From contig JANQEA010000035.1 in NCBI GenBank assembly GCA_028278555.1, positions 216,089 through 280,088 of the forward strand: a stretch of 64,000 nucleotides of DNA, in the 5' to 3' direction. Positions 1-64,000 of the stretch are shown here, one piece after another. The notes beneath the pieces are model-generated. The model did no database searches. It worked only from the letters and a program-made list of their open reading frames with translations, and was not told the origin of the DNA. The position numbers and the translations under genes were made by a program. Source of the stretch: Candidatus Bipolaricaulota bacterium (GTDB lineage: Bacteria > Bipolaricaulota > Bipolaricaulia > UBA7950 > UBA9294). How positions within the stretch are numbered: the first letter of the stretch is position 1; each line of letters starts with the position of its first letter.

Positions 1-566
1 CCCTTCTGGTTGATGATCGTGTCGAGCACGATCGCCGTCTTGCCGGTCCGGCGGTCGCCGATGATCAGCTCCCGCTGGCCGCGCCCGATCGGCGTCAGCG
101 CGTCGATCGACTTGAGGCCCGTCTGAAGCGGTGTGTCGACCGGCTGTCGCTCGACGATCCCGGGAGCGATGATCTCGGCCTTCCGCGTTTCGGTCGCCTC
201 GATCGGTCCACCGCCGTCGAGCGGTCGCCCGAGCGGATCGACGATCCGTCCGAGCATCTTCTCCCCGGCAAGCGTCTGGAGGACCCGCCCCGTCCGCTTG
301 ACCTCGTCACCTTCCTGGACCTTCTCGCTGTCGCCGAACAGGGCGACGCCGACCGATTCTTCCTCGAGATTGAGGACGAGTCCGTACAGCTCGCCGGGCA
401 GTTCGACGATCTCCGAGGCCATCGCACGCTCGAGCCCGTAGATCCGAGCGATCCCGTCTCCGACCTCGACAACGACCCCGACCTCCTGCATCTCCAGGTC
501 GTATTCGAGACCCTTCAGCTGTTCCTTGAGGATGGCCGTGATCTCATCTTTTCGGGTTGTCGCCAC
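1..566 (-). CDS. atpA: ATP synthase F1 subunit alpha (N-terminal part)
   Basis: Alpha subunit of the F1 catalytic head, a nucleotide-binding non-catalytic subunit that alternates with beta. The visible 188 residues run from an N-terminal [14 protein letters not shown], through the beta-barrel, to the Walker A region GDRRTGKTA at about residue 170; the rest lies beyond the window edge. The GTG start at 566 has a purine-rich SD (AGGGGGAG) five bases upstream. It follows atpH by 9 bp and continues the frr-atp operon. Truncation is only due to the window. Confidence 0.97.
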
Positions 567-575
567 CTTCTCCCC

Positions 576-1109
576 CTAAGTCTCCAAACGGGCCCGCAGC
601 CCCTCCAGTCGCGCTCGAAGTGAACCGTCGATCACTCGTCCGTCCGTCTCGATTCGTGCTCCCCCGAGGAGCTCTTCGTCGATGTGCTCCGTCAGGTGCA
701 CGCGCTGATTCAGCGACGCCTCTAGGTTCACCGTCAGTCGGTCGCGCTGCTCGTCGCTGAGCGCCTGCGCCGTCGTCACGCTGACCGGGATCAACCCCTC
801 GGCCTCGGCCCGGGCGTCGAGGAACTCCTCGTAGATCAGATCGAGGTACGCCTCACGTCGGTTGCGGATCAAGAGAGCAAACAGGTTCCTCATCCGCTCC
901 GAGAGGCTTGGAAAGACCCTGCTGACGAACTCCCTCTTCCGCTCGCGTGATACGAGTGGATGCGCAAGATACCGACCGATCTCACGGGTCTCCGTCGCCT
1001 CTTCGATCACCGCGCAAAGCTCTTCGCGAGTGGCGTCGACGGCGTCCTGCTCGGCAGCCAGCTGATAGAGCGCGTGGGCGTAGCGGCGCGCGACCTCCTG
1101 CGACCTCAC
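576..1109 (-). CDS. atpH: ATP synthase F1 subunit delta
   Basis: Delta (OSCP-like) subunit, which ties the alpha3beta3 head to the peripheral stalk. The 177 residues match the family length of about 175-180. The N-terminus has the typical VARRYAHALYQLA pattern, and the C-terminus has the conserved glycine-rich segment followed by ARIETDGRVIDGSLRARL. The start is GTG and overlaps the atpF stop by 4 bp (GTGA), a sign of translational coupling. It lies between atpF and atpA, the usual order. Confidence 0.96.
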   Translation of the reverse strand: MRSQEVARRYAHALYQLAAEQDAVDATREELCAVIEEATETREIGRYLAHPLVSRERKREFVSRVFPSLSERMRNLFALLIRNRREAYLDLIYEEFLDARAEAEGLIPVSVTTAQALSDEQRDRLTVNLEASLNQRVHLTEHIDEELLGGARIETDGRVIDGSLRARLEGLRARLET

Positions 1110-1630
1110 GATTCGATCCTCAGCCTTTCCTCGTCGATCTCCTCGAGAAGCTGATCGAGGAGCCTGCGGTGATCTTCGATCTTGATCTCGCGATCGAGGA
1201 CGCGTTCCGCGCCGATCACGGTAATCTCCGCATAGGCCTCCCGAAGCTCGGCGATCATCCGATCCCGCTCCTGCACCAATTGGCGCCGCCCGTCCTCGAG
1301 GATCCTCTCGGCAGCTTCCCGCGCCTCGGTCTTCGAGGCGGCGATCGCCGCTTCGGCTTCTCGCTGTGCGGATTCGACGATCCCTTCCGCCCGCTTCCGC
1401 GCCTCGCTCAGCGCCTCTTTCTGCTCGGCAACGAGTGCGGCTGCCTGCTCTTCGTCCGCCTGTGCCGCCTGGATCCGCGCGTGGACTGCCTCGCGACGCT
1501 TATCGAGATACTGAATCGCCGGCTTGAACAGCAGCCGCTGCAGCAGGTAGAGGAGGATCGCGAAGTTGATCAGGTTGAAGACGAGCGTCCAGTTGATGCT
1601 CTTGACGATCGTTCCCCACTCGAACGACAC
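1106..1630 (-). CDS. atpF: ATP synthase Fo subunit b
   Basis: Peripheral-stalk subunit b. One N-terminal membrane helix (about residues 15-32, LVFNLINFAILLYLLQRLLF) is followed by a long charged coiled coil rich in Glu, Ala and Arg up to about residue 165. The length of 174 residues fits the family. The GTG start at 1630 has GGGAGG four bases upstream. Only one b-type gene is present, so the stalk is presumably a homodimer. The gene overlaps atpH by 4 bp. Confidence 0.96.
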   Translation of the reverse strand: MSFEWGTIVKSINWTLVFNLINFAILLYLLQRLLFKPAIQYLDKRREAVHARIQAAQADEEQAAALVAEQKEALSEARKRAEGIVESAQREAEAAIAASKTEAREAAERILEDGRRQLVQERDRMIAELREAYAEITVIGAERVLDREIKIEDHRRLLDQLLEEIDEERLRIES

Positions 1631-1639
1631 GATGCCTCC

Positions 1640-1915
1640 CTAGACGACGAACAGCAGAACGATCGCGATCAGCAGCGAGTAGATCCCCGTGGTTTCTGAG
1701 ATCGCCTGTCCGAGGACCATCGTTCGAAGGAGTGCGCCCTGCATCTCCGGTTGACGTGCCATGCCATCGAGCGCATGTGCCGCGGCCATGCCTTCACCGA
1801 TGGCCGGTCCGATCGCGCCGATCCCCATGCACAGCCCCGCCGCGATGTACTTCGTCGCCTCGACGATATCGGCACCACTGATCCCGCTGACCACGCTCTG
1901 TGCTTCCTGCAACAT
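1640..1915 (-). CDS. atpE: ATP synthase Fo subunit c, sodium-type two-carboxylate motif
   Basis: Rotor-ring subunit of 91 residues with two membrane helices and the polar loop ARQPE (53-57). ATG at 1915 is chosen because GGAGGAAAC precedes it; the longer reading adds 30 non-family residues. The ion site shows Glu41 in helix 1 (after Pro37) and Glu74-Thr75-Thr76 with Tyr79 in helix 2. These align at a constant offset of nine with Gln32, Glu65, Ser66, Thr67 and Tyr70 of the Ilyobacter Na+ ring. A Glu in the Gln32 place is the two-carboxylate type known from Fusobacterium. Sodium coupling is inferred. Confidence 0.96.
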   Translation of the reverse strand: MLQEAQSVVSGISGADIVEATKYIAAGLCMGIGAIGPAIGEGMAAAHALDGMARQPEMQGALLRTMVLGQAISETTGIYSLLIAIVLLFVV

Positions 1916-1934
1916 GTTTCCTCCTCTGGAACTC

Positions 1935-2660
1935 CTACCCCTCAACCGCCACGTTGATGTACGCCACCGCGAGGATGGCGAAGACGAATGCCTGAATGCC
2001 TCCAAAGAAGAGACCGAAGAAGATGTTCAAGACCGGTGGGACGATGATCGGCGCGAACTTCACCATGATCACCGTCACCAGAATCGTTCCTGCAAGGATG
2101 TTCCCGAACAGACGAAACGCGTGGGACAACGGGTTGGCGATCACACCGACCAGATTGATCGGGAGCATGAACGGATACGGTTCCAGGAAGCTCTTCAACC
2201 ACGTCCGCACGCCGTTCGATCGCGCCGCCAGCACGTGAGACATGATCGCGACCATCAACGCCAGGCCGAAGGTGACGTTGATGTCCTGCGTCGGCGACAT
2301 CATGTACGGGAAGACGCCGATCCAATTGCAGAGCAGCACATAGAGGAAGAGCGTCGAGATGAACGGGAACATCATGACCGCCAGCCGTTCGGAGGCGAAG
2401 TTGTCCGCGAGCTGAGACTTCAACAGATCGATCAGCCCATCGAGCGCCGCCTGCGTTCGCGTTGGCTTCTCTTCGACCGGCTGGCGCAGGCCGCGGCGCA
2501 ACCAGAGTGCGAGCAGGACGAGCAGGATGATGACGACCCACGACATGATGATCGCCATGACGTCGAAGCGAATCTCGGCGCCGAACAGGTGAAGGACGGC
2601 AATCCTCTTCTCGCCGAGATGCTCGAGCAAACCGCTGAGCTGTCGGAAGATCTCGCCCAT
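1935..2660 (-). CDS. atpB: ATP synthase Fo subunit a
   Basis: Stator subunit a, which forms the ion half-channels against the c ring. It has 241 residues with five or six hydrophobic helices. The penultimate helix region holds the essential arginine in the motif SHAFRLFGNILAG (about residue 180). ATG at 2660 begins MGEIFRQL and has GGAGG about 10 bases upstream; its A is shared with the last base of the atpI stop (TAATG). The upstream alternative start is not family-like. The gene sits between atpI and atpE. Confidence 0.95.
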   Translation of the reverse strand: MGEIFRQLSGLLEHLGEKRIAVLHLFGAEIRFDVMAIIMSWVVIILLVLLALWLRRGLRQPVEEKPTRTQAALDGLIDLLKSQLADNFASERLAVMMFPFISTLFLYVLLCNWIGVFPYMMSPTQDINVTFGLALMVAIMSHVLAARSNGVRTWLKSFLEPYPFMLPINLVGVIANPLSHAFRLFGNILAGTILVTVIMVKFAPIIVPPVLNIFFGLFFGGIQAFVFAILAVAYINVAVEG

Positions 2661-3046
2661 TACCAGACCGCCTCCGTGGACCTCCCTAGCGGGAGGTGCA
2701 AGTTTACCTGAGTGATCAACAGCCCACCACACGCCCCGAGGAGCGCTTCCCGGCCCAGGGTGAGCCCGACGAGTGCGAGGAGAACGCCCATCAAGAGCAT
2801 GCGCCCGAGGCTCGAACCGATCGCCATCGAGCGACCCGTCCGTCGTGAGCCGGCCGCGAGCAGGGATCGAGCAATCTCATGGAGGAGTAGCAGATTGCCG
2901 ATGTACAGGGCGACACCGATCCACAGACCGAGTGCCGCCAACGGGTATCCGAGAAGCCCGGCGACGAGCGCCAGAATCGACGTCATCAAGAAAGACCTTC
3001 CCAGTCGGAATCGACGGATCGATCGCCTCAGGGAAGGGAAATCCAT
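2660..3046 (-). CDS. atpI: AtpI-like small membrane protein of the atp operon
   Basis: A 128-residue hydrophobic protein with three or four predicted membrane helices after a basic N-terminus. Position directly before atpB and size fit the ATP synthase subunit I family, which assists c-ring assembly or ion handling. Sequence identity to the family cannot be judged by eye, so the call rests on context and hydrophobic profile. ATG at 3046 has no clear SD; a second ATG at 2986, with GGAAGG nine bases upstream, would give 108 residues and may be the true start. Confidence 0.7.
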   Translation of the reverse strand: MDFPSLRRSIRRFRLGRSFLMTSILALVAGLLGYPLAALGLWIGVALYIGNLLLLHEIARSLLAAGSRRTGRSMAIGSSLGRMLLMGVLLALVGLTLGREALLGACGGLLITQVNLHLPLGRSTEAVW

Positions 3047-3060
3047 AGGTGGGGGCAGGC

Positions 3061-3618
3061 TCAGATGGTCTGGATCTGCTGTCCTTTCTCGTCGATCAAC
3101 TTGTCGACCTTGTCGGAGTATTCGTGGATCGCCTCGTCGTTCTTCTCACGATGTCGATGGTGCTCGTCCTCCGAGATCTCCGAGTTCTTCTTCATCTGAT
3201 CGAGCTTGTCGTTGGCGTCGCGGCGGATGTTCCGCAGGGCGACCTTCGTCTCCTCGCCGCGGGTCTTGATGACCTTGGTCAGTTCCTTCCGTCGCTCCTC
3301 CGACAGCTTCGGCACGCGGACTCGGATGACATGTCCGTCGCTCTCCGGGTTCAGGCCGAGGTCGGCGCCGAGGATTGCCTTGACGAATTCATCCATCTGG
3401 GTCTTGTCGTAGGGCTGAACGACGAGAAGGTTCGGGTCCGGCGCGGCAATCGTCGCCAACTGCTTCAGCGGCGTCGAGGTCCCGTAGTATTCGACGATGA
3501 CGTCCTCGATCATCGCCGGGTTGGCTCGTCCGGTCTGAACCTTCGCCAGGTTCGACTTCAACACGTCGAGGCTCTGTTCCATGTGCTCGATCATCTCACG
3601 GCGGACCTGTTCTGGCAT
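3061..3618 (-). CDS. frr: Ribosome recycling factor
   Basis: Splits post-termination ribosomes with EF-G. The 185 residues match the family and contain the hallmark KVQTGRANP in helix 1, then YYGTSTPLKQLATI and the C-terminal charged helices with RNIRRDAND. ATG at 3618 is preferred over a GTG six bases upstream because GAGGT then sits six bases before it. The gene leads the atp operon, with a 14-bp gap to atpI. frr is more often found next to pyrH, so the frr-atp linkage is a local feature. Confidence 0.97.
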   Translation of the reverse strand: MPEQVRREMIEHMEQSLDVLKSNLAKVQTGRANPAMIEDVIVEYYGTSTPLKQLATIAAPDPNLLVVQPYDKTQMDEFVKAILGADLGLNPESDGHVIRVRVPKLSEERRKELTKVIKTRGEETKVALRNIRRDANDKLDQMKKNSEISEDEHHRHREKNDEAIHEYSDKVDKLIDEKGQQIQTI

Positions 3619-3635
3619 GCTCACACCTCAGCGGG

Positions 3636-3664
3636 ATTGTAGGGCCAAACAGGGTTTCCGACAA
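3636..3664 (-). promoter_or_regulatory. Promoter of the frr-atp operon
   Basis: On the minus strand, TTGTCG (3659-3664) and TACAAT (3636-3641) are 17 bp apart, a good sigma-70-type match. The start site would fall near 3629, giving a leader of about 11 nt that just includes the SD of frr. Confidence 0.55.
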
Positions 3665-3755
3665 ATCGAAACGTTCGTTCCGATGACCCTTGACATCGCT
3701 CTCGCGAATAACGTAGATTGGAGATAGCCGTCGCGAACGCGGCGGTTCTCGCTTT

Positions 3756-6068
3756 CTAGCCGCGCTCCGAACGCTCTCTGAACCGGACCCGAAATGCCTG
3801 CAGGAACGCCGGAATCACCACCAAGGCACCGGCGGCGCTGATCAGCATCGTCATCGTGATCAGCAATCCGAAACTGCGCATCCCCCGAAACGCGGACAAC
3901 AGAAGGATCGAGAACCCACCGGCGAGCGCAAGCGCATTGTAGACGATCCCGCGGCCGGCCGTCTGCGCGGCACGGACGAGTGCTGCGGTTCGATCTTCCG
4001 TCCGTTTCATCTCTTCGCGCGCCCGCTCGATGTAGTGAATCCCGTAGTCGATCCCGATGCCGATCGTGATCGACGAAATCATCAGCGTCGCGATGTCGAG
4101 CGACATCCCGGCGTAGGCCATCACGCCGAAGCTGATGACGATCGTGAAGAGAAGCGGAACCAGACTGACCACGCCGGCGACGACAGACGCCATCAAGACC
4201 ACGACGATCGTTCCCGCAGCGCCGATCGATGTGAACAGGCTGGTGATCTGGCTCCGCGCGATCGACGTGAACATGCTCGACTGGATCCGGGTCGAGCCGA
4301 CAAGCCGAGCGTTCTCGAATCGCTCGTCGAGGAAGCCAGTCGTCTCGCGGACGAGCGCGACGCGCTCCTCACCGGTCTTCAGCGCGTGAAACCCGATTAC
4401 TTGGCCGGCCGAGTAGTCACCAAGAGCGAGCGATCCGAGCGTTCCTCCTTGGAAGGTGAACAGGAGCAAGAGCTGTGCGACCATCCGCGGGTCGTCGGGG
4501 ATCGTGTAGAAGGTTGGATCGTCTGCGTTGAACCGCTGATTCATCTCACGGACGATGTTCGCGAGGGAGATCGTCTTGTTCACCCCTCGCTCCGCCAGGA
4601 ACGCCTCCAATCCGACGATTCCCTCGAGCACGCGTGGGTCCTTCAGCCCGTCCGGGGTTTCGGTATCGATCTCGATGACGATCTGGTCGCCGCCGGAGAA
4701 GAGCTCGTCCATTCGATCGAGCGACTCGACGCCCGGATGACCCTCGCCGAGGAAGGCACGCTGCGACGTCTCGATGTGAACCATCGAGATCCCGCCGGCG
4801 AAGATCGCCGCCACGGCGACGGCCCCTGCGAGGACGAACCACCGACCGCGGGTCACACCGCGGACGACGGCGCCGAGGCCGGATGAGATCGGGCTTCGAT
4901 TGGCCGAACTCCGTGCGGGCGCGGCCAGCACTTTGACGAGGCGGAGGACCGCCGGAATCAGGGCGAGCGAGAGGATCATCGCGAAGAGGATCCCGACCGA
5001 TGTGAACAGCCCGAACATCCGCTGCGGGATCATGTACGCGTTCAGCAGCGACAGGAAGCCGGCCGCCGTCGTCAACGAGGTCATCACCACCGGCCGCTGC
5101 ATCGAGGTCATCGTCCGGAGGATCGCCGTCTCTCGACCGTTCCCGTTTGGCGCCTCCTCCCGGTAGCGGCTAAGGACGTGGATGCCATCGGCAATCCCGA
5201 TGGCCATTAGGACGACCGGGAGGATGAACGACAGGATCGTGATCGGAACCGAGCAGATCGCCATCAGGCCAAGTGTCCAGACAACCGACAGGCCGACGAC
5301 TGCAAACGGGATCAGGACGCCCCATCGCCATCGGAATGCGACGTAGAGGACGACGACAATCGCCAGGATGACCAGAGGGAGGAAGAGTCCGAGATCCCGC
5401 CGCATCGACCGCCCGAGCATCAGGTTCATGTACGGGACCCCGGCAATCGAGATCCGGAGATCCTCGGACTCGTATCTCGAAGCGACCTCCTCGATCGCCT
5501 CGGCGAACGGGACCATCTCCACGTCGTCGATCGGGCGGACGTAGATCGCCGCCGCCGTCCCGGAGCCCGCAACGACGTAGTCGATCAGCGTTCGATCGCT
5601 CATCACGGCCTCACGATAGGCCTCGATCTCCTCGGGCGTCGCCGGCGCATCTCCCCCCGGGCCGATCGCGGCAATCGTCACCGCGGTCTCGGTCCCCCGG
5701 ATCACCTTCGAGTTGAACGGGCCTGTCACCTCGGCGACAAGCGGCAGATCCTCGAGCGCATCTTCCAACGCATCGATCGTCTCGAGAACCCCCGAACGGA
5801 AGAGCCCGTCCTGCGCCTCGACGATCACCATCGTCCGGAGTTGAGCACCGTACCGGTCTTGCGATTCGTCGGCGGCGATCACCGCCGGATCGTCTCGATT
5901 CAGGTAGTTGGAGAAGTCGACGTCGACTTCGAGGCGGGAGATGAACCCGGCGAAGACGACCGTGATCGCTGCGAGGATCAGCAGGATGAGGATCGGGTGG
6001 GCGAGCGTCCAACGATAGACGGAAGCGAGGATTCTGTTGAGGACGGATCGTCGGCTAGACGGTTTCAC
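3756..6068 (-). CDS. RND superfamily exporter, MMPL/HAE3 type
   Basis: A 770-residue inner-membrane protein with the duplicated RND plan. Helix 1 (about 20-42) is followed by a large extracytoplasmic loop (45-220), five helices (225-375), a second lone helix near 410, a second loop (430-600) and five more helices to the C-terminus. The repeats carry the family motifs GIADGIHVLSRY and GIGIDYGIHYIERA at matching places. It lacks the length of AcrB-type pumps and resembles HAE3/MMPL proteins that move lipids or hydrophobic compounds. The GTG start overlaps the tetR stop by 14 bp, so the two are coupled. The substrate is unknown; lipid is a guess from family and operator type. Confidence 0.85.
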   Translation of the reverse strand: MKPSSRRSVLNRILASVYRWTLAHPILILLILAAITVVFAGFISRLEVDVDFSNYLNRDDPAVIAADESQDRYGAQLRTMVIVEAQDGLFRSGVLETIDALEDALEDLPLVAEVTGPFNSKVIRGTETAVTIAAIGPGGDAPATPEEIEAYREAVMSDRTLIDYVVAGSGTAAAIYVRPIDDVEMVPFAEAIEEVASRYESEDLRISIAGVPYMNLMLGRSMRRDLGLFLPLVILAIVVVLYVAFRWRWGVLIPFAVVGLSVVWTLGLMAICSVPITILSFILPVVLMAIGIADGIHVLSRYREEAPNGNGRETAILRTMTSMQRPVVMTSLTTAAGFLSLLNAYMIPQRMFGLFTSVGILFAMILSLALIPAVLRLVKVLAAPARSSANRSPISSGLGAVVRGVTRGRWFVLAGAVAVAAIFAGGISMVHIETSQRAFLGEGHPGVESLDRMDELFSGGDQIVIEIDTETPDGLKDPRVLEGIVGLEAFLAERGVNKTISLANIVREMNQRFNADDPTFYTIPDDPRMVAQLLLLFTFQGGTLGSLALGDYSAGQVIGFHALKTGEERVALVRETTGFLDERFENARLVGSTRIQSSMFTSIARSQITSLFTSIGAAGTIVVVLMASVVAGVVSLVPLLFTIVISFGVMAYAGMSLDIATLMISSITIGIGIDYGIHYIERAREEMKRTEDRTAALVRAAQTAGRGIVYNALALAGGFSILLLSAFRGMRSFGLLITMTMLISAAGALVVIPAFLQAFRVRFRERSERG

Positions 6069-6669
6069 TCTTGCGGAGTCCTTTCCACATCAAGTCGGCC
6101 AGCTCCTTCGGGGCCGCCGCGAAGATCTCGTCGGCCTCATCCGGATCGGAGAGGACCCAGCAAGCGGTCATCGTTTGGACGAGGTCGAAGAGCGCCTGGG
6201 CGACGACCGTCGGATGGCAGGGACGGATCCATCCCTCGTCGATTCCTGCGCGAAGGATCCCGGCGATCCGCTCGACGACCCCTCGTTGGAGCGGGACGAT
6301 CCGCGCCTGGAGGCGACTGCCCCGGTGGAACCGCTCGTAGAGGAGAAGCTCGGCGAGTTCCTTGTGCTCCCGCGCCCGGGCGAAGTGATCGGCGAGGAGC
6401 CGCTCGACCCGATCGCGGGCCGGGACCTGTGCGCTCTCGAGCTCGTCGAGCAGTCTCATCCGCTGCTCGAACTCATCCTCGAAGATACTGATCAACAAGT
6501 CGTCCTTGTCGCGGAAGTGGTTGTAGATCGACCCGACCGCGACGCCGGCCTCTTCTGCAACCGATTTCACGGACGCGCGGTCGAACCCCTCGCGGGAGAA
6601 GACGCGGACCGCCGCCTCGCGGATCCGGTCTCTTGTGTCCTCGGCAGGATGAGTCTCTTGCTTCGTCAT
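6055..6669 (-). CDS. TetR/AcrR-family transcriptional repressor
   Basis: About 204 residues from ATG 6669. The N-terminal helix-turn-helix is clear (RIREAAVRVFSREGFDRASV, then AEEAGVAVGSIYNHF), followed by an all-helical ligand-binding domain. An upstream ATG at 6693 would lie before the predicted transcript start, so the inner start is preferred. It is co-transcribed with the exporter and surely represses the pair through the palindrome that covers its own start codon. The operator core resembles that of Bacillus-type FadR, which senses acyl-CoA; a fatty-acyl ligand is inferred only. Confidence 0.9.
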   Translation of the reverse strand: MTKQETHPAEDTRDRIREAAVRVFSREGFDRASVKSVAEEAGVAVGSIYNHFRDKDDLLISIFEDEFEQRMRLLDELESAQVPARDRVERLLADHFARAREHKELAELLLYERFHRGSRLQARIVPLQRGVVERIAGILRAGIDEGWIRPCHPTVVAQALFDLVQTMTACWVLSDPDEADEIFAAAPKELADLMWKGLRKSETV

Positions 6670-6694
6670 GGTGAATGAACGTTCATTCACCATG
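6667..6694. promoter_or_regulatory. Perfect 28-bp palindrome, TetR operator
   Basis: The sequence CATGGTGAATGAAC is followed at once by its exact reverse complement, with no mismatch over 28 bp. It overlaps the -10 box at one end and the tetR start codon at the other, the ideal place for autorepression. Confidence 0.88.
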
Positions 6695-6720
6695 ATCCAT
6701 CACGACAGTCGTCGTATCAA
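6692..6720 (-). promoter_or_regulatory. Promoter of the tetR-exporter operon
   Basis: TTGATA (6715-6720) and GATCAT (6692-6697) are 17 bp apart on the minus strand. The -10 overlaps the operator by three bases, so repressor binding would block polymerase. Predicted start near 6685. Confidence 0.6.
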
Positions 6721-6739
6721 GGCTTCGTGAATCGGCGGC

Positions 6740-7099
6740 TCACGTCAGCTTCAGCTTGATACAGCCTCGCGAAATCCGGTGATCACATCGCTTGCACGTA
6801 TCGTAGACCGGCGTGATCTGGACCTGGCTGAAGAAGGTCGATGGATTGCCCGCGTACCGCGACCGGCTGCCGACCCGCATGACCGGTCCCTTGCGAACGT
6901 ATGCCTGATCGGGCTCGGGTCTCCGTTCCATTTGCCCGCCACAACGGGGGCAACGACACTTCCACCCGAAGACGGAACAGACGGCCGCCCAAAGCTTGAT
7001 CAGGGGCCCGGCCTCTCGCTGGAATCCATCGGTTGAAGACACAATGAGGGAAGGATAGGAGATTGGGGGGATCTGACCAAGCGATCGGTCTCGGCTCAA
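6740..7099 (-). CDS. Possible small zinc-ribbon protein, uncertain
   Basis: An open frame of up to 119 codons with a TTG first codon and no good SD. It encodes two cysteine pairs, CPRCG near residue 52 and CKRC near residue 103, as in a zinc ribbon, with a hydrophobic LIKLWAAVCSVFGW before the first pair. I recognise no family. It lies in lower-GC sequence between tetR and the giant secreted protein, and may be a remnant of a longer gene whose upstream part is in another frame. Existence as a real gene is doubtful. Confidence 0.33.
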   Translation of the reverse strand: MSRDRSLGQIPPISYPSLIVSSTDGFQREAGPLIKLWAAVCSVFGWKCRCPRCGGQMERRPEPDQAYVRKGPVMRVGSRSRYAGNPSTFFSQVQITPVYDTCKRCDHRISRGCIKLKLT

Positions 7100-7283
7100 T
7101 CGAGATCGCTGGGTGATCTGGTGGAGTCTGGGTGAACGATTGGAGAACCTTCGTTCTCGTTTGCACGTAAGCCGAGTAGTCGCCTCGATACAGCCATAGC
7201 ATGCACGTGCCGCCCCTCAAAACGCCCTCAGAACCGTGGAGAGCGACCGCATTCGGTTGGTAGCCACGCAACCTCACTCACAC

Positions 7284-10200
7284 TCACAGACACTTCCGGA
7301 AGCAGAGTTCCATGAGCATTCCGTTCACGTCGCTCGGAGTGGAGAGCGGACTTGCAGCACTCGCGTTACCAACGTGGTTGTAGTACGCGTACTGGAACGT
7401 GCGATTCACGAGGAAGATGAACTCAAGTTGCGTGGCAACCCACCGCTGGAGACGCCCGTAGCCGAAAAACGCCTCGTCTTCGTCAAGGGTCTCGGCACTT
7501 TCTCTGAGCCACCGCTCGCTGGGGCTATCGCAGGTGTGGAAGACGCCGCAAGGTCCGATGTCTTTCCTCATGTCATTCGGCTCCGGGCTCCCAGGAGAGC
7601 CGAAAACAACGAGGTCCACGGTGGATTCGTCCAATATCGTCACGAGGTCCTCCGCGGTGTCGAACAGCCTAAATCTCACATTGAGTCCAGCTGATAGTAG
7701 GCCGCTCCTTATGACCTCCGCGAGCTGAAAGAGGATCGGGTCGTGTCTGGAGCTGGGGTAGGCAATCTCCATTGCGAGCTGGTTGCCGCTCTGCAAGTCG
7801 CGATGGCCGTCCCCGTCCTGATCAACAATGCCCAATCCATCCAGGAGCAGTCGTGCTTGGGAGATGCTGTAGTCAGGAAGGATCCCCACAGTGGTTGGCC
7901 CAGTGATGGACCCGCCGTGTCCGCTCCGGCCAGCGAAGAAAGGAGAAGGGATACTCACTGGACTCCACTGAGGCACGCCCCGCCCCAGGAGGACGCGCGC
8001 GATCATCAGTTCCCTGTCGATGCAGTGTGCTACCGCCTTTCTGAACGCCGGATCGGCGTAGAGCGCACGTTTCTCTGCGTCGATCAGGAACGACGATCCC
8101 GCGTTCCCGTTCAGCATCAGCCAAGTGACGCCGTAGGTTGGATCGTCTGTGTCGAGTACCGTGATCTCTCCATCAGCACTGAGGCTCAGCAAATCGTCGA
8201 CAGAATTGGGGAATGGGTCATGTACATCGATGTCCCTCATGAAGAACTGCGTCAGCCTCACTTCGGAACTCGGTCTTACCCACACTATCACGCGATCGAA
8301 GTAGGGGAGCCGTGTTCCCGCGGAGTCATAGACCCAGTAGTGCGGGTTTCTTCGAAGCGTCACGCTCCCGCTCTCTACGAAGGATTCGGGGATCCATGGT
8401 CCGTTGACGACCAGTGAGGCTCTCATTCCGAGAGACCACGCTTCGTCGAACAGCCCCGCTGATACTCTCGCTTCCAAAACGTGTTGGGGCACAATCTTGA
8501 ACGTGAGCGAGTGGAGGATCGGCCTGAAGGTCGTTGACATGGTGAACGTTACGGTGTAGTCGTCGACCTTCGCACACGCTGGGAATGTGCCGTCTGGCAG
8601 CTTCAGCGTATCCCGCACCGCAGTGTCGACTGCCATGTTGAGGATGATGTCGTTGTACGTGAAAACCACATCGTCCGCCGTGATCGGTTCGCCGTCCGAC
8701 CACTTCACACCCTGTCGCAAGTGGAAGGTGTACGTGAGGCGATCAGCGGACGGGTCAAAGGCCTTCGCAAGGGATGGCACGATTTCCCCCGTAATCGGAT
8801 CAATCTCTACAAGACCCCGGAACATGCGGTTGGTGAACCATGCCGTGCCGGGATCGTGATCCGTCGTATAGGGATTCCACCCAATCGGACCCGAGAGCAC
8901 GGCAACGCGCAGCGTCCCACCACGCACACCAAGTTCGAGATCCTCATAGGCTGTTCCTGCTTCTCCAATGGGGAGCTCAAGCGCATCGTCAGGTCGTTCG
9001 AACTCCTTCCTGCAGATGGTGAACGGAACGAAGTAGGAGACCCCATCTGTGAGGTCAACCTCGATGCCGACCGAGAGACTGTACTCCGACGTCATCGGAA
9101 TCTCAGGGACGACCACGCCCAGCTCGTTGCTCGCCCAGGATTTCACAACTGCCGGGTAGGATTCGCCTGTTTTCCAGAAGACAACTGTGTTACCTCCTTC
9201 GGTGTTTCGGAAGGACGCACCACTGATGCTGATCGTGATGTCATCTCCCACGGCCCCACTACCTGAAGTCACTGTTATCTCACCGGCATCGGGCAGCGTC
9301 TGCCTCTCATCGCTCTCGTAGAGGCCCACACCAGCGATGTCAGCCTGCTTGAGAGAGGATGTCGGACATAGGGTGTTGTTCGCCTCGACGTATTCGATCG
9401 TGACGAGACTATCGTCCTCGACAAAAGGGCACGCAGGGCGCTCGCTTAGAGGGACTGCGCTTTCAGGATTGGTTGCATCGACCACACTCTGCCTGCAAGG
9501 CCCCAGATGGTCGGTCGAATTGCAGCAGGTGTCCTTCCTCTTGCAGTCTGGCGTGGTGACGGCACCGTTCCAGTTGTGGTACACGATTTCCAGGACGTCT
9601 GACCATTCGTTCCCAGTGAATGTATTCCCCGTGACCACATTCCCTGTAGGCTTGGCTTGCTCCAGCCAGCCCTTGCCGTCAGGGCTTTGAAACTGAAGCG
9701 CCCGTAGAGCCTGGAGAGCATTCATCTCGCCAGGAAAGGCAGCCCATGCACTTGGTTCAGCCTCATCCAACATGCGTTCGAGCTTCTTCCTCAACTCGCC
9801 ATCGTGCAGAATTCCACCCTCGTCTACACACTCCACGTGGTCAGATCCCCACGTCATCAGCCGGTTGTCGACATGCAGAACTCTGCCGCAGTCCAAGAAC
9901 AGGTTTCGTTGCACCGTGTTGTCGCGTCCACCCCCGATGAGAATCCCGAAGTTGCGTATCTGATAGAAGGTGTTGTCGAGGATGGCCGTGCCAGAGAACC
10001 CGTCATCGAGGTACACTCCGACAACGCCCTCGAGGTGGTGGATGTAGTTGTGCTGGATCGTGGTGCCACGGCTTGCCCAGTCCCGGTCCGCCATAATGGC
10101 ACCGCAATCGCTCGTCTCTTGCCCCACGTCGTAGATCTCGTTGCCTTCAATCGTGTGGCCGAAGCCATGATGGAACCAAATGGCTCCATGGGGGCCGTCG

Positions 10201-11861
10201 TGGATCAGATTGTGCGTGACGGTCATCCCAACGCCGGTGATCTCGATCGCAACACGGTGGGTTAGATGCCATCGCGCGAAGTGATGGATGTGGCAGTTCT
10301 CTACCTTGTGATTGCTCTTCTTGCCCTGGCGACGCGCATCGCTGAGTTCTCCACACTTGTACGTATCGCGCACTGTCACTGTCGGATCACTCGAGCAGCC
10401 CTTCTTCTCTCCGCTGCCGAGGAAGACGCCGCCCGCAGCGGTTTCACGAATCTCACATCCCACCACATGGCAGTTCTGTCCGCCTTGGATGACGATACCC
10501 CAACCACCCGTGTTGCGAACGGTGCACCCCTCAATCGAGCAGTTGTGACAACTCGTCATGGTGATTGCGTGGCCCTGTGACGCTTCGATCGTGATGTTCT
10601 TGAACGTCACGTCTCGCACGCCATCCAGCCGGATGACATTCTCCGAGATCGAGACGATGGCCTCTTCGAAGTTCTCTGTAGGCGGACGGAAGGACAGCTC
10701 TCCTGACTCACGGTTCAGGTACCATTCACCCGGTTGGTCCAGCTCGGATTCGATGTTGAACGCGAAGAACCTGTACTTCGTGGGATCACCGTTTGCCAGA
10801 GACCCTAGATACGAATTGTCTCCGCCGCCGTAGACTGGGTTCCCGTCGTCGTCGCTGCCAACGTTGCAGCGAGTCCTCACCTTCCGATTGTCGTAGCACT
10901 GGTTGCAGCCAAACTCCGTCTGCGGGTTCGTGTAAGAGCCAAGGCTCAGTCGCATCGTGCTTGCGAGGGGGTCAACTTGAGCGATCCTGAATGCGTCGGA
11001 TGAGTAGGTGGTCGCCCAGAATCCGTACGCCCACGCGTCATACCTCACGTCAATCTGCTGTGACCAGTTCTTCCAGCGGTTCGTTGTAGCTTCATCTGCC
11101 CCGGCGGGATCCAAAGGATCGTAGAAGGTTATCTCGCCGCTCGGGCAGCAATTGAGGCATTGCACCAGATCCTCTTCGCTCTCTACCGCCTTACCACAGG
11201 GGCAGTTCTTCTCCGCAAGCTCGCCGGGTATGAGATCAACGACCTGGCTCATGCGCAGGTACTCCGTGCTGTGTTCGAACCCATCGTTTCGGTCATAGGG
11301 ATAGTCAGTCTCTCTCCACCCTTCGTAGGTTCGGTCGTTTGGATAGCGCGCAAGCGTCATCGCCTGCCCATCTATGAAGAGCTCCATGCCAGGCCCAGAG
11401 ACGAACAACTCTTGGTAGAACTCCGCCTTGGCGTGCAGGTCCTCCGGGCAAAGAAAGGCGCTGAGATCCAGCGCCAAGTCGGGCAGATTGATCGTTTGGA
11501 CTCCGGGCCCGGCGGTCTCAACGGGAAGCACATATCCGCCGATGAGCCGGACCTCCTCCCCTTCCTCTGCCTGGAATACGATCTCGCATTCCCCTGCCCC
11601 GATGGTCTCTTCGGTCAACTCAAGCGGCTTCGTCAGCTCGTAGATGCCTCCTTTCAGATTAACCTCGATCCTCTTCGGAGGAGCCGCAGATTCCAGGAAG
11701 TCACGAATGACCCCAATTGCGCTCATCAGATCTTCGGCAGAAGCCACTTGGACCTTGTACGTGCTACTGCCATCGAAATCGCTTCCTCCGATTGCAGCGG
11801 CTGCCAGAGCTACGCACACTGACACTATCGCAAGCACTCGCCAAGTCCTCGTCGACATCAT
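7284..11861 (-). CDS. Secreted beta-helix / IPT / family 5 solute-binding fusion protein
   Basis: A 1525-residue exported protein; ATG 11861 has GGGAGG seven bases upstream and a signal peptide (about 1-27, RVLAIVSVCVALAAAA). Residues about 60-850 look like a right-handed parallel beta-helix of the kind found in polysaccharide-active enzymes, including MTLARYPND near 168-176 and repeated units such as GNEIYDVG, NTFYQIRNFGI and NTVQRNLFLD. It carries extra cysteine-rich loops. Residues about 860-948 resemble an IPT/TIG Ig-like domain. Residues about 978-1525 are a family 5 (DppA/OppA) solute-binding protein: GGTLRVAVLSGPIGWNPYTT, LRQGVKWSDGEPITADDVVF and RNPHYW. No permease gene is adjacent. 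Base composition is lower in GC than its neighbours, which suggests transfer. Glycan capture coupled to cleavage is a guess. Confidence 0.8.
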   Translation of the reverse strand: MMSTRTWRVLAIVSVCVALAAAAIGGSDFDGSSTYKVQVASAEDLMSAIGVIRDFLESAAPPKRIEVNLKGGIYELTKPLELTEETIGAGECEIVFQAEEGEEVRLIGGYVLPVETAGPGVQTINLPDLALDLSAFLCPEDLHAKAEFYQELFVSGPGMELFIDGQAMTLARYPNDRTYEGWRETDYPYDRNDGFEHSTEYLRMSQVVDLIPGELAEKNCPCGKAVESEEDLVQCLNCCPSGEITFYDPLDPAGADEATTNRWKNWSQQIDVRYDAWAYGFWATTYSSDAFRIAQVDPLASTMRLSLGSYTNPQTEFGCNQCYDNRKVRTRCNVGSDDDGNPVYGGGDNSYLGSLANGDPTKYRFFAFNIESELDQPGEWYLNRESGELSFRPPTENFEEAIVSISENVIRLDGVRDVTFKNITIEASQGHAITMTSCHNCSIEGCTVRNTGGWGIVIQGGQNCHVVGCEIRETAAGGVFLGSGEKKGCSSDPTVTVRDTYKCGELSDARRQGKKSNHKVENCHIHHFARWHLTHRVAIEITGVGMTVTHNLIHDGPHGAIWFHHGFGHTIEGNEIYDVGQETSDCGAIMADRDWASRGTTIQHNYIHHLEGVVGVYLDDGFSGTAILDNTFYQIRNFGILIGGGRDNTVQRNLFLDCGRVLHVDNRLMTWGSDHVECVDEGGILHDGELRKKLERMLDEAEPSAWAAFPGEMNALQALRALQFQSPDGKGWLEQAKPTGNVVTGNTFTGNEWSDVLEIVYHNWNGAVTTPDCKRKDTCCNSTDHLGPCRQSVVDATNPESAVPLSERPACPFVEDDSLVTIEYVEANNTLCPTSSLKQADIAGVGLYESDERQTLPDAGEITVTSGSGAVGDDITISISGASFRNTEGGNTVVFWKTGESYPAVVKSWASNELGVVVPEIPMTSEYSLSVGIEVDLTDGVSYFVPFTICRKEFERPDDALELPIGEAGTAYEDLELGVRGGTLRVAVLSGPIGWNPYTTDHDPGTAWFTNRMFRGLVEIDPITGEIVPSLAKAFDPSADRLTYTFHLRQGVKWSDGEPITADDVVFTYNDIILNMAVDTAVRDTLKLPDGTFPACAKVDDYTVTFTMSTTFRPILHSLTFKIVPQHVLEARVSAGLFDEAWSLGMRASLVVNGPWIPESFVESGSVTLRRNPHYWVYDSAGTRLPYFDRVIVWVRPSSEVRLTQFFMRDIDVHDPFPNSVDDLLSLSADGEITVLDTDDPTYGVTWLMLNGNAGSSFLIDAEKRALYADPAFRKAVAHCIDRELMIARVLLGRGVPQWSPVSIPSPFFAGRSGHGGSITGPTTVGILPDYSISQARLLLDGLGIVDQDGDGHRDLQSGNQLAMEIAYPSSRHDPILFQLAEVIRSGLLSAGLNVRFRLFDTAEDLVTILDESTVDLVVFGSPGSPEPNDMRKDIGPCGVFHTCDSPSERWLRESAETLDEDEAFFGYGRLQRWVATQLEFIFLVNRTFQYAYYNHVGNASAASPLSTPSDVNGMLMELCFRKCL

Positions 11862-12135
11862 CGGAGAACCTCCCTTTGAACCAATGAGTGCGCAAGGAGT
11901 GCGCAAGATCTTTCGAATCGAGCTTCGCATGTCACTGAATCACACATTTGTACGTGTCTAGAATAGCAATGAATGAACCCTGAATCTAGGTGACAGACAG
12001 ACCAATCTTCGGTAGATCAGACACCCCATTGTTCGTAGCAACAGGAAGGCGCTTGATCACACCCATACGGGGATCCCCATTCGTTGCCCCGGGTCCGCCA
12101 ACAGACCTGCGCTGGGGATTCGCGAGAATCTGCCC

Positions 12136-12212
12136 TGGTGGAAGTGAGCGGATTCGAACCGCTATCCTCCCGTGGGCAAGGTGGGCACTCCCTCAATTTG
12201 CGCTACAGCCCC
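12136..12212 (-). pseudogene. Decayed tRNA-Ala(UGC)-like gene
   Basis: The 74-nt body plus encoded CCA lines up without gaps with the intact tRNA-Ala(UGC) at 27509, differing at about 12 positions. The T arm (AGCGG, TTCGAAT, CCGCT) and D arm are kept. The anticodon stem has two A/C clashes next to the loop, position 37 is C, and the acceptor stem has a C/C mismatch, so it is probably not functional. It lies downstream of two tRNA-Lys genes, next to the lower-GC stretch. Confidence 0.65.
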
Positions 12213-12309
12213 GAAGTCGTTCCGAAACCTGCTCCGTGGTCAAGGGACGAAGGCGAAAGCGAGGTTGAAGGAGGAACCGTGGGTGAGAAACGCAGCGCAT
12301 CCGATCTGG

Positions 12310-12381
12310 TGGGTCGTGCTGGATTCGAACCAGCGACTCCCTGATTAAAAGTCAGGTGCTCTGCCACTGAGCTAACGACCC
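12310..12381 (-). tRNA. tRNA-Lys(UUU)
   Basis: A 72-nt cloverleaf with acceptor stem GGGTCGT, anticodon loop CTTTTAA (anticodon TTT) and T loop TTCGAAT. CCA is encoded at 12307-12309. Second gene of the tRNA-Lys transcript. Confidence 0.97.
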
Positions 12382-12400
12382 GAGAAAAGATGGCGTCCTG

Positions 12401-12472
12401 TGGGTCGTGCAGGACTCGAACCTGCAACCAACGGATTAAGAGTCCGCTGCTCTACCATTGAGCTAACGACCC
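12401..12472 (-). tRNA. tRNA-Lys(CUU)
   Basis: A 72-nt cloverleaf sharing the GGGTCGT acceptor stem with its neighbour; the anticodon loop CTCTTAA has anticodon CTT. CCA is not encoded. First gene after the promoter at 12484-12512. Confidence 0.97.
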
Positions 12473-12483
12473 GGGCGGCGATC

Positions 12484-12512
12484 ATGGTACGGAAGCGGAT
12501 TTGGGGTGTCAA
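12484..12512 (-). promoter_or_regulatory. Promoter of the tRNA-Lys pair
   Basis: TTGACA (12507-12512) and TACCAT (12484-12489) are 17 bp apart on the minus strand. The predicted start near 12478 is a few bases before the tRNA-Lys(CUU) 5' end. Confidence 0.7.
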
Positions 12513-12660
12513 GACAGGCTCAGTTCCATCATTCCACGCCTCTTCCGTTCGAACCGAAACACCCCGAGCAAGCGTCGTCCGCAGGACTTTCGGAGAACCG
12601 ACGGCTTCCGTAAGTAGAATAGTTCCGGAGATCGATCCGAACGACAGCAGGGAGGGAGCC

Positions 12661-13188
12661 ATGTCCAACCACCGGAGACCAGGAGCTGTCGGGCTTATCC
12701 TCGTCGTGTCCGTCGTCTCGTGGTTGATCGGCCTCGCGGCGCTGAACGAGCCGGACGACGCCCCCCGCATCGTGATCAACGAGATCGAGATCAACCCGCC
12801 CGGCCTCGACACCGACAACGAGTGGGTCGAGCTGCTCAACCTGTCCGAAGAGACGATCGACCTCGCCGGCTGGAGCCTCTCCTACAGCTACCGTAGTCCG
12901 GGAATCCTTCCGATCGCCGAGGGCCCGGCACCGTTGGAGCCGGGAGGACGATACGTCTTCGTCTATCCGGGGTTGCGGCTTCGAAACGGCGAGCTTCAGG
13001 CCATCCGGCTGTACGACGGGGCCGGAACCCTGATCGACGAGACGACGGCACACCGGGACAGGGAAGACGACGAGCGGACGTGGCAGCGATTCCCCGATGG
13101 AGGGGATCCACTCTTTCCCGACTTGTGGGTCTTCCGGCCGGCGACGCGCGGCGCGCCGAACGAGTGGGATTCGTCCGGCGAAGACTAA
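12661..13188 (+). CDS. Membrane-anchored or exported lamin-tail-domain protein
   Basis: A 175-residue protein with one N-terminal hydrophobic segment (about 10-28, VGLILVVSVVSWLIGLAAL) that may be a signal peptide or anchor. Residues about 36-165 match the lamin tail domain (LTD) pattern: IVINEIEINPPG, EWVELLNLSEETIDLAGWSL, and a later block ending in a tryptophan-rich segment. LTDs are Ig-like folds common in secreted bacterial proteins; the role here is unknown. ATG 12661 follows GGGAGGGAGCC. It converges with the next gene and overlaps it by 4 bp. Confidence 0.8.
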   Translation: MSNHRRPGAVGLILVVSVVSWLIGLAALNEPDDAPRIVINEIEINPPGLDTDNEWVELLNLSEETIDLAGWSLSYSYRSPGILPIAEGPAPLEPGGRYVFVYPGLRLRNGELQAIRLYDGAGTLIDETTAHRDREDDERTWQRFPDGGDPLFPDLWVFRPATRGAPNEWDSSGED

Positions 13189-14084
13189 GGCTCGTCTCCC
13201 TCCGACCTGGACGTCAGTTCGAGTTCGGCGGCTTCGAGGACCTCCCAGGCGATCGTTTCGACGAAGACGGTCTTCGCGCCGAGGACCAGATTCGATCCGG
13301 CGTTGGTGAAAGAGAGGCCGGAGAACTCACGATCGAATTGCGCCAGCTGATCCCGGAATCCCGGAATGGCGTCTCGATCGGGCAGGATGTAGAGGTACGC
13401 GATCTGACCGATGTTCAATGAGCCTTGACGACTCGGATTGCCGATACGGATCTGCAGACCCGCGGTCGGAACGAGGATGATCGAGACAGGGAAGGAGTCG
13501 GCCGAACCGGCGAGTCCATCGAGGAAGGCTTCGAGGGCAATCTCCTCGGACGAAACCGAGTAGTCATCGCTCAGCCCTTGGTAGTAGAGGGCCAGCTCCT
13601 CGATCTCCTCATCGGGAACTCCGCTCAGATCGATCGTCTCCGACCCATCCCACTGGCGAAGGCGGATGCCGATCGGGAGGCTGGTCGGGGCCGTGTAGGT
13701 GAACGTCCGGTCGAACGTCAACCCATGCACGGTGTCCGCGAAGTGGAAGGCTGCGCTGTAGAGCTTCCCTGGCTCAATCGGAATCCAGGGAGAGGAGCTG
13801 AAGAGGAGTCGGACGCCCGGCGAGTCGCGCTCGGGTCGCTCTTCGAACTGGAGGAGGGTCTCGGTCCCATCGGCCATCGTGTACGTCGTCCATGACGTGA
13901 AGAAGGAGAAATGCGGTGGGACGGGGTTGTACTCCAGCCAAACGGTGAACCGGAGGACCGGCGCCCCGGTCTCGTCGTCGGTGGCGACCGAGATCTCGGT
14001 CTTGACTTCCGCAATCTCGACCGCGAGCGACGCGTAGCCGAGGAGAAGGACGAGGGAGACAGCGATCAACGGGATAGCTCTCAT
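13185..14084 (-). CDS. Exported protein of unknown function
   Basis: 299 residues with a clear signal peptide (about 1-22, IPLIAVSLVLLLGYASLAVE). The mature part alternates beta-rich segments with a short acidic helix (EEIEELALYY) and has no cysteines in obvious motifs. I do not recognise a family. ATG 14084 has GGAGG nine bases upstream, and a TATAAT lies at 14103-14108 on the minus strand. It converges on the lamin-tail gene; both are exported, so they may act together at the cell surface, but nothing proves this. Confidence 0.75.
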   Translation of the reverse strand: MRAIPLIAVSLVLLLGYASLAVEIAEVKTEISVATDDETGAPVLRFTVWLEYNPVPPHFSFFTSWTTYTMADGTETLLQFEERPERDSPGVRLLFSSSPWIPIEPGKLYSAAFHFADTVHGLTFDRTFTYTAPTSLPIGIRLRQWDGSETIDLSGVPDEEIEELALYYQGLSDDYSVSSEEIALEAFLDGLAGSADSFPVSIILVPTAGLQIRIGNPSRQGSLNIGQIAYLYILPDRDAIPGFRDQLAQFDREFSGLSFTNAGSNLVLGAKTVFVETIAWEVLEAAELELTSRSEGDEP

Positions 14085-14178
14085 GGTCGAAACCTCCGGC
14101 CCATTATACGAACTGACAATCGACAGCCCTTTGCGGCGGACGCGTACGATGAAGATGCATCAGACGTCGCGGGCGATC

Positions 14179-14208
14179 TTGTGACCCGTTCGCTCGATCG
14201 ACTACGAT
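14179..14208 (+). promoter_or_regulatory. Promoter of rarA, leaderless type
   Basis: TTGTGA (14179-14184), 18 bp, TACGAT (14203-14208). The rarA ATG comes only 6 nt after the -10, with no SD, so the transcript would begin at or next to the start codon. Confidence 0.5.
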
Positions 14209-14214
14209 CCGTTC

Positions 14215-15543
14215 ATGGATCCCCTACCGTTCGCCGACGCTCCTCCGCCCCCGCTCGCCGAGCGGATGCGCCCAACGATTCTCGATAACGTCATCGGCCA
14301 GGAAGATCTCCTCGGTCCGGACGGTCCGCTCCGTTCTCTCGTCGAGCGGGACGCCTACCGAGCTCTCCTCTTCTGGGGATCGCCGGGAACCGGGAAGACG
14401 ACCGTCGGGCGGATCATCGCGTCGCGGGCGGAGGCCCGGTTCGTCCATTGCTCCGCCGCGCTGACCGGCGTCCGCGAGGTCCGCCGGATCCTCGAGGATT
14501 CGCAGTTCCGGAGCAGAACCGAAGGGAAGCGCGACCTTCTCTTCCTCGATGAAATCCATCGATTCAACCGGGCGCAGCAAGACGTCCTCCTCTCGTTCCT
14601 CGAAGAGGGGAGCATCATCTTCATCGGTGCGACGACGGAGAATCCGTCGTTCGCTCTGAACTCGGCGCTCCTTTCACGCTGTCAGCTCTTCTGCTTCGCC
14701 CCGTTGGACAACGGATCCCTCAAGCGGTTGATCGAGGAGGCGCTCGGATCCCCGCTCGGCTTGGACGGGCAGTTCACGCTCGACGGAGAGGCGATCGAAC
14801 TCCTTGTTGCGCTTTCCGACGGGGACGGACGACGCGCCCTGACGACGCTCGAGCTGGCAGCGAGCATCGCCGAGGGCGGCTCGATCAACGTGGAGCTGAT
14901 CGCCCGCGCCGTCCAACGGAAGGGAATGCGCTACGACCGTGCCGGCGAGGAGCACTACAACGTGATCAGCGCGTTGCACAAGTCGGTCCGCAACTCGGAC
15001 CCGGACGCGACCCTCTACTGGCTGGCGCGGATGATCGAAGGAGGAGAGGATCCGCGGTTCATCGCACGGCGGTTGATCCGGATGGCCTCCGAGGACATCG
15101 GGTTGGCCGATCCGGCCGCCCTCGGCCAGGCCGTCGCCGCCTGGCGCGCGGTCGAGGCGGTCGGGCTTCCTGAGTGCGATCTGGCGCTCGCGCAGGCAGC
15201 CATCTATCTGGCAACCGCCGAGAAGAGCAACGCCCTCTATCGCGGGATGGGCGAGGTCCGGCGAGAGATTCGAGATCGACCGATCGAAGAGGTCCCCCTA
15301 CACCTTCGCAACGCGCCGACGAGGATGATGAAGGATCTCGGTTTCGGGTCAGGATACCAGTATGCGCACGACCTCGAAGAGGGGATCGCGCGGATGGATT
15401 GTCTGCCGGAATCTCTCGTGGGGCGGCGATTCTATCGCCCGACGGGGCGCGGATACGAGCAGCGGATCGCCGAACGACTCAAAGCCTGGCGGACGTTGAT
15501 CGGATCGAGCGACTCGCCCTCCAAGACCGATCGAAGGGGATGA
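14215..15543 (+). CDS. rarA: Replication-associated recombination protein A (AAA+ ATPase)
   Basis: RarA/MgsA, the clamp-loader-like ATPase that acts at stalled replication forks. 442 residues: RPTILDNVIGQEDLLG near 19-34, Walker A GSPGTGKT near 55-62, Walker B LLFLDEIHRF near 108, sensor 1 GATTENPSF, then the C-terminal tetramerisation region with GGEDPRFIARRLIRMASEDI. All AAA+ landmarks are intact. It is monocistronic, with a short-distance -10 box and no SD upstream of ATG 14215. It converges with the small ribbon-helix-helix gene. Confidence 0.96.
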   Translation: MDPLPFADAPPPPLAERMRPTILDNVIGQEDLLGPDGPLRSLVERDAYRALLFWGSPGTGKTTVGRIIASRAEARFVHCSAALTGVREVRRILEDSQFRSRTEGKRDLLFLDEIHRFNRAQQDVLLSFLEEGSIIFIGATTENPSFALNSALLSRCQLFCFAPLDNGSLKRLIEEALGSPLGLDGQFTLDGEAIELLVALSDGDGRRALTTLELAASIAEGGSINVELIARAVQRKGMRYDRAGEEHYNVISALHKSVRNSDPDATLYWLARMIEGGEDPRFIARRLIRMASEDIGLADPAALGQAVAAWRAVEAVGLPECDLALAQAAIYLATAEKSNALYRGMGEVRREIRDRPIEEVPLHLRNAPTRMMKDLGFGSGYQYAHDLEEGIARMDCLPESLVGRRFYRPTGRGYEQRIAERLKAWRTLIGSSDSPSKTDRRG

Positions 15544-15714
15544 CTACGAGTCCTTCGCTTCCTCCCGATCGAGAAACTGAAGGATTGCGTCGACGATCAG
15601 GTAGTTGATCGACCGGTCTTCTCTCTCCGCCAACTGCGTCAGACGCTCGATCGGGCGATGTTCCGCCTTCCTCTTCGGGATGTAGATCGACAGCGCATTC
15701 GAACGGGTTACCAT
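15544..15714 (-). CDS. Ribbon-helix-helix (CopG/Arc-type) DNA-binding protein
   Basis: A 56-residue protein. The N-terminal strand LSIYIPKRKAEHRPIERL is followed by a helix and by EREDRSINYLIVDAILQFL, the classic ribbon-helix-helix pattern of CopG, Arc and antitoxin proteins. ATG 15714 has GAGGT seven bases upstream. No toxin partner is beside it: downstream is the convergent rarA and upstream an operon on the same strand ending in a terminator. It probably regulates itself through tandem repeats over its own promoter. Solo regulator or orphan antitoxin cannot be told apart here. Confidence 0.8.
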   Translation of the reverse strand: MVTRSNALSIYIPKRKAEHRPIERLTQLAEREDRSINYLIVDAILQFLDREEAKDS

Positions 15715-15725
15715 GGATCCCACCT

Positions 15726-15764
15726 CGTATGATCGTATTATACTGTATCAAGCGGCGGCGACAA
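15726..15764 (-). promoter_or_regulatory. Promoter and tandem-repeat operator of the RHH gene
   Basis: TTGTCG (15759-15764) and TATAAT (15737-15742) are 16 bp apart on the minus strand. On the plus strand two 8-bp repeats, CGTATGAT (15726-15733) and CGTATTAT (15734-15741), followed by the looser CTGTATCA, cover the -10. RHH proteins commonly bind such tandem repeats. Confidence 0.6.
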
Positions 15765-15795
15765 CTCAGGAGCATCACCAGGTTCGTCAAGGAAA

Positions 15796-15822
15796 GCCCC
15801 GCGACCACTCGGGTCGCGGGGC
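15796..15822 (-). terminator. Terminator of the acyl-CoA ligase gene
   Basis: A perfect 11-bp GC-rich stem (GCCCCGCGACC and its complement) with a 5-nt loop, followed on the minus strand by a short T-rich tail (TTTCCTT). It lies 30 bp after the ligase stop codon. Confidence 0.75.
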
Positions 15823-15851
15823 GAAGCGGATAGACCGATTCACGGTGCCCG

Positions 15852-17486
15852 TTATTGCTGATGCAGGTGTCTCTTGATATCGAGTTTTCCTGACTTCTCG
15901 AACGGTTGATCGACGAGGGTAATGCACTCCTTGTTCTTGATCCGCTTGAATGTGGCGAGGTTCTCGCTTCGCTCTCGAATCGCCTCCCAGATGGTCTCGA
16001 GGGCCGCTGAGGCATCTTCGATGCCCTGTTCCTTCAGGATCGTCCAGTTCGGGTAGAGCTGAGCGCACACCGCCGGGATCCCCTGGCGCTGTCCCTCGTG
16101 CACCATGATCTCCTCGACGGCGGGGATGTTGATCAGCTCCCATTCGACCTCTTCGGGGTAGACGTTCTCGCCTGTCTCGAGCACGATCACGTTCTTGGCT
16201 CGTCCGGATATCAGCAGACGGCCGTCCTTGTACGTCCCCAAGTCGCCCGTATGGAACCAGCCATCGTCATCGATCACCTCGGCGGTCGCTTCGGGGTTCT
16301 TGTAGTAGCCCTGCATGATGTTGGGTCCACTCGCCATGATCTCTCCGACGCCGTTCTCGTCCGGGTGATCGATGCGAATGCTGATGCCCTCGACGGCGAC
16401 CATGCCCGGCTCCTCCGCGAACGCCTCACACATGGTGAGGAGCGGCGCCGTCTCAGTCAGGCCGTAGCCCTCCATGATGCCGATGCCCATCCGCCGGAAG
16501 CCATCGGCCATCTCGGGGCTGAGCGGTGCGCCGCCCGATGTGAAGAAGCGGAACTGCTTACCGAACAGCTTCTTCTTGACCAGCTTGCCCATCAGAATGG
16601 GCGACGAACGATCGATGAGCTTCTTGATGCCGGACTTCTCGATCGACGCGCGGATCCGACCGTACAGCACGTTGTAGAGCTTCGGGACGCCAAGAATGAT
16701 CGTCGGCTTGGCCTTACCCATCACCTCGGCCAGATTCCGGTCGACCGGCGTGTAGGTGCTTGTTCCCCCGACCAGCATGGGAGTCACCAGCGTGATCGTC
16801 AGGCCGTAGATGTGATGCCAGGGCACGATCGACAAGAAGGTGTCCTCGGCCGTCAGTGAAACACACTTCACGGCTGTCTGCGCGTTCGACGTGATGTTCC
16901 CATGCGTGAGCATCGCGCCCTTCGCATTGCCGGTCGTCCCCGACGTGTACATAAGGATCGCCAATGACGAGGAATCGACTTCGGCTCGCGGCAGCGGCGT
17001 CTTGCCCAGTATCAAGGCATCGAGGAAGAGAATTCGCTCGTCCTGCACGCGATCCATCGACACGACGAACGGCTCGCCGGGCAGATCGGAGCGGAACGAC
17101 AGCATATCGTCGGCTCTCCCTCCAGAGACGACGATCCCCTTGACCTCCGCTTCCCTGAGGATCCTCTCGATCTCGCCCGTCTGGAGCTCCGGATCGAGTG
17201 GCACGACGACGCCTCCGCATCGAAGGATGCTGAAGAAGCTCGTCGCCCAGGCGGCGCGAGGCTTGGAGATGAGGGCGACCCGATCCCCGGGCATGACGCC
17301 GAGTTCGGACAGGGCCGTGCCAAATCGGCCGACCATCTCGCCGAGTCGTTCGTAGGTCGTCTCGTTCAGAACGAGCTGGATCCCCCGTCCGCGCTTCCGC
17401 TCCTTCGGGATCGGCATCCGCAGAGCGACACGGTCTCCATACTTGGCGACCGCATCATCGAGCAACTTCGCAATCGTCGGGTACAT
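15852..17486 (-). CDS. AMP-dependent long-chain acyl-CoA synthetase family ligase
   Basis: Activates a carboxylic acid as the acyl adenylate and then the CoA thioester. 544 residues: P-loop MYTSGTTGNAKGAML near 175-190, GYGLTETAP near 335, and the hinge and C-terminal domain GWFHTGDLG, then ISGRAKNVIV and the catalytic lysine region FEKSGKLDIKRHL at the end. ATG 17486 is used because AGGAG lies six bases upstream; a start 30 bp earlier has weaker signals. Long-chain fatty acid is the likely substrate class, but chain length cannot be read from the sequence. It is a separate unit between trxB and its terminator. Confidence 0.9.
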   Translation of the reverse strand: MYPTIAKLLDDAVAKYGDRVALRMPIPKERKRGRGIQLVLNETTYERLGEMVGRFGTALSELGVMPGDRVALISKPRAAWATSFFSILRCGGVVVPLDPELQTGEIERILREAEVKGIVVSGGRADDMLSFRSDLPGEPFVVSMDRVQDERILFLDALILGKTPLPRAEVDSSSLAILMYTSGTTGNAKGAMLTHGNITSNAQTAVKCVSLTAEDTFLSIVPWHHIYGLTITLVTPMLVGGTSTYTPVDRNLAEVMGKAKPTIILGVPKLYNVLYGRIRASIEKSGIKKLIDRSSPILMGKLVKKKLFGKQFRFFTSGGAPLSPEMADGFRRMGIGIMEGYGLTETAPLLTMCEAFAEEPGMVAVEGISIRIDHPDENGVGEIMASGPNIMQGYYKNPEATAEVIDDDGWFHTGDLGTYKDGRLLISGRAKNVIVLETGENVYPEEVEWELINIPAVEEIMVHEGQRQGIPAVCAQLYPNWTILKEQGIEDASAALETIWEAIRERSENLATFKRIKNKECITLVDQPFEKSGKLDIKRHLHQQ

Positions 17487-17558
17487 ACGCTTCTCCTTTG
17501 TCCTCCCCGTTTTCATCCGGCCGGTACGATCGAGGACGATGACCGGATGACAGCCCTC

Positions 17559-18518
17559 TCACGCGCTCTCCGCCGCGGCGAGGTGTTTCTCGGCCTCGAT
17601 GGCGGCGATCGCTCCCTCCCCGGCTGCGACGACCCCCTGAGCGTAGCGATTCGCGTCGATCCGCGCATCTCCGGCGGCGAAGATCGCCGGAACGTTCGTC
17701 CGGAGGCATCCGTCCGTCATGATGTAGCCCTCCGGATCGAGATCGACCGTTCCCCGGAGGAATCCCGTCTGCGGAAGGTGCCCGATGTTGACGAAGACGC
17801 CATCGATCGGGACGTCTTCCGTCTCTCCGGTGGTCAGATCCTTCAAGCGCGCTCCCTCCACATGATCCTCGCCGAGAATCTCCTCGACAACGCGATTCCA
17901 GAGGAAGTCGATCTTCGCGTGCTCCTTCGCTCGCTCCTGGAGAATCCCCGAAGCGCGGAACGCCCTCGGATCGTCCATCGGATGGCGGACGACGATCGAT
18001 ACCGAGTCCGCGAACCGAGTCAGGAAGAGCGCCTCCGTCAAGCCGGAATCCCCGGCTCCGACCTCGAGGATCCGTTTGCCCTGGAAGAAGAACCCGTCGC
18101 ACGTGGCGCAGTAGGAGATCCCCTTCCCCTTCAGACGATCCGCCCCCTCGGCCGGGAGGTCCTTCGGTCGAGATCCGCAGGCGACGATGACCGTTCGGGC
18201 CTGGATCGTCCGCTCGGATGCGATGATCGAATGTACTGAATCCCCCGGCTCGATCCGCGAGACCTCATCGAGGACGAACTCGGCTCCGAACCGTTCGGCC
18301 TGAGAGCGGAGCTGCGTCATCAGCTCCGGCGCGGAGACGGTCTCGGCGAAGCCGGGCCAGTTCTCGATGAGATCGGTTTCGTTGAGTTGCCCCCCGGGAA
18401 GACCCTTTTCGACGATGACGGTCGACAGCAACGCGCGCCCCGCGTAGATCGCGGCCGTCAGGCCGGCCGGTCCCGCACCGATAATGGCGACGTCAACCGG
18501 ACTGCCCTGTGCAACCAT
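17559..18518 (-). CDS. trxB: Thioredoxin-disulfide reductase (FAD, NADPH)
   Basis: Low-molecular-weight thioredoxin reductase, 319 residues. FAD site IIGAGPAGLTAAIYAGRA near 12-29, redox-active CATC in SYCATCDGF near 138-141, NAD(P)H fold VGAGDSGLTEALFL near 154, and the second FAD motif FAAGDARID near the end. The GAGDSG motif is typical of the family. ATG 18518 has no SD; a TATAAT sits just 7 nt upstream, so the mRNA is probably leaderless. The promoter lies partly inside the 3' end of xseB. No thioredoxin gene is nearby. Confidence 0.95.
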   Translation of the reverse strand: MVAQGSPVDVAIIGAGPAGLTAAIYAGRALLSTVIVEKGLPGGQLNETDLIENWPGFAETVSAPELMTQLRSQAERFGAEFVLDEVSRIEPGDSVHSIIASERTIQARTVIVACGSRPKDLPAEGADRLKGKGISYCATCDGFFFQGKRILEVGAGDSGLTEALFLTRFADSVSIVVRHPMDDPRAFRASGILQERAKEHAKIDFLWNRVVEEILGEDHVEGARLKDLTTGETEDVPIDGVFVNIGHLPQTGFLRGTVDLDPEGYIMTDGCLRTNVPAIFAAGDARIDANRYAQGVVAAGEGAIAAIEAEKHLAAAESA

Positions 18519-18525
18519 AGTGCGG

Positions 18526-18554
18526 ATTATAGGTCAGTTCGAATCGAGGTCCAA
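18526..18554 (-). promoter_or_regulatory. Promoter of trxB, leaderless type
   Basis: TTGGAC (18549-18554), 17 bp, TATAAT (18526-18531) on the minus strand. Only 7 nt separate the -10 from the trxB ATG. The -35 lies within the last codons of xseB. Confidence 0.6.
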
Positions 18555-18755
18555 AGGTTCAAGATCGAACGTGTCTTTCGTCGCTTCGATCACTTTCTGA
18601 ATCCGCAGTTTCGCCTTGTCGAGATCCTCCTTGATCGACGCGGCCAAGGGGAGGCCCTCCTCGAACAGCGCGAGCGCCTCGTCGAGCGACAGGTCGGCTG
18701 CCTCGAGCCGCGCGGTGATCGCCTCCAGCTTCTTCAGCGCCTCTTCGATCTTCAT
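18534..18755 (-). CDS. xseB: Exodeoxyribonuclease VII small subunit
   Basis: 73 residues with the compact helical pattern of XseB: FEEGLPLAASIKEDLDKAKL in the second helix, the position of the family signature. It binds XseA to form the single-strand-specific exonuclease VII. Its ATG overlaps the xseA stop by 4 bp (ATGA), the standard coupled xseA-xseB arrangement. The acidic tail hosts part of the trxB promoter. Confidence 0.95.
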   Translation of the reverse strand: MKIEEALKKLEAITARLEAADLSLDEALALFEEGLPLAASIKEDLDKAKLRIQKVIEATKDTFDLEPLDLDSN

Positions 18756-19975
18756 TCGGGGTTCACCTCCTCAACGCGCGATCCGATCCGGCCGCGGGCG
18801 AGGCGAGTCTCGATCTTCTCTCCCTCGGAGAGTTCCGATGCGTCGCGCAATGGTTCAGATCCGCCGGCGACGAACGTGAGCGAGTACCCCCGTTGCAGGG
18901 GGAGATCCGGGTTCGTCAGCCGGAGCACCTCCTCGGCGTGCGCCGCCGCCTGCCGTCGCTCGTTCCACAAGCTCGTGATGCCGCGGATCGTCGCGACGAG
19001 CTGCAGATCGAGCCGTTGCTCGAGGGTCTCCACCCGTCGTTTCGGGAGATCGAACAGATAGCCGCGAAGCTGAGCTCGAAGCGCCAATTGCTGGGAACGG
19101 AGAGTCGTAGAGACCATGCGGACGAGCCGCGATCCGGTCGCGGCGAGCGACGCGATCACCTCGGAACGGTCAGGAACAGCGAGCTCGGCGGCCGACGCCG
19201 GAGTCGGGGCGCGTCGGTCGGCGACGAAGTCGGCGATCGTGAAGTCGATCTCGTGTCCGACGGCAGAGAGGATCGGAATCGGACAGTCGAAGATCGCGCG
19301 AGCGAGTCGCTCGTCGTTGAACGCAGCAAGATCCTCGGCCGAGCCGCCGCCCCGTCCGAGGATGAGGGTATCGATCGGCGCGACGATTCGGTCGTACTGG
19401 ACGGCTCGATCGAGGGCGTCACACAGTTCTGCCGGTGAAGTCTCTCCTTGAACGGTGGACGGGAAGAGAATCACGTCGACGTAGGGCCACCGTCGAGCGA
19501 GAACCGAAACGATGTCGCGAATCGCTGCGCCGGAAGGCGACGTGATCACGCCGATCCTCTCTGGGAACGCGGGAATCGGGAGTTTGTGCTCAAGCGAGAA
19601 GAGACCTTCCGCCTCGAGTTTCTCCTTCAGACGCTCGAATGCGAGGCGGAGTGCGCCGGCGGAGACCGGCTGGATCAGCGACGCGACGAACTGATACCGG
19701 CCTCGTGGCTCGTAGACCGTCAGCTTCCCGAACGCGAGGACGACCGTCCCCACATCGATGTTCGGATCGGCGAGGAGGCCCGAGCGACTCCGGAACCGGA
19801 CGGCGCTCAGCTCCCCAGACTCGTCCTTCAGCGTGAAGTACAGATGCCCGGAGGGGGCCCGCTTCAGATCAGAGATCTCCCCCTTCACCCAAACCTCATC
19901 GAAGTGCGTTTCGAGGAGTTCGCGCGCCGATCGATTCAGCTCGCTGACGGAATAGACGTGCTGCGTGGTCGACAT
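18752..19975 (-). CDS. xseA: Exodeoxyribonuclease VII large subunit
   Basis: Catalytic subunit of exonuclease VII, 407 residues. N-terminal OB fold with VSELNRSARELLETHFDEVW and GHLYFTLKD, followed by the catalytic domain with RIGVITSPSGAAIRDIVSVL and LILGRGGGSAEDLAAFNDE, and GHEIDFTIADFVADRRAPTP. The C-terminal coiled coil ends with the conserved QRGYSLTFV. All family landmarks are present. It diverges from rnpA, with about 90 bp between the two starts. Confidence 0.97.
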   Translation of the reverse strand: MSTTQHVYSVSELNRSARELLETHFDEVWVKGEISDLKRAPSGHLYFTLKDESGELSAVRFRSRSGLLADPNIDVGTVVLAFGKLTVYEPRGRYQFVASLIQPVSAGALRLAFERLKEKLEAEGLFSLEHKLPIPAFPERIGVITSPSGAAIRDIVSVLARRWPYVDVILFPSTVQGETSPAELCDALDRAVQYDRIVAPIDTLILGRGGGSAEDLAAFNDERLARAIFDCPIPILSAVGHEIDFTIADFVADRRAPTPASAAELAVPDRSEVIASLAATGSRLVRMVSTTLRSQQLALRAQLRGYLFDLPKRRVETLEQRLDLQLVATIRGITSLWNERRQAAAHAEEVLRLTNPDLPLQRGYSLTFVAGGSEPLRDASELSEGEKIETRLARGRIGSRVEEVNPE

Positions 19976-20031
19976 GGCCTGGAAGAGTGTACCGACCTTC
20001 GATCCGAAAGCCGAAGGAAGGCTCCGAAACC

Positions 20032-20060
20032 TTGAAACGGACAGGATTTGGGACTATAGT
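20032..20060 (+). promoter_or_regulatory. Promoter of rnpA-greA-lysS operon, leaderless type
   Basis: TTGAAA (20032-20037), 17 bp, TATAGT (20055-20060). ATG 20067 follows after 6 nt, with no SD between, so the transcript probably starts at the AUG. Confidence 0.65.
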
Positions 20061-20066
20061 CGGTCC

Positions 20067-20429
20067 ATGACAGGAGACGGTGAGGGCCGTTTCCCTTCCA
20101 CGATGCGCCTCAAGCATCGGAAGGATTTTCAGCGTGTCTATCGGGGGGGCGCGGTGTGGAAGGGATCTTGTTTTTCCGTCTGGGCCCTTCCACGAGTCGA
20201 CGGGGTTCGACTCGGCATCGCCGTGCCGCGACGATTCGGGTCGGCGGTGAAGAGGAATCGGGCGAAGCGGCGCCTTCGGGAGGCGTTCCGCCGAATTGCC
20301 GACGGTCTTCCGGCTGCCGATGTCATCGTCAGGCCGGTCGACGGTTGCGAGAAGCTCGGCATCGAGGAACTCGGGAAGTTGTTGGATACATGCATCGAGA
20401 AGGCCCTCGCCAGGGAGGCAAGGCAATGA
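20067..20429 (+). CDS. rnpA: Ribonuclease P protein component
   Basis: Protein subunit of RNase P, 120 residues from ATG 20067. The family opening RLKHRKDFQRVY is followed by RLGIAVPRRFGSAVKRNRAK and the RNR-type RNA-binding motif KRNRAKRRLREAFR. ATG 20103 (MRLKHRKDF) is a possible internal start with no SD, but the promoter geometry favours 20067. rpmH, the usual upstream neighbour, is absent, and so is the yidC cluster. It overlaps the next gene by 4 bp. Confidence 0.94.
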   Translation: MTGDGEGRFPSTMRLKHRKDFQRVYRGGAVWKGSCFSVWALPRVDGVRLGIAVPRRFGSAVKRNRAKRRLREAFRRIADGLPAADVIVRPVDGCEKLGIEELGKLLDTCIEKALAREARQ

Positions 20430-20905
20430 ACAAAGAGACGATCAAACTGACCCAAGAGGGATACGGGCTGATGCAGCAGGAACTCGATCAGGCCCAGAAG
20501 ATCCTCTACGAGGAGATCCCGGAAAAGCTGAAGGCATCGAAGCTGAACGGCGGCGATCTCCGCGAGAACAAGGAGTACATGTACCTCCAGAGCCAGCAGC
20601 AGTACTACGAGCGGGAGGTGCGCCGCCTGACGTCGGTCCTCGAGGTCGCCGAGGTCCTTCCCGACGAGGAGATCTCCAAGGACCTGATCGGGATCGGATC
20701 GAGCTTCATCCTCCAGGATCTGACGCTGAAGGAGAGTGGAACGTTCACCCTCGTCAGCCCGGCGGAGGTCGATCTGGAGAGCGGGAAGATCTCGATGGCC
20801 TCTCCGGTCGGGAGAGTTCTCCTCGGAAAACGCGAGGGGGACGAAGTGACAGCCGAGCTCCCTTGGGGGACGAGCAAGTATCGCGTCATTGCGATCAACA
20901 AGTAG
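20426..20905 (+). CDS. greA: Transcription elongation factor GreA family
   Basis: 159 residues. The N-terminal antiparallel coiled coil opens with KLTQEGYGLMQQELDQAQ and includes GGDLRENKEYMYLQSQQQ, where the acidic tip residues (D, E) sit that stimulate transcript cleavage by RNA polymerase. The C-terminal FKBP-like domain contains FTLVSPAEVDLESGKISMAS and PVGRVLLGKREGDEV. ATG 20426 has GGGAGG upstream and overlaps rnpA (ATGA). Length and motifs match GreA rather than GreB. Confidence 0.92.
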   Translation: MNKETIKLTQEGYGLMQQELDQAQKILYEEIPEKLKASKLNGGDLRENKEYMYLQSQQQYYEREVRRLTSVLEVAEVLPDEEISKDLIGIGSSFILQDLTLKESGTFTLVSPAEVDLESGKISMASPVGRVLLGKREGDEVTAELPWGTSKYRVIAINK

Positions 20906-20921
20906 ACCGCCGGAACGTCAC

Positions 20922-22388
20922 ATGTCCGATCCACTAATCCAGGCCCGACTCGATAAGCTCCGCGCCCTTCGCGAGAAGGGGATCGATCCCTATCCGGCGC
21001 GTGTCCCGACCGTTGAGCGAATCGGCGCGGTGATCGAGCGATTCGGATCGCTCGATGCCGAAGAGCACAGCGGCAAGAGACACGTCGTCGCCGGCCGTCA
21101 GATGGCCGTTCGCGGGATGGGGAAGGCGTCGTTTCGGGATCTTCGCGACGGGACCGGGAAGATCCAGATTCACGCAGCAGCCGACGTGCTCGGGGCCGAT
21201 CGCTTCGCCGCGCTCGGCGATACCGACATCGGGGACTTCCTTGCGGTCCGCGGCGAGGTCTTCCGGACCAAGCGCGGCGAGTTGACGATCGCGGCGGAGG
21301 AATGGACCCTACTCGCCAAGTCGATCCGCCCGCTCCCCGAGAAGTGGCACGGACTGAAGGACGTCGAGACGCGCTATCGTCACCGGTCCCTCGACTTGAT
21401 CTCCAACGACGGCGTGCGGGAGACGTTCACCCAGCGGTCGAAGATCCTTTCGGCGATCCGGCGCGCACTCGACGAGGACGGCTTCCTCGAGGTCGAGAAC
21501 CCGGCCCTTCAGGCGGTCGCCAGCGGGGGACACGCCCGTCCGTTCGTTACGCACCACAACACGCTCGACACCGAGCTCTACCTGAGGATCGCGCTCGAAC
21601 TCCACCTGAAGCGACTCCTCGTCGGCGGGCTCGATCGGGTCTATGAGATGAACAAGTGCTTCCGGAACGAAGGGGTATCGACCGAGCACAACCCCGAGTT
21701 CACGATGCTCGAGATCTATCAGGCGTACGCCGACTACGAGGACATGATGCGCCTCGTCGAGCGGCTGGTTCACGCCGGGCTCGAAGCGATCGGCCGGCAG
21801 TCCGTCGTCGACTTCAAGGGAGAGACGATCGACCTCGCCCCGCCGTGGGAGCGGATCCCGATGGTCGACGCGGTCGCGCGCGCAGTCGGCGTCGAACCGG
21901 CAACGCTTCGGACCGCTGAGGCGATCGACCTCGCCGTCTCGAAGGGGATCGATCCACGCCCCGCTTCGTCGGGTGAGGCAATCGAAGGGCTGTTCGCGAA
22001 GTTCGTCGAGCCGAAGCTGATCCGGCCGACGTTCATCGTCGACTACCCGATCGAGATTTCTCCACTGGCGAAGCGGAAGGCGGACGACGACGGACTCGTC
22101 GAACGGTTCGAGCTGTTCGCCGGCGGAATCGAACTGGCGAATGCGTTCACCGAGCTGAACGATCCTGTCGATCAGCGAGAGCGGTTCGAGGCGCAAGAAC
22201 GTCTCCGCGCATTGGGGAACGACGAGGCGCAACCGATCGACGAGGACTTCCTCTTCGCCGTCGAGCACGGGATGCCGCCGGCCGGAGGGATGGGAATCGG
22301 CGTCGATCGGCTGGTCATGCTCCTGACCGGTTCACCCTCGATCCGGGACGTGATCCTCTTCCCGACAATGCGGAGGAAGTCAACGTGA
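20922..22388 (+). CDS. lysS: Lysyl-tRNA synthetase, class II
   Basis: 488 residues. N-terminal OB fold with [22 protein letters not shown], then the class II core: motif 2 with [41 protein letters not shown], and motif 3 [15 protein letters not shown] followed by [12 protein letters not shown] 20922 begins MSDPLIQ; the longer frame adds a non-family leader. It is third in the rnpA-greA-lysS run and overlaps the PAP2 gene. Two tRNA-Lys genes lie 8 kb away. Confidence 0.96.
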
Positions 22389-22957
22389 TCCAGCCCCTCG
22401 CTTCGCTCGCTCGCCGGGTCGACGCGTGGATCGACGCCACGCTGCACTGGGACAAACGCGCAGTCGACACGATCGCCGCGCATCCGGGGCTCCGCCGTTT
22501 CGCGCGGATGTTCCTCACCGCGACCTACCTCGGCGACGGGTACCTGTGGGGCGGGATCGGCCTCGGGTTGATCCTCTTCGGGCGCTCGGTCGACCGCTAC
22601 AACGTCCTGATTGCGCTCGCGATCACCCTCGTGAACGTCGCGATCTTCCGGTTGATCAAGGTCTTGATCGGGCGGCTCCGGCCAATGAACGACTTGCCGC
22701 GGCTCCGTTCGCGGATTGTCGACGGCTACTCGTTCCCGTCGGGGCATGCGACGACTTCGTTCGGACTCGCATGGATCGTCGCTCGCAGCTATCCGAACCT
22801 CGGAATTCAGATCGCGGTCTACGCTGCGGCGGCGACGATCGCCTTCTCCCGCATCTACGTCCGTGAGCATTATCCGCTCGATGTCCTTGGGGGAGCGATT
22901 CTCGGATCGCTCGTTGCCTTCTTCCTTTATCCGCCCCTTACCTGGCTGTTCTTTTGA
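22385..22957 (+). CDS. PAP2-family membrane phosphatase
   Basis: 190 residues, integral membrane, with the three-part acid phosphatase signature: KVLIGRLRP near 95, YSFPSGHATTSFG near 115-127 and SRIYVREHYPLDVLGG near 155-170. Such enzymes remove phosphate from undecaprenyl pyrophosphate or phosphatidic acid at the outer face of the membrane. The GTG start at 22385 overlaps the lysS stop (GTGA), so it is coupled to the operon. The substrate cannot be fixed from sequence. Confidence 0.9.
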   Translation: MIQPLASLARRVDAWIDATLHWDKRAVDTIAAHPGLRRFARMFLTATYLGDGYLWGGIGLGLILFGRSVDRYNVLIALAITLVNVAIFRLIKVLIGRLRPMNDLPRLRSRIVDGYSFPSGHATTSFGLAWIVARSYPNLGIQIAVYAAAATIAFSRIYVREHYPLDVLGGAILGSLVAFFLYPPLTWLFF

Positions 22958-22983
22958 CAGAAGTTCGGGGCGTTCCGTAGAAT
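22954..22983 (+). promoter_or_regulatory. Promoter of the aminotransferase gene
   Basis: Consensus TTGACA (22954-22959), 18 bp, TAGAAT (22978-22983). The -35 overlaps the stop of the PAP2 gene. Leader of about 33 nt with a good SD. Confidence 0.65.
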
Positions 22984-23023
22984 TCGAGGCGCTTGACCGC
23001 GCGAAATCGAGAGGGAGGGTTCG

Positions 23024-24253
23024 ATGAAACACCACTTCTCACGTCGGGTGGCCGGAGCGAAGCGATCGGCGATTCGCGAGCTTCTCAAACTGACCGAACA
23101 ACCGGACATCATCTCGTTCGGCGGGGGTCTCCCCGCACCGGAGACGTTCCCGCACGAAGAGATGGCGGAGATCGCCGCGGAGATCATCCGCGAGAAGTAC
23201 GCCAACGTTCTGCAATACGGACTGACGGAGGGGAGCAAGACGCTCCGCCAGGCAATCTGCGATTGGCTGAAGCCGCAAGGCGTCGAGGCGACGATCCACG
23301 ATCTGCTCGTGACGACGGCGTCGCAGCAGGCACTCGACCTTCTCTGCAAGGCGTTCATCGATCCGGGAGATGTCATCTTCTGCGGCCTGCCGACGTACCT
23401 CGGTGCAGTCCAAGCATTCAACCTCTTCGAGGTCGACAAGATCGGCGTCCAACTCGAGAACGACGGGATGGATCTCGACGAACTGGAAGAAAGGATCGCC
23501 GAAGCGAAGGATGCCGGCAAGACGCTCAAGGCGATCTACGTGATCCCCGATTTCCAGAACCCAAGCGGGATCACGATGTCCCTCGAGAAGCGGAAGCGCC
23601 TCCTCGAGATTGCTCGTCGCGAGGACCTGCTGATCTTCGAGGACAATCCTTACGGGCATCTCCGATTCGCCGGGGAGCCGATGCCGTCGATCTGCAGCAT
23701 GGATGACGAGGGGCGCGTGCTGATGATGCTGACGTTCTCCAAGACGCTCTGCGCCGGACTCCGCCTGGCGGTGATGCTCGCCCGCGGCGATCTGATGGAC
23801 GCGCTCGTCCGAGCGAAGCAGCCGACCGATCTCTGCACGTCAAAGCTGACCCAGCACCTCGCGGCGCAGTACATCCTCCGATACGGCCTGGAGAACCACC
23901 TCGAGGAGATCCGGCCGATCTACAAGGAGAAGCGAAACGCGATGATCGCCGCGCTCGAACGCTACATGCCGGAGGACGCGGGGATCTCGTGGACCGAACC
24001 GGAGGGAGGACTGTTCGTTTGGATGCGCCTCCCCGAGGGGATCGACACGACCGACATGCTCCAGGATGCGATCGAGCACAAGGTCGCCTACGTCCCCGGA
24101 GCGTCGGCCTACGTCGACGGCGGCGGCCAGCACACCATCCGGCTTTCGTACTCGCTGGTATCGCCGGAGACGATCGACGAGGGGATCCGCCGGCTGGCCG
24201 AGGTCGTCAAGGCGACGATCGAGGCGAAACAGGTCGCGGCCGGCACTCGATAG
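23024..24253 (+). CDS. PLP-dependent class I/II aminotransferase (2-aminoadipate/LysN-like)
   Basis: 409 residues, fold type I. It starts with IISFGGGLPAPETFP, has IYVIPDFQNPSGITMS in the large domain, then EDNPYGHLRF and the PLP lysine in TFSKTLCAGLRL near 243, and an arginine for the substrate carboxylate in HTIRLSYSLVSPE. This pattern fits the LysN / 2-aminoadipate and branched-chain group, close to the MocR aminotransferase domain but without a helix-turn-helix. ATG 23024 follows GGGAGGG. It stands alone between its own promoter and a strong terminator; the amino acid handled is unknown. Confidence 0.88.
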   Translation: MKHHFSRRVAGAKRSAIRELLKLTEQPDIISFGGGLPAPETFPHEEMAEIAAEIIREKYANVLQYGLTEGSKTLRQAICDWLKPQGVEATIHDLLVTTASQQALDLLCKAFIDPGDVIFCGLPTYLGAVQAFNLFEVDKIGVQLENDGMDLDELEERIAEAKDAGKTLKAIYVIPDFQNPSGITMSLEKRKRLLEIARREDLLIFEDNPYGHLRFAGEPMPSICSMDDEGRVLMMLTFSKTLCAGLRLAVMLARGDLMDALVRAKQPTDLCTSKLTQHLAAQYILRYGLENHLEEIRPIYKEKRNAMIAALERYMPEDAGISWTEPEGGLFVWMRLPEGIDTTDMLQDAIEHKVAYVPGASAYVDGGGQHTIRLSYSLVSPETIDEGIRRLAEVVKATIEAKQVAAGTR

Positions 24254-24278
24254 AGGAACTCAGACGCGCTAGTTTGTC

Positions 24279-24311
24279 GCCCCGAGCGATACCCATCGCT
24301 CGGGGCTTTTT
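24279..24311 (+). terminator. Rho-independent terminator of the aminotransferase gene
   Basis: A perfect 12-bp stem GCCCCGAGCGAT with a 4-nt loop, followed by TTTTT. It sits 25 bp after the stop codon and just before the convergent M42 peptidase stop. Confidence 0.93.
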
Positions 24312-24322
24312 CCCTTGGTCAG

Positions 24323-25387
24323 CTAGAGAAGATCCCCCGGAAGCGTCTTGGTGACCTCGGTGACCAACCGGATCGTGTTCTCGAGGTCGTCGAGCCGGAG
24401 GGTGGAGATCGGCGAGTGGATGTAGCGGCACGGGACCGATATGACCCCTGCGAGAACACCGCCCCGAGACAGATGAATCGCCCCGGCATCGGTTCCGCCA
24501 TAGAACGGAAGCTTGTGCTGGTAGGGGATCGATCCGCTCTCAGCCACAGACTCCAGCGTCGCGATGATCTTCCGTGAGACGACGATCGATCGATCGGCGA
24601 CAGAGATCGCCGGCCCGAGGCCGAGGCGGACCGGCTGATTCTCCTCGGGGACTCCGGGCATATCCGCCGCGGCCGTCCCCTCCACGGCGATCGCCAGGTC
24701 CGGCTTCAGCTGGTATGCAGCCGTCCGGGCACCCCGGAGACCGACCTCCTCGCCGAAGACGAACGAGAAGACGACCGTCATCCCGAGCGCATGCTCGGCG
24801 AGGCGGCTCGCCGCCTCAATCAGCACGCAACAGCCTGCCCGGTCGTCGAACGCCTTCCCGGTGACATAGCCGTCTTGGAGTTGCGCAAGCGGATAGTGAA
24901 TCGTGAGCGGATCGCCGATCCGGATCCCCATCCCCGCGACCTCGTCTCTTGTCGTTGCACCGACGTCGACGAACATCCGCTCCATCGGGATCGGTTTCTT
25001 CCGCTCATCGGGCGGGACGATGTGCGGCGGAGCCGTCCCGATGACGCCGTGATGCTTGGTCCCCTCTCGGGTGAGGAGGATGACGCGATGCCCGGGGACG
25101 ATCCGCTCGTCCCAGCCGCCGATCGGTGCGAAGCGGATGTAGCCGTTCTCATCGACCCACTTGACCATGAAGCCGATCTCGTCCATGTGTGCGTCGAGCA
25201 TCAGCGTTCGCTCGTCTGCGCGATTCGCCGCACCGCGACGAATGGCGAACAGGTTGCCGAGCGCGTCCGTCTTCACCTCATCGACAAGCGGCGTGACGAG
25301 TCGGGCGATCGTCTCCCTCACCTCGTCCTCGAATCCGGCAACGCCGAATCCGTCAGACAGCTCGCGTAGTACCTCGACCGGTTGCAT
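24323..25387 (-). CDS. M42-family metallo-aminopeptidase
   Basis: Cytoplasmic dinuclear zinc aminopeptidase of the tetrahedral (TET/glutamyl aminopeptidase) family, 354 residues. Metal and catalytic motifs: LMLDAHMDEIGFMV (His, Asp), KAFDDRAGCCVLIEA (Asp), FSFVFGEEVGLRGA (Glu-Glu), an AVEGTAAADMPG segment (Glu/Asp) and the final HSPISTLRLDDL (His). ATG 25387 is chosen because GGAAGGAG lies upstream; the longer frame adds 31 residues not seen in the family. It finishes breakdown of peptides released by proteases such as HslVU. Confidence 0.9.
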   Translation of the reverse strand: MQPVEVLRELSDGFGVAGFEDEVRETIARLVTPLVDEVKTDALGNLFAIRRGAANRADERTLMLDAHMDEIGFMVKWVDENGYIRFAPIGGWDERIVPGHRVILLTREGTKHHGVIGTAPPHIVPPDERKKPIPMERMFVDVGATTRDEVAGMGIRIGDPLTIHYPLAQLQDGYVTGKAFDDRAGCCVLIEAASRLAEHALGMTVVFSFVFGEEVGLRGARTAAYQLKPDLAIAVEGTAAADMPGVPEENQPVRLGLGPAISVADRSIVVSRKIIATLESVAESGSIPYQHKLPFYGGTDAGAIHLSRGGVLAGVISVPCRYIHSPISTLRLDDLENTIRLVTEVTKTLPGDLL

Positions 25388-25526
25388 GTTCCACAGGCTC
25401 CTTCCGCGAAGGCGAGCGAAGAGTTCGCCTGCACCCAGTCGATGGTAACGCTCGGCTCTCAGATTGGCACGCTGGATCATCCAGCTCTTGGGTGAACCGC
25501 GAGATCAGCCATGGTCGATCTCGCCC

Positions 25527-25554
25527 GTGCTGGCCGATCCCTATCGGTCAGCAC
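25527..25554 (-). other. Stem-loop enclosing the uvrC stop codon
   Basis: A 12-bp stem (GTGCTGGCCGAT against ATCGGTCAGCAC, one G-U) with a 4-nt loop that holds part of the TAG stop of uvrC. No U tract follows, so it is not a standard intrinsic terminator. Confidence 0.6.
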
Positions 25555-27391
25555 GAAGGTGACGTCGAATCCGTTCGGCGAGTCCCTTCGGGACCCCCCC
25601 ACGCTCGGCGATCTCGTCGGCCGAGGCGTGGGCAATCCGCGCGACCGATCCGAACGCCTTGATCAGCGCCGTCGCGCGCTTCGGACCGATCCCGGGGATC
25701 TCATCGAGGACCGAAGCGAGGCTCCGCTTCGCTCGAAGGCGGCGATGGTAGGTGACAGCGAACCGGTGCGCCTCATCGCGGATCTGCCGGAGGAGGAGGA
25801 GCGCCGGGCTCTCCGGATCGAGGACGAGCGGCTCGGATTGCCCCGGGCGGAAGACCTCCTCGTGGCGCTTCGCCAGGCCGATCGTTTCGATTCCCTCGAT
25901 GTTCGCCTCCTTCAGGACGTCGACGGCGACGTTCAGCTGGCCCTTCCCTCCGTCGATCAGCAATAGGTCGGGGAGTTCGGAGAACTTCCCCTTGTGAATC
26001 GACGGATCGGAAAGCTCGGCCACCCCACGGCGGAACCGCCGTCCGAGAACCTCGGCCATCATCGCGTAGTCGTCCGGTTTGCCGGAGCGCTGGACCTTGA
26101 ACCGACGGTACGCGTCGCGACGAGGCCTTCCGTTCTCGAAGACGACCATCGACCCGGTCGCCTCTCCGCCCTGCGTGTTCGAGATGTCGAACGCCTCGAT
26201 CCGCTGCGGGAAGACCGAGAGCGACAGCCTTTCGGCCAGCTCGACGAGGGCGGCGGTTGCCTCCTGCCGTACGGCTTCGTCCCGCTGCTCTCCTTTCATC
26301 GCAAATCGGGCATTGTCGTTCGCCAACTCGACGAGGTGGCGCTTCTCCCCCCGCTGCGGTACGCGGACATGAACGCGCCGACCGCGGAGCCCGGTCAGCC
26401 AAGCTTCCAGCCGCTCGGGATGTTCGATCTCGATTGGGAGGAGGATCTCCCGTGGAACGGACGCCGCGTTGGCGTAGTACTGCGTCAGGAACGCGGCGAG
26501 GACCTCGGTCTCGGCCGAACCGTCCGGAACGCGAAGGTGGTACGACTCACGCCCAGCGAGGCGCCCCCCCCGGATGAGGAAGACCTGCGCGCTCGCCCGC
26601 CCTTCGCCGATCGCCAGACCGAACGCATTCCGATCGATCGCGTCGGAGAGGACGACCGATTGGCGTTCGAGGCTCCGCTGGAGGGATTCGGTCTGGTCCC
26701 GCAGGTAGGCGGCCCGTTCGAACCGTTGCGACTCGGCCGCCTCGCGCATCTCCTTCCGGAGACCGGTGATCAAGCCGGAGATCCGCCCCTCGAAAAGCAT
26801 CGCTGCACGATCGACCATCGCCCCGTACTCCTCGACGCCGACCAACTCGGCGCAGGGCCCGAGACACCGTCCGATGTGGTAGTTCAGGCACGGACGTCGG
26901 GGCGTCTTCAACGGCAAATCGAGGGTGCACGTCCGAATCGGAAAGAGCTTTTGCGCGAGCTTGAGGGTCGCACGCATCGACTTGGCGCTCGTGTAGGGAC
27001 CGAAGTAGCGTGCACCGTCGTCGAACCGACGCCGGACGACCATCACGCGAGGGAACGTCTCGGCTGTGATCTTCAGGTACGGATACCGCTTGTCGTCGCG
27101 AAGTCGAGCGTTGAATCGCGGTTGATGGCGTTTGACGAGGGTGTCCTCGAGGAGAAACGCCTCGGATTCCGTTTCGGTCCGGATCACTTCGAAGTCGGCG
27201 ATCTCGGCGACGAGAGGTTGCGTCCTCCGCTCCGCTTCGGCCCCCGCCTGGAAGTAGGATCGGACACGCGAACGGAGCGAAGCCGCCTTCCCAACGTAGA
27301 TGACGCTCCCGCGGGCATCCTTCATCAGGTAGACGCCGGGTGACGTCGGAAGGGACTTCAACTTCGCTTCGATTGAGCCGTCGCGTGCCAT
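25541..27391 (-). CDS. uvrC: Excinuclease ABC subunit C
   Basis: Nucleotide excision repair nuclease, 616 residues. The N-terminal GIY-YIG domain shows SPGVYLMKDARGSVIYVGKA (17-36); the cysteine cluster CLNYHIGRCLGPC is near 170; the UVR helix pair follows near 205-240; the RNase H-like second nuclease has IEAFDISNTQGG and LLLIDGGKGQLN; tandem helix-hairpin-helices end with IPGIGPKRATALIKAFGSV. ATG 27391 has no SD, and a promoter lies close upstream. The stop codon lies in a stem-loop. Confidence 0.97.
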   Translation of the reverse strand: MARDGSIEAKLKSLPTSPGVYLMKDARGSVIYVGKAASLRSRVRSYFQAGAEAERRTQPLVAEIADFEVIRTETESEAFLLEDTLVKRHQPRFNARLRDDKRYPYLKITAETFPRVMVVRRRFDDGARYFGPYTSAKSMRATLKLAQKLFPIRTCTLDLPLKTPRRPCLNYHIGRCLGPCAELVGVEEYGAMVDRAAMLFEGRISGLITGLRKEMREAAESQRFERAAYLRDQTESLQRSLERQSVVLSDAIDRNAFGLAIGEGRASAQVFLIRGGRLAGRESYHLRVPDGSAETEVLAAFLTQYYANAASVPREILLPIEIEHPERLEAWLTGLRGRRVHVRVPQRGEKRHLVELANDNARFAMKGEQRDEAVRQEATAALVELAERLSLSVFPQRIEAFDISNTQGGEATGSMVVFENGRPRRDAYRRFKVQRSGKPDDYAMMAEVLGRRFRRGVAELSDPSIHKGKFSELPDLLLIDGGKGQLNVAVDVLKEANIEGIETIGLAKRHEEVFRPGQSEPLVLDPESPALLLLRQIRDEAHRFAVTYHRRLRAKRSLASVLDEIPGIGPKRATALIKAFGSVARIAHASADEIAERGGVPKGLAERIRRHLRADR

Positions 27392-27403
27392 GAGTACTGC
27401 GTC

Positions 27404-27432
27404 ATGGTAGCGGGGCCGGAAAACCGACTCAA
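27404..27432 (-). promoter_or_regulatory. Promoter of uvrC, short-leader type
   Basis: TTGAGT (27427-27432), 17 bp, TACCAT (27404-27409) on the minus strand. The ATG comes 12 nt after the -10, leaving a leader of about 5-6 nt with no SD. Confidence 0.5.
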
Positions 27433-27461
27433 ACAGCAGGCTTCAAACCGCACACGTACGG

Positions 27462-27489
27462 TTGATCGGCGTTCGCGTAGCGCTACAAT
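27462..27489 (+). promoter_or_regulatory. Promoter of the Ala-Glu-Val-Asp-Phe tRNA cluster
   Basis: TTGATC (27462-27467), 16 bp, TACAAT (27484-27489), predicted start near 27496, about 13 nt before tRNA-Ala. A second TACAAT at 27500-27505 is too close to the tRNA to serve it. Confidence 0.55.
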
Positions 27490-27508
27490 CGTCTTCCGGT
27501 ACAATCTT

Positions 27509-27582
27509 GGGGGTGTAGCTCTAACTGGGAGAGCGCCCGCCTTGCACGCGGGAGGATGGCGGTTCGAATCCGCTCACCTCCA
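27509..27582 (+). tRNA. tRNA-Ala(UGC)
   Basis: A 74-nt cloverleaf; acceptor GGGGGTG pairs with CACCTCC (one G-U), anticodon loop CTTGCAC (anticodon TGC) on a perfect CCCGC/GCGGG stem. CCA not encoded. It is the intact relative of the decayed copy at 12136. Confidence 0.97.
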
Positions 27583-27588
27583 TTACGA

Positions 27589-27618
27589 TTGGAACGAAGT
27601 CGTGTTCCGGTCTATAAT
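27589..27618 (+). promoter_or_regulatory. Promoter before tRNA-Glu
   Basis: TTGGAA (27589-27594), 18 bp, TATAAT (27613-27618), 13 nt before the tRNA-Glu 5' end. It may boost the distal part of the cluster. Confidence 0.45.
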
Positions 27619-27631
27619 CCGGCGATTTCGA

Positions 27632-27704
27632 GTCCCCATCATCTAGCGGCCTAGGATACCGGGTTTTCATCCCGGCGGCAGGGGTTCAAATCCCCTTGGG
27701 GACG
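27632..27704 (+). tRNA. tRNA-Glu(UUC)
   Basis: 73 nt; acceptor GTCCCCA/TGGGGAC, anticodon loop TTTTCAT with anticodon TTC, T loop TTCAAAT. Discriminator G, CCA not encoded. Confidence 0.97.
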
Positions 27705-27746
27705 CAGGAATGGGTCCCTTGCGGAGTGCAAGGGGCTCGCTATAAT

Positions 27747-27819
27747 GGGCGAGTAGCTCAGCTGGGAGAGCATCCGGCTTACATCCGGAAGGTCACAGGT
27801 TCGAGTCCTGTCTCGCCCA
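27747..27819 (+). tRNA. tRNA-Val(UAC)
   Basis: 73 nt; acceptor GGGCGAG/CTCGCCC, anticodon loop CTTACAT with anticodon TAC. A perfect TATAAT (27741-27746) directly abuts the 5' end, too close to act as this gene's -10 box. Confidence 0.97.
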
Positions 27820-27836
27820 GTGAGTTTTCGCATCTC

Positions 27837-27912
27837 GGGGGCGTGGTCTAGTCAGGTCTAGGACGCTGGATTGTCACTCCAGAGATCGCCGGTTCAAATC
27901 CGGTCGTCCCCG
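27837..27912 (+). tRNA. tRNA-Asp(GUC)
   Basis: 76 nt; acceptor GGGGGCG/CGTCCCC (one G-U), anticodon loop TTGTCAC with anticodon GTC. CCA encoded at 27913-27915. Confidence 0.96.
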
Positions 27913-27919
27913 CCAGCGT

Positions 27920-27992
27920 GCCGAGGTAGCTCAGTTGGTAGAGCACGGCCCTGAAAAGGCCGGTGTCCCCAGTTCGAATCTGGGCCTCGGCA
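27920..27992 (+). tRNA. tRNA-Phe(GAA)
   Basis: 73 nt; acceptor GCCGAGG/CCTCGGC, anticodon loop CTGAAAA with anticodon GAA. CCA encoded at 27993-27995. Last gene of the cluster; no terminator hairpin is visible after it. Confidence 0.97.
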
Positions 27993-28140
27993 CCATCTTT
28001 TCGCCAGATCACCTCATCGTCTCGGTCCTTCGGGACATCTGACCGACCAGGATTCGCTCTCCCTGAGGGTTTCCCAGCAGTGCCTATCAAGCAAACCCTG
28101 ATGGGATCAAGGATAGATGCCCATCCCAAATCCACGATCC

Positions 28141-28335
28141 TGTGGAAAAGCCTGTGTAGAAGTCGCGAGAAAGCTGACGATATCGGGACTTCCTTGTGGA
28201 TAAGTCTTGCGCTGCTACAGCGCCATCTTCAGGGGATTCCCTTCCGCGGGGTTTTCGTGCCATCTCCGCACGTATTCCGCAAGGTTTTCCACAGCCGCGC
28301 GCGGTTCCTGAATCCGCATTTTCGCGTTTTCCACA
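28141..28335. other. DnaA-box cluster upstream of dnaA (left half of probable oriC)
   Basis: Within the 590-bp gene-free stretch between tRNA-Phe and dnaA are four good DnaA boxes: TGTGGAAAA (28141-28149), an exact TTATCCACA on the minus strand (28195-28203), and TTTTCCACA on the plus strand twice (28285-28293 and 28327-28335). A weaker TGTGTAGAA lies at 28153-28161. They would serve origin firing and dnaA autoregulation. I see no gene in 27996-28581. Confidence 0.75.
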
Positions 28336-28510
28336 ACCTTCAAGGTCCGACGGCGATTCGACCTTGTCGCGGGCTTGTTCGGTCGGAGGGTCCTCGCGGC
28401 GGGCGACGCTCGGGCGCTTGCCGAAGGTGCCCGCTGTCCGCTTCGATCGGTCGCCCCATCTGATGCGGCTTTCGAGTCCAGCTCGATCCCGGCCCATCCC
28501 GATGCGTTCC

Positions 28511-28538
28511 TTGACCGTCCCGAATCCGTTGCGATACT
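28511..28538 (+). promoter_or_regulatory. Promoter of dnaA
   Basis: TTGACC (28511-28516), 16 bp, GATACT (28533-28538). Predicted start near 28545; leader of about 37 nt with GAGGAGAGG as SD. DnaA boxes lie 180-370 bp upstream. Confidence 0.55.
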
Positions 28539-28581
28539 CTGAGCCGCGCTTCGTTCGGAGTGCCTGCGAGGAGAGGTTCGA

Positions 28582-29928
28582 ATGACCGCAACCGCCACGA
28601 CCCTGTGGGATTCCGTGCTGTCGACGTTGAAGACGGAAATCTCCTACTCGAGTTTCGAAACCTGGTTCCAGGAGACGCGGCCTGTCGCCCTGGACGATCG
28701 GTCGTTGACGATTGCGGTCCCCGATCCGTTCACGAAGGGAGGGATCGAGCGGCGCTATCGGGAGATGATCGAAGAGATCGCCTCGAGGTCCTGCGAGCAA
28801 CCCGTCGCCCTTGTCATCGAGATCCTCAAGGACGAAGCAGGAGCCACGCTTCCGTCGTCTCGTAGTCATGCGACTCCCGATGCCAACCGAAGCGGAGCAC
28901 TCCCTCTCAACCCGGACTACTCGTTCGCTTCGTTCGTCCGCGGGAAGAACTGCGACCTCGCCTACTTCGCGTCGGAAGCCGTCGCCGGCAAGCTCGGAAC
29001 TGCGTACAACCCCTTGTTCATCTACGGGAACGTCGGCTTGGGGAAGACCCATCTTCTTCAGGCGATTGGCAATCACGTCCTTGCCATTGCGCCGGAGAGA
29101 TCTGTCGTCTACACCTCCTCCGAGCGGTTCGCGATCGAGCTGATCAACGCGATCCGGAACAACACGACCGCCGCCTTTCGGAACAAGTATCGGCAGATTG
29201 ATCTGCTGTTGATCGACGACGTGCACTTTCTCGAGGGGAAGGAAGCGACGCAGGAGGAACTCTTTCACACGTTCAACGAGCTGCACGGAAACGAAAAGCA
29301 GATCGTCCTCTCCAGCGACCGCGCCCCGGAGGATCTCTCCGGGCTTCAGGAGCGGCTCGTTTCGCGCTTCCGCTGGGGACTCGTCGCCGACATCCAGGCC
29401 CCGGATCTGGAGACGCGGATCGCGATCCTCCGAGAGAAGGCAGCACTCCGCGGACTCGACATCGATGTCGGGATTCTGGAGCTGATCGCAAGCCGGATCT
29501 CCTCGAACGTCCGTGCTCTTGAGGGCGCGCTTCTGAAGGTCCTCGCGTTCGCCGAACTCGGGGGAGAACCGCTGACCCCGAAGACACTCGAGGGGATGCT
29601 CCCGAAGGAAGGTCAGCGACCTCGGCTGACGATCCAGCACATCAAGGAAGAGGTCGCGTCTCGCTACAACCTCAAGCGGCAAGAGATCGAGAGCTCCAGT
29701 CGGAAGAAGGAGATCACCCAAGCACGGCACATTGCCATCTACCTGGCTCGCGAGATGACGGATAACTCCTTCCCCGCGATCGGCCGGGAGTTCGGCGACC
29801 GTGACCACTCGACCATCATGCACTCCTACGTCAAGGTGAAGTCGATGCTCGAGGAGACGCCCCTCCTCTACGCCGAGATCGGCGAGATCCAGGAGAATCT
29901 GAGCGCCCGCTATTCGACCGTTCAGTGA
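28582..29928 (+). CDS. dnaA: Chromosomal replication initiator protein DnaA
   Basis: 448 residues with all four domains. Domain I (1-80) has SYSSFETWFQETRPV; domain II is a short variable linker (about 85-110); domain III has NPDYSFASFVRGKNCDLAY, Walker A YGNVGLGKTHLLQAIGNH near 150, Walker B LLLIDDVHFLEGKE near 210 and the sensor region ERLVSRFRWG; domain IV ends with the DNA-binding signature FGDRDHSTIMHSYVKV. Neighbours are tRNAs and uvrC on the left and hslVU on the right rather than dnaN, gyrB or rpmH. DnaA boxes flank it on both sides. Confidence 0.98.
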   Translation: MTATATTLWDSVLSTLKTEISYSSFETWFQETRPVALDDRSLTIAVPDPFTKGGIERRYREMIEEIASRSCEQPVALVIEILKDEAGATLPSSRSHATPDANRSGALPLNPDYSFASFVRGKNCDLAYFASEAVAGKLGTAYNPLFIYGNVGLGKTHLLQAIGNHVLAIAPERSVVYTSSERFAIELINAIRNNTTAAFRNKYRQIDLLLIDDVHFLEGKEATQEELFHTFNELHGNEKQIVLSSDRAPEDLSGLQERLVSRFRWGLVADIQAPDLETRIAILREKAALRGLDIDVGILELIASRISSNVRALEGALLKVLAFAELGGEPLTPKTLEGMLPKEGQRPRLTIQHIKEEVASRYNLKRQEIESSSRKKEITQARHIAIYLAREMTDNSFPAIGREFGDRDHSTIMHSYVKVKSMLEETPLLYAEIGEIQENLSARYSTVQ

Positions 29929-30018
29929 TTCCTTCGGTCCTGCCGAAATCCCTGTCGAGAAACACCGGAAAAGCTCCCTCCAGTTGCGGAATCCGACTGT
30001 GGGTTGTCAGCCCTTGGT

Positions 30019-30158
30019 TTCTCCACAGAAGCCGTCCACATCGCCGAGAGGTTCTTCCACAGGATCCTCCACCCAGAACCCAGCCTTCGAATCCTATCCG
30101 ACTGAGGCTTTTCGCGCTTTCCACACTGCGCCAGGACACCTACTACTACAACTACAAG
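30019..30158. other. DnaA boxes and DnaA-trio-like tract downstream of dnaA (right half of probable oriC)
   Basis: The 363-bp gap between dnaA and hslV carries box-like sites TTCTCCACA (30019-30027), TCTTCCACA (30053-30061) and CTTTCCACA (30117-30125), all in the same orientation. After the last one come 14 mixed bases (TGCGCCAGGACAC and neighbours) and then CTACTACTACAACTACAAG (30140-30158). That order, box then spacer then CTA repeats, is the basal unwinding layout described for Bacillus subtilis. No other gene is visible in the gap. Confidence 0.65.
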
Positions 30159-30253
30159 AAGGCTTATCTAAGAGTCACACAGATGTTGAAGCTGAGATCG
30201 CCCTACGGCAAAGCTTGCGCCAAGCAAACCGACTGCCCAAGCTCCGGATTCGA

Positions 30254-30282
30254 TTGATGCATCCGGAAGGGGGGACTAGAAT
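30254..30282 (+). promoter_or_regulatory. Promoter of hslVU, short-leader type
   Basis: TTGATG (30254-30259), 17 bp, TAGAAT (30277-30282). ATG 30292 follows after 9 nt with no SD, so the leader would be 0-3 nt. Confidence 0.6.
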
Positions 30283-30291
30283 AGGTCCCTT

Positions 30292-30837
30292 ATGGCCAAA
30301 GTACGAAGCACCACGATTCTTGCCATCTACTCCAAGGAAACACGACACGCCGTCTTAGCGAGCGACGGCCAGGCGACGATGGACACAACCGTCATCAAGA
30401 AGAACACGAAGAAGCTCTATCGACTCCACGACGACAGCGTCCTGGTCGGCTTCGCCGGCGCGACGGCCGATTGTCTCGCGCTCCTCGATAAGTTCGAGGG
30501 GAAGCTGAAGAAGTACGACGGGAAGCTTCGGCGCTCTGCAGTCGAGCTAACCAAAGAGTGGCGGACCGACCGCGTGCTCCGCCATCTCGAAGCGGTCCTC
30601 GTAACGGTCAGCGAAGAGGGATTGCTGATGATCTCCGGATCCGGGGACGTCCTCGAACCGGATGACAACGTCATCGGGATCGGGTCGGGCGGCCCGTATG
30701 CCCTCGCAGCGGCGAAGGGCCTGATGGAGTCCGACGATCTTCCCGCCGATCGGATCGCTCGCCGCGCACTGGAGATCGCTTCCGAGATCGACATCTACAC
30801 CAACGACGCGATCACACTCGAAGAGATACGGTGGTGA
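30292..30837 (+). CDS. hslV: ATP-dependent protease proteolytic subunit HslV
   Basis: Threonine peptidase of the HslUV (ClpQY) chamber, 181 residues. A short propeptide MAKVRS precedes the catalytic Thr7 in TTILAI; the fold continues with LASDGQATMD, KKLYRL and VGFAGATAD, then ISGSGDVLEPDDNVIGIGSG, which matches the family. HslV proteins with a short propeptide are known from Bacillus and Thermotoga types. The gene appears leaderless and precedes hslU by 8 bp. Confidence 0.96.
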   Translation: MAKVRSTTILAIYSKETRHAVLASDGQATMDTTVIKKNTKKLYRLHDDSVLVGFAGATADCLALLDKFEGKLKKYDGKLRRSAVELTKEWRTDRVLRHLEAVLVTVSEEGLLMISGSGDVLEPDDNVIGIGSGGPYALAAAKGLMESDDLPADRIARRALEIASEIDIYTNDAITLEEIRW

Positions 30838-30845
30838 GGTAGACC

Positions 30846-32210
30846 ATGTCCCCTTTGATCGAGGTATCCACGGCACGTTTGAGCGGCTTGACTCCGAAGC
30901 AGATCGTCGAAGAGCTCGACAAGTACATCGTTGGCCAGCAGGCGGCGAAGCGCTCGGTGGCGATCGCACTGCGGAATCGGATGCGCCGTCAGTACGTCGG
31001 CGACGAGATCCGGGCTGAGATCAAGCCGAAGAACATCCTGATGATCGGCCCGACCGGTGTTGGGAAGACCGAGATCTCCCGCCGCCTCGCCCGTCTGACG
31101 ACCTGCCCGTTCGTCAAGGTTGAGGCGACGAAGTTCACCGAGGTCGGCTACGTCGGACGCGACGTCGAATCGATGATCCGCGATCTTGTCGACATCGCGA
31201 TCGACATGATCCGCGAAGAGGAGATCTACCGCGTCGAGGAGGAGGCCGAACGGCTCGTCGCGGAGGAGATCCTCGATGCCCTCCTCCCGAGTGCCGATTC
31301 GGACGAAGAACGCGAGGAGTCCGTCCGGAGCACACGCGAGAAGCTCCGGGCGAAGCTCGAGGCCGGGGATCTTGAGGAACGCTACATCGAGATCATGGTT
31401 GACGAGCCGGTCACTCCGCAGCTCGAGGTCTTCTCGCAGGACGGGATCGACCAAGTCGGTATCGACATGGGGAACGTCCTTTCCGGCCTCCTTCCAACGT
31501 CGCGGAAGAAGCGGCGGATGCGGATTCGCGAGGCGCGCGGCTTCCTGTTCGAGCAGGTCCTCGACACGCTGATCAACATGGAGGAGGTCCGCCAGGCCGG
31601 CCTCCAGCTCGCGGAGGAGATGGGGATCATCTTCCTCGACGAGCTCGACAAGATCGCCGCTGGCGGCCGCGAGGAGACCGGGGGACCGGGCGTCTCTCGC
31701 CAGGGCGTGCAGCGGGATCTCCTTCCGCTCCTCGAGGGGACGGCGGTCCGGACGCGCTACGGTGCGGTCAGCACGGAGAACGTCCTCTTCATCGCGGCCG
31801 GCGCGTTCAATATGTCGAAGCCATCCGACCTGATCCCCGAGCTTCAGGGGCGCCTCCCGATCCGCGTCGAGCTCGACAGCCTGACCGCGGCCGACTTCCG
31901 GCGGATCCTTTGCGAGCCGAAGGACGCACTGGTCACGCAGTACCGTTCGCTGATGGCGACCGAAGGCGTGACGCTCCAGTTCGAGGAAGAGGCGATCGCA
32001 GCGATCGCCGACATCGCCTACGAGCTGAATCAGACGACCGAGAACATCGGCGCCCGCCGCCTGACGACGGTGATGGAGAAGTTGATGGAGGAGATCTCGT
32101 TCGACGCCGATTCACGTCGTGGCGAGACGATCGTCATCGACAAGGCGTACGTCGAGGAGCGCCTCAGCGACATCGTTGAGGACCGCGACCTGTCACGCTA
32201 CATCCTGTAG
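30846..32210 (+). CDS. hslU: ATP-dependent protease ATPase subunit HslU
   Basis: AAA+ unfoldase partner of HslV, 454 residues. LTPKQIVEELDKYIVGQQAA opens the protein; Walker A is GPTGVGKTEISRRLA near 64-78; KVEATKFTEVGYVGRDVES carries the pore-loop motif; the I domain spans about 110-230; Walker B is IIFLDELDKIAAGG; sensor 2 is NIGARRLTTVME. The C-terminus DLSRYIL is the conserved tail that docks into HslV. Operon with hslV. Confidence 0.97.
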   Translation: MSPLIEVSTARLSGLTPKQIVEELDKYIVGQQAAKRSVAIALRNRMRRQYVGDEIRAEIKPKNILMIGPTGVGKTEISRRLARLTTCPFVKVEATKFTEVGYVGRDVESMIRDLVDIAIDMIREEEIYRVEEEAERLVAEEILDALLPSADSDEEREESVRSTREKLRAKLEAGDLEERYIEIMVDEPVTPQLEVFSQDGIDQVGIDMGNVLSGLLPTSRKKRRMRIREARGFLFEQVLDTLINMEEVRQAGLQLAEEMGIIFLDELDKIAAGGREETGGPGVSRQGVQRDLLPLLEGTAVRTRYGAVSTENVLFIAAGAFNMSKPSDLIPELQGRLPIRVELDSLTAADFRRILCEPKDALVTQYRSLMATEGVTLQFEEEAIAAIADIAYELNQTTENIGARRLTTVMEKLMEEISFDADSRRGETIVIDKAYVEERLSDIVEDRDLSRYIL

Positions 32211-32292
32211 CGAGAAGCGACGAACCCGGAATCGTTGGGCTCAACCGCGCTTCCGGAGTAAGATACTCCACTTCAACCCCCAAGGAGGGACG

Positions 32293-34227
32293 ATGATCCA
32301 GATCTCTTTGCCTGACGGGTCAACCTTGGAACAGCCCCGAGGTGTATCGATCCTCGAGGTTGCGTTGTCGATCGGACCCCGCCTCGCCGAGGCGACGGTC
32401 TGTGCGGTCGTCGACGGGACGCTTCGCGACATCCGCGAGACGCTGACCGAAGACTGCACGCTGACGCTCGTCACGACGGGCGAGCCGCAGGCGCTGGAGA
32501 CGCTGCGGCACACGACGACGCACATCATGGCCCAGGCGGTGAAGAGACTCTTCTCCGATGCGAAGCTCGGGATCGGACCGGCCATCGAGGACGGGTTCTA
32601 CTATGACTTCGACGTCGCCGAGCCGTTCTCGGAGGACGACCTCGAGCGGATCGCCGAGGAGATGGGCCGGATCATCGATGCCGACCTGCCGATCGTGCGA
32701 AAGGAGCTCCCCAAGGCGGAGGCTCGCGAGCTCCTCGAATCGCAGGGAGAGGTCTACAAGCTCGAGCTGGTGGATGAGTTGGAGGACGAGACGATCAGCT
32801 TCTTCGAGCAGGGCGAGTTCATCGACCTCTGTCGCGGTCCGCACCTCCGCTCGACCGGACGAGTGAAGCCGGCGGCGATGAAGCTCCTGTCGGTCGCCGG
32901 CGCCTATTGGCGTGGCGACGAGACACGGGCGATGCTCCAACGGATCTACGGGACCGTCTGGGAGAAGACGAAGGATCTCGAGGACTATCTCTGGCGGCGC
33001 GAGGAGGCGGCGCGGCGCGATCACCGAAAGATCGGCAAGGACCTCGATCTGTTCAGCATTCAGGAGACCGGCGGCGCCGGTCTCGTCTGCTTCCACCCGA
33101 AGGGCGCGCGGCTGAAGCGCCAGATCGAGGAACTCTGGTACGCCGAGCACGAGCGCGGCGGGTATGAGATCGTCTCGACACCGCACATCGGCAAGGCCGA
33201 CCTCTGGTCGATCAGCGGGCATCTCGATTTCTACCGAGAGGGGATGTACTCGCCGATGGACATCGATGGGGTCGACTACTACATCAAACCGATGAACTGC
33301 CCGTATCAGATCCTGATCTACAAGACGCGGGTCCACTCCTATCGGGAGCTGCCGCTCCGCTGGGCGGAGTTGGGAACCGTCTACCGGTACGAGCGATCGG
33401 GAACGTTGCACGGGTTGCTTCGCGTTCGCGGCTTCACGATCGACGACGCGCACATCATCTGCCGACCGGACCAGGTCCAGGACGAGATCCGCGGGGTGTA
33501 TGCGTTCAGCCTCGGCCTGCTCGAGGCGTTCGGGTTCCGCGAGTTCGACATCTATCTGTCGACCCGGCCGCACGAGGGGAAGGCGGTCGGCGAGCCGGAG
33601 CGGTGGGCGCAGGCTGAGCTGGCCCTCCGCGAGGCGCTCGAGGCGAGAGGCCTCCCATACAAGATCGACGAAGGAGGCGGTGCGTTCTACGGCCCGAAGA
33701 TCGACATCAAGGTCAGGGATCTGCTCGGTCGCTCGTGGCAGTGCACGACGATCCAATTCGACTTCAACCTCCCGGACCGTTTCGACATGACCTACGTCGG
33801 CGAAGACGGCGCGGAGCATCGCCCGTATGTCGTTCACCGCGCGCTCCTCGGCAGCATGGAACGATTCATCGGATGCCTGATCGAGCACTACGCGGGCGCC
33901 TTCCCCGTCTGGCTGGCGCCGGTTCAGGCGGCGATCATCCCGATCGCCGATCGGCATACCGACTACGCTGCCTCGGTCGAAGAGCGCCTCCGAGAGGCGG
34001 GGATCCGGGCGTTTGTCGACAGAACGTCGGAGCGGATGAACGCCAAGATCCGAAACGCGCAGCTGCAGAAGATCCCGTACATGCTCGTCGTGGGAGATCG
34101 AGAGGCGGAGGCCGATGCGGTCGCCGTGCGACTCCGGACGGAGGAGGATCTCGGCGCGAAACCAGTCGATGAGGTCGTCACGATGATCCGCAATCTGATC
34201 GACGCGAGGTCGCTCGAGCTGGTCTGA
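32293..34227 (+). CDS. thrS: Threonyl-tRNA synthetase
   Basis: 644 residues from ATG 32293 (SD AAGGAGG). TGS domain (1-62), the editing/SAD domain with the zinc-type HTTTHIMAQAVKRLF and CRGPHL, then the class II core with KPMNCPYQILIY, YRYERSGTLHGLLRVRGFT, motif 3 PYVVHRALLGSMERFIG, and the anticodon domain with AFVDRTSERMNAKIRNAQ. The catalytic zinc ligands Cys and His are in place. A weak promoter (TTGGGC, 18 bp, TAAGAT at 32235-32264) precedes it; there is no room for a T-box leader. Confidence 0.97.
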   Translation: MIQISLPDGSTLEQPRGVSILEVALSIGPRLAEATVCAVVDGTLRDIRETLTEDCTLTLVTTGEPQALETLRHTTTHIMAQAVKRLFSDAKLGIGPAIEDGFYYDFDVAEPFSEDDLERIAEEMGRIIDADLPIVRKELPKAEARELLESQGEVYKLELVDELEDETISFFEQGEFIDLCRGPHLRSTGRVKPAAMKLLSVAGAYWRGDETRAMLQRIYGTVWEKTKDLEDYLWRREEAARRDHRKIGKDLDLFSIQETGGAGLVCFHPKGARLKRQIEELWYAEHERGGYEIVSTPHIGKADLWSISGHLDFYREGMYSPMDIDGVDYYIKPMNCPYQILIYKTRVHSYRELPLRWAELGTVYRYERSGTLHGLLRVRGFTIDDAHIICRPDQVQDEIRGVYAFSLGLLEAFGFREFDIYLSTRPHEGKAVGEPERWAQAELALREALEARGLPYKIDEGGGAFYGPKIDIKVRDLLGRSWQCTTIQFDFNLPDRFDMTYVGEDGAEHRPYVVHRALLGSMERFIGCLIEHYAGAFPVWLAPVQAAIIPIADRHTDYAASVEERLREAGIRAFVDRTSERMNAKIRNAQLQKIPYMLVVGDREAEADAVAVRLRTEEDLGAKPVDEVVTMIRNLIDARSLELV

Positions 34228-34243
34228 TCGGAAGGAGGGTGCG

Positions 34244-34741
34244 ATGACCGAGTGGACGTTCATCCTGCGCGTCCTCCTCGCTGCCGGGCTGAGCGCGGCG
34301 ATCGGGATCGAGCGGGAGTTCCACGGACGTCCGGCCGGGCTTCGCACCCATCTGCTCGTCGGCGTCGGCGCAGCGCTGGTAATCGTTGCCTTTCATGCGG
34401 CCTGGGCTGCCTTCGTCGGCGGAGATCCGGCGAGCAACGGGCTCCCGGCCGAGATCGGGCGCGTCGCCGCCGGCGTGATCACCGGAATCGGTTTCCTCGG
34501 TGCGGGGACGATCATCAAGGTCGGCGATTGGGTCCGCGGCCTGACGACCGCGGCGTCGCTCTGGTTCGTCGCGACGCTGGGGATCGCCTCCGGGCTTGGG
34601 GCCTTCTGGATCGCGATCGGCGGCGAAGGTCTCGTCACCCTCACCTTCCGGATCCGACACCGAGGCACCCCTGACCTGCAGCGACTCGCCGAGAAAGCCG
34701 CGGGAATCGAGGGCGTGGTCGAGACGCAGATCCGGCTCTGA
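34244..34741 (+). CDS. MgtC/SapB-family membrane protein
   Basis: 165 residues with four or five helices. The MgtC/SapB core is plain: SAAIGIEREFHGRPAGLRTH near 16-35, then a region with AAGVITGIGFLGAGTIIK near 78 and VRGLTTAASLWFVATLGIA near 99-117, followed by a short soluble tail. Proteins of this family are linked to magnesium stress and to inhibition of F1Fo ATP synthase in some pathogens, but most members have no proven role. ATG 34244 follows GGAAGGAGGG. It may be cotranscribed with thrS (16-bp gap). Confidence 0.88.
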   Translation: MTEWTFILRVLLAAGLSAAIGIEREFHGRPAGLRTHLLVGVGAALVIVAFHAAWAAFVGGDPASNGLPAEIGRVAAGVITGIGFLGAGTIIKVGDWVRGLTTAASLWFVATLGIASGLGAFWIAIGGEGLVTLTFRIRHRGTPDLQRLAEKAAGIEGVVETQIRL

Positions 34742-34746
34742 CCAAA

Positions 34747-35928
34747 TCAGCCGGCGGCTTCCTTCAGCTCCTCGGTCCGATCGATCTGCTCCCACAAGCA
34801 GTCGATGTCGGTCCGGCCGAAGTGCCCGTAGGCCGAGAGCGGTTCGTAGATCGGTCGTCTCAAGCCGAATCGATCGATGATCGCGCCGGGGCGGAAGTCG
34901 AAGACCTCGGTCACCGCTTCGCGAAGACGGCTGTCGGGGACGGCTCCGGTGCCGCGCGTGTCGACGCCGAGGGCGAGCGGTTCGGCCCGTCCGATCGCGT
35001 AGGCGACCTGCACCTCGACTTCCCTCGCCAATCCAGCGGCGACGAGGTTCTTCGCGACGTAGCGGGCCATGTACGAGCCGGACCGATCGACCTTCGTCGG
35101 GTCCTTCCCGGAGAAGGCGCCTCCGCCGTGGGAGCCGAACCCACCGTAGGTATCGACGATCACTTTCCGGCCGGTCATTCCGGCGTCGGAGGCCGGGCCG
35201 CCGATGACGAAGCGACCGGATGAGTTGACGAGAATCCGCGTTCGTTCATCGAGCCAATCCCCGACGATCGGACGGACGATTCGGTCGATCACACTACGGG
35301 TCAGTTCCTCGGTCCCGACGCCCGGGTCGTGCTGGGCGGCGATCAGCACCGTGTCGGCGCGAACCGGACGATCTCCGTCGTATTCGATCGTCACTTGGGA
35401 CTTCCCGTCCGGACGGAGGAAGGAGAGTTCTCCGGCCTTCCGAACCTCGGCCATCCGCCGGGTCAGTCCGTGCGCGAGGACGATCGGAAGAGGCATCAAC
35501 GTCTCCGTGTCGGACCTCGCGTAGCCGAACATGATCCCCTGATCGCCGGCGCCGATGACGTCGTAAGGATCGGTCGAGGCGCCGTCCCTCGATTCGGAGG
35601 CGTGGTCGACCGCCGCGGCGATGTCGCTCGACTGCTCTTTGATCGTCGACAGGACCGAGCAGTCCTGGTAGTGGAACCCGAGGCCGGGTCGGTCGTACCC
35701 GATCTGCTCGAGGACCCTTCGGACGAGGGACGGCACGTCGACGTAGGTTGTCGTCGTGATCTCGCCGCCGACGAGAACGAGCCCGGTGGTCAGGAACGTC
35801 TCGCATGCGACGTGTGCCTCGGGGTCGTCGGCGAGGATGGTGTCCAGTACGGCGTCGGAGATCCGATCGGCAATCTTGTCCGGGTGTCCTTCGGCGACCG
35901 ATTCCGAGGTGAGGTAGGTTCGTGTCAT
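34747..35928 (-). CDS. metK: S-adenosylmethionine synthetase
   Basis: 393 residues from ATG 35928 (SD GGGGGAAG). Makes SAM from methionine and ATP. Motifs: [20 protein letters not shown] at the N-terminus, [12 protein letters not shown] for ATP, the P-loop-like [19 protein letters not shown] and the C-terminal [14 protein letters not shown]. All key residues appear intact. It converges with mgtC-like and diverges from larA-like. No SAM riboswitch is visible in the short upstream gap. Confidence 0.97.
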
Positions 35929-36037
35929 GCTTCCCCCTTCCGATGGTGCGAAGCGTAGCGGTCGACCGGAGGGTGCGCAAGGCATGTCGGCCGATGTTCG
36001 GGATGCGGTAGAATCGTCCGATCGGAGAGGAGGAGCG

Positions 36038-37300
36038 ATGCCGACGTTCGACCTTCCCTATGGACAGGAGACTGTGTCGATTGTCGTTTCGCCTGACCTG
36101 CTTGCCGAAACTCTCGAAGGGACACCCCCAGCGGGGATTCCGCTACGCGGGGCGTTCGAGGAGGCGTGGTCCGATCCGATCGGGATGGGCGATCCGGCGT
36201 TGATCTTCAACTCGACAGACCGCGTCGTCGTCGTAATCACCGACCACACCCGATCGACGCCGACGCGCGCGCTCTTCCCTCTCCTCTGGGGGAAGATCGG
36301 CGACAGGGTCTCGACGGAGAACGTCACACTCCTCGTCGCGACGGGATCGCATCGATCGTCGACCGAGGAGGAGCTCGAGACGATCCTCGGCGATCTCCGA
36401 CGAGAGTTCCGCGTCGTCGTCCACGACTGCGATCGGGACATTGTCGAGGTCGGAACGAGTGCGCTCGGGACGCCGATCCTCCTTCATCGGGAGGTCGTCG
36501 AGGCGGATCGGGTCGTCTCGATCGGACACATCGGGATGCACTACTACGCCGGCTATTCCGGCGGACGGAAGAACCTTCTTCCAGGCGTCGCCGGCCGCGA
36601 GACGATCGAAGCGAATCACGCGTGGATGACCGATCCACAGAGCACCGCCTGCGTCTATGAAGGGAATCCGGTCAACGAGGAGATGGTCGAGGCGGCCCGG
36701 ATGATCGGGCTCGACGTCATCGTCGACGTCGTCCTCTCGAACTCCGGTGGTGTGGCAAAGATTGTCGTTGGGGAGCCGGAGGCGGCGCATGCCGTCGGTC
36801 GCGCTTTCTGGGACGCGCATTTCCAGGTCCCGTATTGCGAGCCGTACGACGTCGTGATCGCCTCCGCAGGCGGGCATCCGAAGGACATCAACCTCTACCA
36901 GGCGTACAAGGGCCAGTACAACGCGATGAAGGCGGTCCGCGACGGCGGGATCCTCTGTCTTCTTGCCGCCTGCCCGAAGGGGATCGGCCATCCGGTCTTC
37001 ACCGACTGGATCGAGCGGAGCGGATCGCCGGAGGAGGTCTTCTCGATCTACGAGGAGGAGGGGTTCCGCCTCGGCGGTCACAAGGCCGTCTATCACGCGC
37101 GCGACCTTCAGAAGGCCACGATCTACCTTCGCTCCGAGCTCGACGACGAGGCCGTCCGACGCTTCTACATGGAACCCGTGTTGGACGTCGCCGAAGTCCT
37201 CAACGCAGCGCAGGAGCGATTCGGCGAAGCGTTCCGCGTTCTGGTGATGCCTCACGCGGCCGATACGTTTCCCGTTTGCACCAAGGAAAGCGAAGCGTAG
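36038..37300 (+). CDS. larA: LarA-type nickel-pincer racemase family protein
   Basis: 420 residues from ATG 36038 (SD GAGGAG). The family residues that bind or react with the nickel pincer nucleotide in Lactobacillus LarA are all matched: His105 in ATGSHRSS, His168 and Lys178 in [18 protein letters not shown], and His194 in EANHAWM, with the same spacings (10 and 16) as His174, Lys184 and His200. Lactate is the classic substrate, but the family racemises several 2-hydroxyacids. No larB, larC or larE is in the window. Confidence 0.85.
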
Positions 37301-37301
37301 C

Positions 37302-37979
37302 GTGACGCTCGTCATCCACCGTCTGCCCCGAGCCTCCTCGACGCAGGACGAGGCGAGACGTCTGCTGGCCGACGGCGGGGCAGGACCGGGACACGTCGTC
37401 CTCGCCGACGAGCAGTCCGAAGGGAGAGGGCGATTTGGGCGGGCTTGGCTCTCGCCGTCCGGCGGGTTCTACGCGACGTACGTGGTCGAACAGCATCCGA
37501 GGATCGCTCTCGTCGCTGGCGTCGCGGTCCTCCGCGCGCTCGACCGGTACGGTGTTTCGGCCTCGCTGAAATGGCCAAACGACGTGATCGTCGAGCGGAA
37601 GAAGCTCGGCGGCATCCTGATTGAGACGGCCGAGAACTCCGCTCTCGTCGGGATCGGGCTCAACCTGACCGAGACGCCGCTGGAGACTGCAATGTCAATC
37701 CTCACGACCGGTCAGCGCGTCGCGCGCGGCGACCTCGTCGTCGCGATCGGAGTGGAGTTGGCTGGTGCGGCCATCTCGGAGGACCTCCTCGCCGACTATC
37801 GGAAACGCCTTGCGACCCTCGGCGAACGCGTGCGCGTTACGACGGAGGACGGCGAACGCCCGATCGAAGGGACGGCTGTCGACATCGATCCGGAGGGACG
37901 GCTGCTCGTCGAGACAGACAAGGGCGTCTGCGTCGTCTCGTCTGGGGACTGCATCGAGCTACGTGCTGTGGCAGGGTAG
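37302..37979 (+). CDS. birA: Biotin-[acetyl-CoA-carboxylase] ligase
   Basis: 225 residues; catalytic domain only, without the N-terminal helix-turn-helix of bifunctional BirA, so it should not repress transcription. The biotin site has STQDEARRLL, SEGRGRFGRAWLSP (the GRGRxGR loop) and SLKWPNDVIVERKKLGGIL (KWPND), and a C-terminal SH3-like domain with GTAVDIDPEGRLLVET. The GTG start follows the larA stop by one base. It attaches biotin to carboxylase carrier proteins, which are not in the window. Confidence 0.94.
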   Translation: MTLVIHRLPRASSTQDEARRLLADGGAGPGHVVLADEQSEGRGRFGRAWLSPSGGFYATYVVEQHPRIALVAGVAVLRALDRYGVSASLKWPNDVIVERKKLGGILIETAENSALVGIGLNLTETPLETAMSILTTGQRVARGDLVVAIGVELAGAAISEDLLADYRKRLATLGERVRVTTEDGERPIEGTAVDIDPEGRLLVETDKGVCVVSSGDCIELRAVAG

Positions 37980-38031
37980 CGATCACCCAGATGCGGCGGT
38001 ATGCTGATAGGGCGCGGAGAAGGGAGAGAAC

Positions 38032-38514
38032 ATGGGATTAATCGACGAAGCGATCGCGCTCGAGGAAAGGGCGGAGAGCAACTACCGTGCGGCTGCGGAG
38101 ACGACAAGCGACCCGAGCGCCGCGAAGATCCTCATCATGCTCGCGGACGAGGAGAAGCGACATGCCGACGCGCTACGGACAATGAACGCCGGGAGCGTCC
38201 AGGCGGACACGAGCCTCGTCGATGCAGCGATCGACTGGATCGGCGGGCGGATCGAGGGCGGATCGAGCGCGATCTCGACCGACGCGGAGCTCCGCGATGT
38301 CCTGAGCCGGGCAATGGAAATCGAGCGGGCGACCGAGACGTTCTACCGCGAGCAGGCGGGTACATCCGACCGCGAGGAGATCCGCGTCCTGTTCGAGCGT
38401 CTGGCAACGATCGAAAAGGGCCACTACCTGTTCGTTAGCTCGCTGCTCGAGTACTACGACCGCCCGGCCGAGTGGGTCGAGTCGGCCGAGTTCGGGCTAC
38501 GCCCCGAGTATTAG
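38032..38514 (+). CDS. Rubrerythrin-like ferritin-fold protein, no rubredoxin domain
   Basis: 160 residues forming a four-helix diiron domain: EERAESNYRAAAE (helix A), ADEEKRHADAL with EExxH (helix B), EIERATETFYRE (helix C) and TIEKGHYLF with ExxH (helix D). These carry the usual Glu and His iron ligands. There is no C-terminal CxxC rubredoxin domain, unlike the full rubrerythrin at 57692. It probably reduces peroxide or senses iron or oxygen. ATG 38032 follows GGGAGAGAAC. It stands apart from the main oxidative-stress cluster. Confidence 0.8.
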   Translation: MGLIDEAIALEERAESNYRAAAETTSDPSAAKILIMLADEEKRHADALRTMNAGSVQADTSLVDAAIDWIGGRIEGGSSAISTDAELRDVLSRAMEIERATETFYREQAGTSDREEIRVLFERLATIEKGHYLFVSSLLEYYDRPAEWVESAEFGLRPEY

Positions 38515-38647
38515 GGGACCAATGGTGTGAGATCAGCGGCCCACCAGAAGGTAGGTCGTGTCTGTCATCCTGACCCAAATCGCGTGACCCTGAGTGGTCG
38601 GCAGGCACATGCGCTATGACGACCCTGCGCACAGATGGAGGAATCCC

Positions 38648-40066
38648 GTGAGCGAGAGACTGACGATGGAGAACGTCCGAAACGAGGTTGTCGGCGTCGC
38701 CGAGCATGTCCAGCTCTTGGATGGCACCCGGCGACCGTACATCAACTTCGACAACGCGTCGAGCACCCCGACGCTCCGGCGGGTGGTCAAACGCGTTCAG
38801 GAGTTCGTTCGGTTCTACGCGAGCGTCGGTCGCGGGAGCGGATACAAGAGCCATGTGGCTTCGGAGGAGTTCGAGCTGGCTCGAATGACCATCGGGGCGT
38901 TCGTGGGGGCGCGACCGCATGCCCATGCCGTCATTCTCGGGAAGAACACGACCGAGGCGCTGAACAAGCTTGCGCACCGATTCCCGTTCTCCCCGGGAGA
39001 CATCGTCCTGACGTCCTTGATGGAGCATCACTCGAACGATCTGCCGTGGAGACAGGTCGCCGACGTTCGATTCATCGCACTCCGTGCCGACGGCACGTTG
39101 GATCTCGAGGATCTCCGGTCGAAGCTTCGGGAATACGCTGGCCGAGTCAAGCTGGTCGCGGTCACGGGTGCGTCGAACGTGACGGGCGTGCTCAATCCTC
39201 TCCGAGAGATCGCCGCTCTCGCGCATCGCGCCGGAGCGCGACTCGCCGTCGACGCAGCACAGCTGGCGCCGCATCGGGCGGTCGACATGGGCGATCCGGA
39301 GGACCCCGAGCACATCGATTGCCTCGCCTACACGGGGCATAAGATGTACGCCCCGTTCGGGATCGGGGCATTGGTGACGCTGAAGGACTGCTTGCGAGAT
39401 GACGGTCCGGATCTCGTCGGAGGTGGCACGGTCGACTTCGTCACCGAGCGTGACGTGGTTTGGAGCGGCCTTCCCAACCGAGAGGAGGCGGGGACGCCGA
39501 ACGTTGTCGGTGCCGTCGCATGGGCTGAGGCGATCCGATGCCTCCAGGACATCGGCTTGGCTGAGATCGCAGCGCATGAGTCACGGCTGGCGGCATGCCT
39601 CCTCGACGCGTTGGACGAGATCCCGGCGGTCCGCGTCTACGGACCGAGCGATCCGAAGACCGCAGACGACAGGCTCGGTGTCGTCACGTTCGCGATCGAC
39701 GGTGTCCACCACAAACTCGTATCGGCGATCCTCGGATACGAGGGAGGAATCGGCGTCCGAAGCGGGCTGTTCTGCGCACATCCCTATCTGCTTGAGCTTC
39801 TCGGGCTTTCGGAAGAGGAGCAATCCGGGATTGCTATGGCGGTCACTCGAGACGGCATCTCCGCGCTGCCGGGTCTCACCCGTGCCAGCTTCGGCATCTA
39901 CAACGACGAGCGAGAGGTCGCGCTCTGTGCGGATGCCCTGAAGGCGATCGCAGATCGGGCATATCGTGGCGAGTACCAGCAGGAGCCCGGATCGAGCGAC
40001 TACGCTCCCGTTGGGTTCTCGTGGCCGAAGCTCGGCACCGACTACCCTCCGCAGAAAGGCTGCTAA
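38648..40066 (+). CDS. Class V aminotransferase / cysteine desulfurase-like enzyme
   Basis: 472 residues from a GTG start at 38648, chosen because GGAGG is six bases upstream. PLP lysine in YTGHKMYAPFGIGAL; phosphate and substrate contacts in VTGASNVTGVLNPLREIA and LAVDAAQLAPH; a cysteine in GVRSGLFCAHP at the place of the catalytic Cys of SufS-type desulfurases. It is about 65 residues longer than SufS because of N- and C-terminal extensions (tail ending in PQKGC). No sufBCD or iscU is near. Sulfur mobilisation or cysteine/selenocysteine lyase activity is plausible; the physiological role is unknown. Confidence 0.82.
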   Translation: MSERLTMENVRNEVVGVAEHVQLLDGTRRPYINFDNASSTPTLRRVVKRVQEFVRFYASVGRGSGYKSHVASEEFELARMTIGAFVGARPHAHAVILGKNTTEALNKLAHRFPFSPGDIVLTSLMEHHSNDLPWRQVADVRFIALRADGTLDLEDLRSKLREYAGRVKLVAVTGASNVTGVLNPLREIAALAHRAGARLAVDAAQLAPHRAVDMGDPEDPEHIDCLAYTGHKMYAPFGIGALVTLKDCLRDDGPDLVGGGTVDFVTERDVVWSGLPNREEAGTPNVVGAVAWAEAIRCLQDIGLAEIAAHESRLAACLLDALDEIPAVRVYGPSDPKTADDRLGVVTFAIDGVHHKLVSAILGYEGGIGVRSGLFCAHPYLLELLGLSEEEQSGIAMAVTRDGISALPGLTRASFGIYNDEREVALCADALKAIADRAYRGEYQQEPGSSDYAPVGFSWPKLGTDYPPQKGC

Positions 40067-40223
40067 CGGAGACAGAGCCCGCCGCGAAGCAGGCGCGCCG
40101 TTCGCGGAGTCGCGCTCCATTGTCCGCGGCCTGAGTTCCACGGTTGCCTGGCCAGGCGCGCTCCATCGGATGAGTTGAGGCTCCGATGGAAGCCCTAGGG
40201 AGAGACGCGCTCAATCTCTATAG

Positions 40224-41558
40224 CTATCCGATGTAGTGGAGGGCCGCTCCGAGTTGGATTTCGACGAGGGTCTTGATCGGGATGACGCGGTAGTCGATCT
40301 CCTCCTCGAGTTGGGCAGCCCATCGCTGGAAGGCGTCGTCGAGTTGTCGAAGCGCCTCGACCATGGTTGGGTCGTTCGATTCCTCAACTTCGAGGTGCAG
40401 CCCCCGGCGGGCCATGCCGACGATGAGCAACGTGTAGAACCGGCCGACCGTCAGGTTGTCGAAGACCTGGGCAGCGGTCGCAGGAACGTTCAAGCTCTCC
40501 TCGGAGGTCGCCCACGCCCGCTTTGCCTCCGCTCCGTCGATCATCAGGCGATTCAGATTCTCCGCTGCCCGACGGAACCTCGACTGGATTCGCATCTTGC
40601 TGCCCAACTGTTCGTAGAGGTCTGACAACGTCTGCCGCATTTCGGCTGTCGACTCGATTCCCTCGAGGATGGCGTCCTTCCGGCTCATCTCCGTGACGGA
40701 CGTGTCGTCGATCCGACGGTCGTAGAAGTACGGCAGTTCGCAGACCAAGTGCGCCGAGTCGCAGACAGCCTTGGCGAATCCGAAGCTCCCTTCGCCCCCT
40801 TGGATCTTCTCGCACGGATCCGCGCCGTACGTCTCGAGGAAATCGTAGTGTTCGGTCAGTGCGGGCGATCGGTAGATCGCCGGAGAAAGCTCAACCCCCC
40901 ACGGCATTTCCGGCTCGCCGAGCGCCAAGGGAATCTCTCGATCGGTCATCAGGGCGCGAAGCGCATCGTCGATCTGAGGGCGGTGCGGAGAGAGGTAGTA
41001 GTACCCGCCTCCGAGTCCCGCGTTGTGTAGGGAGTAGGTGAAGACCGGCCTTAGCCCGGTGATCGCGTTCATCAGCGCGCTTGTCTCAGGGATCGGTCGG
41101 AAGTACGCGTAGTCCTTGTAGACGATCGGGAACGTCCACTCGGCCTGATCGAAGCTCGTCGGGCGGTAGAACTCCGAGGCGTAGTGGGTGATCGTGAACG
41201 GTCCCTTGAACCACCCCTCGTTGAGTCGTGTGCTGTCCGGGTCGATGCACTTGACAAGGTTCCAGGTGAACCGTTTGCCGCGCAGTTCGTCGTCCTCGAC
41301 CAGTTGCTGAGAGAGGGCCTCGAGCGTCATCGCTCCGATCGGCTCGTTCGGATGCGGACAGGCGAAAAAGAGGAGCTGCTCCTTCCCATCTCCGATCCGA
41401 AGCATCCGTATCTCCTCCCCGTCGGTCGACTGCCCGATGGTGACAATGCGGGCCAGCTCGGGGTGTGCAGCAGCCAGTCTCTCGGATGACTCGGTCAGCT
41501 CGTCCACAGTCAAGAAGTGTTCGTACTTCGGGACGGCCTTCAATGCATTTTCAATCAT
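40224..41558 (-). CDS. M14-family zinc carboxypeptidase-like protein
   Basis: 444 residues, no signal peptide, so cytoplasmic. The metal-binding HxxE is in FACPHPNEPIGAM near 67-77 and the third ligand His in SLHNAGLGGGYYYL near 178. These fit the M14 carboxypeptidase fold in the N-terminal two thirds; the C-terminal 130 residues are helical and unassigned. ATG 41558 has AAGGAG upstream and overlaps the M20 gene by 8 bp. It probably trims peptides or amidated amino acids taken up by the Dpp-type importer in the same run. Confidence 0.85.
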   Translation of the reverse strand: MIENALKAVPKYEHFLTVDELTESSERLAAAHPELARIVTIGQSTDGEEIRMLRIGDGKEQLLFFACPHPNEPIGAMTLEALSQQLVEDDELRGKRFTWNLVKCIDPDSTRLNEGWFKGPFTITHYASEFYRPTSFDQAEWTFPIVYKDYAYFRPIPETSALMNAITGLRPVFTYSLHNAGLGGGYYYLSPHRPQIDDALRALMTDREIPLALGEPEMPWGVELSPAIYRSPALTEHYDFLETYGADPCEKIQGGEGSFGFAKAVCDSAHLVCELPYFYDRRIDDTSVTEMSRKDAILEGIESTAEMRQTLSDLYEQLGSKMRIQSRFRRAAENLNRLMIDGAEAKRAWATSEESLNVPATAAQVFDNLTVGRFYTLLIVGMARRGLHLEVEESNDPTMVEALRQLDDAFQRWAAQLEEEIDYRVIPIKTLVEIQLGAALHYIG

Positions 41559-42747
41559 GGGACTCTCCTTCGGGTGAGTGGTTCAGGAAGCGCACCGCAG
41601 TTAGGGCGTACGTCTTCGTGCATGCCGCGAGCGAAGCGAGATCGACGTATTCGTTGGCTTGGTGAATCGAGCCGCCCGACGGCCCGAAGACGAGTGTCGG
41701 GATTCCTCCGAGGCCGGAGAAGACGCTCGCATCGGTGATGACCACAGAGGTCCCGTAGGTAGGTGGACGGTCGTACTCGTCGGCGTAGACTTCCTCAAAG
41801 ACACGAAACAGCTTTGCTGATCGATCGGTTTCGAGCGGTGCGTAGTACGGAGGAACCATCTCAACGGTTGCTCGTGCATCGAGCTTGAGTGAGGCGATGA
41901 GCGCTTCGAGATCCGCCTTGCATCCCTTGCTTGTCTCTCCTGGGACGATCATCCGGCTGATGATCGCTTCGCAGCGATCGGGGACGACGACGGCGTACTC
42001 CTCGTACCCGCCGGTGATCTTCAGGGTGCTGACCGGGCCGTTTCCGAGTTTCGGATGTTCCAACTGCGGAAGTTGGTCAAGTGCAGCGATGATTCTCGCC
42101 GCTTCTTCAACGGCGTTGACGCCCTCCTGCGGCATAAATCCATGCGCTTGGACCCCCTCTACCGTCAGGCGATAGAGAACCTTCCCCGGCGTTAGTGCGG
42201 GAATAGGATTTGCCTTTGTCCCGGCGCATGGCTCCCCGATGATGATTCCGTCGACCGCATCGAGCCCCTGTTCGACAAGCGCACGGGCACCGCTCGAGTA
42301 GCCTTCTTCGTCGATGACACCGGAGAACATGATCGAACCGCGAAACGGGATTCCCGAAGAAATCAAGGCTTTGCACGCAGTGAGCGACGACGCGATACCG
42401 CCTTTCATGTCAAGTGCGCCGAGACCGTGAAGCCTCCCATTGTGTACCTCGGCAGTCAGCGGATCTCCCTTCCAGTCGGTCGCGGGCGCGACAGTGTCGA
42501 GATGGCCATTGAACATGAGACATGGTCCGGAACGCGGAAACCGGAAGGTGCCGATCACATTCCTCCGGGCACCTTCGACATCTTGGTACCGAACGTCGAA
42601 TCCGTCGACCCGAAGCATCTCGCCGATAACCTTGGCGAGCTGACCCTCATTTCCGACTGCCGAGGGGATAGCGATCAGTTCTCGAAGGAGCGCGGTCGTA
42701 TCGATCGAATCGAGCGCAGCCAGAATCTGCCTTTCCTCGCTCTTCAC
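41551..42747 (-). CDS. M20-family metallopeptidase (ArgE/DapE type)
   Basis: 398 residues, GTG start at 42747. Dinuclear zinc motifs: FNGHLDTVAP (His, catalytic Asp), GLGALDMKGGIA (bridging Asp), VIDEEGYSSGA (catalytic Glu-Glu), a region with GEPCAG (Glu) and PSGGSIHQANEYV (final His). The lid domain lies between about 185 and 300. Family members deacetylate or desuccinylate amino acids or cleave dipeptides; which one cannot be told. It is coupled to the M14 gene downstream and follows the Dpp permease genes. Confidence 0.9.
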   Translation of the reverse strand: MKSEERQILAALDSIDTTALLRELIAIPSAVGNEGQLAKVIGEMLRVDGFDVRYQDVEGARRNVIGTFRFPRSGPCLMFNGHLDTVAPATDWKGDPLTAEVHNGRLHGLGALDMKGGIASSLTACKALISSGIPFRGSIMFSGVIDEEGYSSGARALVEQGLDAVDGIIIGEPCAGTKANPIPALTPGKVLYRLTVEGVQAHGFMPQEGVNAVEEAARIIAALDQLPQLEHPKLGNGPVSTLKITGGYEEYAVVVPDRCEAIISRMIVPGETSKGCKADLEALIASLKLDARATVEMVPPYYAPLETDRSAKLFRVFEEVYADEYDRPPTYGTSVVITDASVFSGLGGIPTLVFGPSGGSIHQANEYVDLASLAACTKTYALTAVRFLNHSPEGESHD

Positions 42748-42831
42748 TCGTTTCGTTCTCCCTTCCCGAACGGCGTGGTTCTCAGTGTATGAGGGGCTTC
42801 CCCGGCCGTCGGTGATGGTTCGGGCGGACTG

Positions 42832-43749
42832 TCAGCTACGAAGATGGGGGTCCAAGGCATCGCGCAATCCGTCTCCGATGAAGTTCAGACTTAGGACGAT
42901 CAGCATGATGGCCACCCCGGGGTAGGTGATCATATGGGGGGCGCGACGCAGGAAGTCTTTCCCTTCGTTGAGCATCATCCCCCACTCAGGTGTCGGCGGC
43001 TGGACACCCAGACCAAGGAAACCCAATGCGGCGGTCGCCAGAATCGCTCCTGCGATGCTCATCGCTGCCGTGACAGTCAGGCTTGACGTGCAGTTGGGAA
43101 GGATGTGCAGGAACATGATCCTCCCGTTGCTGCAGCCTGTCGCCTTCGCCGCCTCGACGAACGGTGTCTCCCTCAGCGTCAGCACCTGCGAGCGGACCAG
43201 TCGGGCGTAGATGGGCCAGTTCACCAAGCCGAGCACGAGCATCACATTGTAAATGCTCGGCCCCAACACAGCCATCACTGCCACCGCGAGGATCAAGAAG
43301 GGGAAGGCTGCGAACACCTCGACCAACCGCATGACAAGGATATCCACCGCACCGCCGTAGTACCCGGAGAGGAGGCCGAGTGTCGATCCGAGGACCGCGG
43401 CGATGCTGACAACGACTAGACCGACCGTGAGCGAGATTCGTGACCCATAGATGAGACGCGACAGAATGTCCCGACCGAAGTTGTCGGTTCCGAGGAGATG
43501 GCCAGGACTTCCCGGCTTCTGGAACGGCGACATCAGATCCATCTCGAGCGGGTCGTGTGGCGCGATGGAATCGGCGAAGATCGCGCAGATGACGAAGCCG
43601 AGGAGCATCGTTGCTCCGAATACCGCCATTCGGTTTCGTGTGAACGCGCGAATCGCACGTCGACGGAGGCTGATTCGACGCGGCAAATCCTCGGGATCAA
43701 CGGAACGCGGTTTTCTTCCGAGCGGGAGCCGACGAGTCCGGTCAGTCAT
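42832..43749 (-). CDS. Peptide ABC transporter permease, DppC type
   Basis: 305 residues, six membrane helices. The N-terminus has the family leader (RNRMAVFGATMLLGFVI), then HLLGTDNFGRDILSRLIYGS and the EAA-type coupling loop EAAKATGCSNGRIMFLHILP. ATG 43749 overlaps the DppB stop by 8 bp; the longer frame starts inside the partner gene. It forms the channel with the next gene. The operon has no ATPase gene, so it must use a shared or distant pair. Confidence 0.92.
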   Translation of the reverse strand: MTDRTRRLPLGRKPRSVDPEDLPRRISLRRRAIRAFTRNRMAVFGATMLLGFVICAIFADSIAPHDPLEMDLMSPFQKPGSPGHLLGTDNFGRDILSRLIYGSRISLTVGLVVVSIAAVLGSTLGLLSGYYGGAVDILVMRLVEVFAAFPFLILAVAVMAVLGPSIYNVMLVLGLVNWPIYARLVRSQVLTLRETPFVEAAKATGCSNGRIMFLHILPNCTSSLTVTAAMSIAGAILATAALGFLGLGVQPPTPEWGMMLNEGKDFLRRAPHMITYPGVAIMLIVLSLNFIGDGLRDALDPHLRS

Positions 43750-44689
43750 AGCGAATCCTCGGATCGATGAACGTGTACAACACGTCAACCAACAGCGTCA
43801 CGAGAACGAAGGCGATCGCAAACACCAGTGTGGAGATTTGGATGACCGGAAGATCTCGCTTCTGGATCGCCTGGATCGTCAAGCGCCCAAGTCCCGGCCA
43901 CGAGAAGATGCTTTCCACAATGACCGCGCCGCCGAGGAGATAACCGAGCTGTAATCCCGCGGCGGTGATCACGGGAATGATGGCGTTCCGCAGCGCGTGT
44001 CGATACAGGACGATTCGCTCCTTGAGCCCCTTCGCGCGCGCGGTTCGGATGTAGTCCTGCGTCAACACCTCGAGGACCGATGCGCGGGTCAGCCGAGCAA
44101 GCAACGCCGCGAGTCCCGTGCCCATTGTCACCGACGGCAGGATCAGGTGGCTGATGAAGTCCCACAGACCGTTGCTCAGGCGTCCAACGCCCCAGATCGG
44201 GAGGATCTTCCATGCCAATCCGAATTGCAGGAGCAGCAGGAGTCCAAGCCAGAAGCTCGGCATAGAGACCCCGATCATGGATGCAGTCAGTGACACGTAG
44301 TCGGCAATCGAGTTCCGGTGTGTTGCGCTGATGATTCCTACTGGGAGAGCGATCAACAGAGCCAAGATCATGCTCGAGACCGCGAGGAGAATCGTGTTGG
44401 GTAGACGGTTGGCGATGCTTGCCGCGATGTCCGCGCGGCTGGTGATCGACACCCCTAGGTCGCCGCGAAGCAGATTGCCAAGATATCTGCCGTACTGCAC
44501 GTACCACGGTTTGTCGAGACTGTAGAACTCGGTTAGCCGTTCGGCGACCTCCGGCGTGACCTGTTCCGTCGCCAGCATGATCCGAACCGGATCCCCCGGC
44601 GTCAGATGCAAGAGTGCAAACGTGATGAACGTAATCCCTAGGAGCACCGGGATCGCGATCAGTACACGCCTCACTAGGTAAGTCAGCAT
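43742..44689 (-). CDS. Peptide ABC transporter permease, DppB type
   Basis: 315 residues from ATG 44689 (GGTGGAG upstream). Six helices with the DppB landmarks: LRRVLIAIPVLLGIT-like first helix, HLTPGDPVRIML, the coupling loop RTARAKGLKERIVLYRHALR and the C-terminal SWPGLGRLTIQAIQKRDLPV. Translocates oligopeptides or similar solutes delivered by the binding protein encoded 90 bp upstream. Overlaps dppC-like by 8 bp. Confidence 0.93.
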   Translation of the reverse strand: MLTYLVRRVLIAIPVLLGITFITFALLHLTPGDPVRIMLATEQVTPEVAERLTEFYSLDKPWYVQYGRYLGNLLRGDLGVSITSRADIAASIANRLPNTILLAVSSMILALLIALPVGIISATHRNSIADYVSLTASMIGVSMPSFWLGLLLLLQFGLAWKILPIWGVGRLSNGLWDFISHLILPSVTMGTGLAALLARLTRASVLEVLTQDYIRTARAKGLKERIVLYRHALRNAIIPVITAAGLQLGYLLGGAVIVESIFSWPGLGRLTIQAIQKRDLPVIQISTLVFAIAFVLVTLLVDVLYTFIDPRIRYD

Positions 44690-44779
44690 GGATGCTCCAC
44701 CCTTCGCTTCGCGCCGGGCTGCCGCAATCGATCCGGCCCGAGCGGCAGGGTACACCACTCGGGCCGGGCGTTTCGAGTT

Positions 44780-46345
44780 CTACTTGTCTATGTAGACGTT
44801 GTTCTCCGAGCTGACCAGCTCCAGCGTTCCCCACTCGGAAACGAAGTCCTTGACGTACGGAGCGACATACGTCGTGACGACTTCGAAGTAGAGCGGGATG
44901 ATGGCCTGGTCCTTGACGATCAGGCGCTGCGCCGCCTTCCACAAGGTCGAGCGCGCGGCGTAATTCACCGTCATGTTCGCCTCGTCGAGCAGCGCGTTCA
45001 CCGTCGGGTTGTCGTAGAAGTGCGTGTTGCTCTGCGTGATCAACGAGCCATGGAACATCGAGTACAGACCCGTCGTCCCCGCATAGCTGAAGTCGAAGAA
45101 CATCCCCGTATTGCCAGCGAGGAGGTCGTCGACCCAGACGCCCACGTCTTGCTGCAGCACCGTTGCGTCGATGCCGAGCTGCTGTAGGACCGTCGCGATG
45201 ATTGTGAAGACGCGGACCTGAGCGCCGCCGAAGCACTTCATCTCGAATGACAGCTTCTCGCCGTCCTTGTCGAGCCAGCCGTCGCCGTCGGAGTCGCTCC
45301 ACCCGGCCTGGGCGAACAGATCCAGCGCCGCAGCCTGATCGTACCCGTCGAGATCCATCAATCCTTCCGAGTCGTAGCCCATCGGGACCCACGGCGGCAC
45401 CTGTCCGTAAGCACGCTCGCCGAAGTCCTCGGGGATGACGGCCTTCCAGATCGAATCGACATCGAGGGCAAGTGAGATTGCCCGTCGGACGCGGTAGTCA
45501 TCGAACGGTGGCGTCGTAACGTTGAATCCGACACCGCGGTACGAGCCGCCGCGGCCGGAGACCGAGAAGCCCAAATCGAGGAGCCGCGGGCCTTCATCTG
45601 CTGGTCCGTAGGTGACGATGTCCACCTCGCCGGCCTCCAGTGCGATGATCGCCGCGGCCGGATCTGGAATGACGATGAACTGGACCTCGTCAAGATTGGG
45701 CGTCAGCCAGTAGTCCTCGTTCCTGGTGAGAACAGCACGCTCACCAGGGACGAACTCCTGAATCTCGAACGGCCCCGATCCGATCGGTGAGATCTTCAGA
45801 TCGTCCCCGAGGATCTCGACTGCCTCGTGCGGAATGATCATGACGCTCGCCAGGTGGTGAACGTCGAGGAGGAACGGTGCCGGTTGTGCTGTTTTGATTT
45901 CGACGGTGTAACGGTCGAGTGCAGTTGCGCTTTCGATCTCGCTGAGGACAAGATAGACGGCGACTTCCTTTGCTCGTCCGATCGAGTATACGACGTCGTC
46001 CGCCGTGACCTCGCGTGCCTGGCCTTCCGGGAAGACAGCATTCCCATCCTGGAACATCACGCCTTCTCGCAGGTGGAAGACCCAGGTGTAGTCATCGACG
46101 GCCTCCCACGAGACGGCCAACTCCGGTTTCGGTAGGAAGTCGTCCTTCCCGAGGAAGACGAGGTTGTCGCAGACGAGGCTCGCGACCGAGACATCCGGAT
46201 TTCGCCCGCCCAGATCCATTGGATCGACATTCTCGAGATCGCCCACGGCAAGCTTGAGAACCTGCTGACCCGTGACGGCGACGCCGACAAGAGCCAGGCT
46301 CAGCAACGCGACGGCGAAGAGACAGATCAATCGTTGTGCCTTCAT
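44780..46345 (-). CDS. Family 5 solute-binding protein (DppA/OppA type)
   Basis: 521 residues from ATG 46345 (AAGGAGG upstream). Signal peptide about 1-27 (LICLFAVALLSLALVGVAV) without a lipobox cysteine. Mature part has LKLAVGDLENVDPMDLG, the family signature WVFHLREGVMFQDGNAV, GSGPFEIQEFVPGERAVLTR and RRAISLALDVDSIW. The domain matches the C-terminal third of the beta-helix fusion protein at 7284. With M14 and M20 peptidases downstream, peptides or N-acyl amino acids are the likely cargo. Confidence 0.93.
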   Translation of the reverse strand: MKAQRLICLFAVALLSLALVGVAVTGQQVLKLAVGDLENVDPMDLGGRNPDVSVASLVCDNLVFLGKDDFLPKPELAVSWEAVDDYTWVFHLREGVMFQDGNAVFPEGQAREVTADDVVYSIGRAKEVAVYLVLSEIESATALDRYTVEIKTAQPAPFLLDVHHLASVMIIPHEAVEILGDDLKISPIGSGPFEIQEFVPGERAVLTRNEDYWLTPNLDEVQFIVIPDPAAAIIALEAGEVDIVTYGPADEGPRLLDLGFSVSGRGGSYRGVGFNVTTPPFDDYRVRRAISLALDVDSIWKAVIPEDFGERAYGQVPPWVPMGYDSEGLMDLDGYDQAAALDLFAQAGWSDSDGDGWLDKDGEKLSFEMKCFGGAQVRVFTIIATVLQQLGIDATVLQQDVGVWVDDLLAGNTGMFFDFSYAGTTGLYSMFHGSLITQSNTHFYDNPTVNALLDEANMTVNYAARSTLWKAAQRLIVKDQAIIPLYFEVVTTYVAPYVKDFVSEWGTLELVSSENNVYIDK

Positions 46346-46723
46346 GAACCCTCCTTGATGCGATACTTCTCTCGTATCCAATCCCTGGGTTGTTGTACCC
46401 TCAGTGTCGAGTGATCACCTCCTGCCTGCTCTTGAGAGGTCTCCCGCGCAAGTCCGCGCGCCAAAGATCTGTGGAGTGGTGGACAATCTGCGTTGCTACC
46501 GGATTCCGTGTTGTGAGGCTACAACTGTTTGTCCGTTGGCGCTGACTCTCGAAGCCGGTTGACCTTCGATGGCGCCCCCACCGACATGGACTACTCGTGC
46601 TGCGCTGGTGGAAGATGTCGCTTGGCAGGTCTATTGGTAGGGCCATTTCGTCATCGATCCTATCTCAGCCAGTAGATACCGTCAACTTGCGGCAGGAAAC
46701 GTTGGTGCATGAGGGCGAAAACG
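46346..46723 (-). other. Long 5' leader region of the Dpp operon
   Basis: A 378-bp stretch without a gene between gntR and the binding protein. A promoter at its far end would give a leader of about 300 nt. Two short inverted repeats, GTTGT-6-ACAAC (46510-46525) and GGGT-6-ACCC (46387-46400), could be regulator sites. No riboswitch class is recognised. Confidence 0.45.
46657..46685 (-). promoter_or_regulatory. Promoter of the Dpp-peptidase operon
   Basis: TTGACG (46680-46685), 17 bp, TAGGAT (46657-46662) on the minus strand, predicted start near 46650. Confidence 0.6.
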
Positions 46724-47518
46724 CTACGCCGAGTCGGCTTTGCCGTGTTTGCCAAGATACTTCTCTGCAAGGTGTCTACGCAAGATGGCGTAGTACTGTC
46801 GAACTGCCTCTTCGCCAGCGTCTCGATCCCTCAATCGCACGGCGAGGAGCATGGAGTTGTGGGCTTCCTCCGAAGCGGTGGGATTCCTGTGCAATGCTTC
46901 CGCAGCAAGGGCACGGACGTCTCCTTTCTCCGTGAGTCGGTGCAGCGCCGCTTGCAGGGCTCGAAGCGGTCCGTTCCCGGTTGCTTGTGCCAAAGCCTGC
47001 CGAAACACCCAGTTCAGATTCAGCAGGTTGTCGCCGTTTGGTGTCCGCGTCTCGGCGGCGATCTTGCGGCGAATATCGTCAAGGGCTTCGTGGTCCTTTG
47101 AGGTTGCTCGGTCTGCCGCAAGTCCGATCACAACAGTCTCCAATTCGCAGTTCGCTTCCCACATCTCGATCGCGTCGAAGCCAATGTCGACGGTCGTCAG
47201 GGCACGGTCGAAGTCCGTTTCGGCGGAAGGAGTTCGCACGACAAACGTGCCGGCTCCGACTCTCGCCTCAACGATCCCACTGAGTTCCAACGCGCTGAGC
47301 GCCTCTCGCACCGAATTGCGACTGACCCGCATTTGCTCGGCCAGCGCGCGCTCCGGTGGGAGGCGATCGCCTGGTGCGTAGATCTTCGCGTCGATGGCCG
47401 CAAGGATGTGGTTGGCCACCTGTGCACTGAGGCGTTTCCTCTCTGCAGTTCGCCCTCTTTCTGGCATCTGCTGCTCAGGCCCCGCTTCTGTGCCACCGGA
47501 CTTGTCGCCGGTTCTCAT
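46724..47518 (-). CDS. GntR-family regulator, FadR subfamily (FCD domain)
   Basis: 264 residues from ATG 47518 (GGGGAG upstream). Winged helix-turn-helix with QVANHILAAIDAKIYAPGDR, then LPPERALAEQMRVSRNSVRE and the wing GIVEARVGAGTFVV. The C-terminal half is helical, typical of FCD ligand domains, with FD..ALTTVDIGFDAIEMWEAN and the last helix HLAEKYLGKHG. It lies between the Dpp operon and a divergent M20 amidohydrolase and probably controls both. The ligand may be an amino acid or peptide-derived acid. Confidence 0.9.
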   Translation of the reverse strand: MRTGDKSGGTEAGPEQQMPERGRTAERKRLSAQVANHILAAIDAKIYAPGDRLPPERALAEQMRVSRNSVREALSALELSGIVEARVGAGTFVVRTPSAETDFDRALTTVDIGFDAIEMWEANCELETVVIGLAADRATSKDHEALDDIRRKIAAETRTPNGDNLLNLNWVFRQALAQATGNGPLRALQAALHRLTEKGDVRALAAEALHRNPTASEEAHNSMLLAVRLRDRDAGEEAVRQYYAILRRHLAEKYLGKHGKADSA

Positions 47519-47594
47519 CGCTTCGCTCCCCTCTTGACGACGCCGTCGAGCTTTCTTCTCCGATCGCTGCTCGCACCAGTCGATTGGCCCAACC

Positions 47595-47623
47595 ATTGTA
47601 GGGAGGCCGTCCAGTCGACTCAA
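47595..47623 (-). promoter_or_regulatory. Promoter of the gntR-type regulator
   Basis: TTGAGT (47618-47623), 17 bp, TACAAT (47595-47600) on the minus strand. The leader would be about 70 nt. Confidence 0.55.
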
Positions 47624-47720
47624 TGACCCCTTACCCATGCAGGCACTGCAAGCTGCTACCGGGGTGTCGTATACTGCGTCCGCTGCGGGATGATGAGACG
47701 AGCGGTGATCGGAGGCGGGT

Positions 47721-48881
47721 GTGGTGCAGGCTGAGCGGCGGAGGGAGATCAAGGCGTTCGCGGTAGACCAGGCAAGCACCCTTCTTGGTGAAGCCGCCGC
47801 TCTCAGTGCATGGCTTCATGCGAACCCGGAACCATCATTCGAGGAGCGCGAGGCGGTTGCTCGCTTGGTTGAACTCCTGGAGAGAGAGGGTTTCGAGATT
47901 GAACGCGACCTTGCTGGATTGGGAACCGCTTTCAGAGCCTCGTTCTCGGCACAGGATGCACGGCCCCACGTCGCCTACCTCGCGGAGTACGATGCTCTTC
48001 CAGAGTTGGGTCACGCGTGCGGCCACAATCTGATCGCGGCGACCAGCTGGGCCGCCGCGGTCTCGGTTCGCAGAGCCATCGAGGCTCATCATCTATCAGG
48101 CACCGTCTCCGTCATCGGAACGCCGGGGCAGGAGCTGTACTCCGGGAAGGCGACGATGGTTGCTGGCGGCTGCTTCGATCATGTGGACGTTGCGATGATG
48201 GTCCATCCGAGCGATCGGAACATCCTCGATCCGACGTCGATGGCCCTTGATGAGTTCGAGGCTACGTTTCGTGGAGTCTCGGCCCACGCGGCGGAGGCAC
48301 CGCACGAGGGGAAGAACGCGCTGAATGCTGTCCTCGTGATGTTCCGAGCCGTCGATGCGCTCCGCCAGCATGTGCCGGCAGACGTCCGGATACATGGGAT
48401 CATCACGGAAGGTGGCCAAGTCGCCGGGACGGTTCCGGATCTCGCGAAAGCGCGCTTCGCCTGTCGCGCAAAGCGTCGCGCTACGCTGGATGGAGTGACC
48501 GAACGTGTCCGCCGCTGCGCGGAGGGCGCGGCGATTGCCACGGACACGAAGCTCGATATTCGCATGTACGAGCCACGTGTGGACGACATTGCCCATGATC
48601 CGGATCTCGCCGCGCTGTTTCGAGCCAACTGGGAGATGTATGTCGAAGAGATCACGCGTGGAAGGGACTGCGAAGCGTTCGGAGCGCTCGACACCGGCAA
48701 CGTGAGCCAAGTTGTACCGACGATCCAACCAATGGTGGCGGCAGTGCCCGACGGGGTCAAACACCACACACGGGAGTTTGCTGACGCGATGACGGGTGAG
48801 CTAGCCAAGGAAGCGCTTTCGATCGCTTCCCGCACGCTTGCCATGACGGGGATCGATGTGTTGTGCAGCGTGCTGGAGTAG
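47721..48881 (+). CDS. M20D amidohydrolase (AbgB/aminobenzoyl-glutamate hydrolase-like)
   Basis: 386 residues with a GTG start (47721 or 47724; GGAGG upstream). Key residues: HVAYLAEYDALPELGHACGH with the Cys/His metal pair, GTPGQELYSGK (Glu-Leu in the place of the usual Glu-Glu), HPSDRN, RGVSAHAAEAPHEGKNALNA in the lid and DTGNVSQVVPTIQP near the end. This set matches the AbgB / PM20D2 branch, which cleaves amide-linked glutamate or lysine dipeptide conjugates. Divergent from gntR and likely part of the same peptide-use module. Confidence 0.88.
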   Translation: MVQAERRREIKAFAVDQASTLLGEAAALSAWLHANPEPSFEEREAVARLVELLEREGFEIERDLAGLGTAFRASFSAQDARPHVAYLAEYDALPELGHACGHNLIAATSWAAAVSVRRAIEAHHLSGTVSVIGTPGQELYSGKATMVAGGCFDHVDVAMMVHPSDRNILDPTSMALDEFEATFRGVSAHAAEAPHEGKNALNAVLVMFRAVDALRQHVPADVRIHGIITEGGQVAGTVPDLAKARFACRAKRRATLDGVTERVRRCAEGAAIATDTKLDIRMYEPRVDDIAHDPDLAALFRANWEMYVEEITRGRDCEAFGALDTGNVSQVVPTIQPMVAAVPDGVKHHTREFADAMTGELAKEALSIASRTLAMTGIDVLCSVLE

Positions 48882-48935
48882 CCGGAAGGAAAAAACGCCA
48901 ATCGCCTGGGTGCGTCAGCCGGCTCGGTTGGGATG

Positions 48936-49169
48936 TCAAACGTACAGTGACAGTCCCATCAGCAGATGGAGCGTCGCGGCGAGGAGCCCGGCGTACGCGG
49001 TCCAACGATGGAGCTGGAACGCCCGACGGGCGAATCCCTTGAATCGACGCCTGAGGATCATCAGCAACGCAGCGACGAGGAAGAGTGCGTAGGTGATGAA
49101 TCCGACGACGGCGATCATCGGCAGCGGTCCAACGTAGATTCCGTAGGCGAAGTCGCTGAGGAGTCTCAT
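48936..49169 (-). CDS. 77-residue membrane protein with a ferric-reductase-like His pair
   Basis: Two membrane helices (about 12-38 and 53-76) joined by a basic loop RRRFKGFARR. The second helix has His53 and His67 (HRWTAYAGLLAATLHLL), 14 residues apart with HR at the start, the spacing used for two stacked haems in NOX and ferric-reductase helices. A dimer could form a four-helix bundle binding two haems; this is inference. ATG 49169 has GGGAGG four bases upstream. It follows the DOMON gene by 9 bp, so the pair is one unit. Confidence 0.75.
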   Translation of the reverse strand: MRLLSDFAYGIYVGPLPMIAVVGFITYALFLVAALLMILRRRFKGFARRAFQLHRWTAYAGLLAATLHLLMGLSLYV

Positions 49170-49178
49170 TCCGCCTCC

Positions 49179-50054
49179 CTATCCGTCGAGCGTGATCGAC
49201 GTTGCCGATCGCTCGGTGTGCCGTGCCGTCAGCCGGTCGTTCGACGCGTGGTAGGCGAGGATGATCGTGATACGGCTTCCCGCCACCAGCGTCTTGTCCT
49301 GGCTGTCGCCTGAGTCGAGCGGAATCGCGAACTCGAGAATCGTCTCTCCGTTTGATTCGCTTCCGGCCGCCTGAATGATGTGGTCGACAGTGTCCTTTCG
49401 GTGTGATGTCGGCGCGTTCCCGTAGTGATCCTCGATGACCAGCTGATCACCCGAAACGGCGCCGATGATGATGTCCGCTCCCTGCATCTGACGCTCCGGC
49501 TCGAATCCGATCGACAGCCAACCCGTCCCCGGCGCGACGAGGCCGACGTAGAGGATCGATCCGTCGTTCTGCCAAGAGACGGACATCCCGGTTGCCGAGT
49601 CGGTCATCGAGTTCCGATACTCCGACTCTCCAATCGTCCCGTCGATCTGAGGCGGCCATTCGATGTCGGAGAAGTCGACGTTGTGGATGAACGTGAGCGT
49701 CGCGTCTCCTTGGACGTCCGGGAACTCGACCCGCCACGCATGGTCGGCCGGCGGGGCATCATAGAGCCCGTTCCCGTTCGCATCGGCGTAGAAGTCGATT
49801 CGATACGACGCCCCGATCACGAGATCGGGGACCTCGAAGTCGAACGAAGCGCCTTCGATTTCCGAGATCGCATAGCGGGCGATCTCGCGACCCGTGTCGA
49901 TCTCGACGACACGCAGCTCGAACAGCTGGCCGACGTGAGGGCCCATCTCGCGGAACTCCAACGTCAGCGTTGCTTGCCCGAATGCGGCGATCGAAAGGAC
50001 GAGCAGGAAGGTCGCCGCGATCGCCCCCGCCCCGAGTCTTCTCATTCGGTTCAT
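49179..50054 (-). CDS. Exported DOMON-domain protein, probable haem b binder
   Basis: 291 residues. Signal peptide about 1-27 (ending AAFGQA). Residues about 28-130 form an Ig-like domain (YRIDFYADANGNGLYDAPP). From about 140 on lies a DOMON domain: IDGTIGESEYRNSM, ILYVGLVAPGTGWLSIGFEP, Met in ERQMQGADIIIG and His in TARHTERS near the end, the Met and His positions that bind haem b in cellobiose dehydrogenase-type DOMON proteins. ATG 50054 follows GGGAGGAGAG. With the 77-residue partner it may carry electrons across the membrane. Confidence 0.82.
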   Translation of the reverse strand: MNRMRRLGAGAIAATFLLVLSIAAFGQATLTLEFREMGPHVGQLFELRVVEIDTGREIARYAISEIEGASFDFEVPDLVIGASYRIDFYADANGNGLYDAPPADHAWRVEFPDVQGDATLTFIHNVDFSDIEWPPQIDGTIGESEYRNSMTDSATGMSVSWQNDGSILYVGLVAPGTGWLSIGFEPERQMQGADIIIGAVSGDQLVIEDHYGNAPTSHRKDTVDHIIQAAGSESNGETILEFAIPLDSGDSQDKTLVAGSRITIILAYHASNDRLTARHTERSATSITLDG

Positions 50055-50180
50055 TCTCTCCTCCCTCGAATTGTGAACTGATCGATCGTTGAACTACGAT
50101 CGAGCCTAGAGACGGATCGTGAAGCCGGCAAACGGAACCGGTGAAGAACTCGTGAGGGCCGATCGAAGGAAGGGATATCG

Positions 50181-50972
50181 ATGGATCTCGGATTGCGCGA
50201 GAAGGTCGCGATCGTCGGCGGAGCGAGCCGTGGCCTCGGTCGGGCGTGCGCGGAGCGGCTCGCGCGCGAGGGGGCGCATCTGGTGATCGTTGCCCGCGGC
50301 GAGGATGAACTCGCGTGCGCGGCGACGGCGATTGCGGCGGAGACCGGGACCGAAGTTATGCCTGTCGCGATCGATCAGAGCCGCCCGGAGGGCATTCAGA
50401 CGATCGTCGAGCGAGCGATGGAGCGGTTCGGCCGGATCGACATCCTGGTGAACAACACCGGCGGGCCGCCTCCCGGGCGCTTCGACGATCACGATGATGC
50501 AGCCTGGCAGGCGGCGTTCGAGGGGACGCTGATGTCGGTCGTCCGTCTCTGCCGCGCGGCCGTCCCGATCATGCGAACGCAGGGATGGGGACGGATCGTC
50601 AACGACACGTCGTTCACGGTGAAGGAACCGGCCGACCGCCTGATCCTCTCGAACGTCTTCCGGGTCGGGGTCGTCGCCCTATCGAAGACGCTCGCTCGAG
50701 AGGTCGCTGCGGACGGGATCACGGTCAACTGCGTCTGTCCGGGCGCGTTCGATACCGACCGGCTCCGGGCGATCTTCCGTGAGCAGGCCGCAGCGAGCGG
50801 ACAGGACATCGAGGACGTCCGACGTGAGTGGAAGGAACGGATCCCGATCGGGCGCCTCCAGCGACCGGAGGAACTCGCCGATCTGGTCGCCTTCCTCGTT
50901 TCCGATCGCGCGGCAGCGATCACCGGTGCGTGTCTCCCGGTCGACGGAGGGCTGACGCGGGGTCTCTTCTAG
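50181..50972 (+). CDS. SDR-family protein with altered active site
   Basis: 263 residues with a Rossmann fold: GGASRGLGRACAERLARE (cofactor loop), DILVNNTGGPPPG, SKTLAREVAADGITVN and CPGAFDTDR, and the C-terminal ITGACLPVDGGLTRG. The catalytic YxxxK is replaced: counting back from SKTLA, the Tyr and Lys places hold Ser and Arg in LILSNVFRVG. A subgroup of SDRs with SNxxR exists, so activity, if any, must differ from normal ketoreductases. ATG 50181 follows GAAGGAAGGG. It converges with the nitroreductase, overlapping by 4 bp. Confidence 0.85.
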   Translation: MDLGLREKVAIVGGASRGLGRACAERLAREGAHLVIVARGEDELACAATAIAAETGTEVMPVAIDQSRPEGIQTIVERAMERFGRIDILVNNTGGPPPGRFDDHDDAAWQAAFEGTLMSVVRLCRAAVPIMRTQGWGRIVNDTSFTVKEPADRLILSNVFRVGVVALSKTLAREVAADGITVNCVCPGAFDTDRLRAIFREQAAASGQDIEDVRREWKERIPIGRLQRPEELADLVAFLVSDRAAAITGACLPVDGGLTRGLF

Positions 50973-51556
50973 TCTGCGTCTCCTTGAGGTGTGCCGTTGT
51001 CGAAGGCGAATCGATTCCAGGAGACGACGGCTTCGAGGGGCTTCCGATCGCGCGGGCCGAACTCGGTTGTGCGGTGTTTCTCCGATAGCCCTTCGGCGTC
51101 CCCCGGACGCCCGACGACGACCAGCGTGATCAGGGTGTAGTCCTCCGGGATGCCGAGGATCTCCTTGACCGCAAGCGGCTTGTAGCCGGCGATCGGATGC
51201 GCGATCAGCCCCATCGACGTCGCCTGAATCATCAGGCTCCCGATCGCCATGCCGCAGCCGAAGAGGAAGTAGTCTCGGTTGTCGGAGAGCGTGCAGTCGA
51301 GATCCCTCCGTGACGCCACGGCGACGATCAGCGGGGACGGGCCGGTCCAGTAGTTGGCGCCGGGCATCGCCTCCTTGATCGCGGCGAGCGTCTCGGGGTC
51401 ATCGACCGGGATCAGCCTCCACGGCTGCGAGTTGAAGCAGGAAGGCGCGAGATGCGCCGCGCGGAGGAGCGTCTCGGCCGTGTTGCGGTCGATCGGCTCA
51501 TCGGAGAGCGCTCGCCGCGCGCGTCGATCCTCGATCGCCTTCAAGATCTCGGACAC
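50969..51556 (-). CDS. Nitroreductase-family flavoprotein
   Basis: 195 residues from a GTG at 51556 (GGAGG six bases upstream). FMN site: IEDRRARRALSDEPID near the start (RRxxR), LLRAAHLAPSCFNSQPWRLI and the C-terminal VVVGRPGD. The central helix FGCGMAIGSLMIQATSMGL matches the dimer core. Family members reduce nitro compounds, quinones or flavin. It is the last minus-strand gene before the oxidative-stress run, but a repeat-containing gap of 270 bp separates it from desulforedoxin. Confidence 0.87.
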   Translation of the reverse strand: MSEILKAIEDRRARRALSDEPIDRNTAETLLRAAHLAPSCFNSQPWRLIPVDDPETLAAIKEAMPGANYWTGPSPLIVAVASRRDLDCTLSDNRDYFLFGCGMAIGSLMIQATSMGLIAHPIAGYKPLAVKEILGIPEDYTLITLVVVGRPGDAEGLSEKHRTTEFGPRDRKPLEAVVSWNRFAFDNGTPQGDAD

Positions 51557-51591
51557 TTCACACCTCCACAAGCATCAAGGCGAAGGCATTG

Positions 51592-51610
51592 AACGCAGAG
51601 GACACAGAGA
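51592..51610 (+). repeat. Left arm of a 19-bp inverted repeat
   Basis: AACGCAGAGGACACAGAGA; its inverted partner at 51795-51813 differs at one base. Similar CGCAGAGG strings recur just after it (CCGCAGAGG, 51615-51623). The 184 bp between the arms hold no recognisable gene. The layout is that of a small palindromic, non-coding element. Confidence 0.6.
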
Positions 51611-51794
51611 GTGACCGCAGAGGTTGCGGAGGAACGTAGAGGCAAGAACCAAACTACGAATCCCAGAGGTCCTCTCCCGTGGTCAAGCCGCTGGTTCCCT
51701 TGGGACGTTCTCCACCTAGTCTCTCGATGCGGGTTCCGCTACAAGGGACGCCGATGCGAGAAGAGACACGACCGAACCAGAGTTTCCTCATTGT

Positions 51795-51813
51795 TCTCTG
51801 CGTCCTCTGCGTT
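51795..51813 (-). repeat. Right arm of the 19-bp inverted repeat
   Basis: Reads AACGCAGAGGACGCAGAGA on the minus strand. It ends 13 bp before the stop of the desulforedoxin gene. Confidence 0.6.
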
Positions 51814-51826
51814 TCCGCTTTCCGCA

Positions 51827-51943
51827 CTACTCCTTGACGTGCATTGGAACGTCGCAGCAGACGAGCGTGCCGACGCCCGACGTGACGACCTTCACTTCCT
51901 GTCCGCACAGATCGCAGACGTAGATCTTCCCTTCTTCCGCCAT
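51827..51943 (-). CDS. Desulforedoxin
   Basis: A 38-residue rubredoxin-like iron protein: YVCDLCGQEVKVV and GTLVCCDVPM provide CxxC and the adjacent CC pair that hold one Fe(Cys)4, exactly the layout of Desulfovibrio desulforedoxin. It equals the N-terminal domain of desulfoferrodoxin as a separate gene. ATG 51943 has AAGGAGG five bases upstream. It follows superoxide reductase and is the likely electron donor or partner for it. Confidence 0.93.
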   Translation of the reverse strand: MAEEGKIYVCDLCGQEVKVVTSGVGTLVCCDVPMHVKE

Positions 51944-51991
51944 CTCAGCCTCCTTGCGCTTGTCGGACCGGATTTCGGGTGCTCATCGTGC

Positions 51992-52050
51992 GTGAGAAGG
52001 GGTCGCAAGGCGGCCCCTTCTCACCCGTCCCTGACGCTACAGCGTCAGGG
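51992..52050 (-). other. Two stem-loops at the superoxide reductase / desulforedoxin junction
   Basis: First, a 10-bp stem (52029-52050, CCCTGACGCT and its complement, 2-nt loop) encloses the stop codon of the superoxide reductase gene. Second, an 11-bp stem (51992-52024, GTGAGAAGGGG and its complement, 11-nt loop). No U tract follows, so partial termination, RNA processing or mRNA stabilisation is more likely than full stop. Confidence 0.65.
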
Positions 52051-52378
52051 AGGCTTCCCACAACCCGTGGAGATTGCAGTACTCGACCGCGATCAGCTCC
52101 GAGAACTCTTCCTTGTTGATGTGAGCGACGACGGTCGGGACGCCGAACGTCGGACCGAGGTCGAACGTCGCGACGTGGACGGCGATGCCTCCCTTCACCC
52201 CGAAGAGGGCGATCCACTTGATGTGATGCTCAATGGTGTTCGGGTGGGCGACCTCCTTGCCGACGGTCACCTTCACCGCGTCCTTTCCGCACTCCTCGCA
52301 GTCGACCAGTTCGATGACCGGTACGTGCTTCTCCTTCCCTTCCTGGCTGGCTCCCTTGATCAGGTCTCCGAGTTTCAT
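52037..52378 (-). CDS. Superoxide reductase (neelaredoxin, class II)
   Basis: 113 residues. The Fe(His)4Cys centre is complete: KHVPVIE (Glu and His), VAHPNTIEHHIKWI with two His ligands, a further His nearby, and the C-terminal YCNLHGLWEA with Cys and His. Reduces superoxide to peroxide in the cytoplasm of anaerobes without making oxygen. ATG 52378 has AAAGGAGG upstream. It lacks the desulforedoxin domain, which is supplied by the next gene. Hairpins lie over and after its stop codon. Confidence 0.95.
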   Translation of the reverse strand: MKLGDLIKGASQEGKEKHVPVIELVDCEECGKDAVKVTVGKEVAHPNTIEHHIKWIALFGVKGGIAVHVATFDLGPTFGVPTVVAHINKEEFSELIAVEYCNLHGLWEASLTL

Positions 52379-52431
52379 CGATTGCCTCCTTTGGGTTGAT
52401 CGTGCTTTCCTGGTTATCCGACTTCGTCTCT

Positions 52432-53301
52432 CTAGGTTCGAACGATGAATCGGTCGAGCTTCTCCTCGATGGTCGGGCGGTCGAGCCTCTCCAACTCATG
52501 CAGCGGTCGGTTTCCGACCCGGTCACGGTACGACGCGGCGAACGTCGGTCCCGAAGGGATCTCGTAGAGGACACCGATCGGGAACGAGTCGACGGCATCG
52601 AGCGCAAGGCCGATCGCCCGGTCGCGATCGGTCGGGTCGTGGTCCTCCGGAATCGGGACGATCCGCTCGCGATACCACGCGATCGGTTGGCGTCCCCACG
52701 TGATGCACGGCTGGATCACGTCGATGAGGGCGAGGCCGCGGTGTGCGATCCCGCGTTGAAGGATCTCGGCGAGACCCTCGATGTCGCCGGCGAACCCGCG
52801 GGCGACGAACGTGCACCCGTGGACAATCGCAGTGGCGAGCATCTGCGCAGGATCGATCTCAACCCCGTCGAACTGGAGCCGCGTCTTCTCGCCGCGCGGC
52901 GTTGTCGGCGAGCCCTGCCCTTTCGTCAGCGCGTAGATTCGGTTGTCGTGGACGACGACGGTGATGTCCGGGTTCCTCCGAAAGGCGTGCAAAAGGTGGT
53001 TCCCTCCCTCGCCATAGAGGTCGCCATCCCCGGAGGTGACGATCGTCTTCAGTGCTGGATTAGCGACGTGGACTCCGATCGCCGCGGGGATCGCGCGTCC
53101 GTGCAGCCCGTTGAAGACGTTCGCTCGCACGTAGTGAGGGAGCTTCGCTGCCTGGCCGATTCCCGAGACGAGACAGACTTCGTGCGGCGCCAGACCGAGT
53201 TCGGCGAGGGTGCGCTTCAGCGCCGTTTGGATTCCGAAGTTCGGGCAACCGGGGCACCACTGGTTCTCGACGTTGGTCCGGTAGTTGTCGATGGTCGTCA
53301 T
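52432..53301 (-). CDS. 2-oxoacid:ferredoxin oxidoreductase, beta subunit
   Basis: 289 residues from ATG 53301, overlapping the alpha-gene stop (ATGA). TPP-binding beta subunit: NQWCPGCPNFGIQ near the N-terminus (CxxC for an FeS cluster with later Cys), the TPP motif TSGDGDLYGEGGNHLLHA and YALTKGQGSPTTPRGEKT. It decarboxylates a 2-oxoacid, with 2-oxoglutarate, 2-oxoisovalerate or similar as candidates. The longer frame upstream lies within the alpha gene and is rejected. Confidence 0.93.
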   Translation of the reverse strand: MTTIDNYRTNVENQWCPGCPNFGIQTALKRTLAELGLAPHEVCLVSGIGQAAKLPHYVRANVFNGLHGRAIPAAIGVHVANPALKTIVTSGDGDLYGEGGNHLLHAFRRNPDITVVVHDNRIYALTKGQGSPTTPRGEKTRLQFDGVEIDPAQMLATAIVHGCTFVARGFAGDIEGLAEILQRGIAHRGLALIDVIQPCITWGRQPIAWYRERIVPIPEDHDPTDRDRAIGLALDAVDSFPIGVLYEIPSGPTFAASYRDRVGNRPLHELERLDRPTIEEKLDRFIVRT

Positions 53302-54965
53302 GACATCCGCTCCAGGATGAACTGAGCGTCGATCGGGAGGCCGTCGCTCCGCCCGATCGTCCCCTCGATCGACCAACCGAGCTGGCTTCGGAGGAGCTGC
53401 GCGAACTGCCCGGTCGCGTTCCCTTCGACGGTCCACAGCTGAGCCCCCTTCGGCGGATCGAGCGAGGGGAGTGGCCAGAGTTCCGCGAAGTGGAGTGCGC
53501 CGACCTTTCGGCCTTCCGACCGGAGTCGATCGACTGCCTCGGCGATCGCACCCTTCGTCGATCCCCAGCCGATCAGCATCCGCTCGGCATCATCGATCCG
53601 CTCGGAAGATGGCGGGCGGATCTCGGATCGCAGATGCCGTTCTTTCTCGAGACGTTTGGCGACCGCCGCCGGTCGTGTCACTCGTAGATCCTCGGTGATG
53701 TGTCCTTCGGGGGTGTGCTCGTCGGAGTCGAGGCAAACGACGTGGTCACCTTGGCCGAACGCGAGGCGGGGCGAGATCCCTGATTCGGTCGGCGCGTACC
53801 GCGCGTAGTCCGTGAAGTCTGTCGGATCGGCGAGATGAGCGGCCGGGATCTTCGCTGGGAGCATGAGCCGCTCGAGCGAGAAGCGTGAATCGGCGAGGTA
53901 CTGGTCGGTCAGAAGGATGACCGGGGTCTGGTATCGATCGGCGAGATCGAAGGCGCGGACCGTCAGTTCGATCGCCTCCTGTGGGTCCGACGGCGCGAGG
54001 ACGGCGCGCGGGAACTCCCCGTGTCCGGCCCGGATGGCAAAGAGGAGGTCCTCCTGAGCTGTGCGCGTCGGGAGGCCGGTCGCCGGGCCGGGCCGCTGCG
54101 CGAGGAGGATCACGATCGGCGTCTCGATCATCCCGGCGAGGCTGATCCCCTCGGCCATCAACGCGAACCCGCCGCCCGACGTTGCCGTCATCGCGCGCGC
54201 ACCGGCGGCGCTCGCTCCGAGGGCCATGTTGATCGCGGCGATCTCATCCTCCGCCTGCTCGGCGAAGACGCCGAGGTCGGCGTCACGTGTGAACGCGGTG
54301 ATGATCCCGGTCGATGGGGACATCGGATAGGCGCTGATGAACCTGCATCCGGCGGCGGCTGCGGCGAGCGGGATCGCTTCGTGAGCCGAGGCATAGGCGT
54401 ACGACGCGTCGCGCTTCGGAGTCTCCGCAGGGGCTCGTCCGCCCAGCGCACTTCCGGCGCAGTCGAACCCGGCCCGGGCGGCGGCGACGTTCGCTCGGAC
54501 GGTCTCCTCTCCTCTCGCGGCGAATGCCGAGGCGAGGACCGCTTCGAGGACCGAGAACGGGAGGCCGACGGCCGCGCAGAGCGCCCCAGCCGCGACGGCG
54601 TTCGCGTAGATTTCCTGACCACCGTGTTCGGTGGCCAGGGAGACGAAGGGAACCTCTACGTGATTTCCGCCGTCTGTTGGGGTGTCCGACGAGATCAGGA
54701 GTCCATCGGAGTGGAGCGCGTCGGCGTAGTGCTCCCGGGCAACCGGGTTGAGCGCGAGGAGGAGATCGGCCGTGGTGCACGGCGCGTTCCGTGCTTCCTC
54801 GGAGACGCGGAGACGGACGCTCGAATTCCCGCCACGGATCCGCGATTCGAACTCCTGCGTCGAGAAGACGGGGTAGCCGTGTACGAGGAAACAGCGGGCG
54901 ACGACGTCGCCGATCGTCTGGATTCCCTCTCCGGCTGCGCCGGTGACGAAGATGCTCCGTTCCAC
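53298..54965 (-). CDS. 2-oxoacid:acceptor oxidoreductase, fused gamma-alpha subunit
   Basis: 555 residues, GTG start with AAAGGAG upstream. Residues 1-185 are the gamma domain (VTGAAGEGIQTIGDVVARCF, ESRIRGGNSSVRLRVS), and about 190-555 the alpha pyrimidine-binding and C-terminal domains (CRFISAYPMSPSTGIITAF, AEQAEDEIAAINMALGASAA, ATSGGGFALMAEG). This is the KorA-type fusion. It yields reduced ferredoxin, a possible electron source for the rubredoxin and flavodiiron enzymes in the same run. Confidence 0.94.
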   Translation of the reverse strand: MERSIFVTGAAGEGIQTIGDVVARCFLVHGYPVFSTQEFESRIRGGNSSVRLRVSEEARNAPCTTADLLLALNPVAREHYADALHSDGLLISSDTPTDGGNHVEVPFVSLATEHGGQEIYANAVAAGALCAAVGLPFSVLEAVLASAFAARGEETVRANVAAARAGFDCAGSALGGRAPAETPKRDASYAYASAHEAIPLAAAAAGCRFISAYPMSPSTGIITAFTRDADLGVFAEQAEDEIAAINMALGASAAGARAMTATSGGGFALMAEGISLAGMIETPIVILLAQRPGPATGLPTRTAQEDLLFAIRAGHGEFPRAVLAPSDPQEAIELTVRAFDLADRYQTPVILLTDQYLADSRFSLERLMLPAKIPAAHLADPTDFTDYARYAPTESGISPRLAFGQGDHVVCLDSDEHTPEGHITEDLRVTRPAAVAKRLEKERHLRSEIRPPSSERIDDAERMLIGWGSTKGAIAEAVDRLRSEGRKVGALHFAELWPLPSLDPPKGAQLWTVEGNATGQFAQLLRSQLGWSIEGTIGRSDGLPIDAQFILERMS

Positions 54966-54981
54966 GGCTCTCCTTTGCAGG

Positions 54982-56154
54982 CTACTCCAGGTCCTGATGG
55001 CGCGAGGCGATCTCGTCGGCGAGCGCGTCGAGCGCCTTGTACGTCTCCTCGGTCGGAAGGCCCTTCGTGAAGATTGGATCGAACCACTCGGCCTTCAGCG
55101 TCCCGCAGAGATCCTGCGTCTTCTCGGCTGCCTTCCCTGCCCAGCCGTACGAACCGATGACCGCAGCGTGCCGGAGCTTCGGACGGAGGGCGGCGGTCAG
55201 GTATGCGGCGAAGACGATGCTCGGATGCGGGCCGACGAGGACGGTCGGTGTCGCGAAGACGACCGTCGCCGCATCGACCAGATGGATCGCATAGGCACCA
55301 AGGTCGGTCTTCGACATGTGGAACGACTCGACGTGGACCCCTCGCTCGGTCAGCGCCTCGATCAGGTGGTCGACCATCCGCGCCGTGCTGTCGTGCATCG
55401 ACGTATATGGCAGAACGACGAGGTTCTTCGGCGGATCGAGGACCCAATGCCGATAGGCGTCGAGGATGAAGCCCGGGTCGTCATGGATCGGTCCATGGCT
55501 CGGGCAGATCATCTCGATCTCGTACGGCGAGAGCTTCTCCAGATGACCGACGATCAGATTCGAGAACGGCATCATGATCTCGGCGAAGTAGCGCTTCGCC
55601 GCTTCGCAAACGCGCGGGCGATCGACGGCGAACAGGTCGTTCGTCGCCAGATGCGAGCCGAAGAGATCGCAGGTGAAGAGGATCTTCTCTTCTCGGAGGT
55701 ACGTCAGCATCGTCTCCGGCCAGTGGACCCACGGGGCGTGAATGAACTCGAAGGTCCGATCCCCGAGCGAGAGCGTGGCGCCATCCTCGACGGCGAGGAT
55801 CCTCTCCTCCGGGATCCCGAGATGATCCGAGATCATCGGCTTCGCCTTCGGGCTCGAGACGACCTGGACGTCCGGATACCGCTTGACGATCTGCGGCGCG
55901 GTTCCGGAGTGATCCTGCTCGACGTGCTGGATGATCAGGACGTCGAGTCGGTCGACGGCGTCGAGCTGCTTGAGGATCTCCTCGCTCTTCGCCGGGTCGG
56001 CGGTGTCGATCAGCGCCGTCTTCTCGCTCCCGCGGACGAGGTACGCGTTGTAGCTCGTCCCGTCAGGGATCGGAATCAGCTCGTCGAACAGCCGCCGCTC
56101 CCAATCGATCGATCCCATCCATTCGATGCCGTCCCGAATCGGTCTCGATTTCAA
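54982..56154 (-). CDS. Flavodiiron protein (A-type flavoprotein, FprA)
   Basis: Reduces oxygen to water or NO to N2O. About 390 residues: metallo-beta-lactamase domain with diiron ligands QHVEQDHSG, HAPWVHWPE, CDLFGSH and PSHGP, then a flavodoxin domain with LPYTSMHDSTARM and GSYGWAGKAAEKTQ. A TTG start at 56154 gives KSRPIRDGIEWMGSIDW, like family N-termini, and has GGAGGAAGG just upstream; ATG 56166 is the alternative. It lies after flavin reductase and rubredoxin, its probable electron donors. Confidence 0.95.
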   Translation of the reverse strand: MKSRPIRDGIEWMGSIDWERRLFDELIPIPDGTSYNAYLVRGSEKTALIDTADPAKSEEILKQLDAVDRLDVLIIQHVEQDHSGTAPQIVKRYPDVQVVSSPKAKPMISDHLGIPEERILAVEDGATLSLGDRTFEFIHAPWVHWPETMLTYLREEKILFTCDLFGSHLATNDLFAVDRPRVCEAAKRYFAEIMMPFSNLIVGHLEKLSPYEIEMICPSHGPIHDDPGFILDAYRHWVLDPPKNLVVLPYTSMHDSTARMVDHLIEALTERGVHVESFHMSKTDLGAYAIHLVDAATVVFATPTVLVGPHPSIVFAAYLTAALRPKLRHAAVIGSYGWAGKAAEKTQDLCGTLKAEWFDPIFTKGLPTEETYKALDALADEIASRHQDLE

Positions 56155-56192
56155 CCTTCCTCCCATCGAAGCTCTGTTGCCAAAATCACCGA

Positions 56193-56246
56193 GAGAACCG
56201 GCTGTCCGGAGACGGTTCTCGCTCGTGACGGGCTTCGCCCGTCACG
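56193..56246 (-). other. Two stem-loops at the rubredoxin / flavodiiron junction
   Basis: A 10-bp stem (56224-56246, CGTGACGGGC and its complement with a TTC loop) encloses the rubredoxin stop codon. A second 8-bp stem (56193-56220, GAGAACCG and its complement) follows. Neither has a U tract. Confidence 0.65.
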
Positions 56247-56403
56247 CCGCCTTCTCGAACATGTCCTTCCCGACGCCACACTCGGGGCAGACCCACGTGT
56301 CGGGCAGATCCTCGAACGATGTACCCGGATCGATTCCACTGGCCGGATCGCCGACGGACGGGTCGTACACGTAACCGCAGATCGTACAGATCCACTTCTC
56401 CAT
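56242..56403 (-). CDS. Rubredoxin
   Basis: 53 residues with both iron-binding CxxCG knuckles, [12 protein letters not shown] and [14 protein letters not shown], and the central [15 protein letters not shown] typical of rubredoxins. Carries single electrons to the flavodiiron protein, superoxide reductase or rubrerythrin. Its ATG shares a base with the stop of the flavin reductase gene (TAATG). Its stop lies in a stem-loop. Confidence 0.97.
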
Positions 56404-56924
56404 TACGATTGGGCTCCTTTCCTGATGCTCTTCCTGTACTCGTTGTAGGTCAGCGGCTCGCCGCCGTCACGCGTCCCGGCGCGATCGACCGAGGCGACGA
56501 ACAGCGAGTGCGTCGCCATATCGACCGTCATCTCGGGGATGACGGTGCACTCGTAGACCGCCACCGCGTTCGGCAGATACGGGATTCCGTGCTCGGTCAG
56601 TTCGTGCGGGAAGTCGGCGAACTTGTCGACGTCCCGCCCCGACCGGAAGCCGAACCGACGGATGATCGCGGGGCAGGTCTCGTCCTCTCGGTCGAGGACG
56701 CTGGCGACGAACCTCCCGCTTGCTGCGATCATCTCGTGGGTCAGAGACTTCGCTCCGATCCCGATGGCCATCCGAGGCGGCATGTTCGTCACCTGCATCA
56801 GCGCGTCAAGGCACTGACCGTTGATCCGATCGCCCGATCGGACGGTCAGGATGTAGAGGCCGTGCGTGACGCGGAAGAGGGCTTGGTTCAGCCCTGCGTC
56901 GTCGGTGACGAACGTGAACGCCAT
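56403..56924 (-). CDS. Flavin reductase-like FMN-binding protein
   Basis: 173 residues with the split-barrel flavin reductase fold: [40 protein letters not shown], then FVASVLDRE and a C-terminal region ending [10 protein letters not shown]. It equals the flavin domain of high-molecular-weight rubredoxin (Hrb) of Moorella, here separate from rubredoxin encoded immediately downstream. ATG 56924 is preferred over one 6 bp upstream because GAAAGG then lies at a proper distance. Likely passes NAD(P)H electrons to rubredoxin. Confidence 0.92.
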
Positions 56925-56948
56925 GGTCATCCTTTCCGCAGCCTACTC

Positions 56949-57485
56949 CTAGGCCGCCTCTTCCCCGCCGAACTCGTAGGTCGGAGGGAACGGAGCGGCC
57001 ATTCGCTGGCCGAGTTCTCGGTCGGCCAGCAGCAAAGCGGGCCCGTCCTTGCCGACCAGCTTCAGCATGTCGATCACCTTGGTCACGGAATCCTCTTCCT
57101 CGACCTGTTCGGTGACGAACCACTGGAGCATGATCCCGGCGGCCCGGTCGTTCTCCTCGTCGGCGATCTTCGCCAGATCATTGATCCGACCGCTGATGAA
57201 CTCTTCGTGCTTCAGCGCCGCTTCGAACGCGGCGAGCGGAGCGTCCCACTCCTTCTCCGGCTTCTCGATCGCCAGCAGCTCGATGCGACCGCCCCGCTCG
57301 TTGATGTGGTTGTAGAACCGGAGGGCGTGTCCGAGCTCTTCCTGCGCCTGCGCCTTCATCCATTGGGCCATACCGTCGAGTCCCATCGAATGGAAGTAGG
57401 CGGACATCGAGACGTAGAGGTAGGCGGAGAACGTCTCGTGCATAATCTGCTCGTTCATCGCCTCTCGCATCCGTTGACCGATCAT
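56949..57485 (-). CDS. Ferritin
   Basis: 178 residues, non-haem bacterial ferritin. Ferroxidase ligands: NEQIMHETFSAYLYVSMSAY (Glu), WMKAQAQEELGHALRFYNH (Glu, Glu, His), ADEENDRAAGIMLQWFVTEQ and VEEEDSVTKV. The order and length fit FtnA. It stores iron released under stress, limiting Fenton chemistry. ATG 57485 has GAGGTG upstream. It is preceded on the same strand by rubrerythrin, with stem-loops between. Confidence 0.96.
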   Translation of the reverse strand: MIGQRMREAMNEQIMHETFSAYLYVSMSAYFHSMGLDGMAQWMKAQAQEELGHALRFYNHINERGGRIELLAIEKPEKEWDAPLAAFEAALKHEEFISGRINDLAKIADEENDRAAGIMLQWFVTEQVEEEDSVTKVIDMLKLVGKDGPALLLADRELGQRMAAPFPPTYEFGGEEAA

Positions 57486-57629
57486 GATTCACCTCGTTTC
57501 GTTCTTCTACTGGTCGTGTTGAACTCCGTACTACACATCATTTCGCTGGCTTTCGCCAAACCATCTGCTCCCGCGCGAGCTTCCGTTCTCGGAAGAGGCT
57601 TCTCTTGTGGTGCCCGAAGGGGGTCTCCC

Positions 57630-57686
57630 GCGAGTTCCCTTAAGCCGAAGGAACTCGCCCGTCTTCGCTGGCTCGCCAGCGAAGAC
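57630..57686 (-). other. Two stem-loops after the rubrerythrin gene
   Basis: A 12-bp perfect stem (57661-57686, GTCTTCGCTGGC and its complement, 2-nt loop) begins 6 bp after the rubrerythrin stop; a 9-bp stem (57630-57658, GCGAGTTCC and its complement) follows. No U tract. The rest of the 57486-57691 gap shows no gene. Confidence 0.65.
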
Positions 57687-57691
57687 GATGG

Positions 57692-58264
57692 CTACCAATT
57701 CTCGCCGAGCAGCTCGAAGTGTGCCTGGGGGTGCGTACAGGCAGGGCAAACGTCGAGAGCTTCTGATCCTTCGTGGAGGTATCCACAGTTCCGGCAGCGC
57801 CAGACGACCGACGAGTCCTTCTTGAAGACGGTTCCCGCCTTGACGTTCTTGAGCAGGCCGAGGTAGCGGGCCTCGTGCTGTTTCTCCGCCACGGCGATCG
57901 CCTCGAAGACGGCAGCAATCTCGTCGAAGCCTTCTTCACGCGCGATCTGTGCAAACTCGGGGTACATCGTTGTCCACTCGTAGTTCTCCCCGCCGGCCGA
58001 AGCCTTCAGGTTCTCCGCTGTTGAAGCGATCGTTCCGGCCGGGAAAGCTGCCGTTACCTCGGCCTCTCCGCCCTGCAGGAACTTGAAGAGCCGCTTGGCG
58101 TGCTCCTTCTCCTGATTCGCCGTCTCCTCGAAGATCGATTGGATCTGGACGAACCCGTCCTTCTTCGCTTGCGAGGCGAAGTAGGTGTAGCGGTTCCGCG
58201 CCTGCGACTCTCCGGCGAACGCCGTCAACAGGTTCTTCTCCGTCCGTGTTCCCTTCAGTTCCAT
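57692..58264 (-). CDS. rbr: Rubrerythrin
   Basis: 190 residues. N-terminal diiron four-helix domain: [35 protein letters not shown] with ExxH, an inserted long loop, and [16 protein letters not shown] with ExxH. C-terminal rubredoxin domain with [12 protein letters not shown] and [13 protein letters not shown]. Acts as NADH-linked peroxide reductase through rubredoxin. ATG 58264 has AAGGAGG upstream. Lies between mutM and ferritin in the stress run. Confidence 0.97.
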
Positions 58265-58288
58265 GCGTCTTCCTCCTTCTGTGGTCTC

Positions 58289-59080
58289 TTAAGTTTGACA
58301 CGCCGGGCAGAAGCAGGTCGATCGCCCGGCCTGAATCACACGTTCAATCGAGGTTCCGCACCGTTCGCACGGCTCGTTCTCTCGTCCGTAGACGGCGAGC
58401 CGGTTCTGGAACGATCCGCTCCCCTCGGAGCTTCGGTAATCCGACACGCTGCTTCCGATCGTCGTTCCGAGCTGTTCGATCGCGTCGAAGAGGACCGACG
58501 TGATCCCGTCGTGCAGTGCCGCGATCTCCGTCGAGTGGAGCGAATTCGCCGGGCGTCGTGGGTCGATCTTCGCTCGCCAGAGAGCCTCGGCGGCGTAGAT
58601 GTTTCCGATCCCCGCGATCTTCCGCTGGTCGAGAAGAAGCTGCTTGATCGGCGCGCGGGACGCGGTGACGAAGTCGTCGAGAATGTCGGGCGTGAACTCC
58701 GAGTGAATCGGTTCAATCCCTAGATTCCGATCGAATCCGTCGGGGCAGAGGGCGGCGGTCCCCAGCCTCCGAGGATTGATGAAGTAGACCGAATCGCCCG
58801 AGTCCAGGTGGAGGATCATCCGGGTGTACGGGATTTCGTCCTCTGTCCGGTCGAGTCGGAGCCGTCCGGACATCCGCAGGTGAACGACCAGATCTCCACG
58901 CTCGCCGAGGCCGATCACGATGTACTTCGCGCGGCGCTTCACGTCACGGATCGATGCGCCGATAAGCATATTCGAGGTCACCTCGAGGCGGCCGTCGAGG
59001 ATCTCGGCGTCGGCGATCCGAGCGCCGACGATCGGTGATAGGCGGCGGACGAGCGTCTCGACCTCAGGAAGCTCAGGCAC
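58289..59080 (-). CDS. mutM: Formamidopyrimidine-DNA glycosylase
   Basis: Removes 8-oxoguanine and FaPy lesions. 263 residues from the GTG at 59080, which gives the required N-terminal Pro after Met removal (PELPEVETLVRRL); GAGGAGG lies six bases upstream. Contains the H2TH region LLLDQRKIAGIGNIYAAEAL and a C-terminal zinc finger CERCGTSIERVI then CFCPACQT. Overlaps the fur stop by 8 bp, so repair is coupled to the peroxide regulator. Confidence 0.96.
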   Translation of the reverse strand: MPELPEVETLVRRLSPIVGARIADAEILDGRLEVTSNMLIGASIRDVKRRAKYIVIGLGERGDLVVHLRMSGRLRLDRTEDEIPYTRMILHLDSGDSVYFINPRRLGTAALCPDGFDRNLGIEPIHSEFTPDILDDFVTASRAPIKQLLLDQRKIAGIGNIYAAEALWRAKIDPRRPANSLHSTEIAALHDGITSVLFDAIEQLGTTIGSSVSDYRSSEGSGSFQNRLAVYGRENEPCERCGTSIERVIQAGRSTCFCPACQT

Positions 59081-59573
59081 GTCGCACCTCCTCGCTGTCG
59101 CTCGAAGGTCCGGACGAAGAAGCCTTCGGCTTCTTCGCGGCGGTTCTGGGATCTGAGTCTTCGTACTTCTCAAGGCACTCGGAGCAAACGCCGTAGGCGT
59201 AGGTCCGGATCGACTCGATCAGATGACCGTCGGCGTTTGCGTCGATCGGGGTTTTTCCGTCTGCTTCGATGTCGTAGACCTTCCCACAGATTCGGCAGCG
59301 AAAATGCGCGTGCGGGCCGAGGTCGGCATCGTACCGAGCGACCGATGGATCGACGTTCAGCCGGAGGATCGTTCCCGCCTTGGTCAGCGCATCGAGCGTG
59401 TTGTAGACCGTCGCGCGCGCGATCGACGGGAACTTCTTCCGTACAGCCAGAAGGACCTGATCGGCCGTCGGATGTTGCTGAGTCTTGCTCAGCCATTCGA
59501 GAATCGCTAGTCTCTGAATTGTCGGTACCAGACCGACTTCTCGCAGTGTCTCCGCATGATCCATGGATCTCAT
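59073..59573 (-). CDS. Fur-family repressor, PerR-like
   Basis: 166 residues. Winged helix with TIQRLAILEWLSKTQQHPTA and SIARATVYNTLDALTKAG; dimer domain with the HxH of GPHAHFRCRICGKVYDIEA, a zinc site from two CxxC pairs (CRIC, CSEC), and Asp in VYDIE where PerR has its sensing-site Asp and Fur has Glu. A long Ser/Glu/Lys-rich tail follows. No SD; the -10 box lies 9 nt before ATG, so it is probably leaderless. As first gene it likely controls the whole downstream oxidative-stress run. Confidence 0.92.
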   Translation of the reverse strand: MRSMDHAETLREVGLVPTIQRLAILEWLSKTQQHPTADQVLLAVRKKFPSIARATVYNTLDALTKAGTILRLNVDPSVARYDADLGPHAHFRCRICGKVYDIEADGKTPIDANADGHLIESIRTYAYGVCSECLEKYEDSDPRTAAKKPKASSSGPSSDSEEVRRA

Positions 59574-59582
59574 CTCGGACGA

Positions 59583-59611
59583 ATTATAAGTTTAGATTGA
59601 GTCCAAATCAA
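59583..59611 (-). promoter_or_regulatory. Promoter of the perR-like operon, leaderless type
   Basis: TTGATT (59606-59611), 17 bp, TATAAT (59583-59588) on the minus strand, in an A+T-rich patch suited to a Fur-family operator. The ATG at 59573 is 9 nt from the -10. Confidence 0.65.
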
Positions 59612-59913
59612 GGTCGATTGCGTGCACCCTTACGGGGATTCGGCAGAGAACAAGGTCGCCACGCCGAGATTCAACGAGCATCCGAAGCGAGACCGAGTCC
59701 CTACTCTGGAGCCTGGGGGACTGAATGTAGAAAGCGTTCGTGAGCTGTCGCGTGGTGAGGCGCATCCGAATGCGGGCGGCCCGATATGCCGAAGATGCTG
59801 TTCGGGTCGCGCTTCCGCGGCACCTTGGTTGCACCTGAAGACTGGCGATTATGCCACTCTGCTTGAGCCGCAATTCTCGTTTGAGATCGGGGTGGCAGCC
59901 CAGCGCAGGGCTA
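59612..59913. other. Non-coding stretch between perR-like gene and CHAT gene
   Basis: About 300 bp with open frames on both strands but no family-like protein and no SD-led start. It contains the left 16-bp repeat (59707-59722). I see no other feature in it. Confidence 0.4.
59707..59722. repeat. Left copy of a 16-bp direct repeat flanking the CHAT gene
   Basis: TGGAGCCTGGGGGACT, one base different from the copy at 61181-61196. On the minus strand it reads like the T-arm/acceptor end of a tRNA (TTCAGTCCCCCAGGCTCCA). Confidence 0.55.
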
Positions 59914-60963
59914 TTACCCAATCACGAAGCGCGTGTCTTCCTTGATCTCAAGGAACATCGGATCGTAGACCAGACCCATTGTCTCCCAGCGCTGGCTGGG
60001 AAGGGCAAGTTCGTCTGCGGCGGCTCGGAACGCGCTTGAGACGGTAGCTCCGTCGCCCAGCGCCTCGTAGAAGCGCTCGGCGAATGCCTCAGCGTAGTCT
60101 GAGTAGAGCCAACCGGTTGAGGCGACTAGCGCGTCGATGCCAGCCTCCCTGGCGGCGCGGACTACCCTTACGGAATTACAGGTATCCATGTAGACCAGTC
60201 GGACGCCTGCTCGATGCCAGCTAGCGAAGAGGCGCGATGCCTGTAGGTGGCTGTTCCCAAAGAGGATGTGATCTCCATCCACGTGAGCTGTGTATAGGTG
60301 GACACCGGCATGGCCACCAGCGACAGTGCTTTCCGCCTCGGCTCCGCTCACGAACTGCACGTCGCTCAACTCGAGGTTCTGGAACCGTCTCCCCGCAATC
60401 GAACAGCGATGATCTCCGTCGAACATGCTGTCAAACTGATCTTGAGGATAGCCCGATAGCACGAGGACCCTTGCAGCGACTTCCGAGGGGACTAGCGAAA
60501 TCAGTGCCTCGTGCAGAAGCCTCTTCCCTTTCAGAAGCGTGACGCGCGCCAAAACGCCATGACCACCTTCACGTAGTTCCCATCTCGCGATTGGGAAGGC
60601 TAACTGGATACCAACAGTCTCGTGCCTAACGGAGTACCAACGCAGCGTAAACAGGACCCCGCGGAAGTCTGGCAGCGAAACCACCTCGAAGGAAGCACGG
60701 GACATGCTGGCGCCAAGGGTCAGGGAGCCACTTCCGATGAGTGAGATTCCCAACGCCGAGGAGCCTGACTTCGAGAAGGTGTCGCGAAGCACATCGCCGA
60801 TGCATGCCTCGTTCTTGAGGGCTATGCCGTGACATGGCTCAACCTTGACACGAATGTCACGATATCTCCCCGGGCTGAATAGAAGCGGAACCACAACATG
60901 GGTACCACCCCCCGCGCCGTCGAATTCGACTCGAGGTCCATTCGGATGTATTGACACCGCCAT
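59914..60963 (-). CDS. CHAT-domain caspase-like cysteine protease
   Basis: 349 residues, no signal peptide. Residues about 165-330 show the CHAT pattern: LVLSGYPQDQF, then HLYTAHVDGDHILFG with His227, RAGVRLVYMDTCNSVRVVRA with Cys262 after a hydrophobic strand, AGIDALVASTGWLYSDYAEA and FYEALGDGATVSSAFRAAAD, matching the His/Cys dyad layout of CHAT peptidases. The N-terminal 160 residues look beta-rich and are unassigned; they may sense a signal or bind a partner. There is no TPR or nucleotide-sensor domain. It stands alone between two tRNA-like repeats. CHAT proteases often serve in phage defence or programmed death, but the role here is unproven. Confidence 0.75.
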   Translation of the reverse strand: MAVSIHPNGPRVEFDGAGGGTHVVVPLLFSPGRYRDIRVKVEPCHGIALKNEACIGDVLRDTFSKSGSSALGISLIGSGSLTLGASMSRASFEVVSLPDFRGVLFTLRWYSVRHETVGIQLAFPIARWELREGGHGVLARVTLLKGKRLLHEALISLVPSEVAARVLVLSGYPQDQFDSMFDGDHRCSIAGRRFQNLELSDVQFVSGAEAESTVAGGHAGVHLYTAHVDGDHILFGNSHLQASRLFASWHRAGVRLVYMDTCNSVRVVRAAREAGIDALVASTGWLYSDYAEAFAERFYEALGDGATVSSAFRAAADELALPSQRWETMGLVYDPMFLEIKEDTRFVIG

Positions 60964-60969
60964 GTCGCT

Positions 60970-60998
60970 ACCGTACTTGTGGGAGCGGTTCTCTCCAA
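60970..60998 (-). promoter_or_regulatory. Possible promoter of the CHAT gene, leaderless type
   Basis: TTGGAG (60993-60998), 17 bp, TACGGT (60970-60975) on the minus strand, 6 nt before ATG 60963 with no SD. The -10 is weak, but the geometry matches that of rarA, rnpA and trxB. Confidence 0.35.
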
Positions 60999-61180
60999 GT
61001 TTTTAGCTGCCGCCGGCTGCAAAGAAGACTGCACGGCGTCTCAGGAATAGGGGGATCGTGGACGGCGTGTGTCCCGGATGACTGCGGGACAACGATTCCG
61101 CGGACAAGAACGCAAGCCTCCGAGTGCGGAAGACTGTGGGCCGCGAAGCCAATCGCACAATTGCAAGAATAGGGATGTCA

Positions 61181-61196
61181 TGGAGCCTGGGAGACT
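61181..61196. repeat. Right copy of the 16-bp direct repeat, tRNA-3'-end-like
   Basis: TGGAGCCTGGGAGACT. On the minus strand the surrounding sequence GTTCGAGTCTCCCAGGCTCC followed by A looks like a tRNA or tmRNA 3' end, but no full cloverleaf is present upstream. Distance to the left copy is 1.47 kb. Confidence 0.55.
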
Positions 61197-61243
61197 CGAA
61201 CTTCAACGTACGGAGTCCGTGGGCGCCGGTTTCTGAGGCTTCC

Positions 61244-61939
61244 TCATGAATGGCTGGACCGCGCTGGCGACCCGAATCGCAAGTACGTCTCGGTTGCTGC
61301 GTCCAGATTCCCATACTCGCCGCGGTACCGAGGAGGGAGAAGCGCGGCCATTCGGTACATGATCTCGTCGGCGATCCGCTGGCGAAGCTCACTCGTCAGT
61401 CTTGCCGCGCCGATCTCGATGGAAAAGGGCTCGCCGACGCGGATGTGAAACGGTGTCCGGCGGAGTCGGCGAACGTTGTCTCCGATCGCCTCCCCGCCGT
61501 AGACGACGACCGGCAGAAGCGGAGCGCCGCTCTTCAACGCCAGCGTCACGATCCCCGAGCGGCCTCTCTGGAGCCGACCGTGCCGGCTTCGCGTTCCTTC
61601 GGGAGCGACGGCGAGGATCCCCCCGGATTTCAGCACGTCGAGCGCGCGGCGGAGCGCGCCGATGTCCGCCACGCCGCGTCGGATCGGGATCGCTTCCCAT
61701 TGATCGAACAGCCATCCGAGAAGCGGATTGTCCCACGCCTCGGCCTTCGCAAGGCCGATCACCTTTCGAGGGCGGAAGCCGCAGTGGAGGACCGGGGCCT
61801 CGAGGAAGTTGACATGATTGGCGACGAGGATCAGCGGGCCATTCATTGGAATTCTGTCGAGCTGCTTCCCGTCGATCCTGCACAGGATGCGGACCAGCAG
61901 GCAGATCAGCCCGTCCACCAGTCGACCGAGAAGCGTCAT
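61244..61939 (-). CDS. plsC: 1-acylglycerol-3-phosphate acyltransferase family protein
   Basis: 231 residues from ATG 61939, overlapping the lipid kinase stop (ATGA). Acyltransferase motifs: LILVANHVNFLEAPVLHCGF near 35-55 (His with Glu in the place of the usual HX4D Asp), then WLFDQWEAIPIRRGV, GILAVAPEGTRSRHGRLQRG with PEGTRS, and LLPVVVYGG. One N-terminal hydrophobic segment anchors it to the membrane. It adds the second acyl chain in phospholipid synthesis. Coupling to a diacylglycerol-kinase-like enzyme supports a lipid role. Confidence 0.9.
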   Translation of the reverse strand: MTLLGRLVDGLICLLVRILCRIDGKQLDRIPMNGPLILVANHVNFLEAPVLHCGFRPRKVIGLAKAEAWDNPLLGWLFDQWEAIPIRRGVADIGALRRALDVLKSGGILAVAPEGTRSRHGRLQRGRSGIVTLALKSGAPLLPVVVYGGEAIGDNVRRLRRTPFHIRVGEPFSIEIGAARLTSELRQRIADEIMYRMAALLPPRYRGEYGNLDAATETYLRFGSPARSSHS

Positions 61940-62877
61940 CCGCCGCCCTCGGGTCGTCGACAAAGGACCTCGATCTGGCGAGGGAGGACCTCCATCGTCA
62001 ATCGCTTCCCTTCGATACAGAGCGTCTCGCCGTCGGCGTGAGCCGGGAGGACGCCATCGAGCGCGGTAACCGTAATTCGAGCCGTGTGCCCGGTCTTGAT
62101 TGACGGGCGACTCGCCTGTGTCCCCTTCATGAACCGAGGGATGAGGGCGAGGATTCCCAAGCGGCTGACTTGGCTCGCGATGCACAGATCGAATCGACCG
62201 TCGTCGATTCTTGCATCGGGGGCCATCATGAACCCTCCTCCCAACCGTCGGCCGTTCATGATCGAAACCATCAGCGACTTCTGCTCGATCGTTTGTCCCT
62301 CGTACTCGATGCGGGTCAGCGGCGCTCGGTAGTAGAGGAAGATGGTCTTCAGCGCAGCGACGAAATAGCCGAGGAAGCCGCGCAAGCGCTTCAATTTCGC
62401 TGCTTCGAACCCGACGACGGCGTCGAAGCCGATCCCGATTCCGTTGCCGAAGAAGCGGTCCTCGGGGAGTGAATCCCCATCGACACGGCCGACGTCGATC
62501 GTTCGCCTGTGATCTGCGGCCAGTGCCGCACACCCCTCGTCCAGGGCGTGAGGTATGCTTGCGCCGAAGGCGAAGTCGTTTCCACGTCCGACGCAGAGGA
62601 TTCCCAGCGCGGCGGTGCCTGCACCGGCCTCCTTCGCCCGCATCAGGCCGTTGAGGACCTCGTTCGACGTCCCGTCCCCGCCGACGGCGACAACGACGTC
62701 GACCCCGTCTTGGGCCGCTTTCCGAGCGAGCTCGGCAGCGTGCCAGGGCCGTTCGGTGAAGACGAGATCGAACGTCACGCCGTGCTCGTGCAGCAACCGC
62801 TCGATGGTCGGAACGACGCGGGATGCCATCCCACCGCCGGCCGTCGGATTGACGATCAACCTGTATCGTTTCGTCAT
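61936..62877 (-). CDS. Diacylglycerol kinase-family lipid kinase (DgkB/YegS type)
   Basis: 313 residues from ATG 62877 (GGGAGG upstream). Nucleotide site RLIVNPTAGGGMASRVVPTI at the start and VVAVGGDGTSNEVLNGLMRA near 65 (GGDGT), then ILCVGRGNDFAFG and FFGNGIGIGFDAVVG, with a C-terminal beta-sandwich containing ADGETLCIEGKR. This is the soluble DAGK_cat family, which phosphorylates diacylglycerol or related lipids. The longer upstream frame lacks an SD. It is coupled to plsC. Confidence 0.93.
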   Translation of the reverse strand: MTKRYRLIVNPTAGGGMASRVVPTIERLLHEHGVTFDLVFTERPWHAAELARKAAQDGVDVVVAVGGDGTSNEVLNGLMRAKEAGAGTAALGILCVGRGNDFAFGASIPHALDEGCAALAADHRRTIDVGRVDGDSLPEDRFFGNGIGIGFDAVVGFEAAKLKRLRGFLGYFVAALKTIFLYYRAPLTRIEYEGQTIEQKSLMVSIMNGRRLGGGFMMAPDARIDDGRFDLCIASQVSRLGILALIPRFMKGTQASRPSIKTGHTARITVTALDGVLPAHADGETLCIEGKRLTMEVLPRQIEVLCRRPEGGG

Positions 62878-63011
62878 TGCGGGCACCTCCCTGCGGTTTG
62901 CAGTGCAATCAACGATACGGATTCGGCCGATCGGGGTCACCTAGAGCCCATCGACCCCAAGCGTCCTGGAGCGATCGGTCGTGGGCGACTCGGTGAACGC
63001 CTGTGTTCGAG

Positions 63012-64000
63012 CTATCCGTCCATCCGCTCGGCGAGGATCGACTCCAGATCGGCGATCTTGACCCGCGTCTGCTCGGTCGAGTCCCGATCGCGAAGCGTGA
63101 TCGTCTGATCCTCGGTCGTCTGGTGATCGACGGTAATGCAGAACGGAGTTCCCGACTCGTCCTGTCTCCGATACCGCTTCCCGATCGAGCCCTTCTCGTC
63201 GTAGAAGACGTTCCAGCGGGCCTTCAGCCCGCGGTAGATCTCGGCGGCGATCTCCGGCTGTCCGTCCTTCTTGACGAGCGGGAAGACGGCCGCCTTGACC
63301 GGTGCGATCCTCGGATGGAGCCGGAGGACGACGCGCTCCTGCGGGACGCCCTTTTCGTCGGGGATCGCGTCCTCGTCGTAGGCCTCGCAGAGGAGGGCGA
63401 GAGCGGTCCGGCCGACTCCGCCGGCCGGTTCGATCACGTGTGGGACGTACTTCGACTGCTTCGAATCGTCGAAGTAGGAGAGATCCTTCCCACTTCCGGC
63501 GTGCTTCGGCTGACCGTGCTCGTCTTGTTCGACGACGAGTTCGTCGCCGTCGCGGATCAGCTTTCCCTCCATGTGGCTGCGAAGGTCGAAATCGCCGCGA
63601 TGGGAGACCCCTTCGAGCTCTCCGAACTCCCCTTCGGGGAGGAACGGGTAGGCGTATTCGATGTCGGCGGTTCCGCACGAGTAGTGTGCCCGTTCGTTCG
63701 GTCCGTGCTCGCGGAGACGCAGGTTGTCGCTTCTCAAGCCGAGCGAGACGTACCAGGCGACACGTCGATCGCGCCAGTAGGCATACCAGTCTTGCGAGGT
63801 CTCCGGCGCGCAGAAGAACTCCATCTCCATTTGCTCGAACTCTCGGGACCGGAAGGTGAAGTTCCGCGGTGTGATTTCGTTTCGGAACGATTTGCCGATC
63901 TGCGCGATTCCGAACGGGACCTTGACGCGCGATGTCGAGAGGACGTTCTTGAAGTTGACGAACATCCCCTGGGCCGTCTCCGGGCGGAGATACGCCTCGG
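63012..64000 (-). CDS. glyQS: Glycyl-tRNA synthetase, class II dimeric type (C-terminal part)
   Basis: The 5' end lies beyond the window; 329 codons are visible, beginning with YLRPETAQGMFVNFKN. Class II landmarks: PFGIAQIGKSFRNEITPRNF, FRSREFEQMEMEFF (motif 2 region), SYFDDSKQSKYVPHVIEPAG (motif 3 region) and the anticodon-binding domain with PRIAPVKAAVFPLVKKDG and GTPFCITVDHQT. This is the alpha2 type, not the alpha2beta2 GlyQ/GlyS type of E. coli. Confidence 0.96.
   Translation of the reverse strand, partial: EAYLRPETAQGMFVNFKNVLSTSRVKVPFGIAQIGKSFRNEITPRNFTFRSREFEQMEMEFFCAPETSQDWYAYWRDRRVAWYVSLGLRSDNLRLREHGPNERAHYSCGTADIEYAYPFLPEGEFGELEGVSHRGDFDLRSHMEGKLIRDGDELVVEQDEHGQPKHAGSGKDLSYFDDSKQSKYVPHVIEPAGGVGRTALALLCEAYDEDAIPDEKGVPQERVVLRLHPRIAPVKAAVFPLVKKDGQPEIAAEIYRGLKARWNVFYDEKGSIGKRYRRQDESGTPFCITVDHQTTEDQTITLRDRDSTEQTRVKIADLESILAERMDG

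Follow-up and report, generated by a model that had tools for sequence, protein, structure and literature searches.

The locus described here raises the question of whether a glycan-active enzyme and the receptor of an ABC importer can be parts of one secreted protein. Glycan-degrading enzymes and the receptors that import the released fragments are normally separate proteins. In the window, which is the whole stretch of 64,000 nucleotides that was analysed, a complete gene at 7284-11861 encodes a chain of 1525 aa in which a GH141-like beta-helix, an Ig/IPT-like module and an SBP_bac_5 solute-binding protein (SBP) follow one another. An uninterrupted frame of this length had been reported in an earlier note. 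The open frame stands, running from the ATG at 11861 to the stop at 7284 without an internal stop, but it lies on the minus strand, and the plus strand is closed over this interval. The longest open frame covers 11930 to 7284 (1548 codons), and the upstream start at 11930 is possible; the ATG at 11861 is better supported because the Shine-Dalgarno sequence GGGAGG (11869-11874, minus strand) ends 7 nt before it, and all residue numbers refer to this 1525-aa version. The N-terminus (MMSTRTWRVLAIVSVCVALAAAA; 11793-11861) reads by eye as a Sec-type signal peptide, and a pattern scan of the protein found no lipobox, in line with the secretion behind a single signal peptide that had been proposed.

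The source genome is a draft (88 contigs, 88% complete) and the fusion was seen only once, which would be compatible with two unrelated genes having been merged by an assembly or frame error, and the domain joints were examined for this. The gene lies on a 408-kb contig, and its 1525 codons are open through a third, Ig-like domain. As had been noted, it is less GC-rich than its surroundings (57.7% vs 59-66%), and its GC3 is 0.70, compared with 0.77-0.84 in neighbouring genes. This low GC3 is shared by the beta-helix part (0.703) and the SBP part (0.698), the synonymous codon-use distance between the halves is 0.13 compared with 0.17-0.19 to the neighbours, and windows of 100 codons revealed no compositional step along the gene. 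An assembly chimera was rejected on these grounds, since the halves match each other in GC3 and codon use and differ from the neighbours. The divergence of both halves, described below, is also similarly striking, and an artefact is extremely improbable. The fusion is real: one secreted chain holds a probable glycan-cleaving enzyme and an ABC-type binding receptor.

The N-terminal half, residues about 28-857 (9291-11780, minus strand), is a parallel beta-helix, in which Pfam Beta_helix is found in two stretches (E 1.2e-22). Profiles built first from four relatives and then from 28 match the beta-helix protein 9rx2 (E 1e-66) and, in hmmsearch, the GH141 enzyme BT_1002 (5mqp, E 1.6e-27), with GH120 far behind both. 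An AlphaFold model of this half, built from 36 sequences, has a mean pLDDT of 66, with confident prediction confined to the helix core. In Foldseek, chains of BT_1002 take the first four places among its PDB matches (best E 2.3e-17), with a target TM score of 0.59 for a model that is confident only over that core. Both the sequence profile and the modelled fold relate this half to GH141, a family to which endo-fucanases also belong (PMC12786026).

In BT1002, the aspartates D523 and D564 form a pair that is essential in GH141 (PMC10154630), and they are conserved in Xyn141E (PMC5593877). In an alignment of the target with 35 relatives, D585 (10107-10109), D619 (10005-10007) and D620 are invariant in all 36 sequences. 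D585 and D619, the latter a candidate for the second catalytic aspartate, are the putative counterparts of D523 and D564, a correspondence that is drawn from motif and spacing and not from a residue alignment through the region. The spacing is 34 residues, compared with 41 and 37 in two known GH141 enzymes. The 'carbohydrate-active-type beta-helix' of the earlier description was thus sharpened by profile, fold and alignment to a GH141-like domain with its aspartates kept.

The surroundings of these aspartates have changed, which brings in the view that the beta-helix is inactive and serves for glycan binding or as a spacer in a chain whose role is that of a binding or surface protein, as with the Ig/PKD/DUF11-extended SBP_5 proteins of this genome. 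Besides the target, three permease-less SBP_5 proteins of the genome carry N-terminal extensions that are not enzymes. Near the active site, Met590 replaces a tyrosine that is invariant in 35/35 relatives, and Cys586 and Asp592 are also unusual in the same 36-sequence alignment. Conserved positions are altered at 22 of 91 sites, the most of any sequence (the next worst has seven). GH141_M (PF21231) is the insertion domain of the GH141 family; several relatives match it, but the target shows no match at E<=1, and the region is remodelled in the target. Two Cys-rich inserts set the target apart as well. The first (11145-11204, minus strand; C-x-C ... C-x2-C-C) is almost absent from relatives, and the second (10839-10940, minus strand) is missing in nearly all 35 of them, its three Cys columns being gaps in 35/35. 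With 28 cysteines in 927 residues, the domain reaches 3.0% Cys compared with 0.4-2.2% in relatives. The retention of D585, D619 and D620 among so many changes, together with preservation of the domain over its whole length, argues for activity, and an inactive beta-helix appears unlikely. Independently of this question, both inserts resemble metal- or disulfide-stabilised knuckles.

Relatives of the beta-helix are abundant in Planctomycetota, Verrucomicrobiota, Armatimonadota and other phyla, where they are mostly about 700 aa long; in longer ones, Pfam finds NPCBM, CBM9, GH16 or oligogalacturonate-lyase partners. Among 100 genomes of the Bipolaricaulota, the sole full-length match is the target itself, and one other genome of the phylum (G063) has a clear stand-alone relative (33-37%). 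The beta-helix was likely acquired from another phylum. An SBP was found neither by tblastn in 80 GH141-like beta-helix loci of other phyla nor by Pfam scans of eight of the longer ones. The suspected rarity of the architecture was confirmed, as no second copy of the order beta-helix, Ig-like module and SBP_5 was found in the 100 phylum genomes and these 80 loci; two scans of viral sequences showed neither the fusion nor members of the SBP clade. Within the genomes and loci searched, the architecture is therefore unique, and it is built from two known families. A literature search for SBP-glycosidase fusions found nothing on point, with incomplete coverage that makes this no proof of absence. 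Elsewhere in the target's genome, three tandem genes (L161:2291-11663; G000:C84:105-115 kb) encode large secreted beta-helix proteins with frames of 812, 1512 and 782 aa, two of them with near-identical C-terminal motifs (TGELTGSGNVIPDGSGL...), and adjoin an ABC-type FtsX/MacB-like permease.

The middle module, residues 869-948 (9018-9257, minus strand), had been called an IPT/TIG domain. Its Ig-like character holds, and a single-sequence structure model is all-beta but poor. The TIG match has an E-value of 0.48 in the whole protein and reaches 17.5 bits for the module alone, below the Pfam cut-off of 20.9. Because of this score and the poor model, the IPT identity is only probable.

The C-terminal half, residues 956-1523 (7293-8996, minus strand), is a solute-binding protein of the SBP_bac_5 (cluster C) type, and the Pfam match (E 4.5e-59, 200.9 bits vs a cut-off of 32.4) leaves intact the earlier description of a complete family 5 binding protein. 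Plain, permease-linked binding proteins from the same bacterial family share 49% identity with it. For most SBP_5 proteins the ligands are peptides. Among the nearest solved SBPs are alpha-galactoside-binding and pectin-binding proteins (PMC9314435), with which a sugar ligand would be compatible; such a ligand is a guess. In the SBP tree, the target groups with L003 from the same genome (98/95), and this pair is sister to L002 and L009-L011, each of which adjoins a DppB-type permease, as do more distant clade members in other genomes. Neither the target nor L003 has a permease within 20 kb; the nearest to the fusion gene is 34 kb away, in keeping with the earlier remark that no permease is adjacent. 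Their branches are also long (1.04 for the target and 0.84 for L003, compared with 0.05-0.19 in the permease-linked sister clade), and the two look like fast-evolving duplicates freed from the permease operon. In the target, clade-invariant residues are altered and two loops are shortened; 23 of 115 conserved positions have changed, while the next worst sequence has 11. Both halves of the fusion are the most divergent sequence of their respective alignments, where the target is the outlier of each set, which inflates the counts. This divergence may reflect new specificity or decay, and altered or lost activity is possible in view of it. SBPs encoded away from a permease are common, and many serve in trans. 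The distance to a permease therefore lowers the confidence in SBP function but not in domain membership.

The earlier note had treated the N-terminal fusion to an SBP as unusual. This view did not hold, as SBP_5 proteins with Ig, CARDB, BACON, PKD or DUF11 extensions recur in the phylum; the novelty is the enzyme partner and not the fusion as such. The target's genome encodes 18 SBP_5 domains, 12 with a permease within 5 kb and six without (the target, L003, L004, L005, L006 and a protein of contig C63). Long N-terminal extensions occur in four: the target, L004 (unassigned), L006 (DUF7507/DUF11-type repeats) and the C63 protein (PKD). All four extended proteins are permease-less compared with 2/14 of the others (Fisher p 0.005), a pattern noticed after the fact among small numbers of related genes. 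The L006 gene has a GC3 of 0.70, the same low value as the fusion gene. This pattern suggests that the group uses SBPs at the ends of longer secreted proteins as general extracytoplasmic binding modules. Some extended SBP_5 genes can be described in more detail. In a secreted protein with a frame of 1431 aa (L051:3315-7607; G000:C62), SBP_bac_5 comes after several DUF7507/DUF11-type repeats; its gene has the low GC3 of the target, and the surrounding 70 kb hold no permease. The PKD and SBP_bac_5 fusion of contig C63 (L160:1377-3860; G000) has a frame of 828 aa, and the contig has no permease. In genome G025, two extended SBP_5 genes lie in tandem (L054:3124-5619 and 5848-8337; 832 and 830 aa), and the L054 stretch shows no permease between the two or next to either.

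These findings bear on the possibility that the SBP half no longer takes part in transport and serves the enzyme solely as a carbohydrate-binding module, which would keep the substrate close to the active site while the products diffuse away. Consistent with it are the 34 kb without a permease, the long branch, the altered residues and shortened loops and the permease-less state of the genome's four extended SBPs. A C-terminal binding module would also fit, because NPCBM, CBM9 or other modules sometimes sit at this place in GH141-like relatives. On the other hand, the SBP_5 domain is preserved in full and scores 201 bits, and many SBPs act in trans. Moreover, SBP_5 proteins with CARDB or BACON extensions adjoin permeases elsewhere in the phylum (L059, L060, L064 and L066; several with lipoboxes, and some of the CARDB assignments weak or made by eye), and transport is thus compatible with an N-terminal extension. 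The loss of the transport role carries a low but appreciable probability.

The cellular location and the gene neighbourhood also bear on function. The presence of Omp85 in the genome makes it likely that there is an outer membrane and that the fusion protein is periplasmic, and a described member of the Bipolaricaulota (Acetothermia) was judged possibly diderm (PMC6092417). Two tRNA-Lys genes and a tRNA-Gly gene lie upstream on the strand of the fusion gene, and TetR and MMPL genes lie downstream; neither a carbohydrate operon nor any further gene for glycan use was seen in the vicinity. Insertion of the gene at the neighbouring tRNA-Gly was considered and rejected, with no flanking direct repeats and no integrase seen, and so was a GTG frame at 6783-7277 as a downstream operon partner, which by eye has no recognisable protein character. 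The window also contains, next to the tRNA cluster, a gene for a small secreted lamin-tail-domain (LTD) protein (12652-13185, plus strand) and, at 40224-46381 (minus strand), a Dpp-like operon in which genes for an M20-type peptidase and a carboxypeptidase-like protein follow SBP_5, DppB and DppC; no DppD/DppF ATPase genes were seen next to it.

The explanation that we tentatively favour is a periplasmic GH141-like enzyme whose tethered receptor would capture a ligand and may pass it in trans to a shared permease. In this view, a duplicate of the permease-linked clade's SBP became fused to a beta-helix enzyme such as other phyla commonly have. The GH141-like beta-helix would act on a polysaccharide or oligosaccharide by cleaving or at least gripping it. 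Close to the active site, the SBP_5 module on its Ig-like spacer would catch the substrate or the fragment set free. From there, the ligand would most likely go to the permease whose gene adjoins that of the close relative L002 on contig C62, a delivery in trans proposed because several SBPs can serve one Dpp permease. This explanation is weakened by the divergence of both halves, by Met590, Cys586, Asp592 and the missing GH141_M match, and also by the occurrence of the fusion in a single genome, the guessed sugar ligand and the lack of a nearby glycan-use gene. The full 'cut and catch' sequence, in which the enzyme's fragment passes to its own tethered SBP, as the earlier note had presumed, and on to a shared permease encoded elsewhere, appears doubtful, if still worth entertaining. 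If true, it would couple depolymerisation to import in one polypeptide, and the covalent link would allow a direct test of whether capture beside the active site improves uptake and would offer a template for engineered uptake.

Compared with the GH141 enzymes BT_1002 of Bacteroides thetaiotaomicron and Xyn141E of Clostridium thermocellum, the target has the parallel beta-helix in common, with matches in profile and fold, and its aspartate pair lies in a like motif setting. The likeness is distant, however, with the Cys-rich inserts, the Tyr-to-Met change and GH141_M not detected, and an SBP takes the C-terminal place where GH141 enzymes have a CBM or dockerin. Like the Ig/CARDB/BACON/PKD/DUF11-extended proteins (L004, L006, C63, L059, L060, L064 and L066), it is a longer secreted chain with a C-terminal SBP_5, and those of its own genome are likewise permease-less, but none of the extended proteins examined has an enzyme domain. 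With SBP_bac_5/cluster C proteins such as DppA, OppA, AgpA and SPH1118 it shares the complete family 5 domain; unlike them, it is not a free or lipid-anchored single domain with an adjacent permease but is fused behind an enzyme. The DppA1-5 proteins of Pseudomonas aeruginosa are single-domain and have peptide ligands, whereas the target is a multi-domain fusion; in that system, several SBPs work with one permease and dppA5 is encoded at a distance (PMC12728205), as is proposed for the target.
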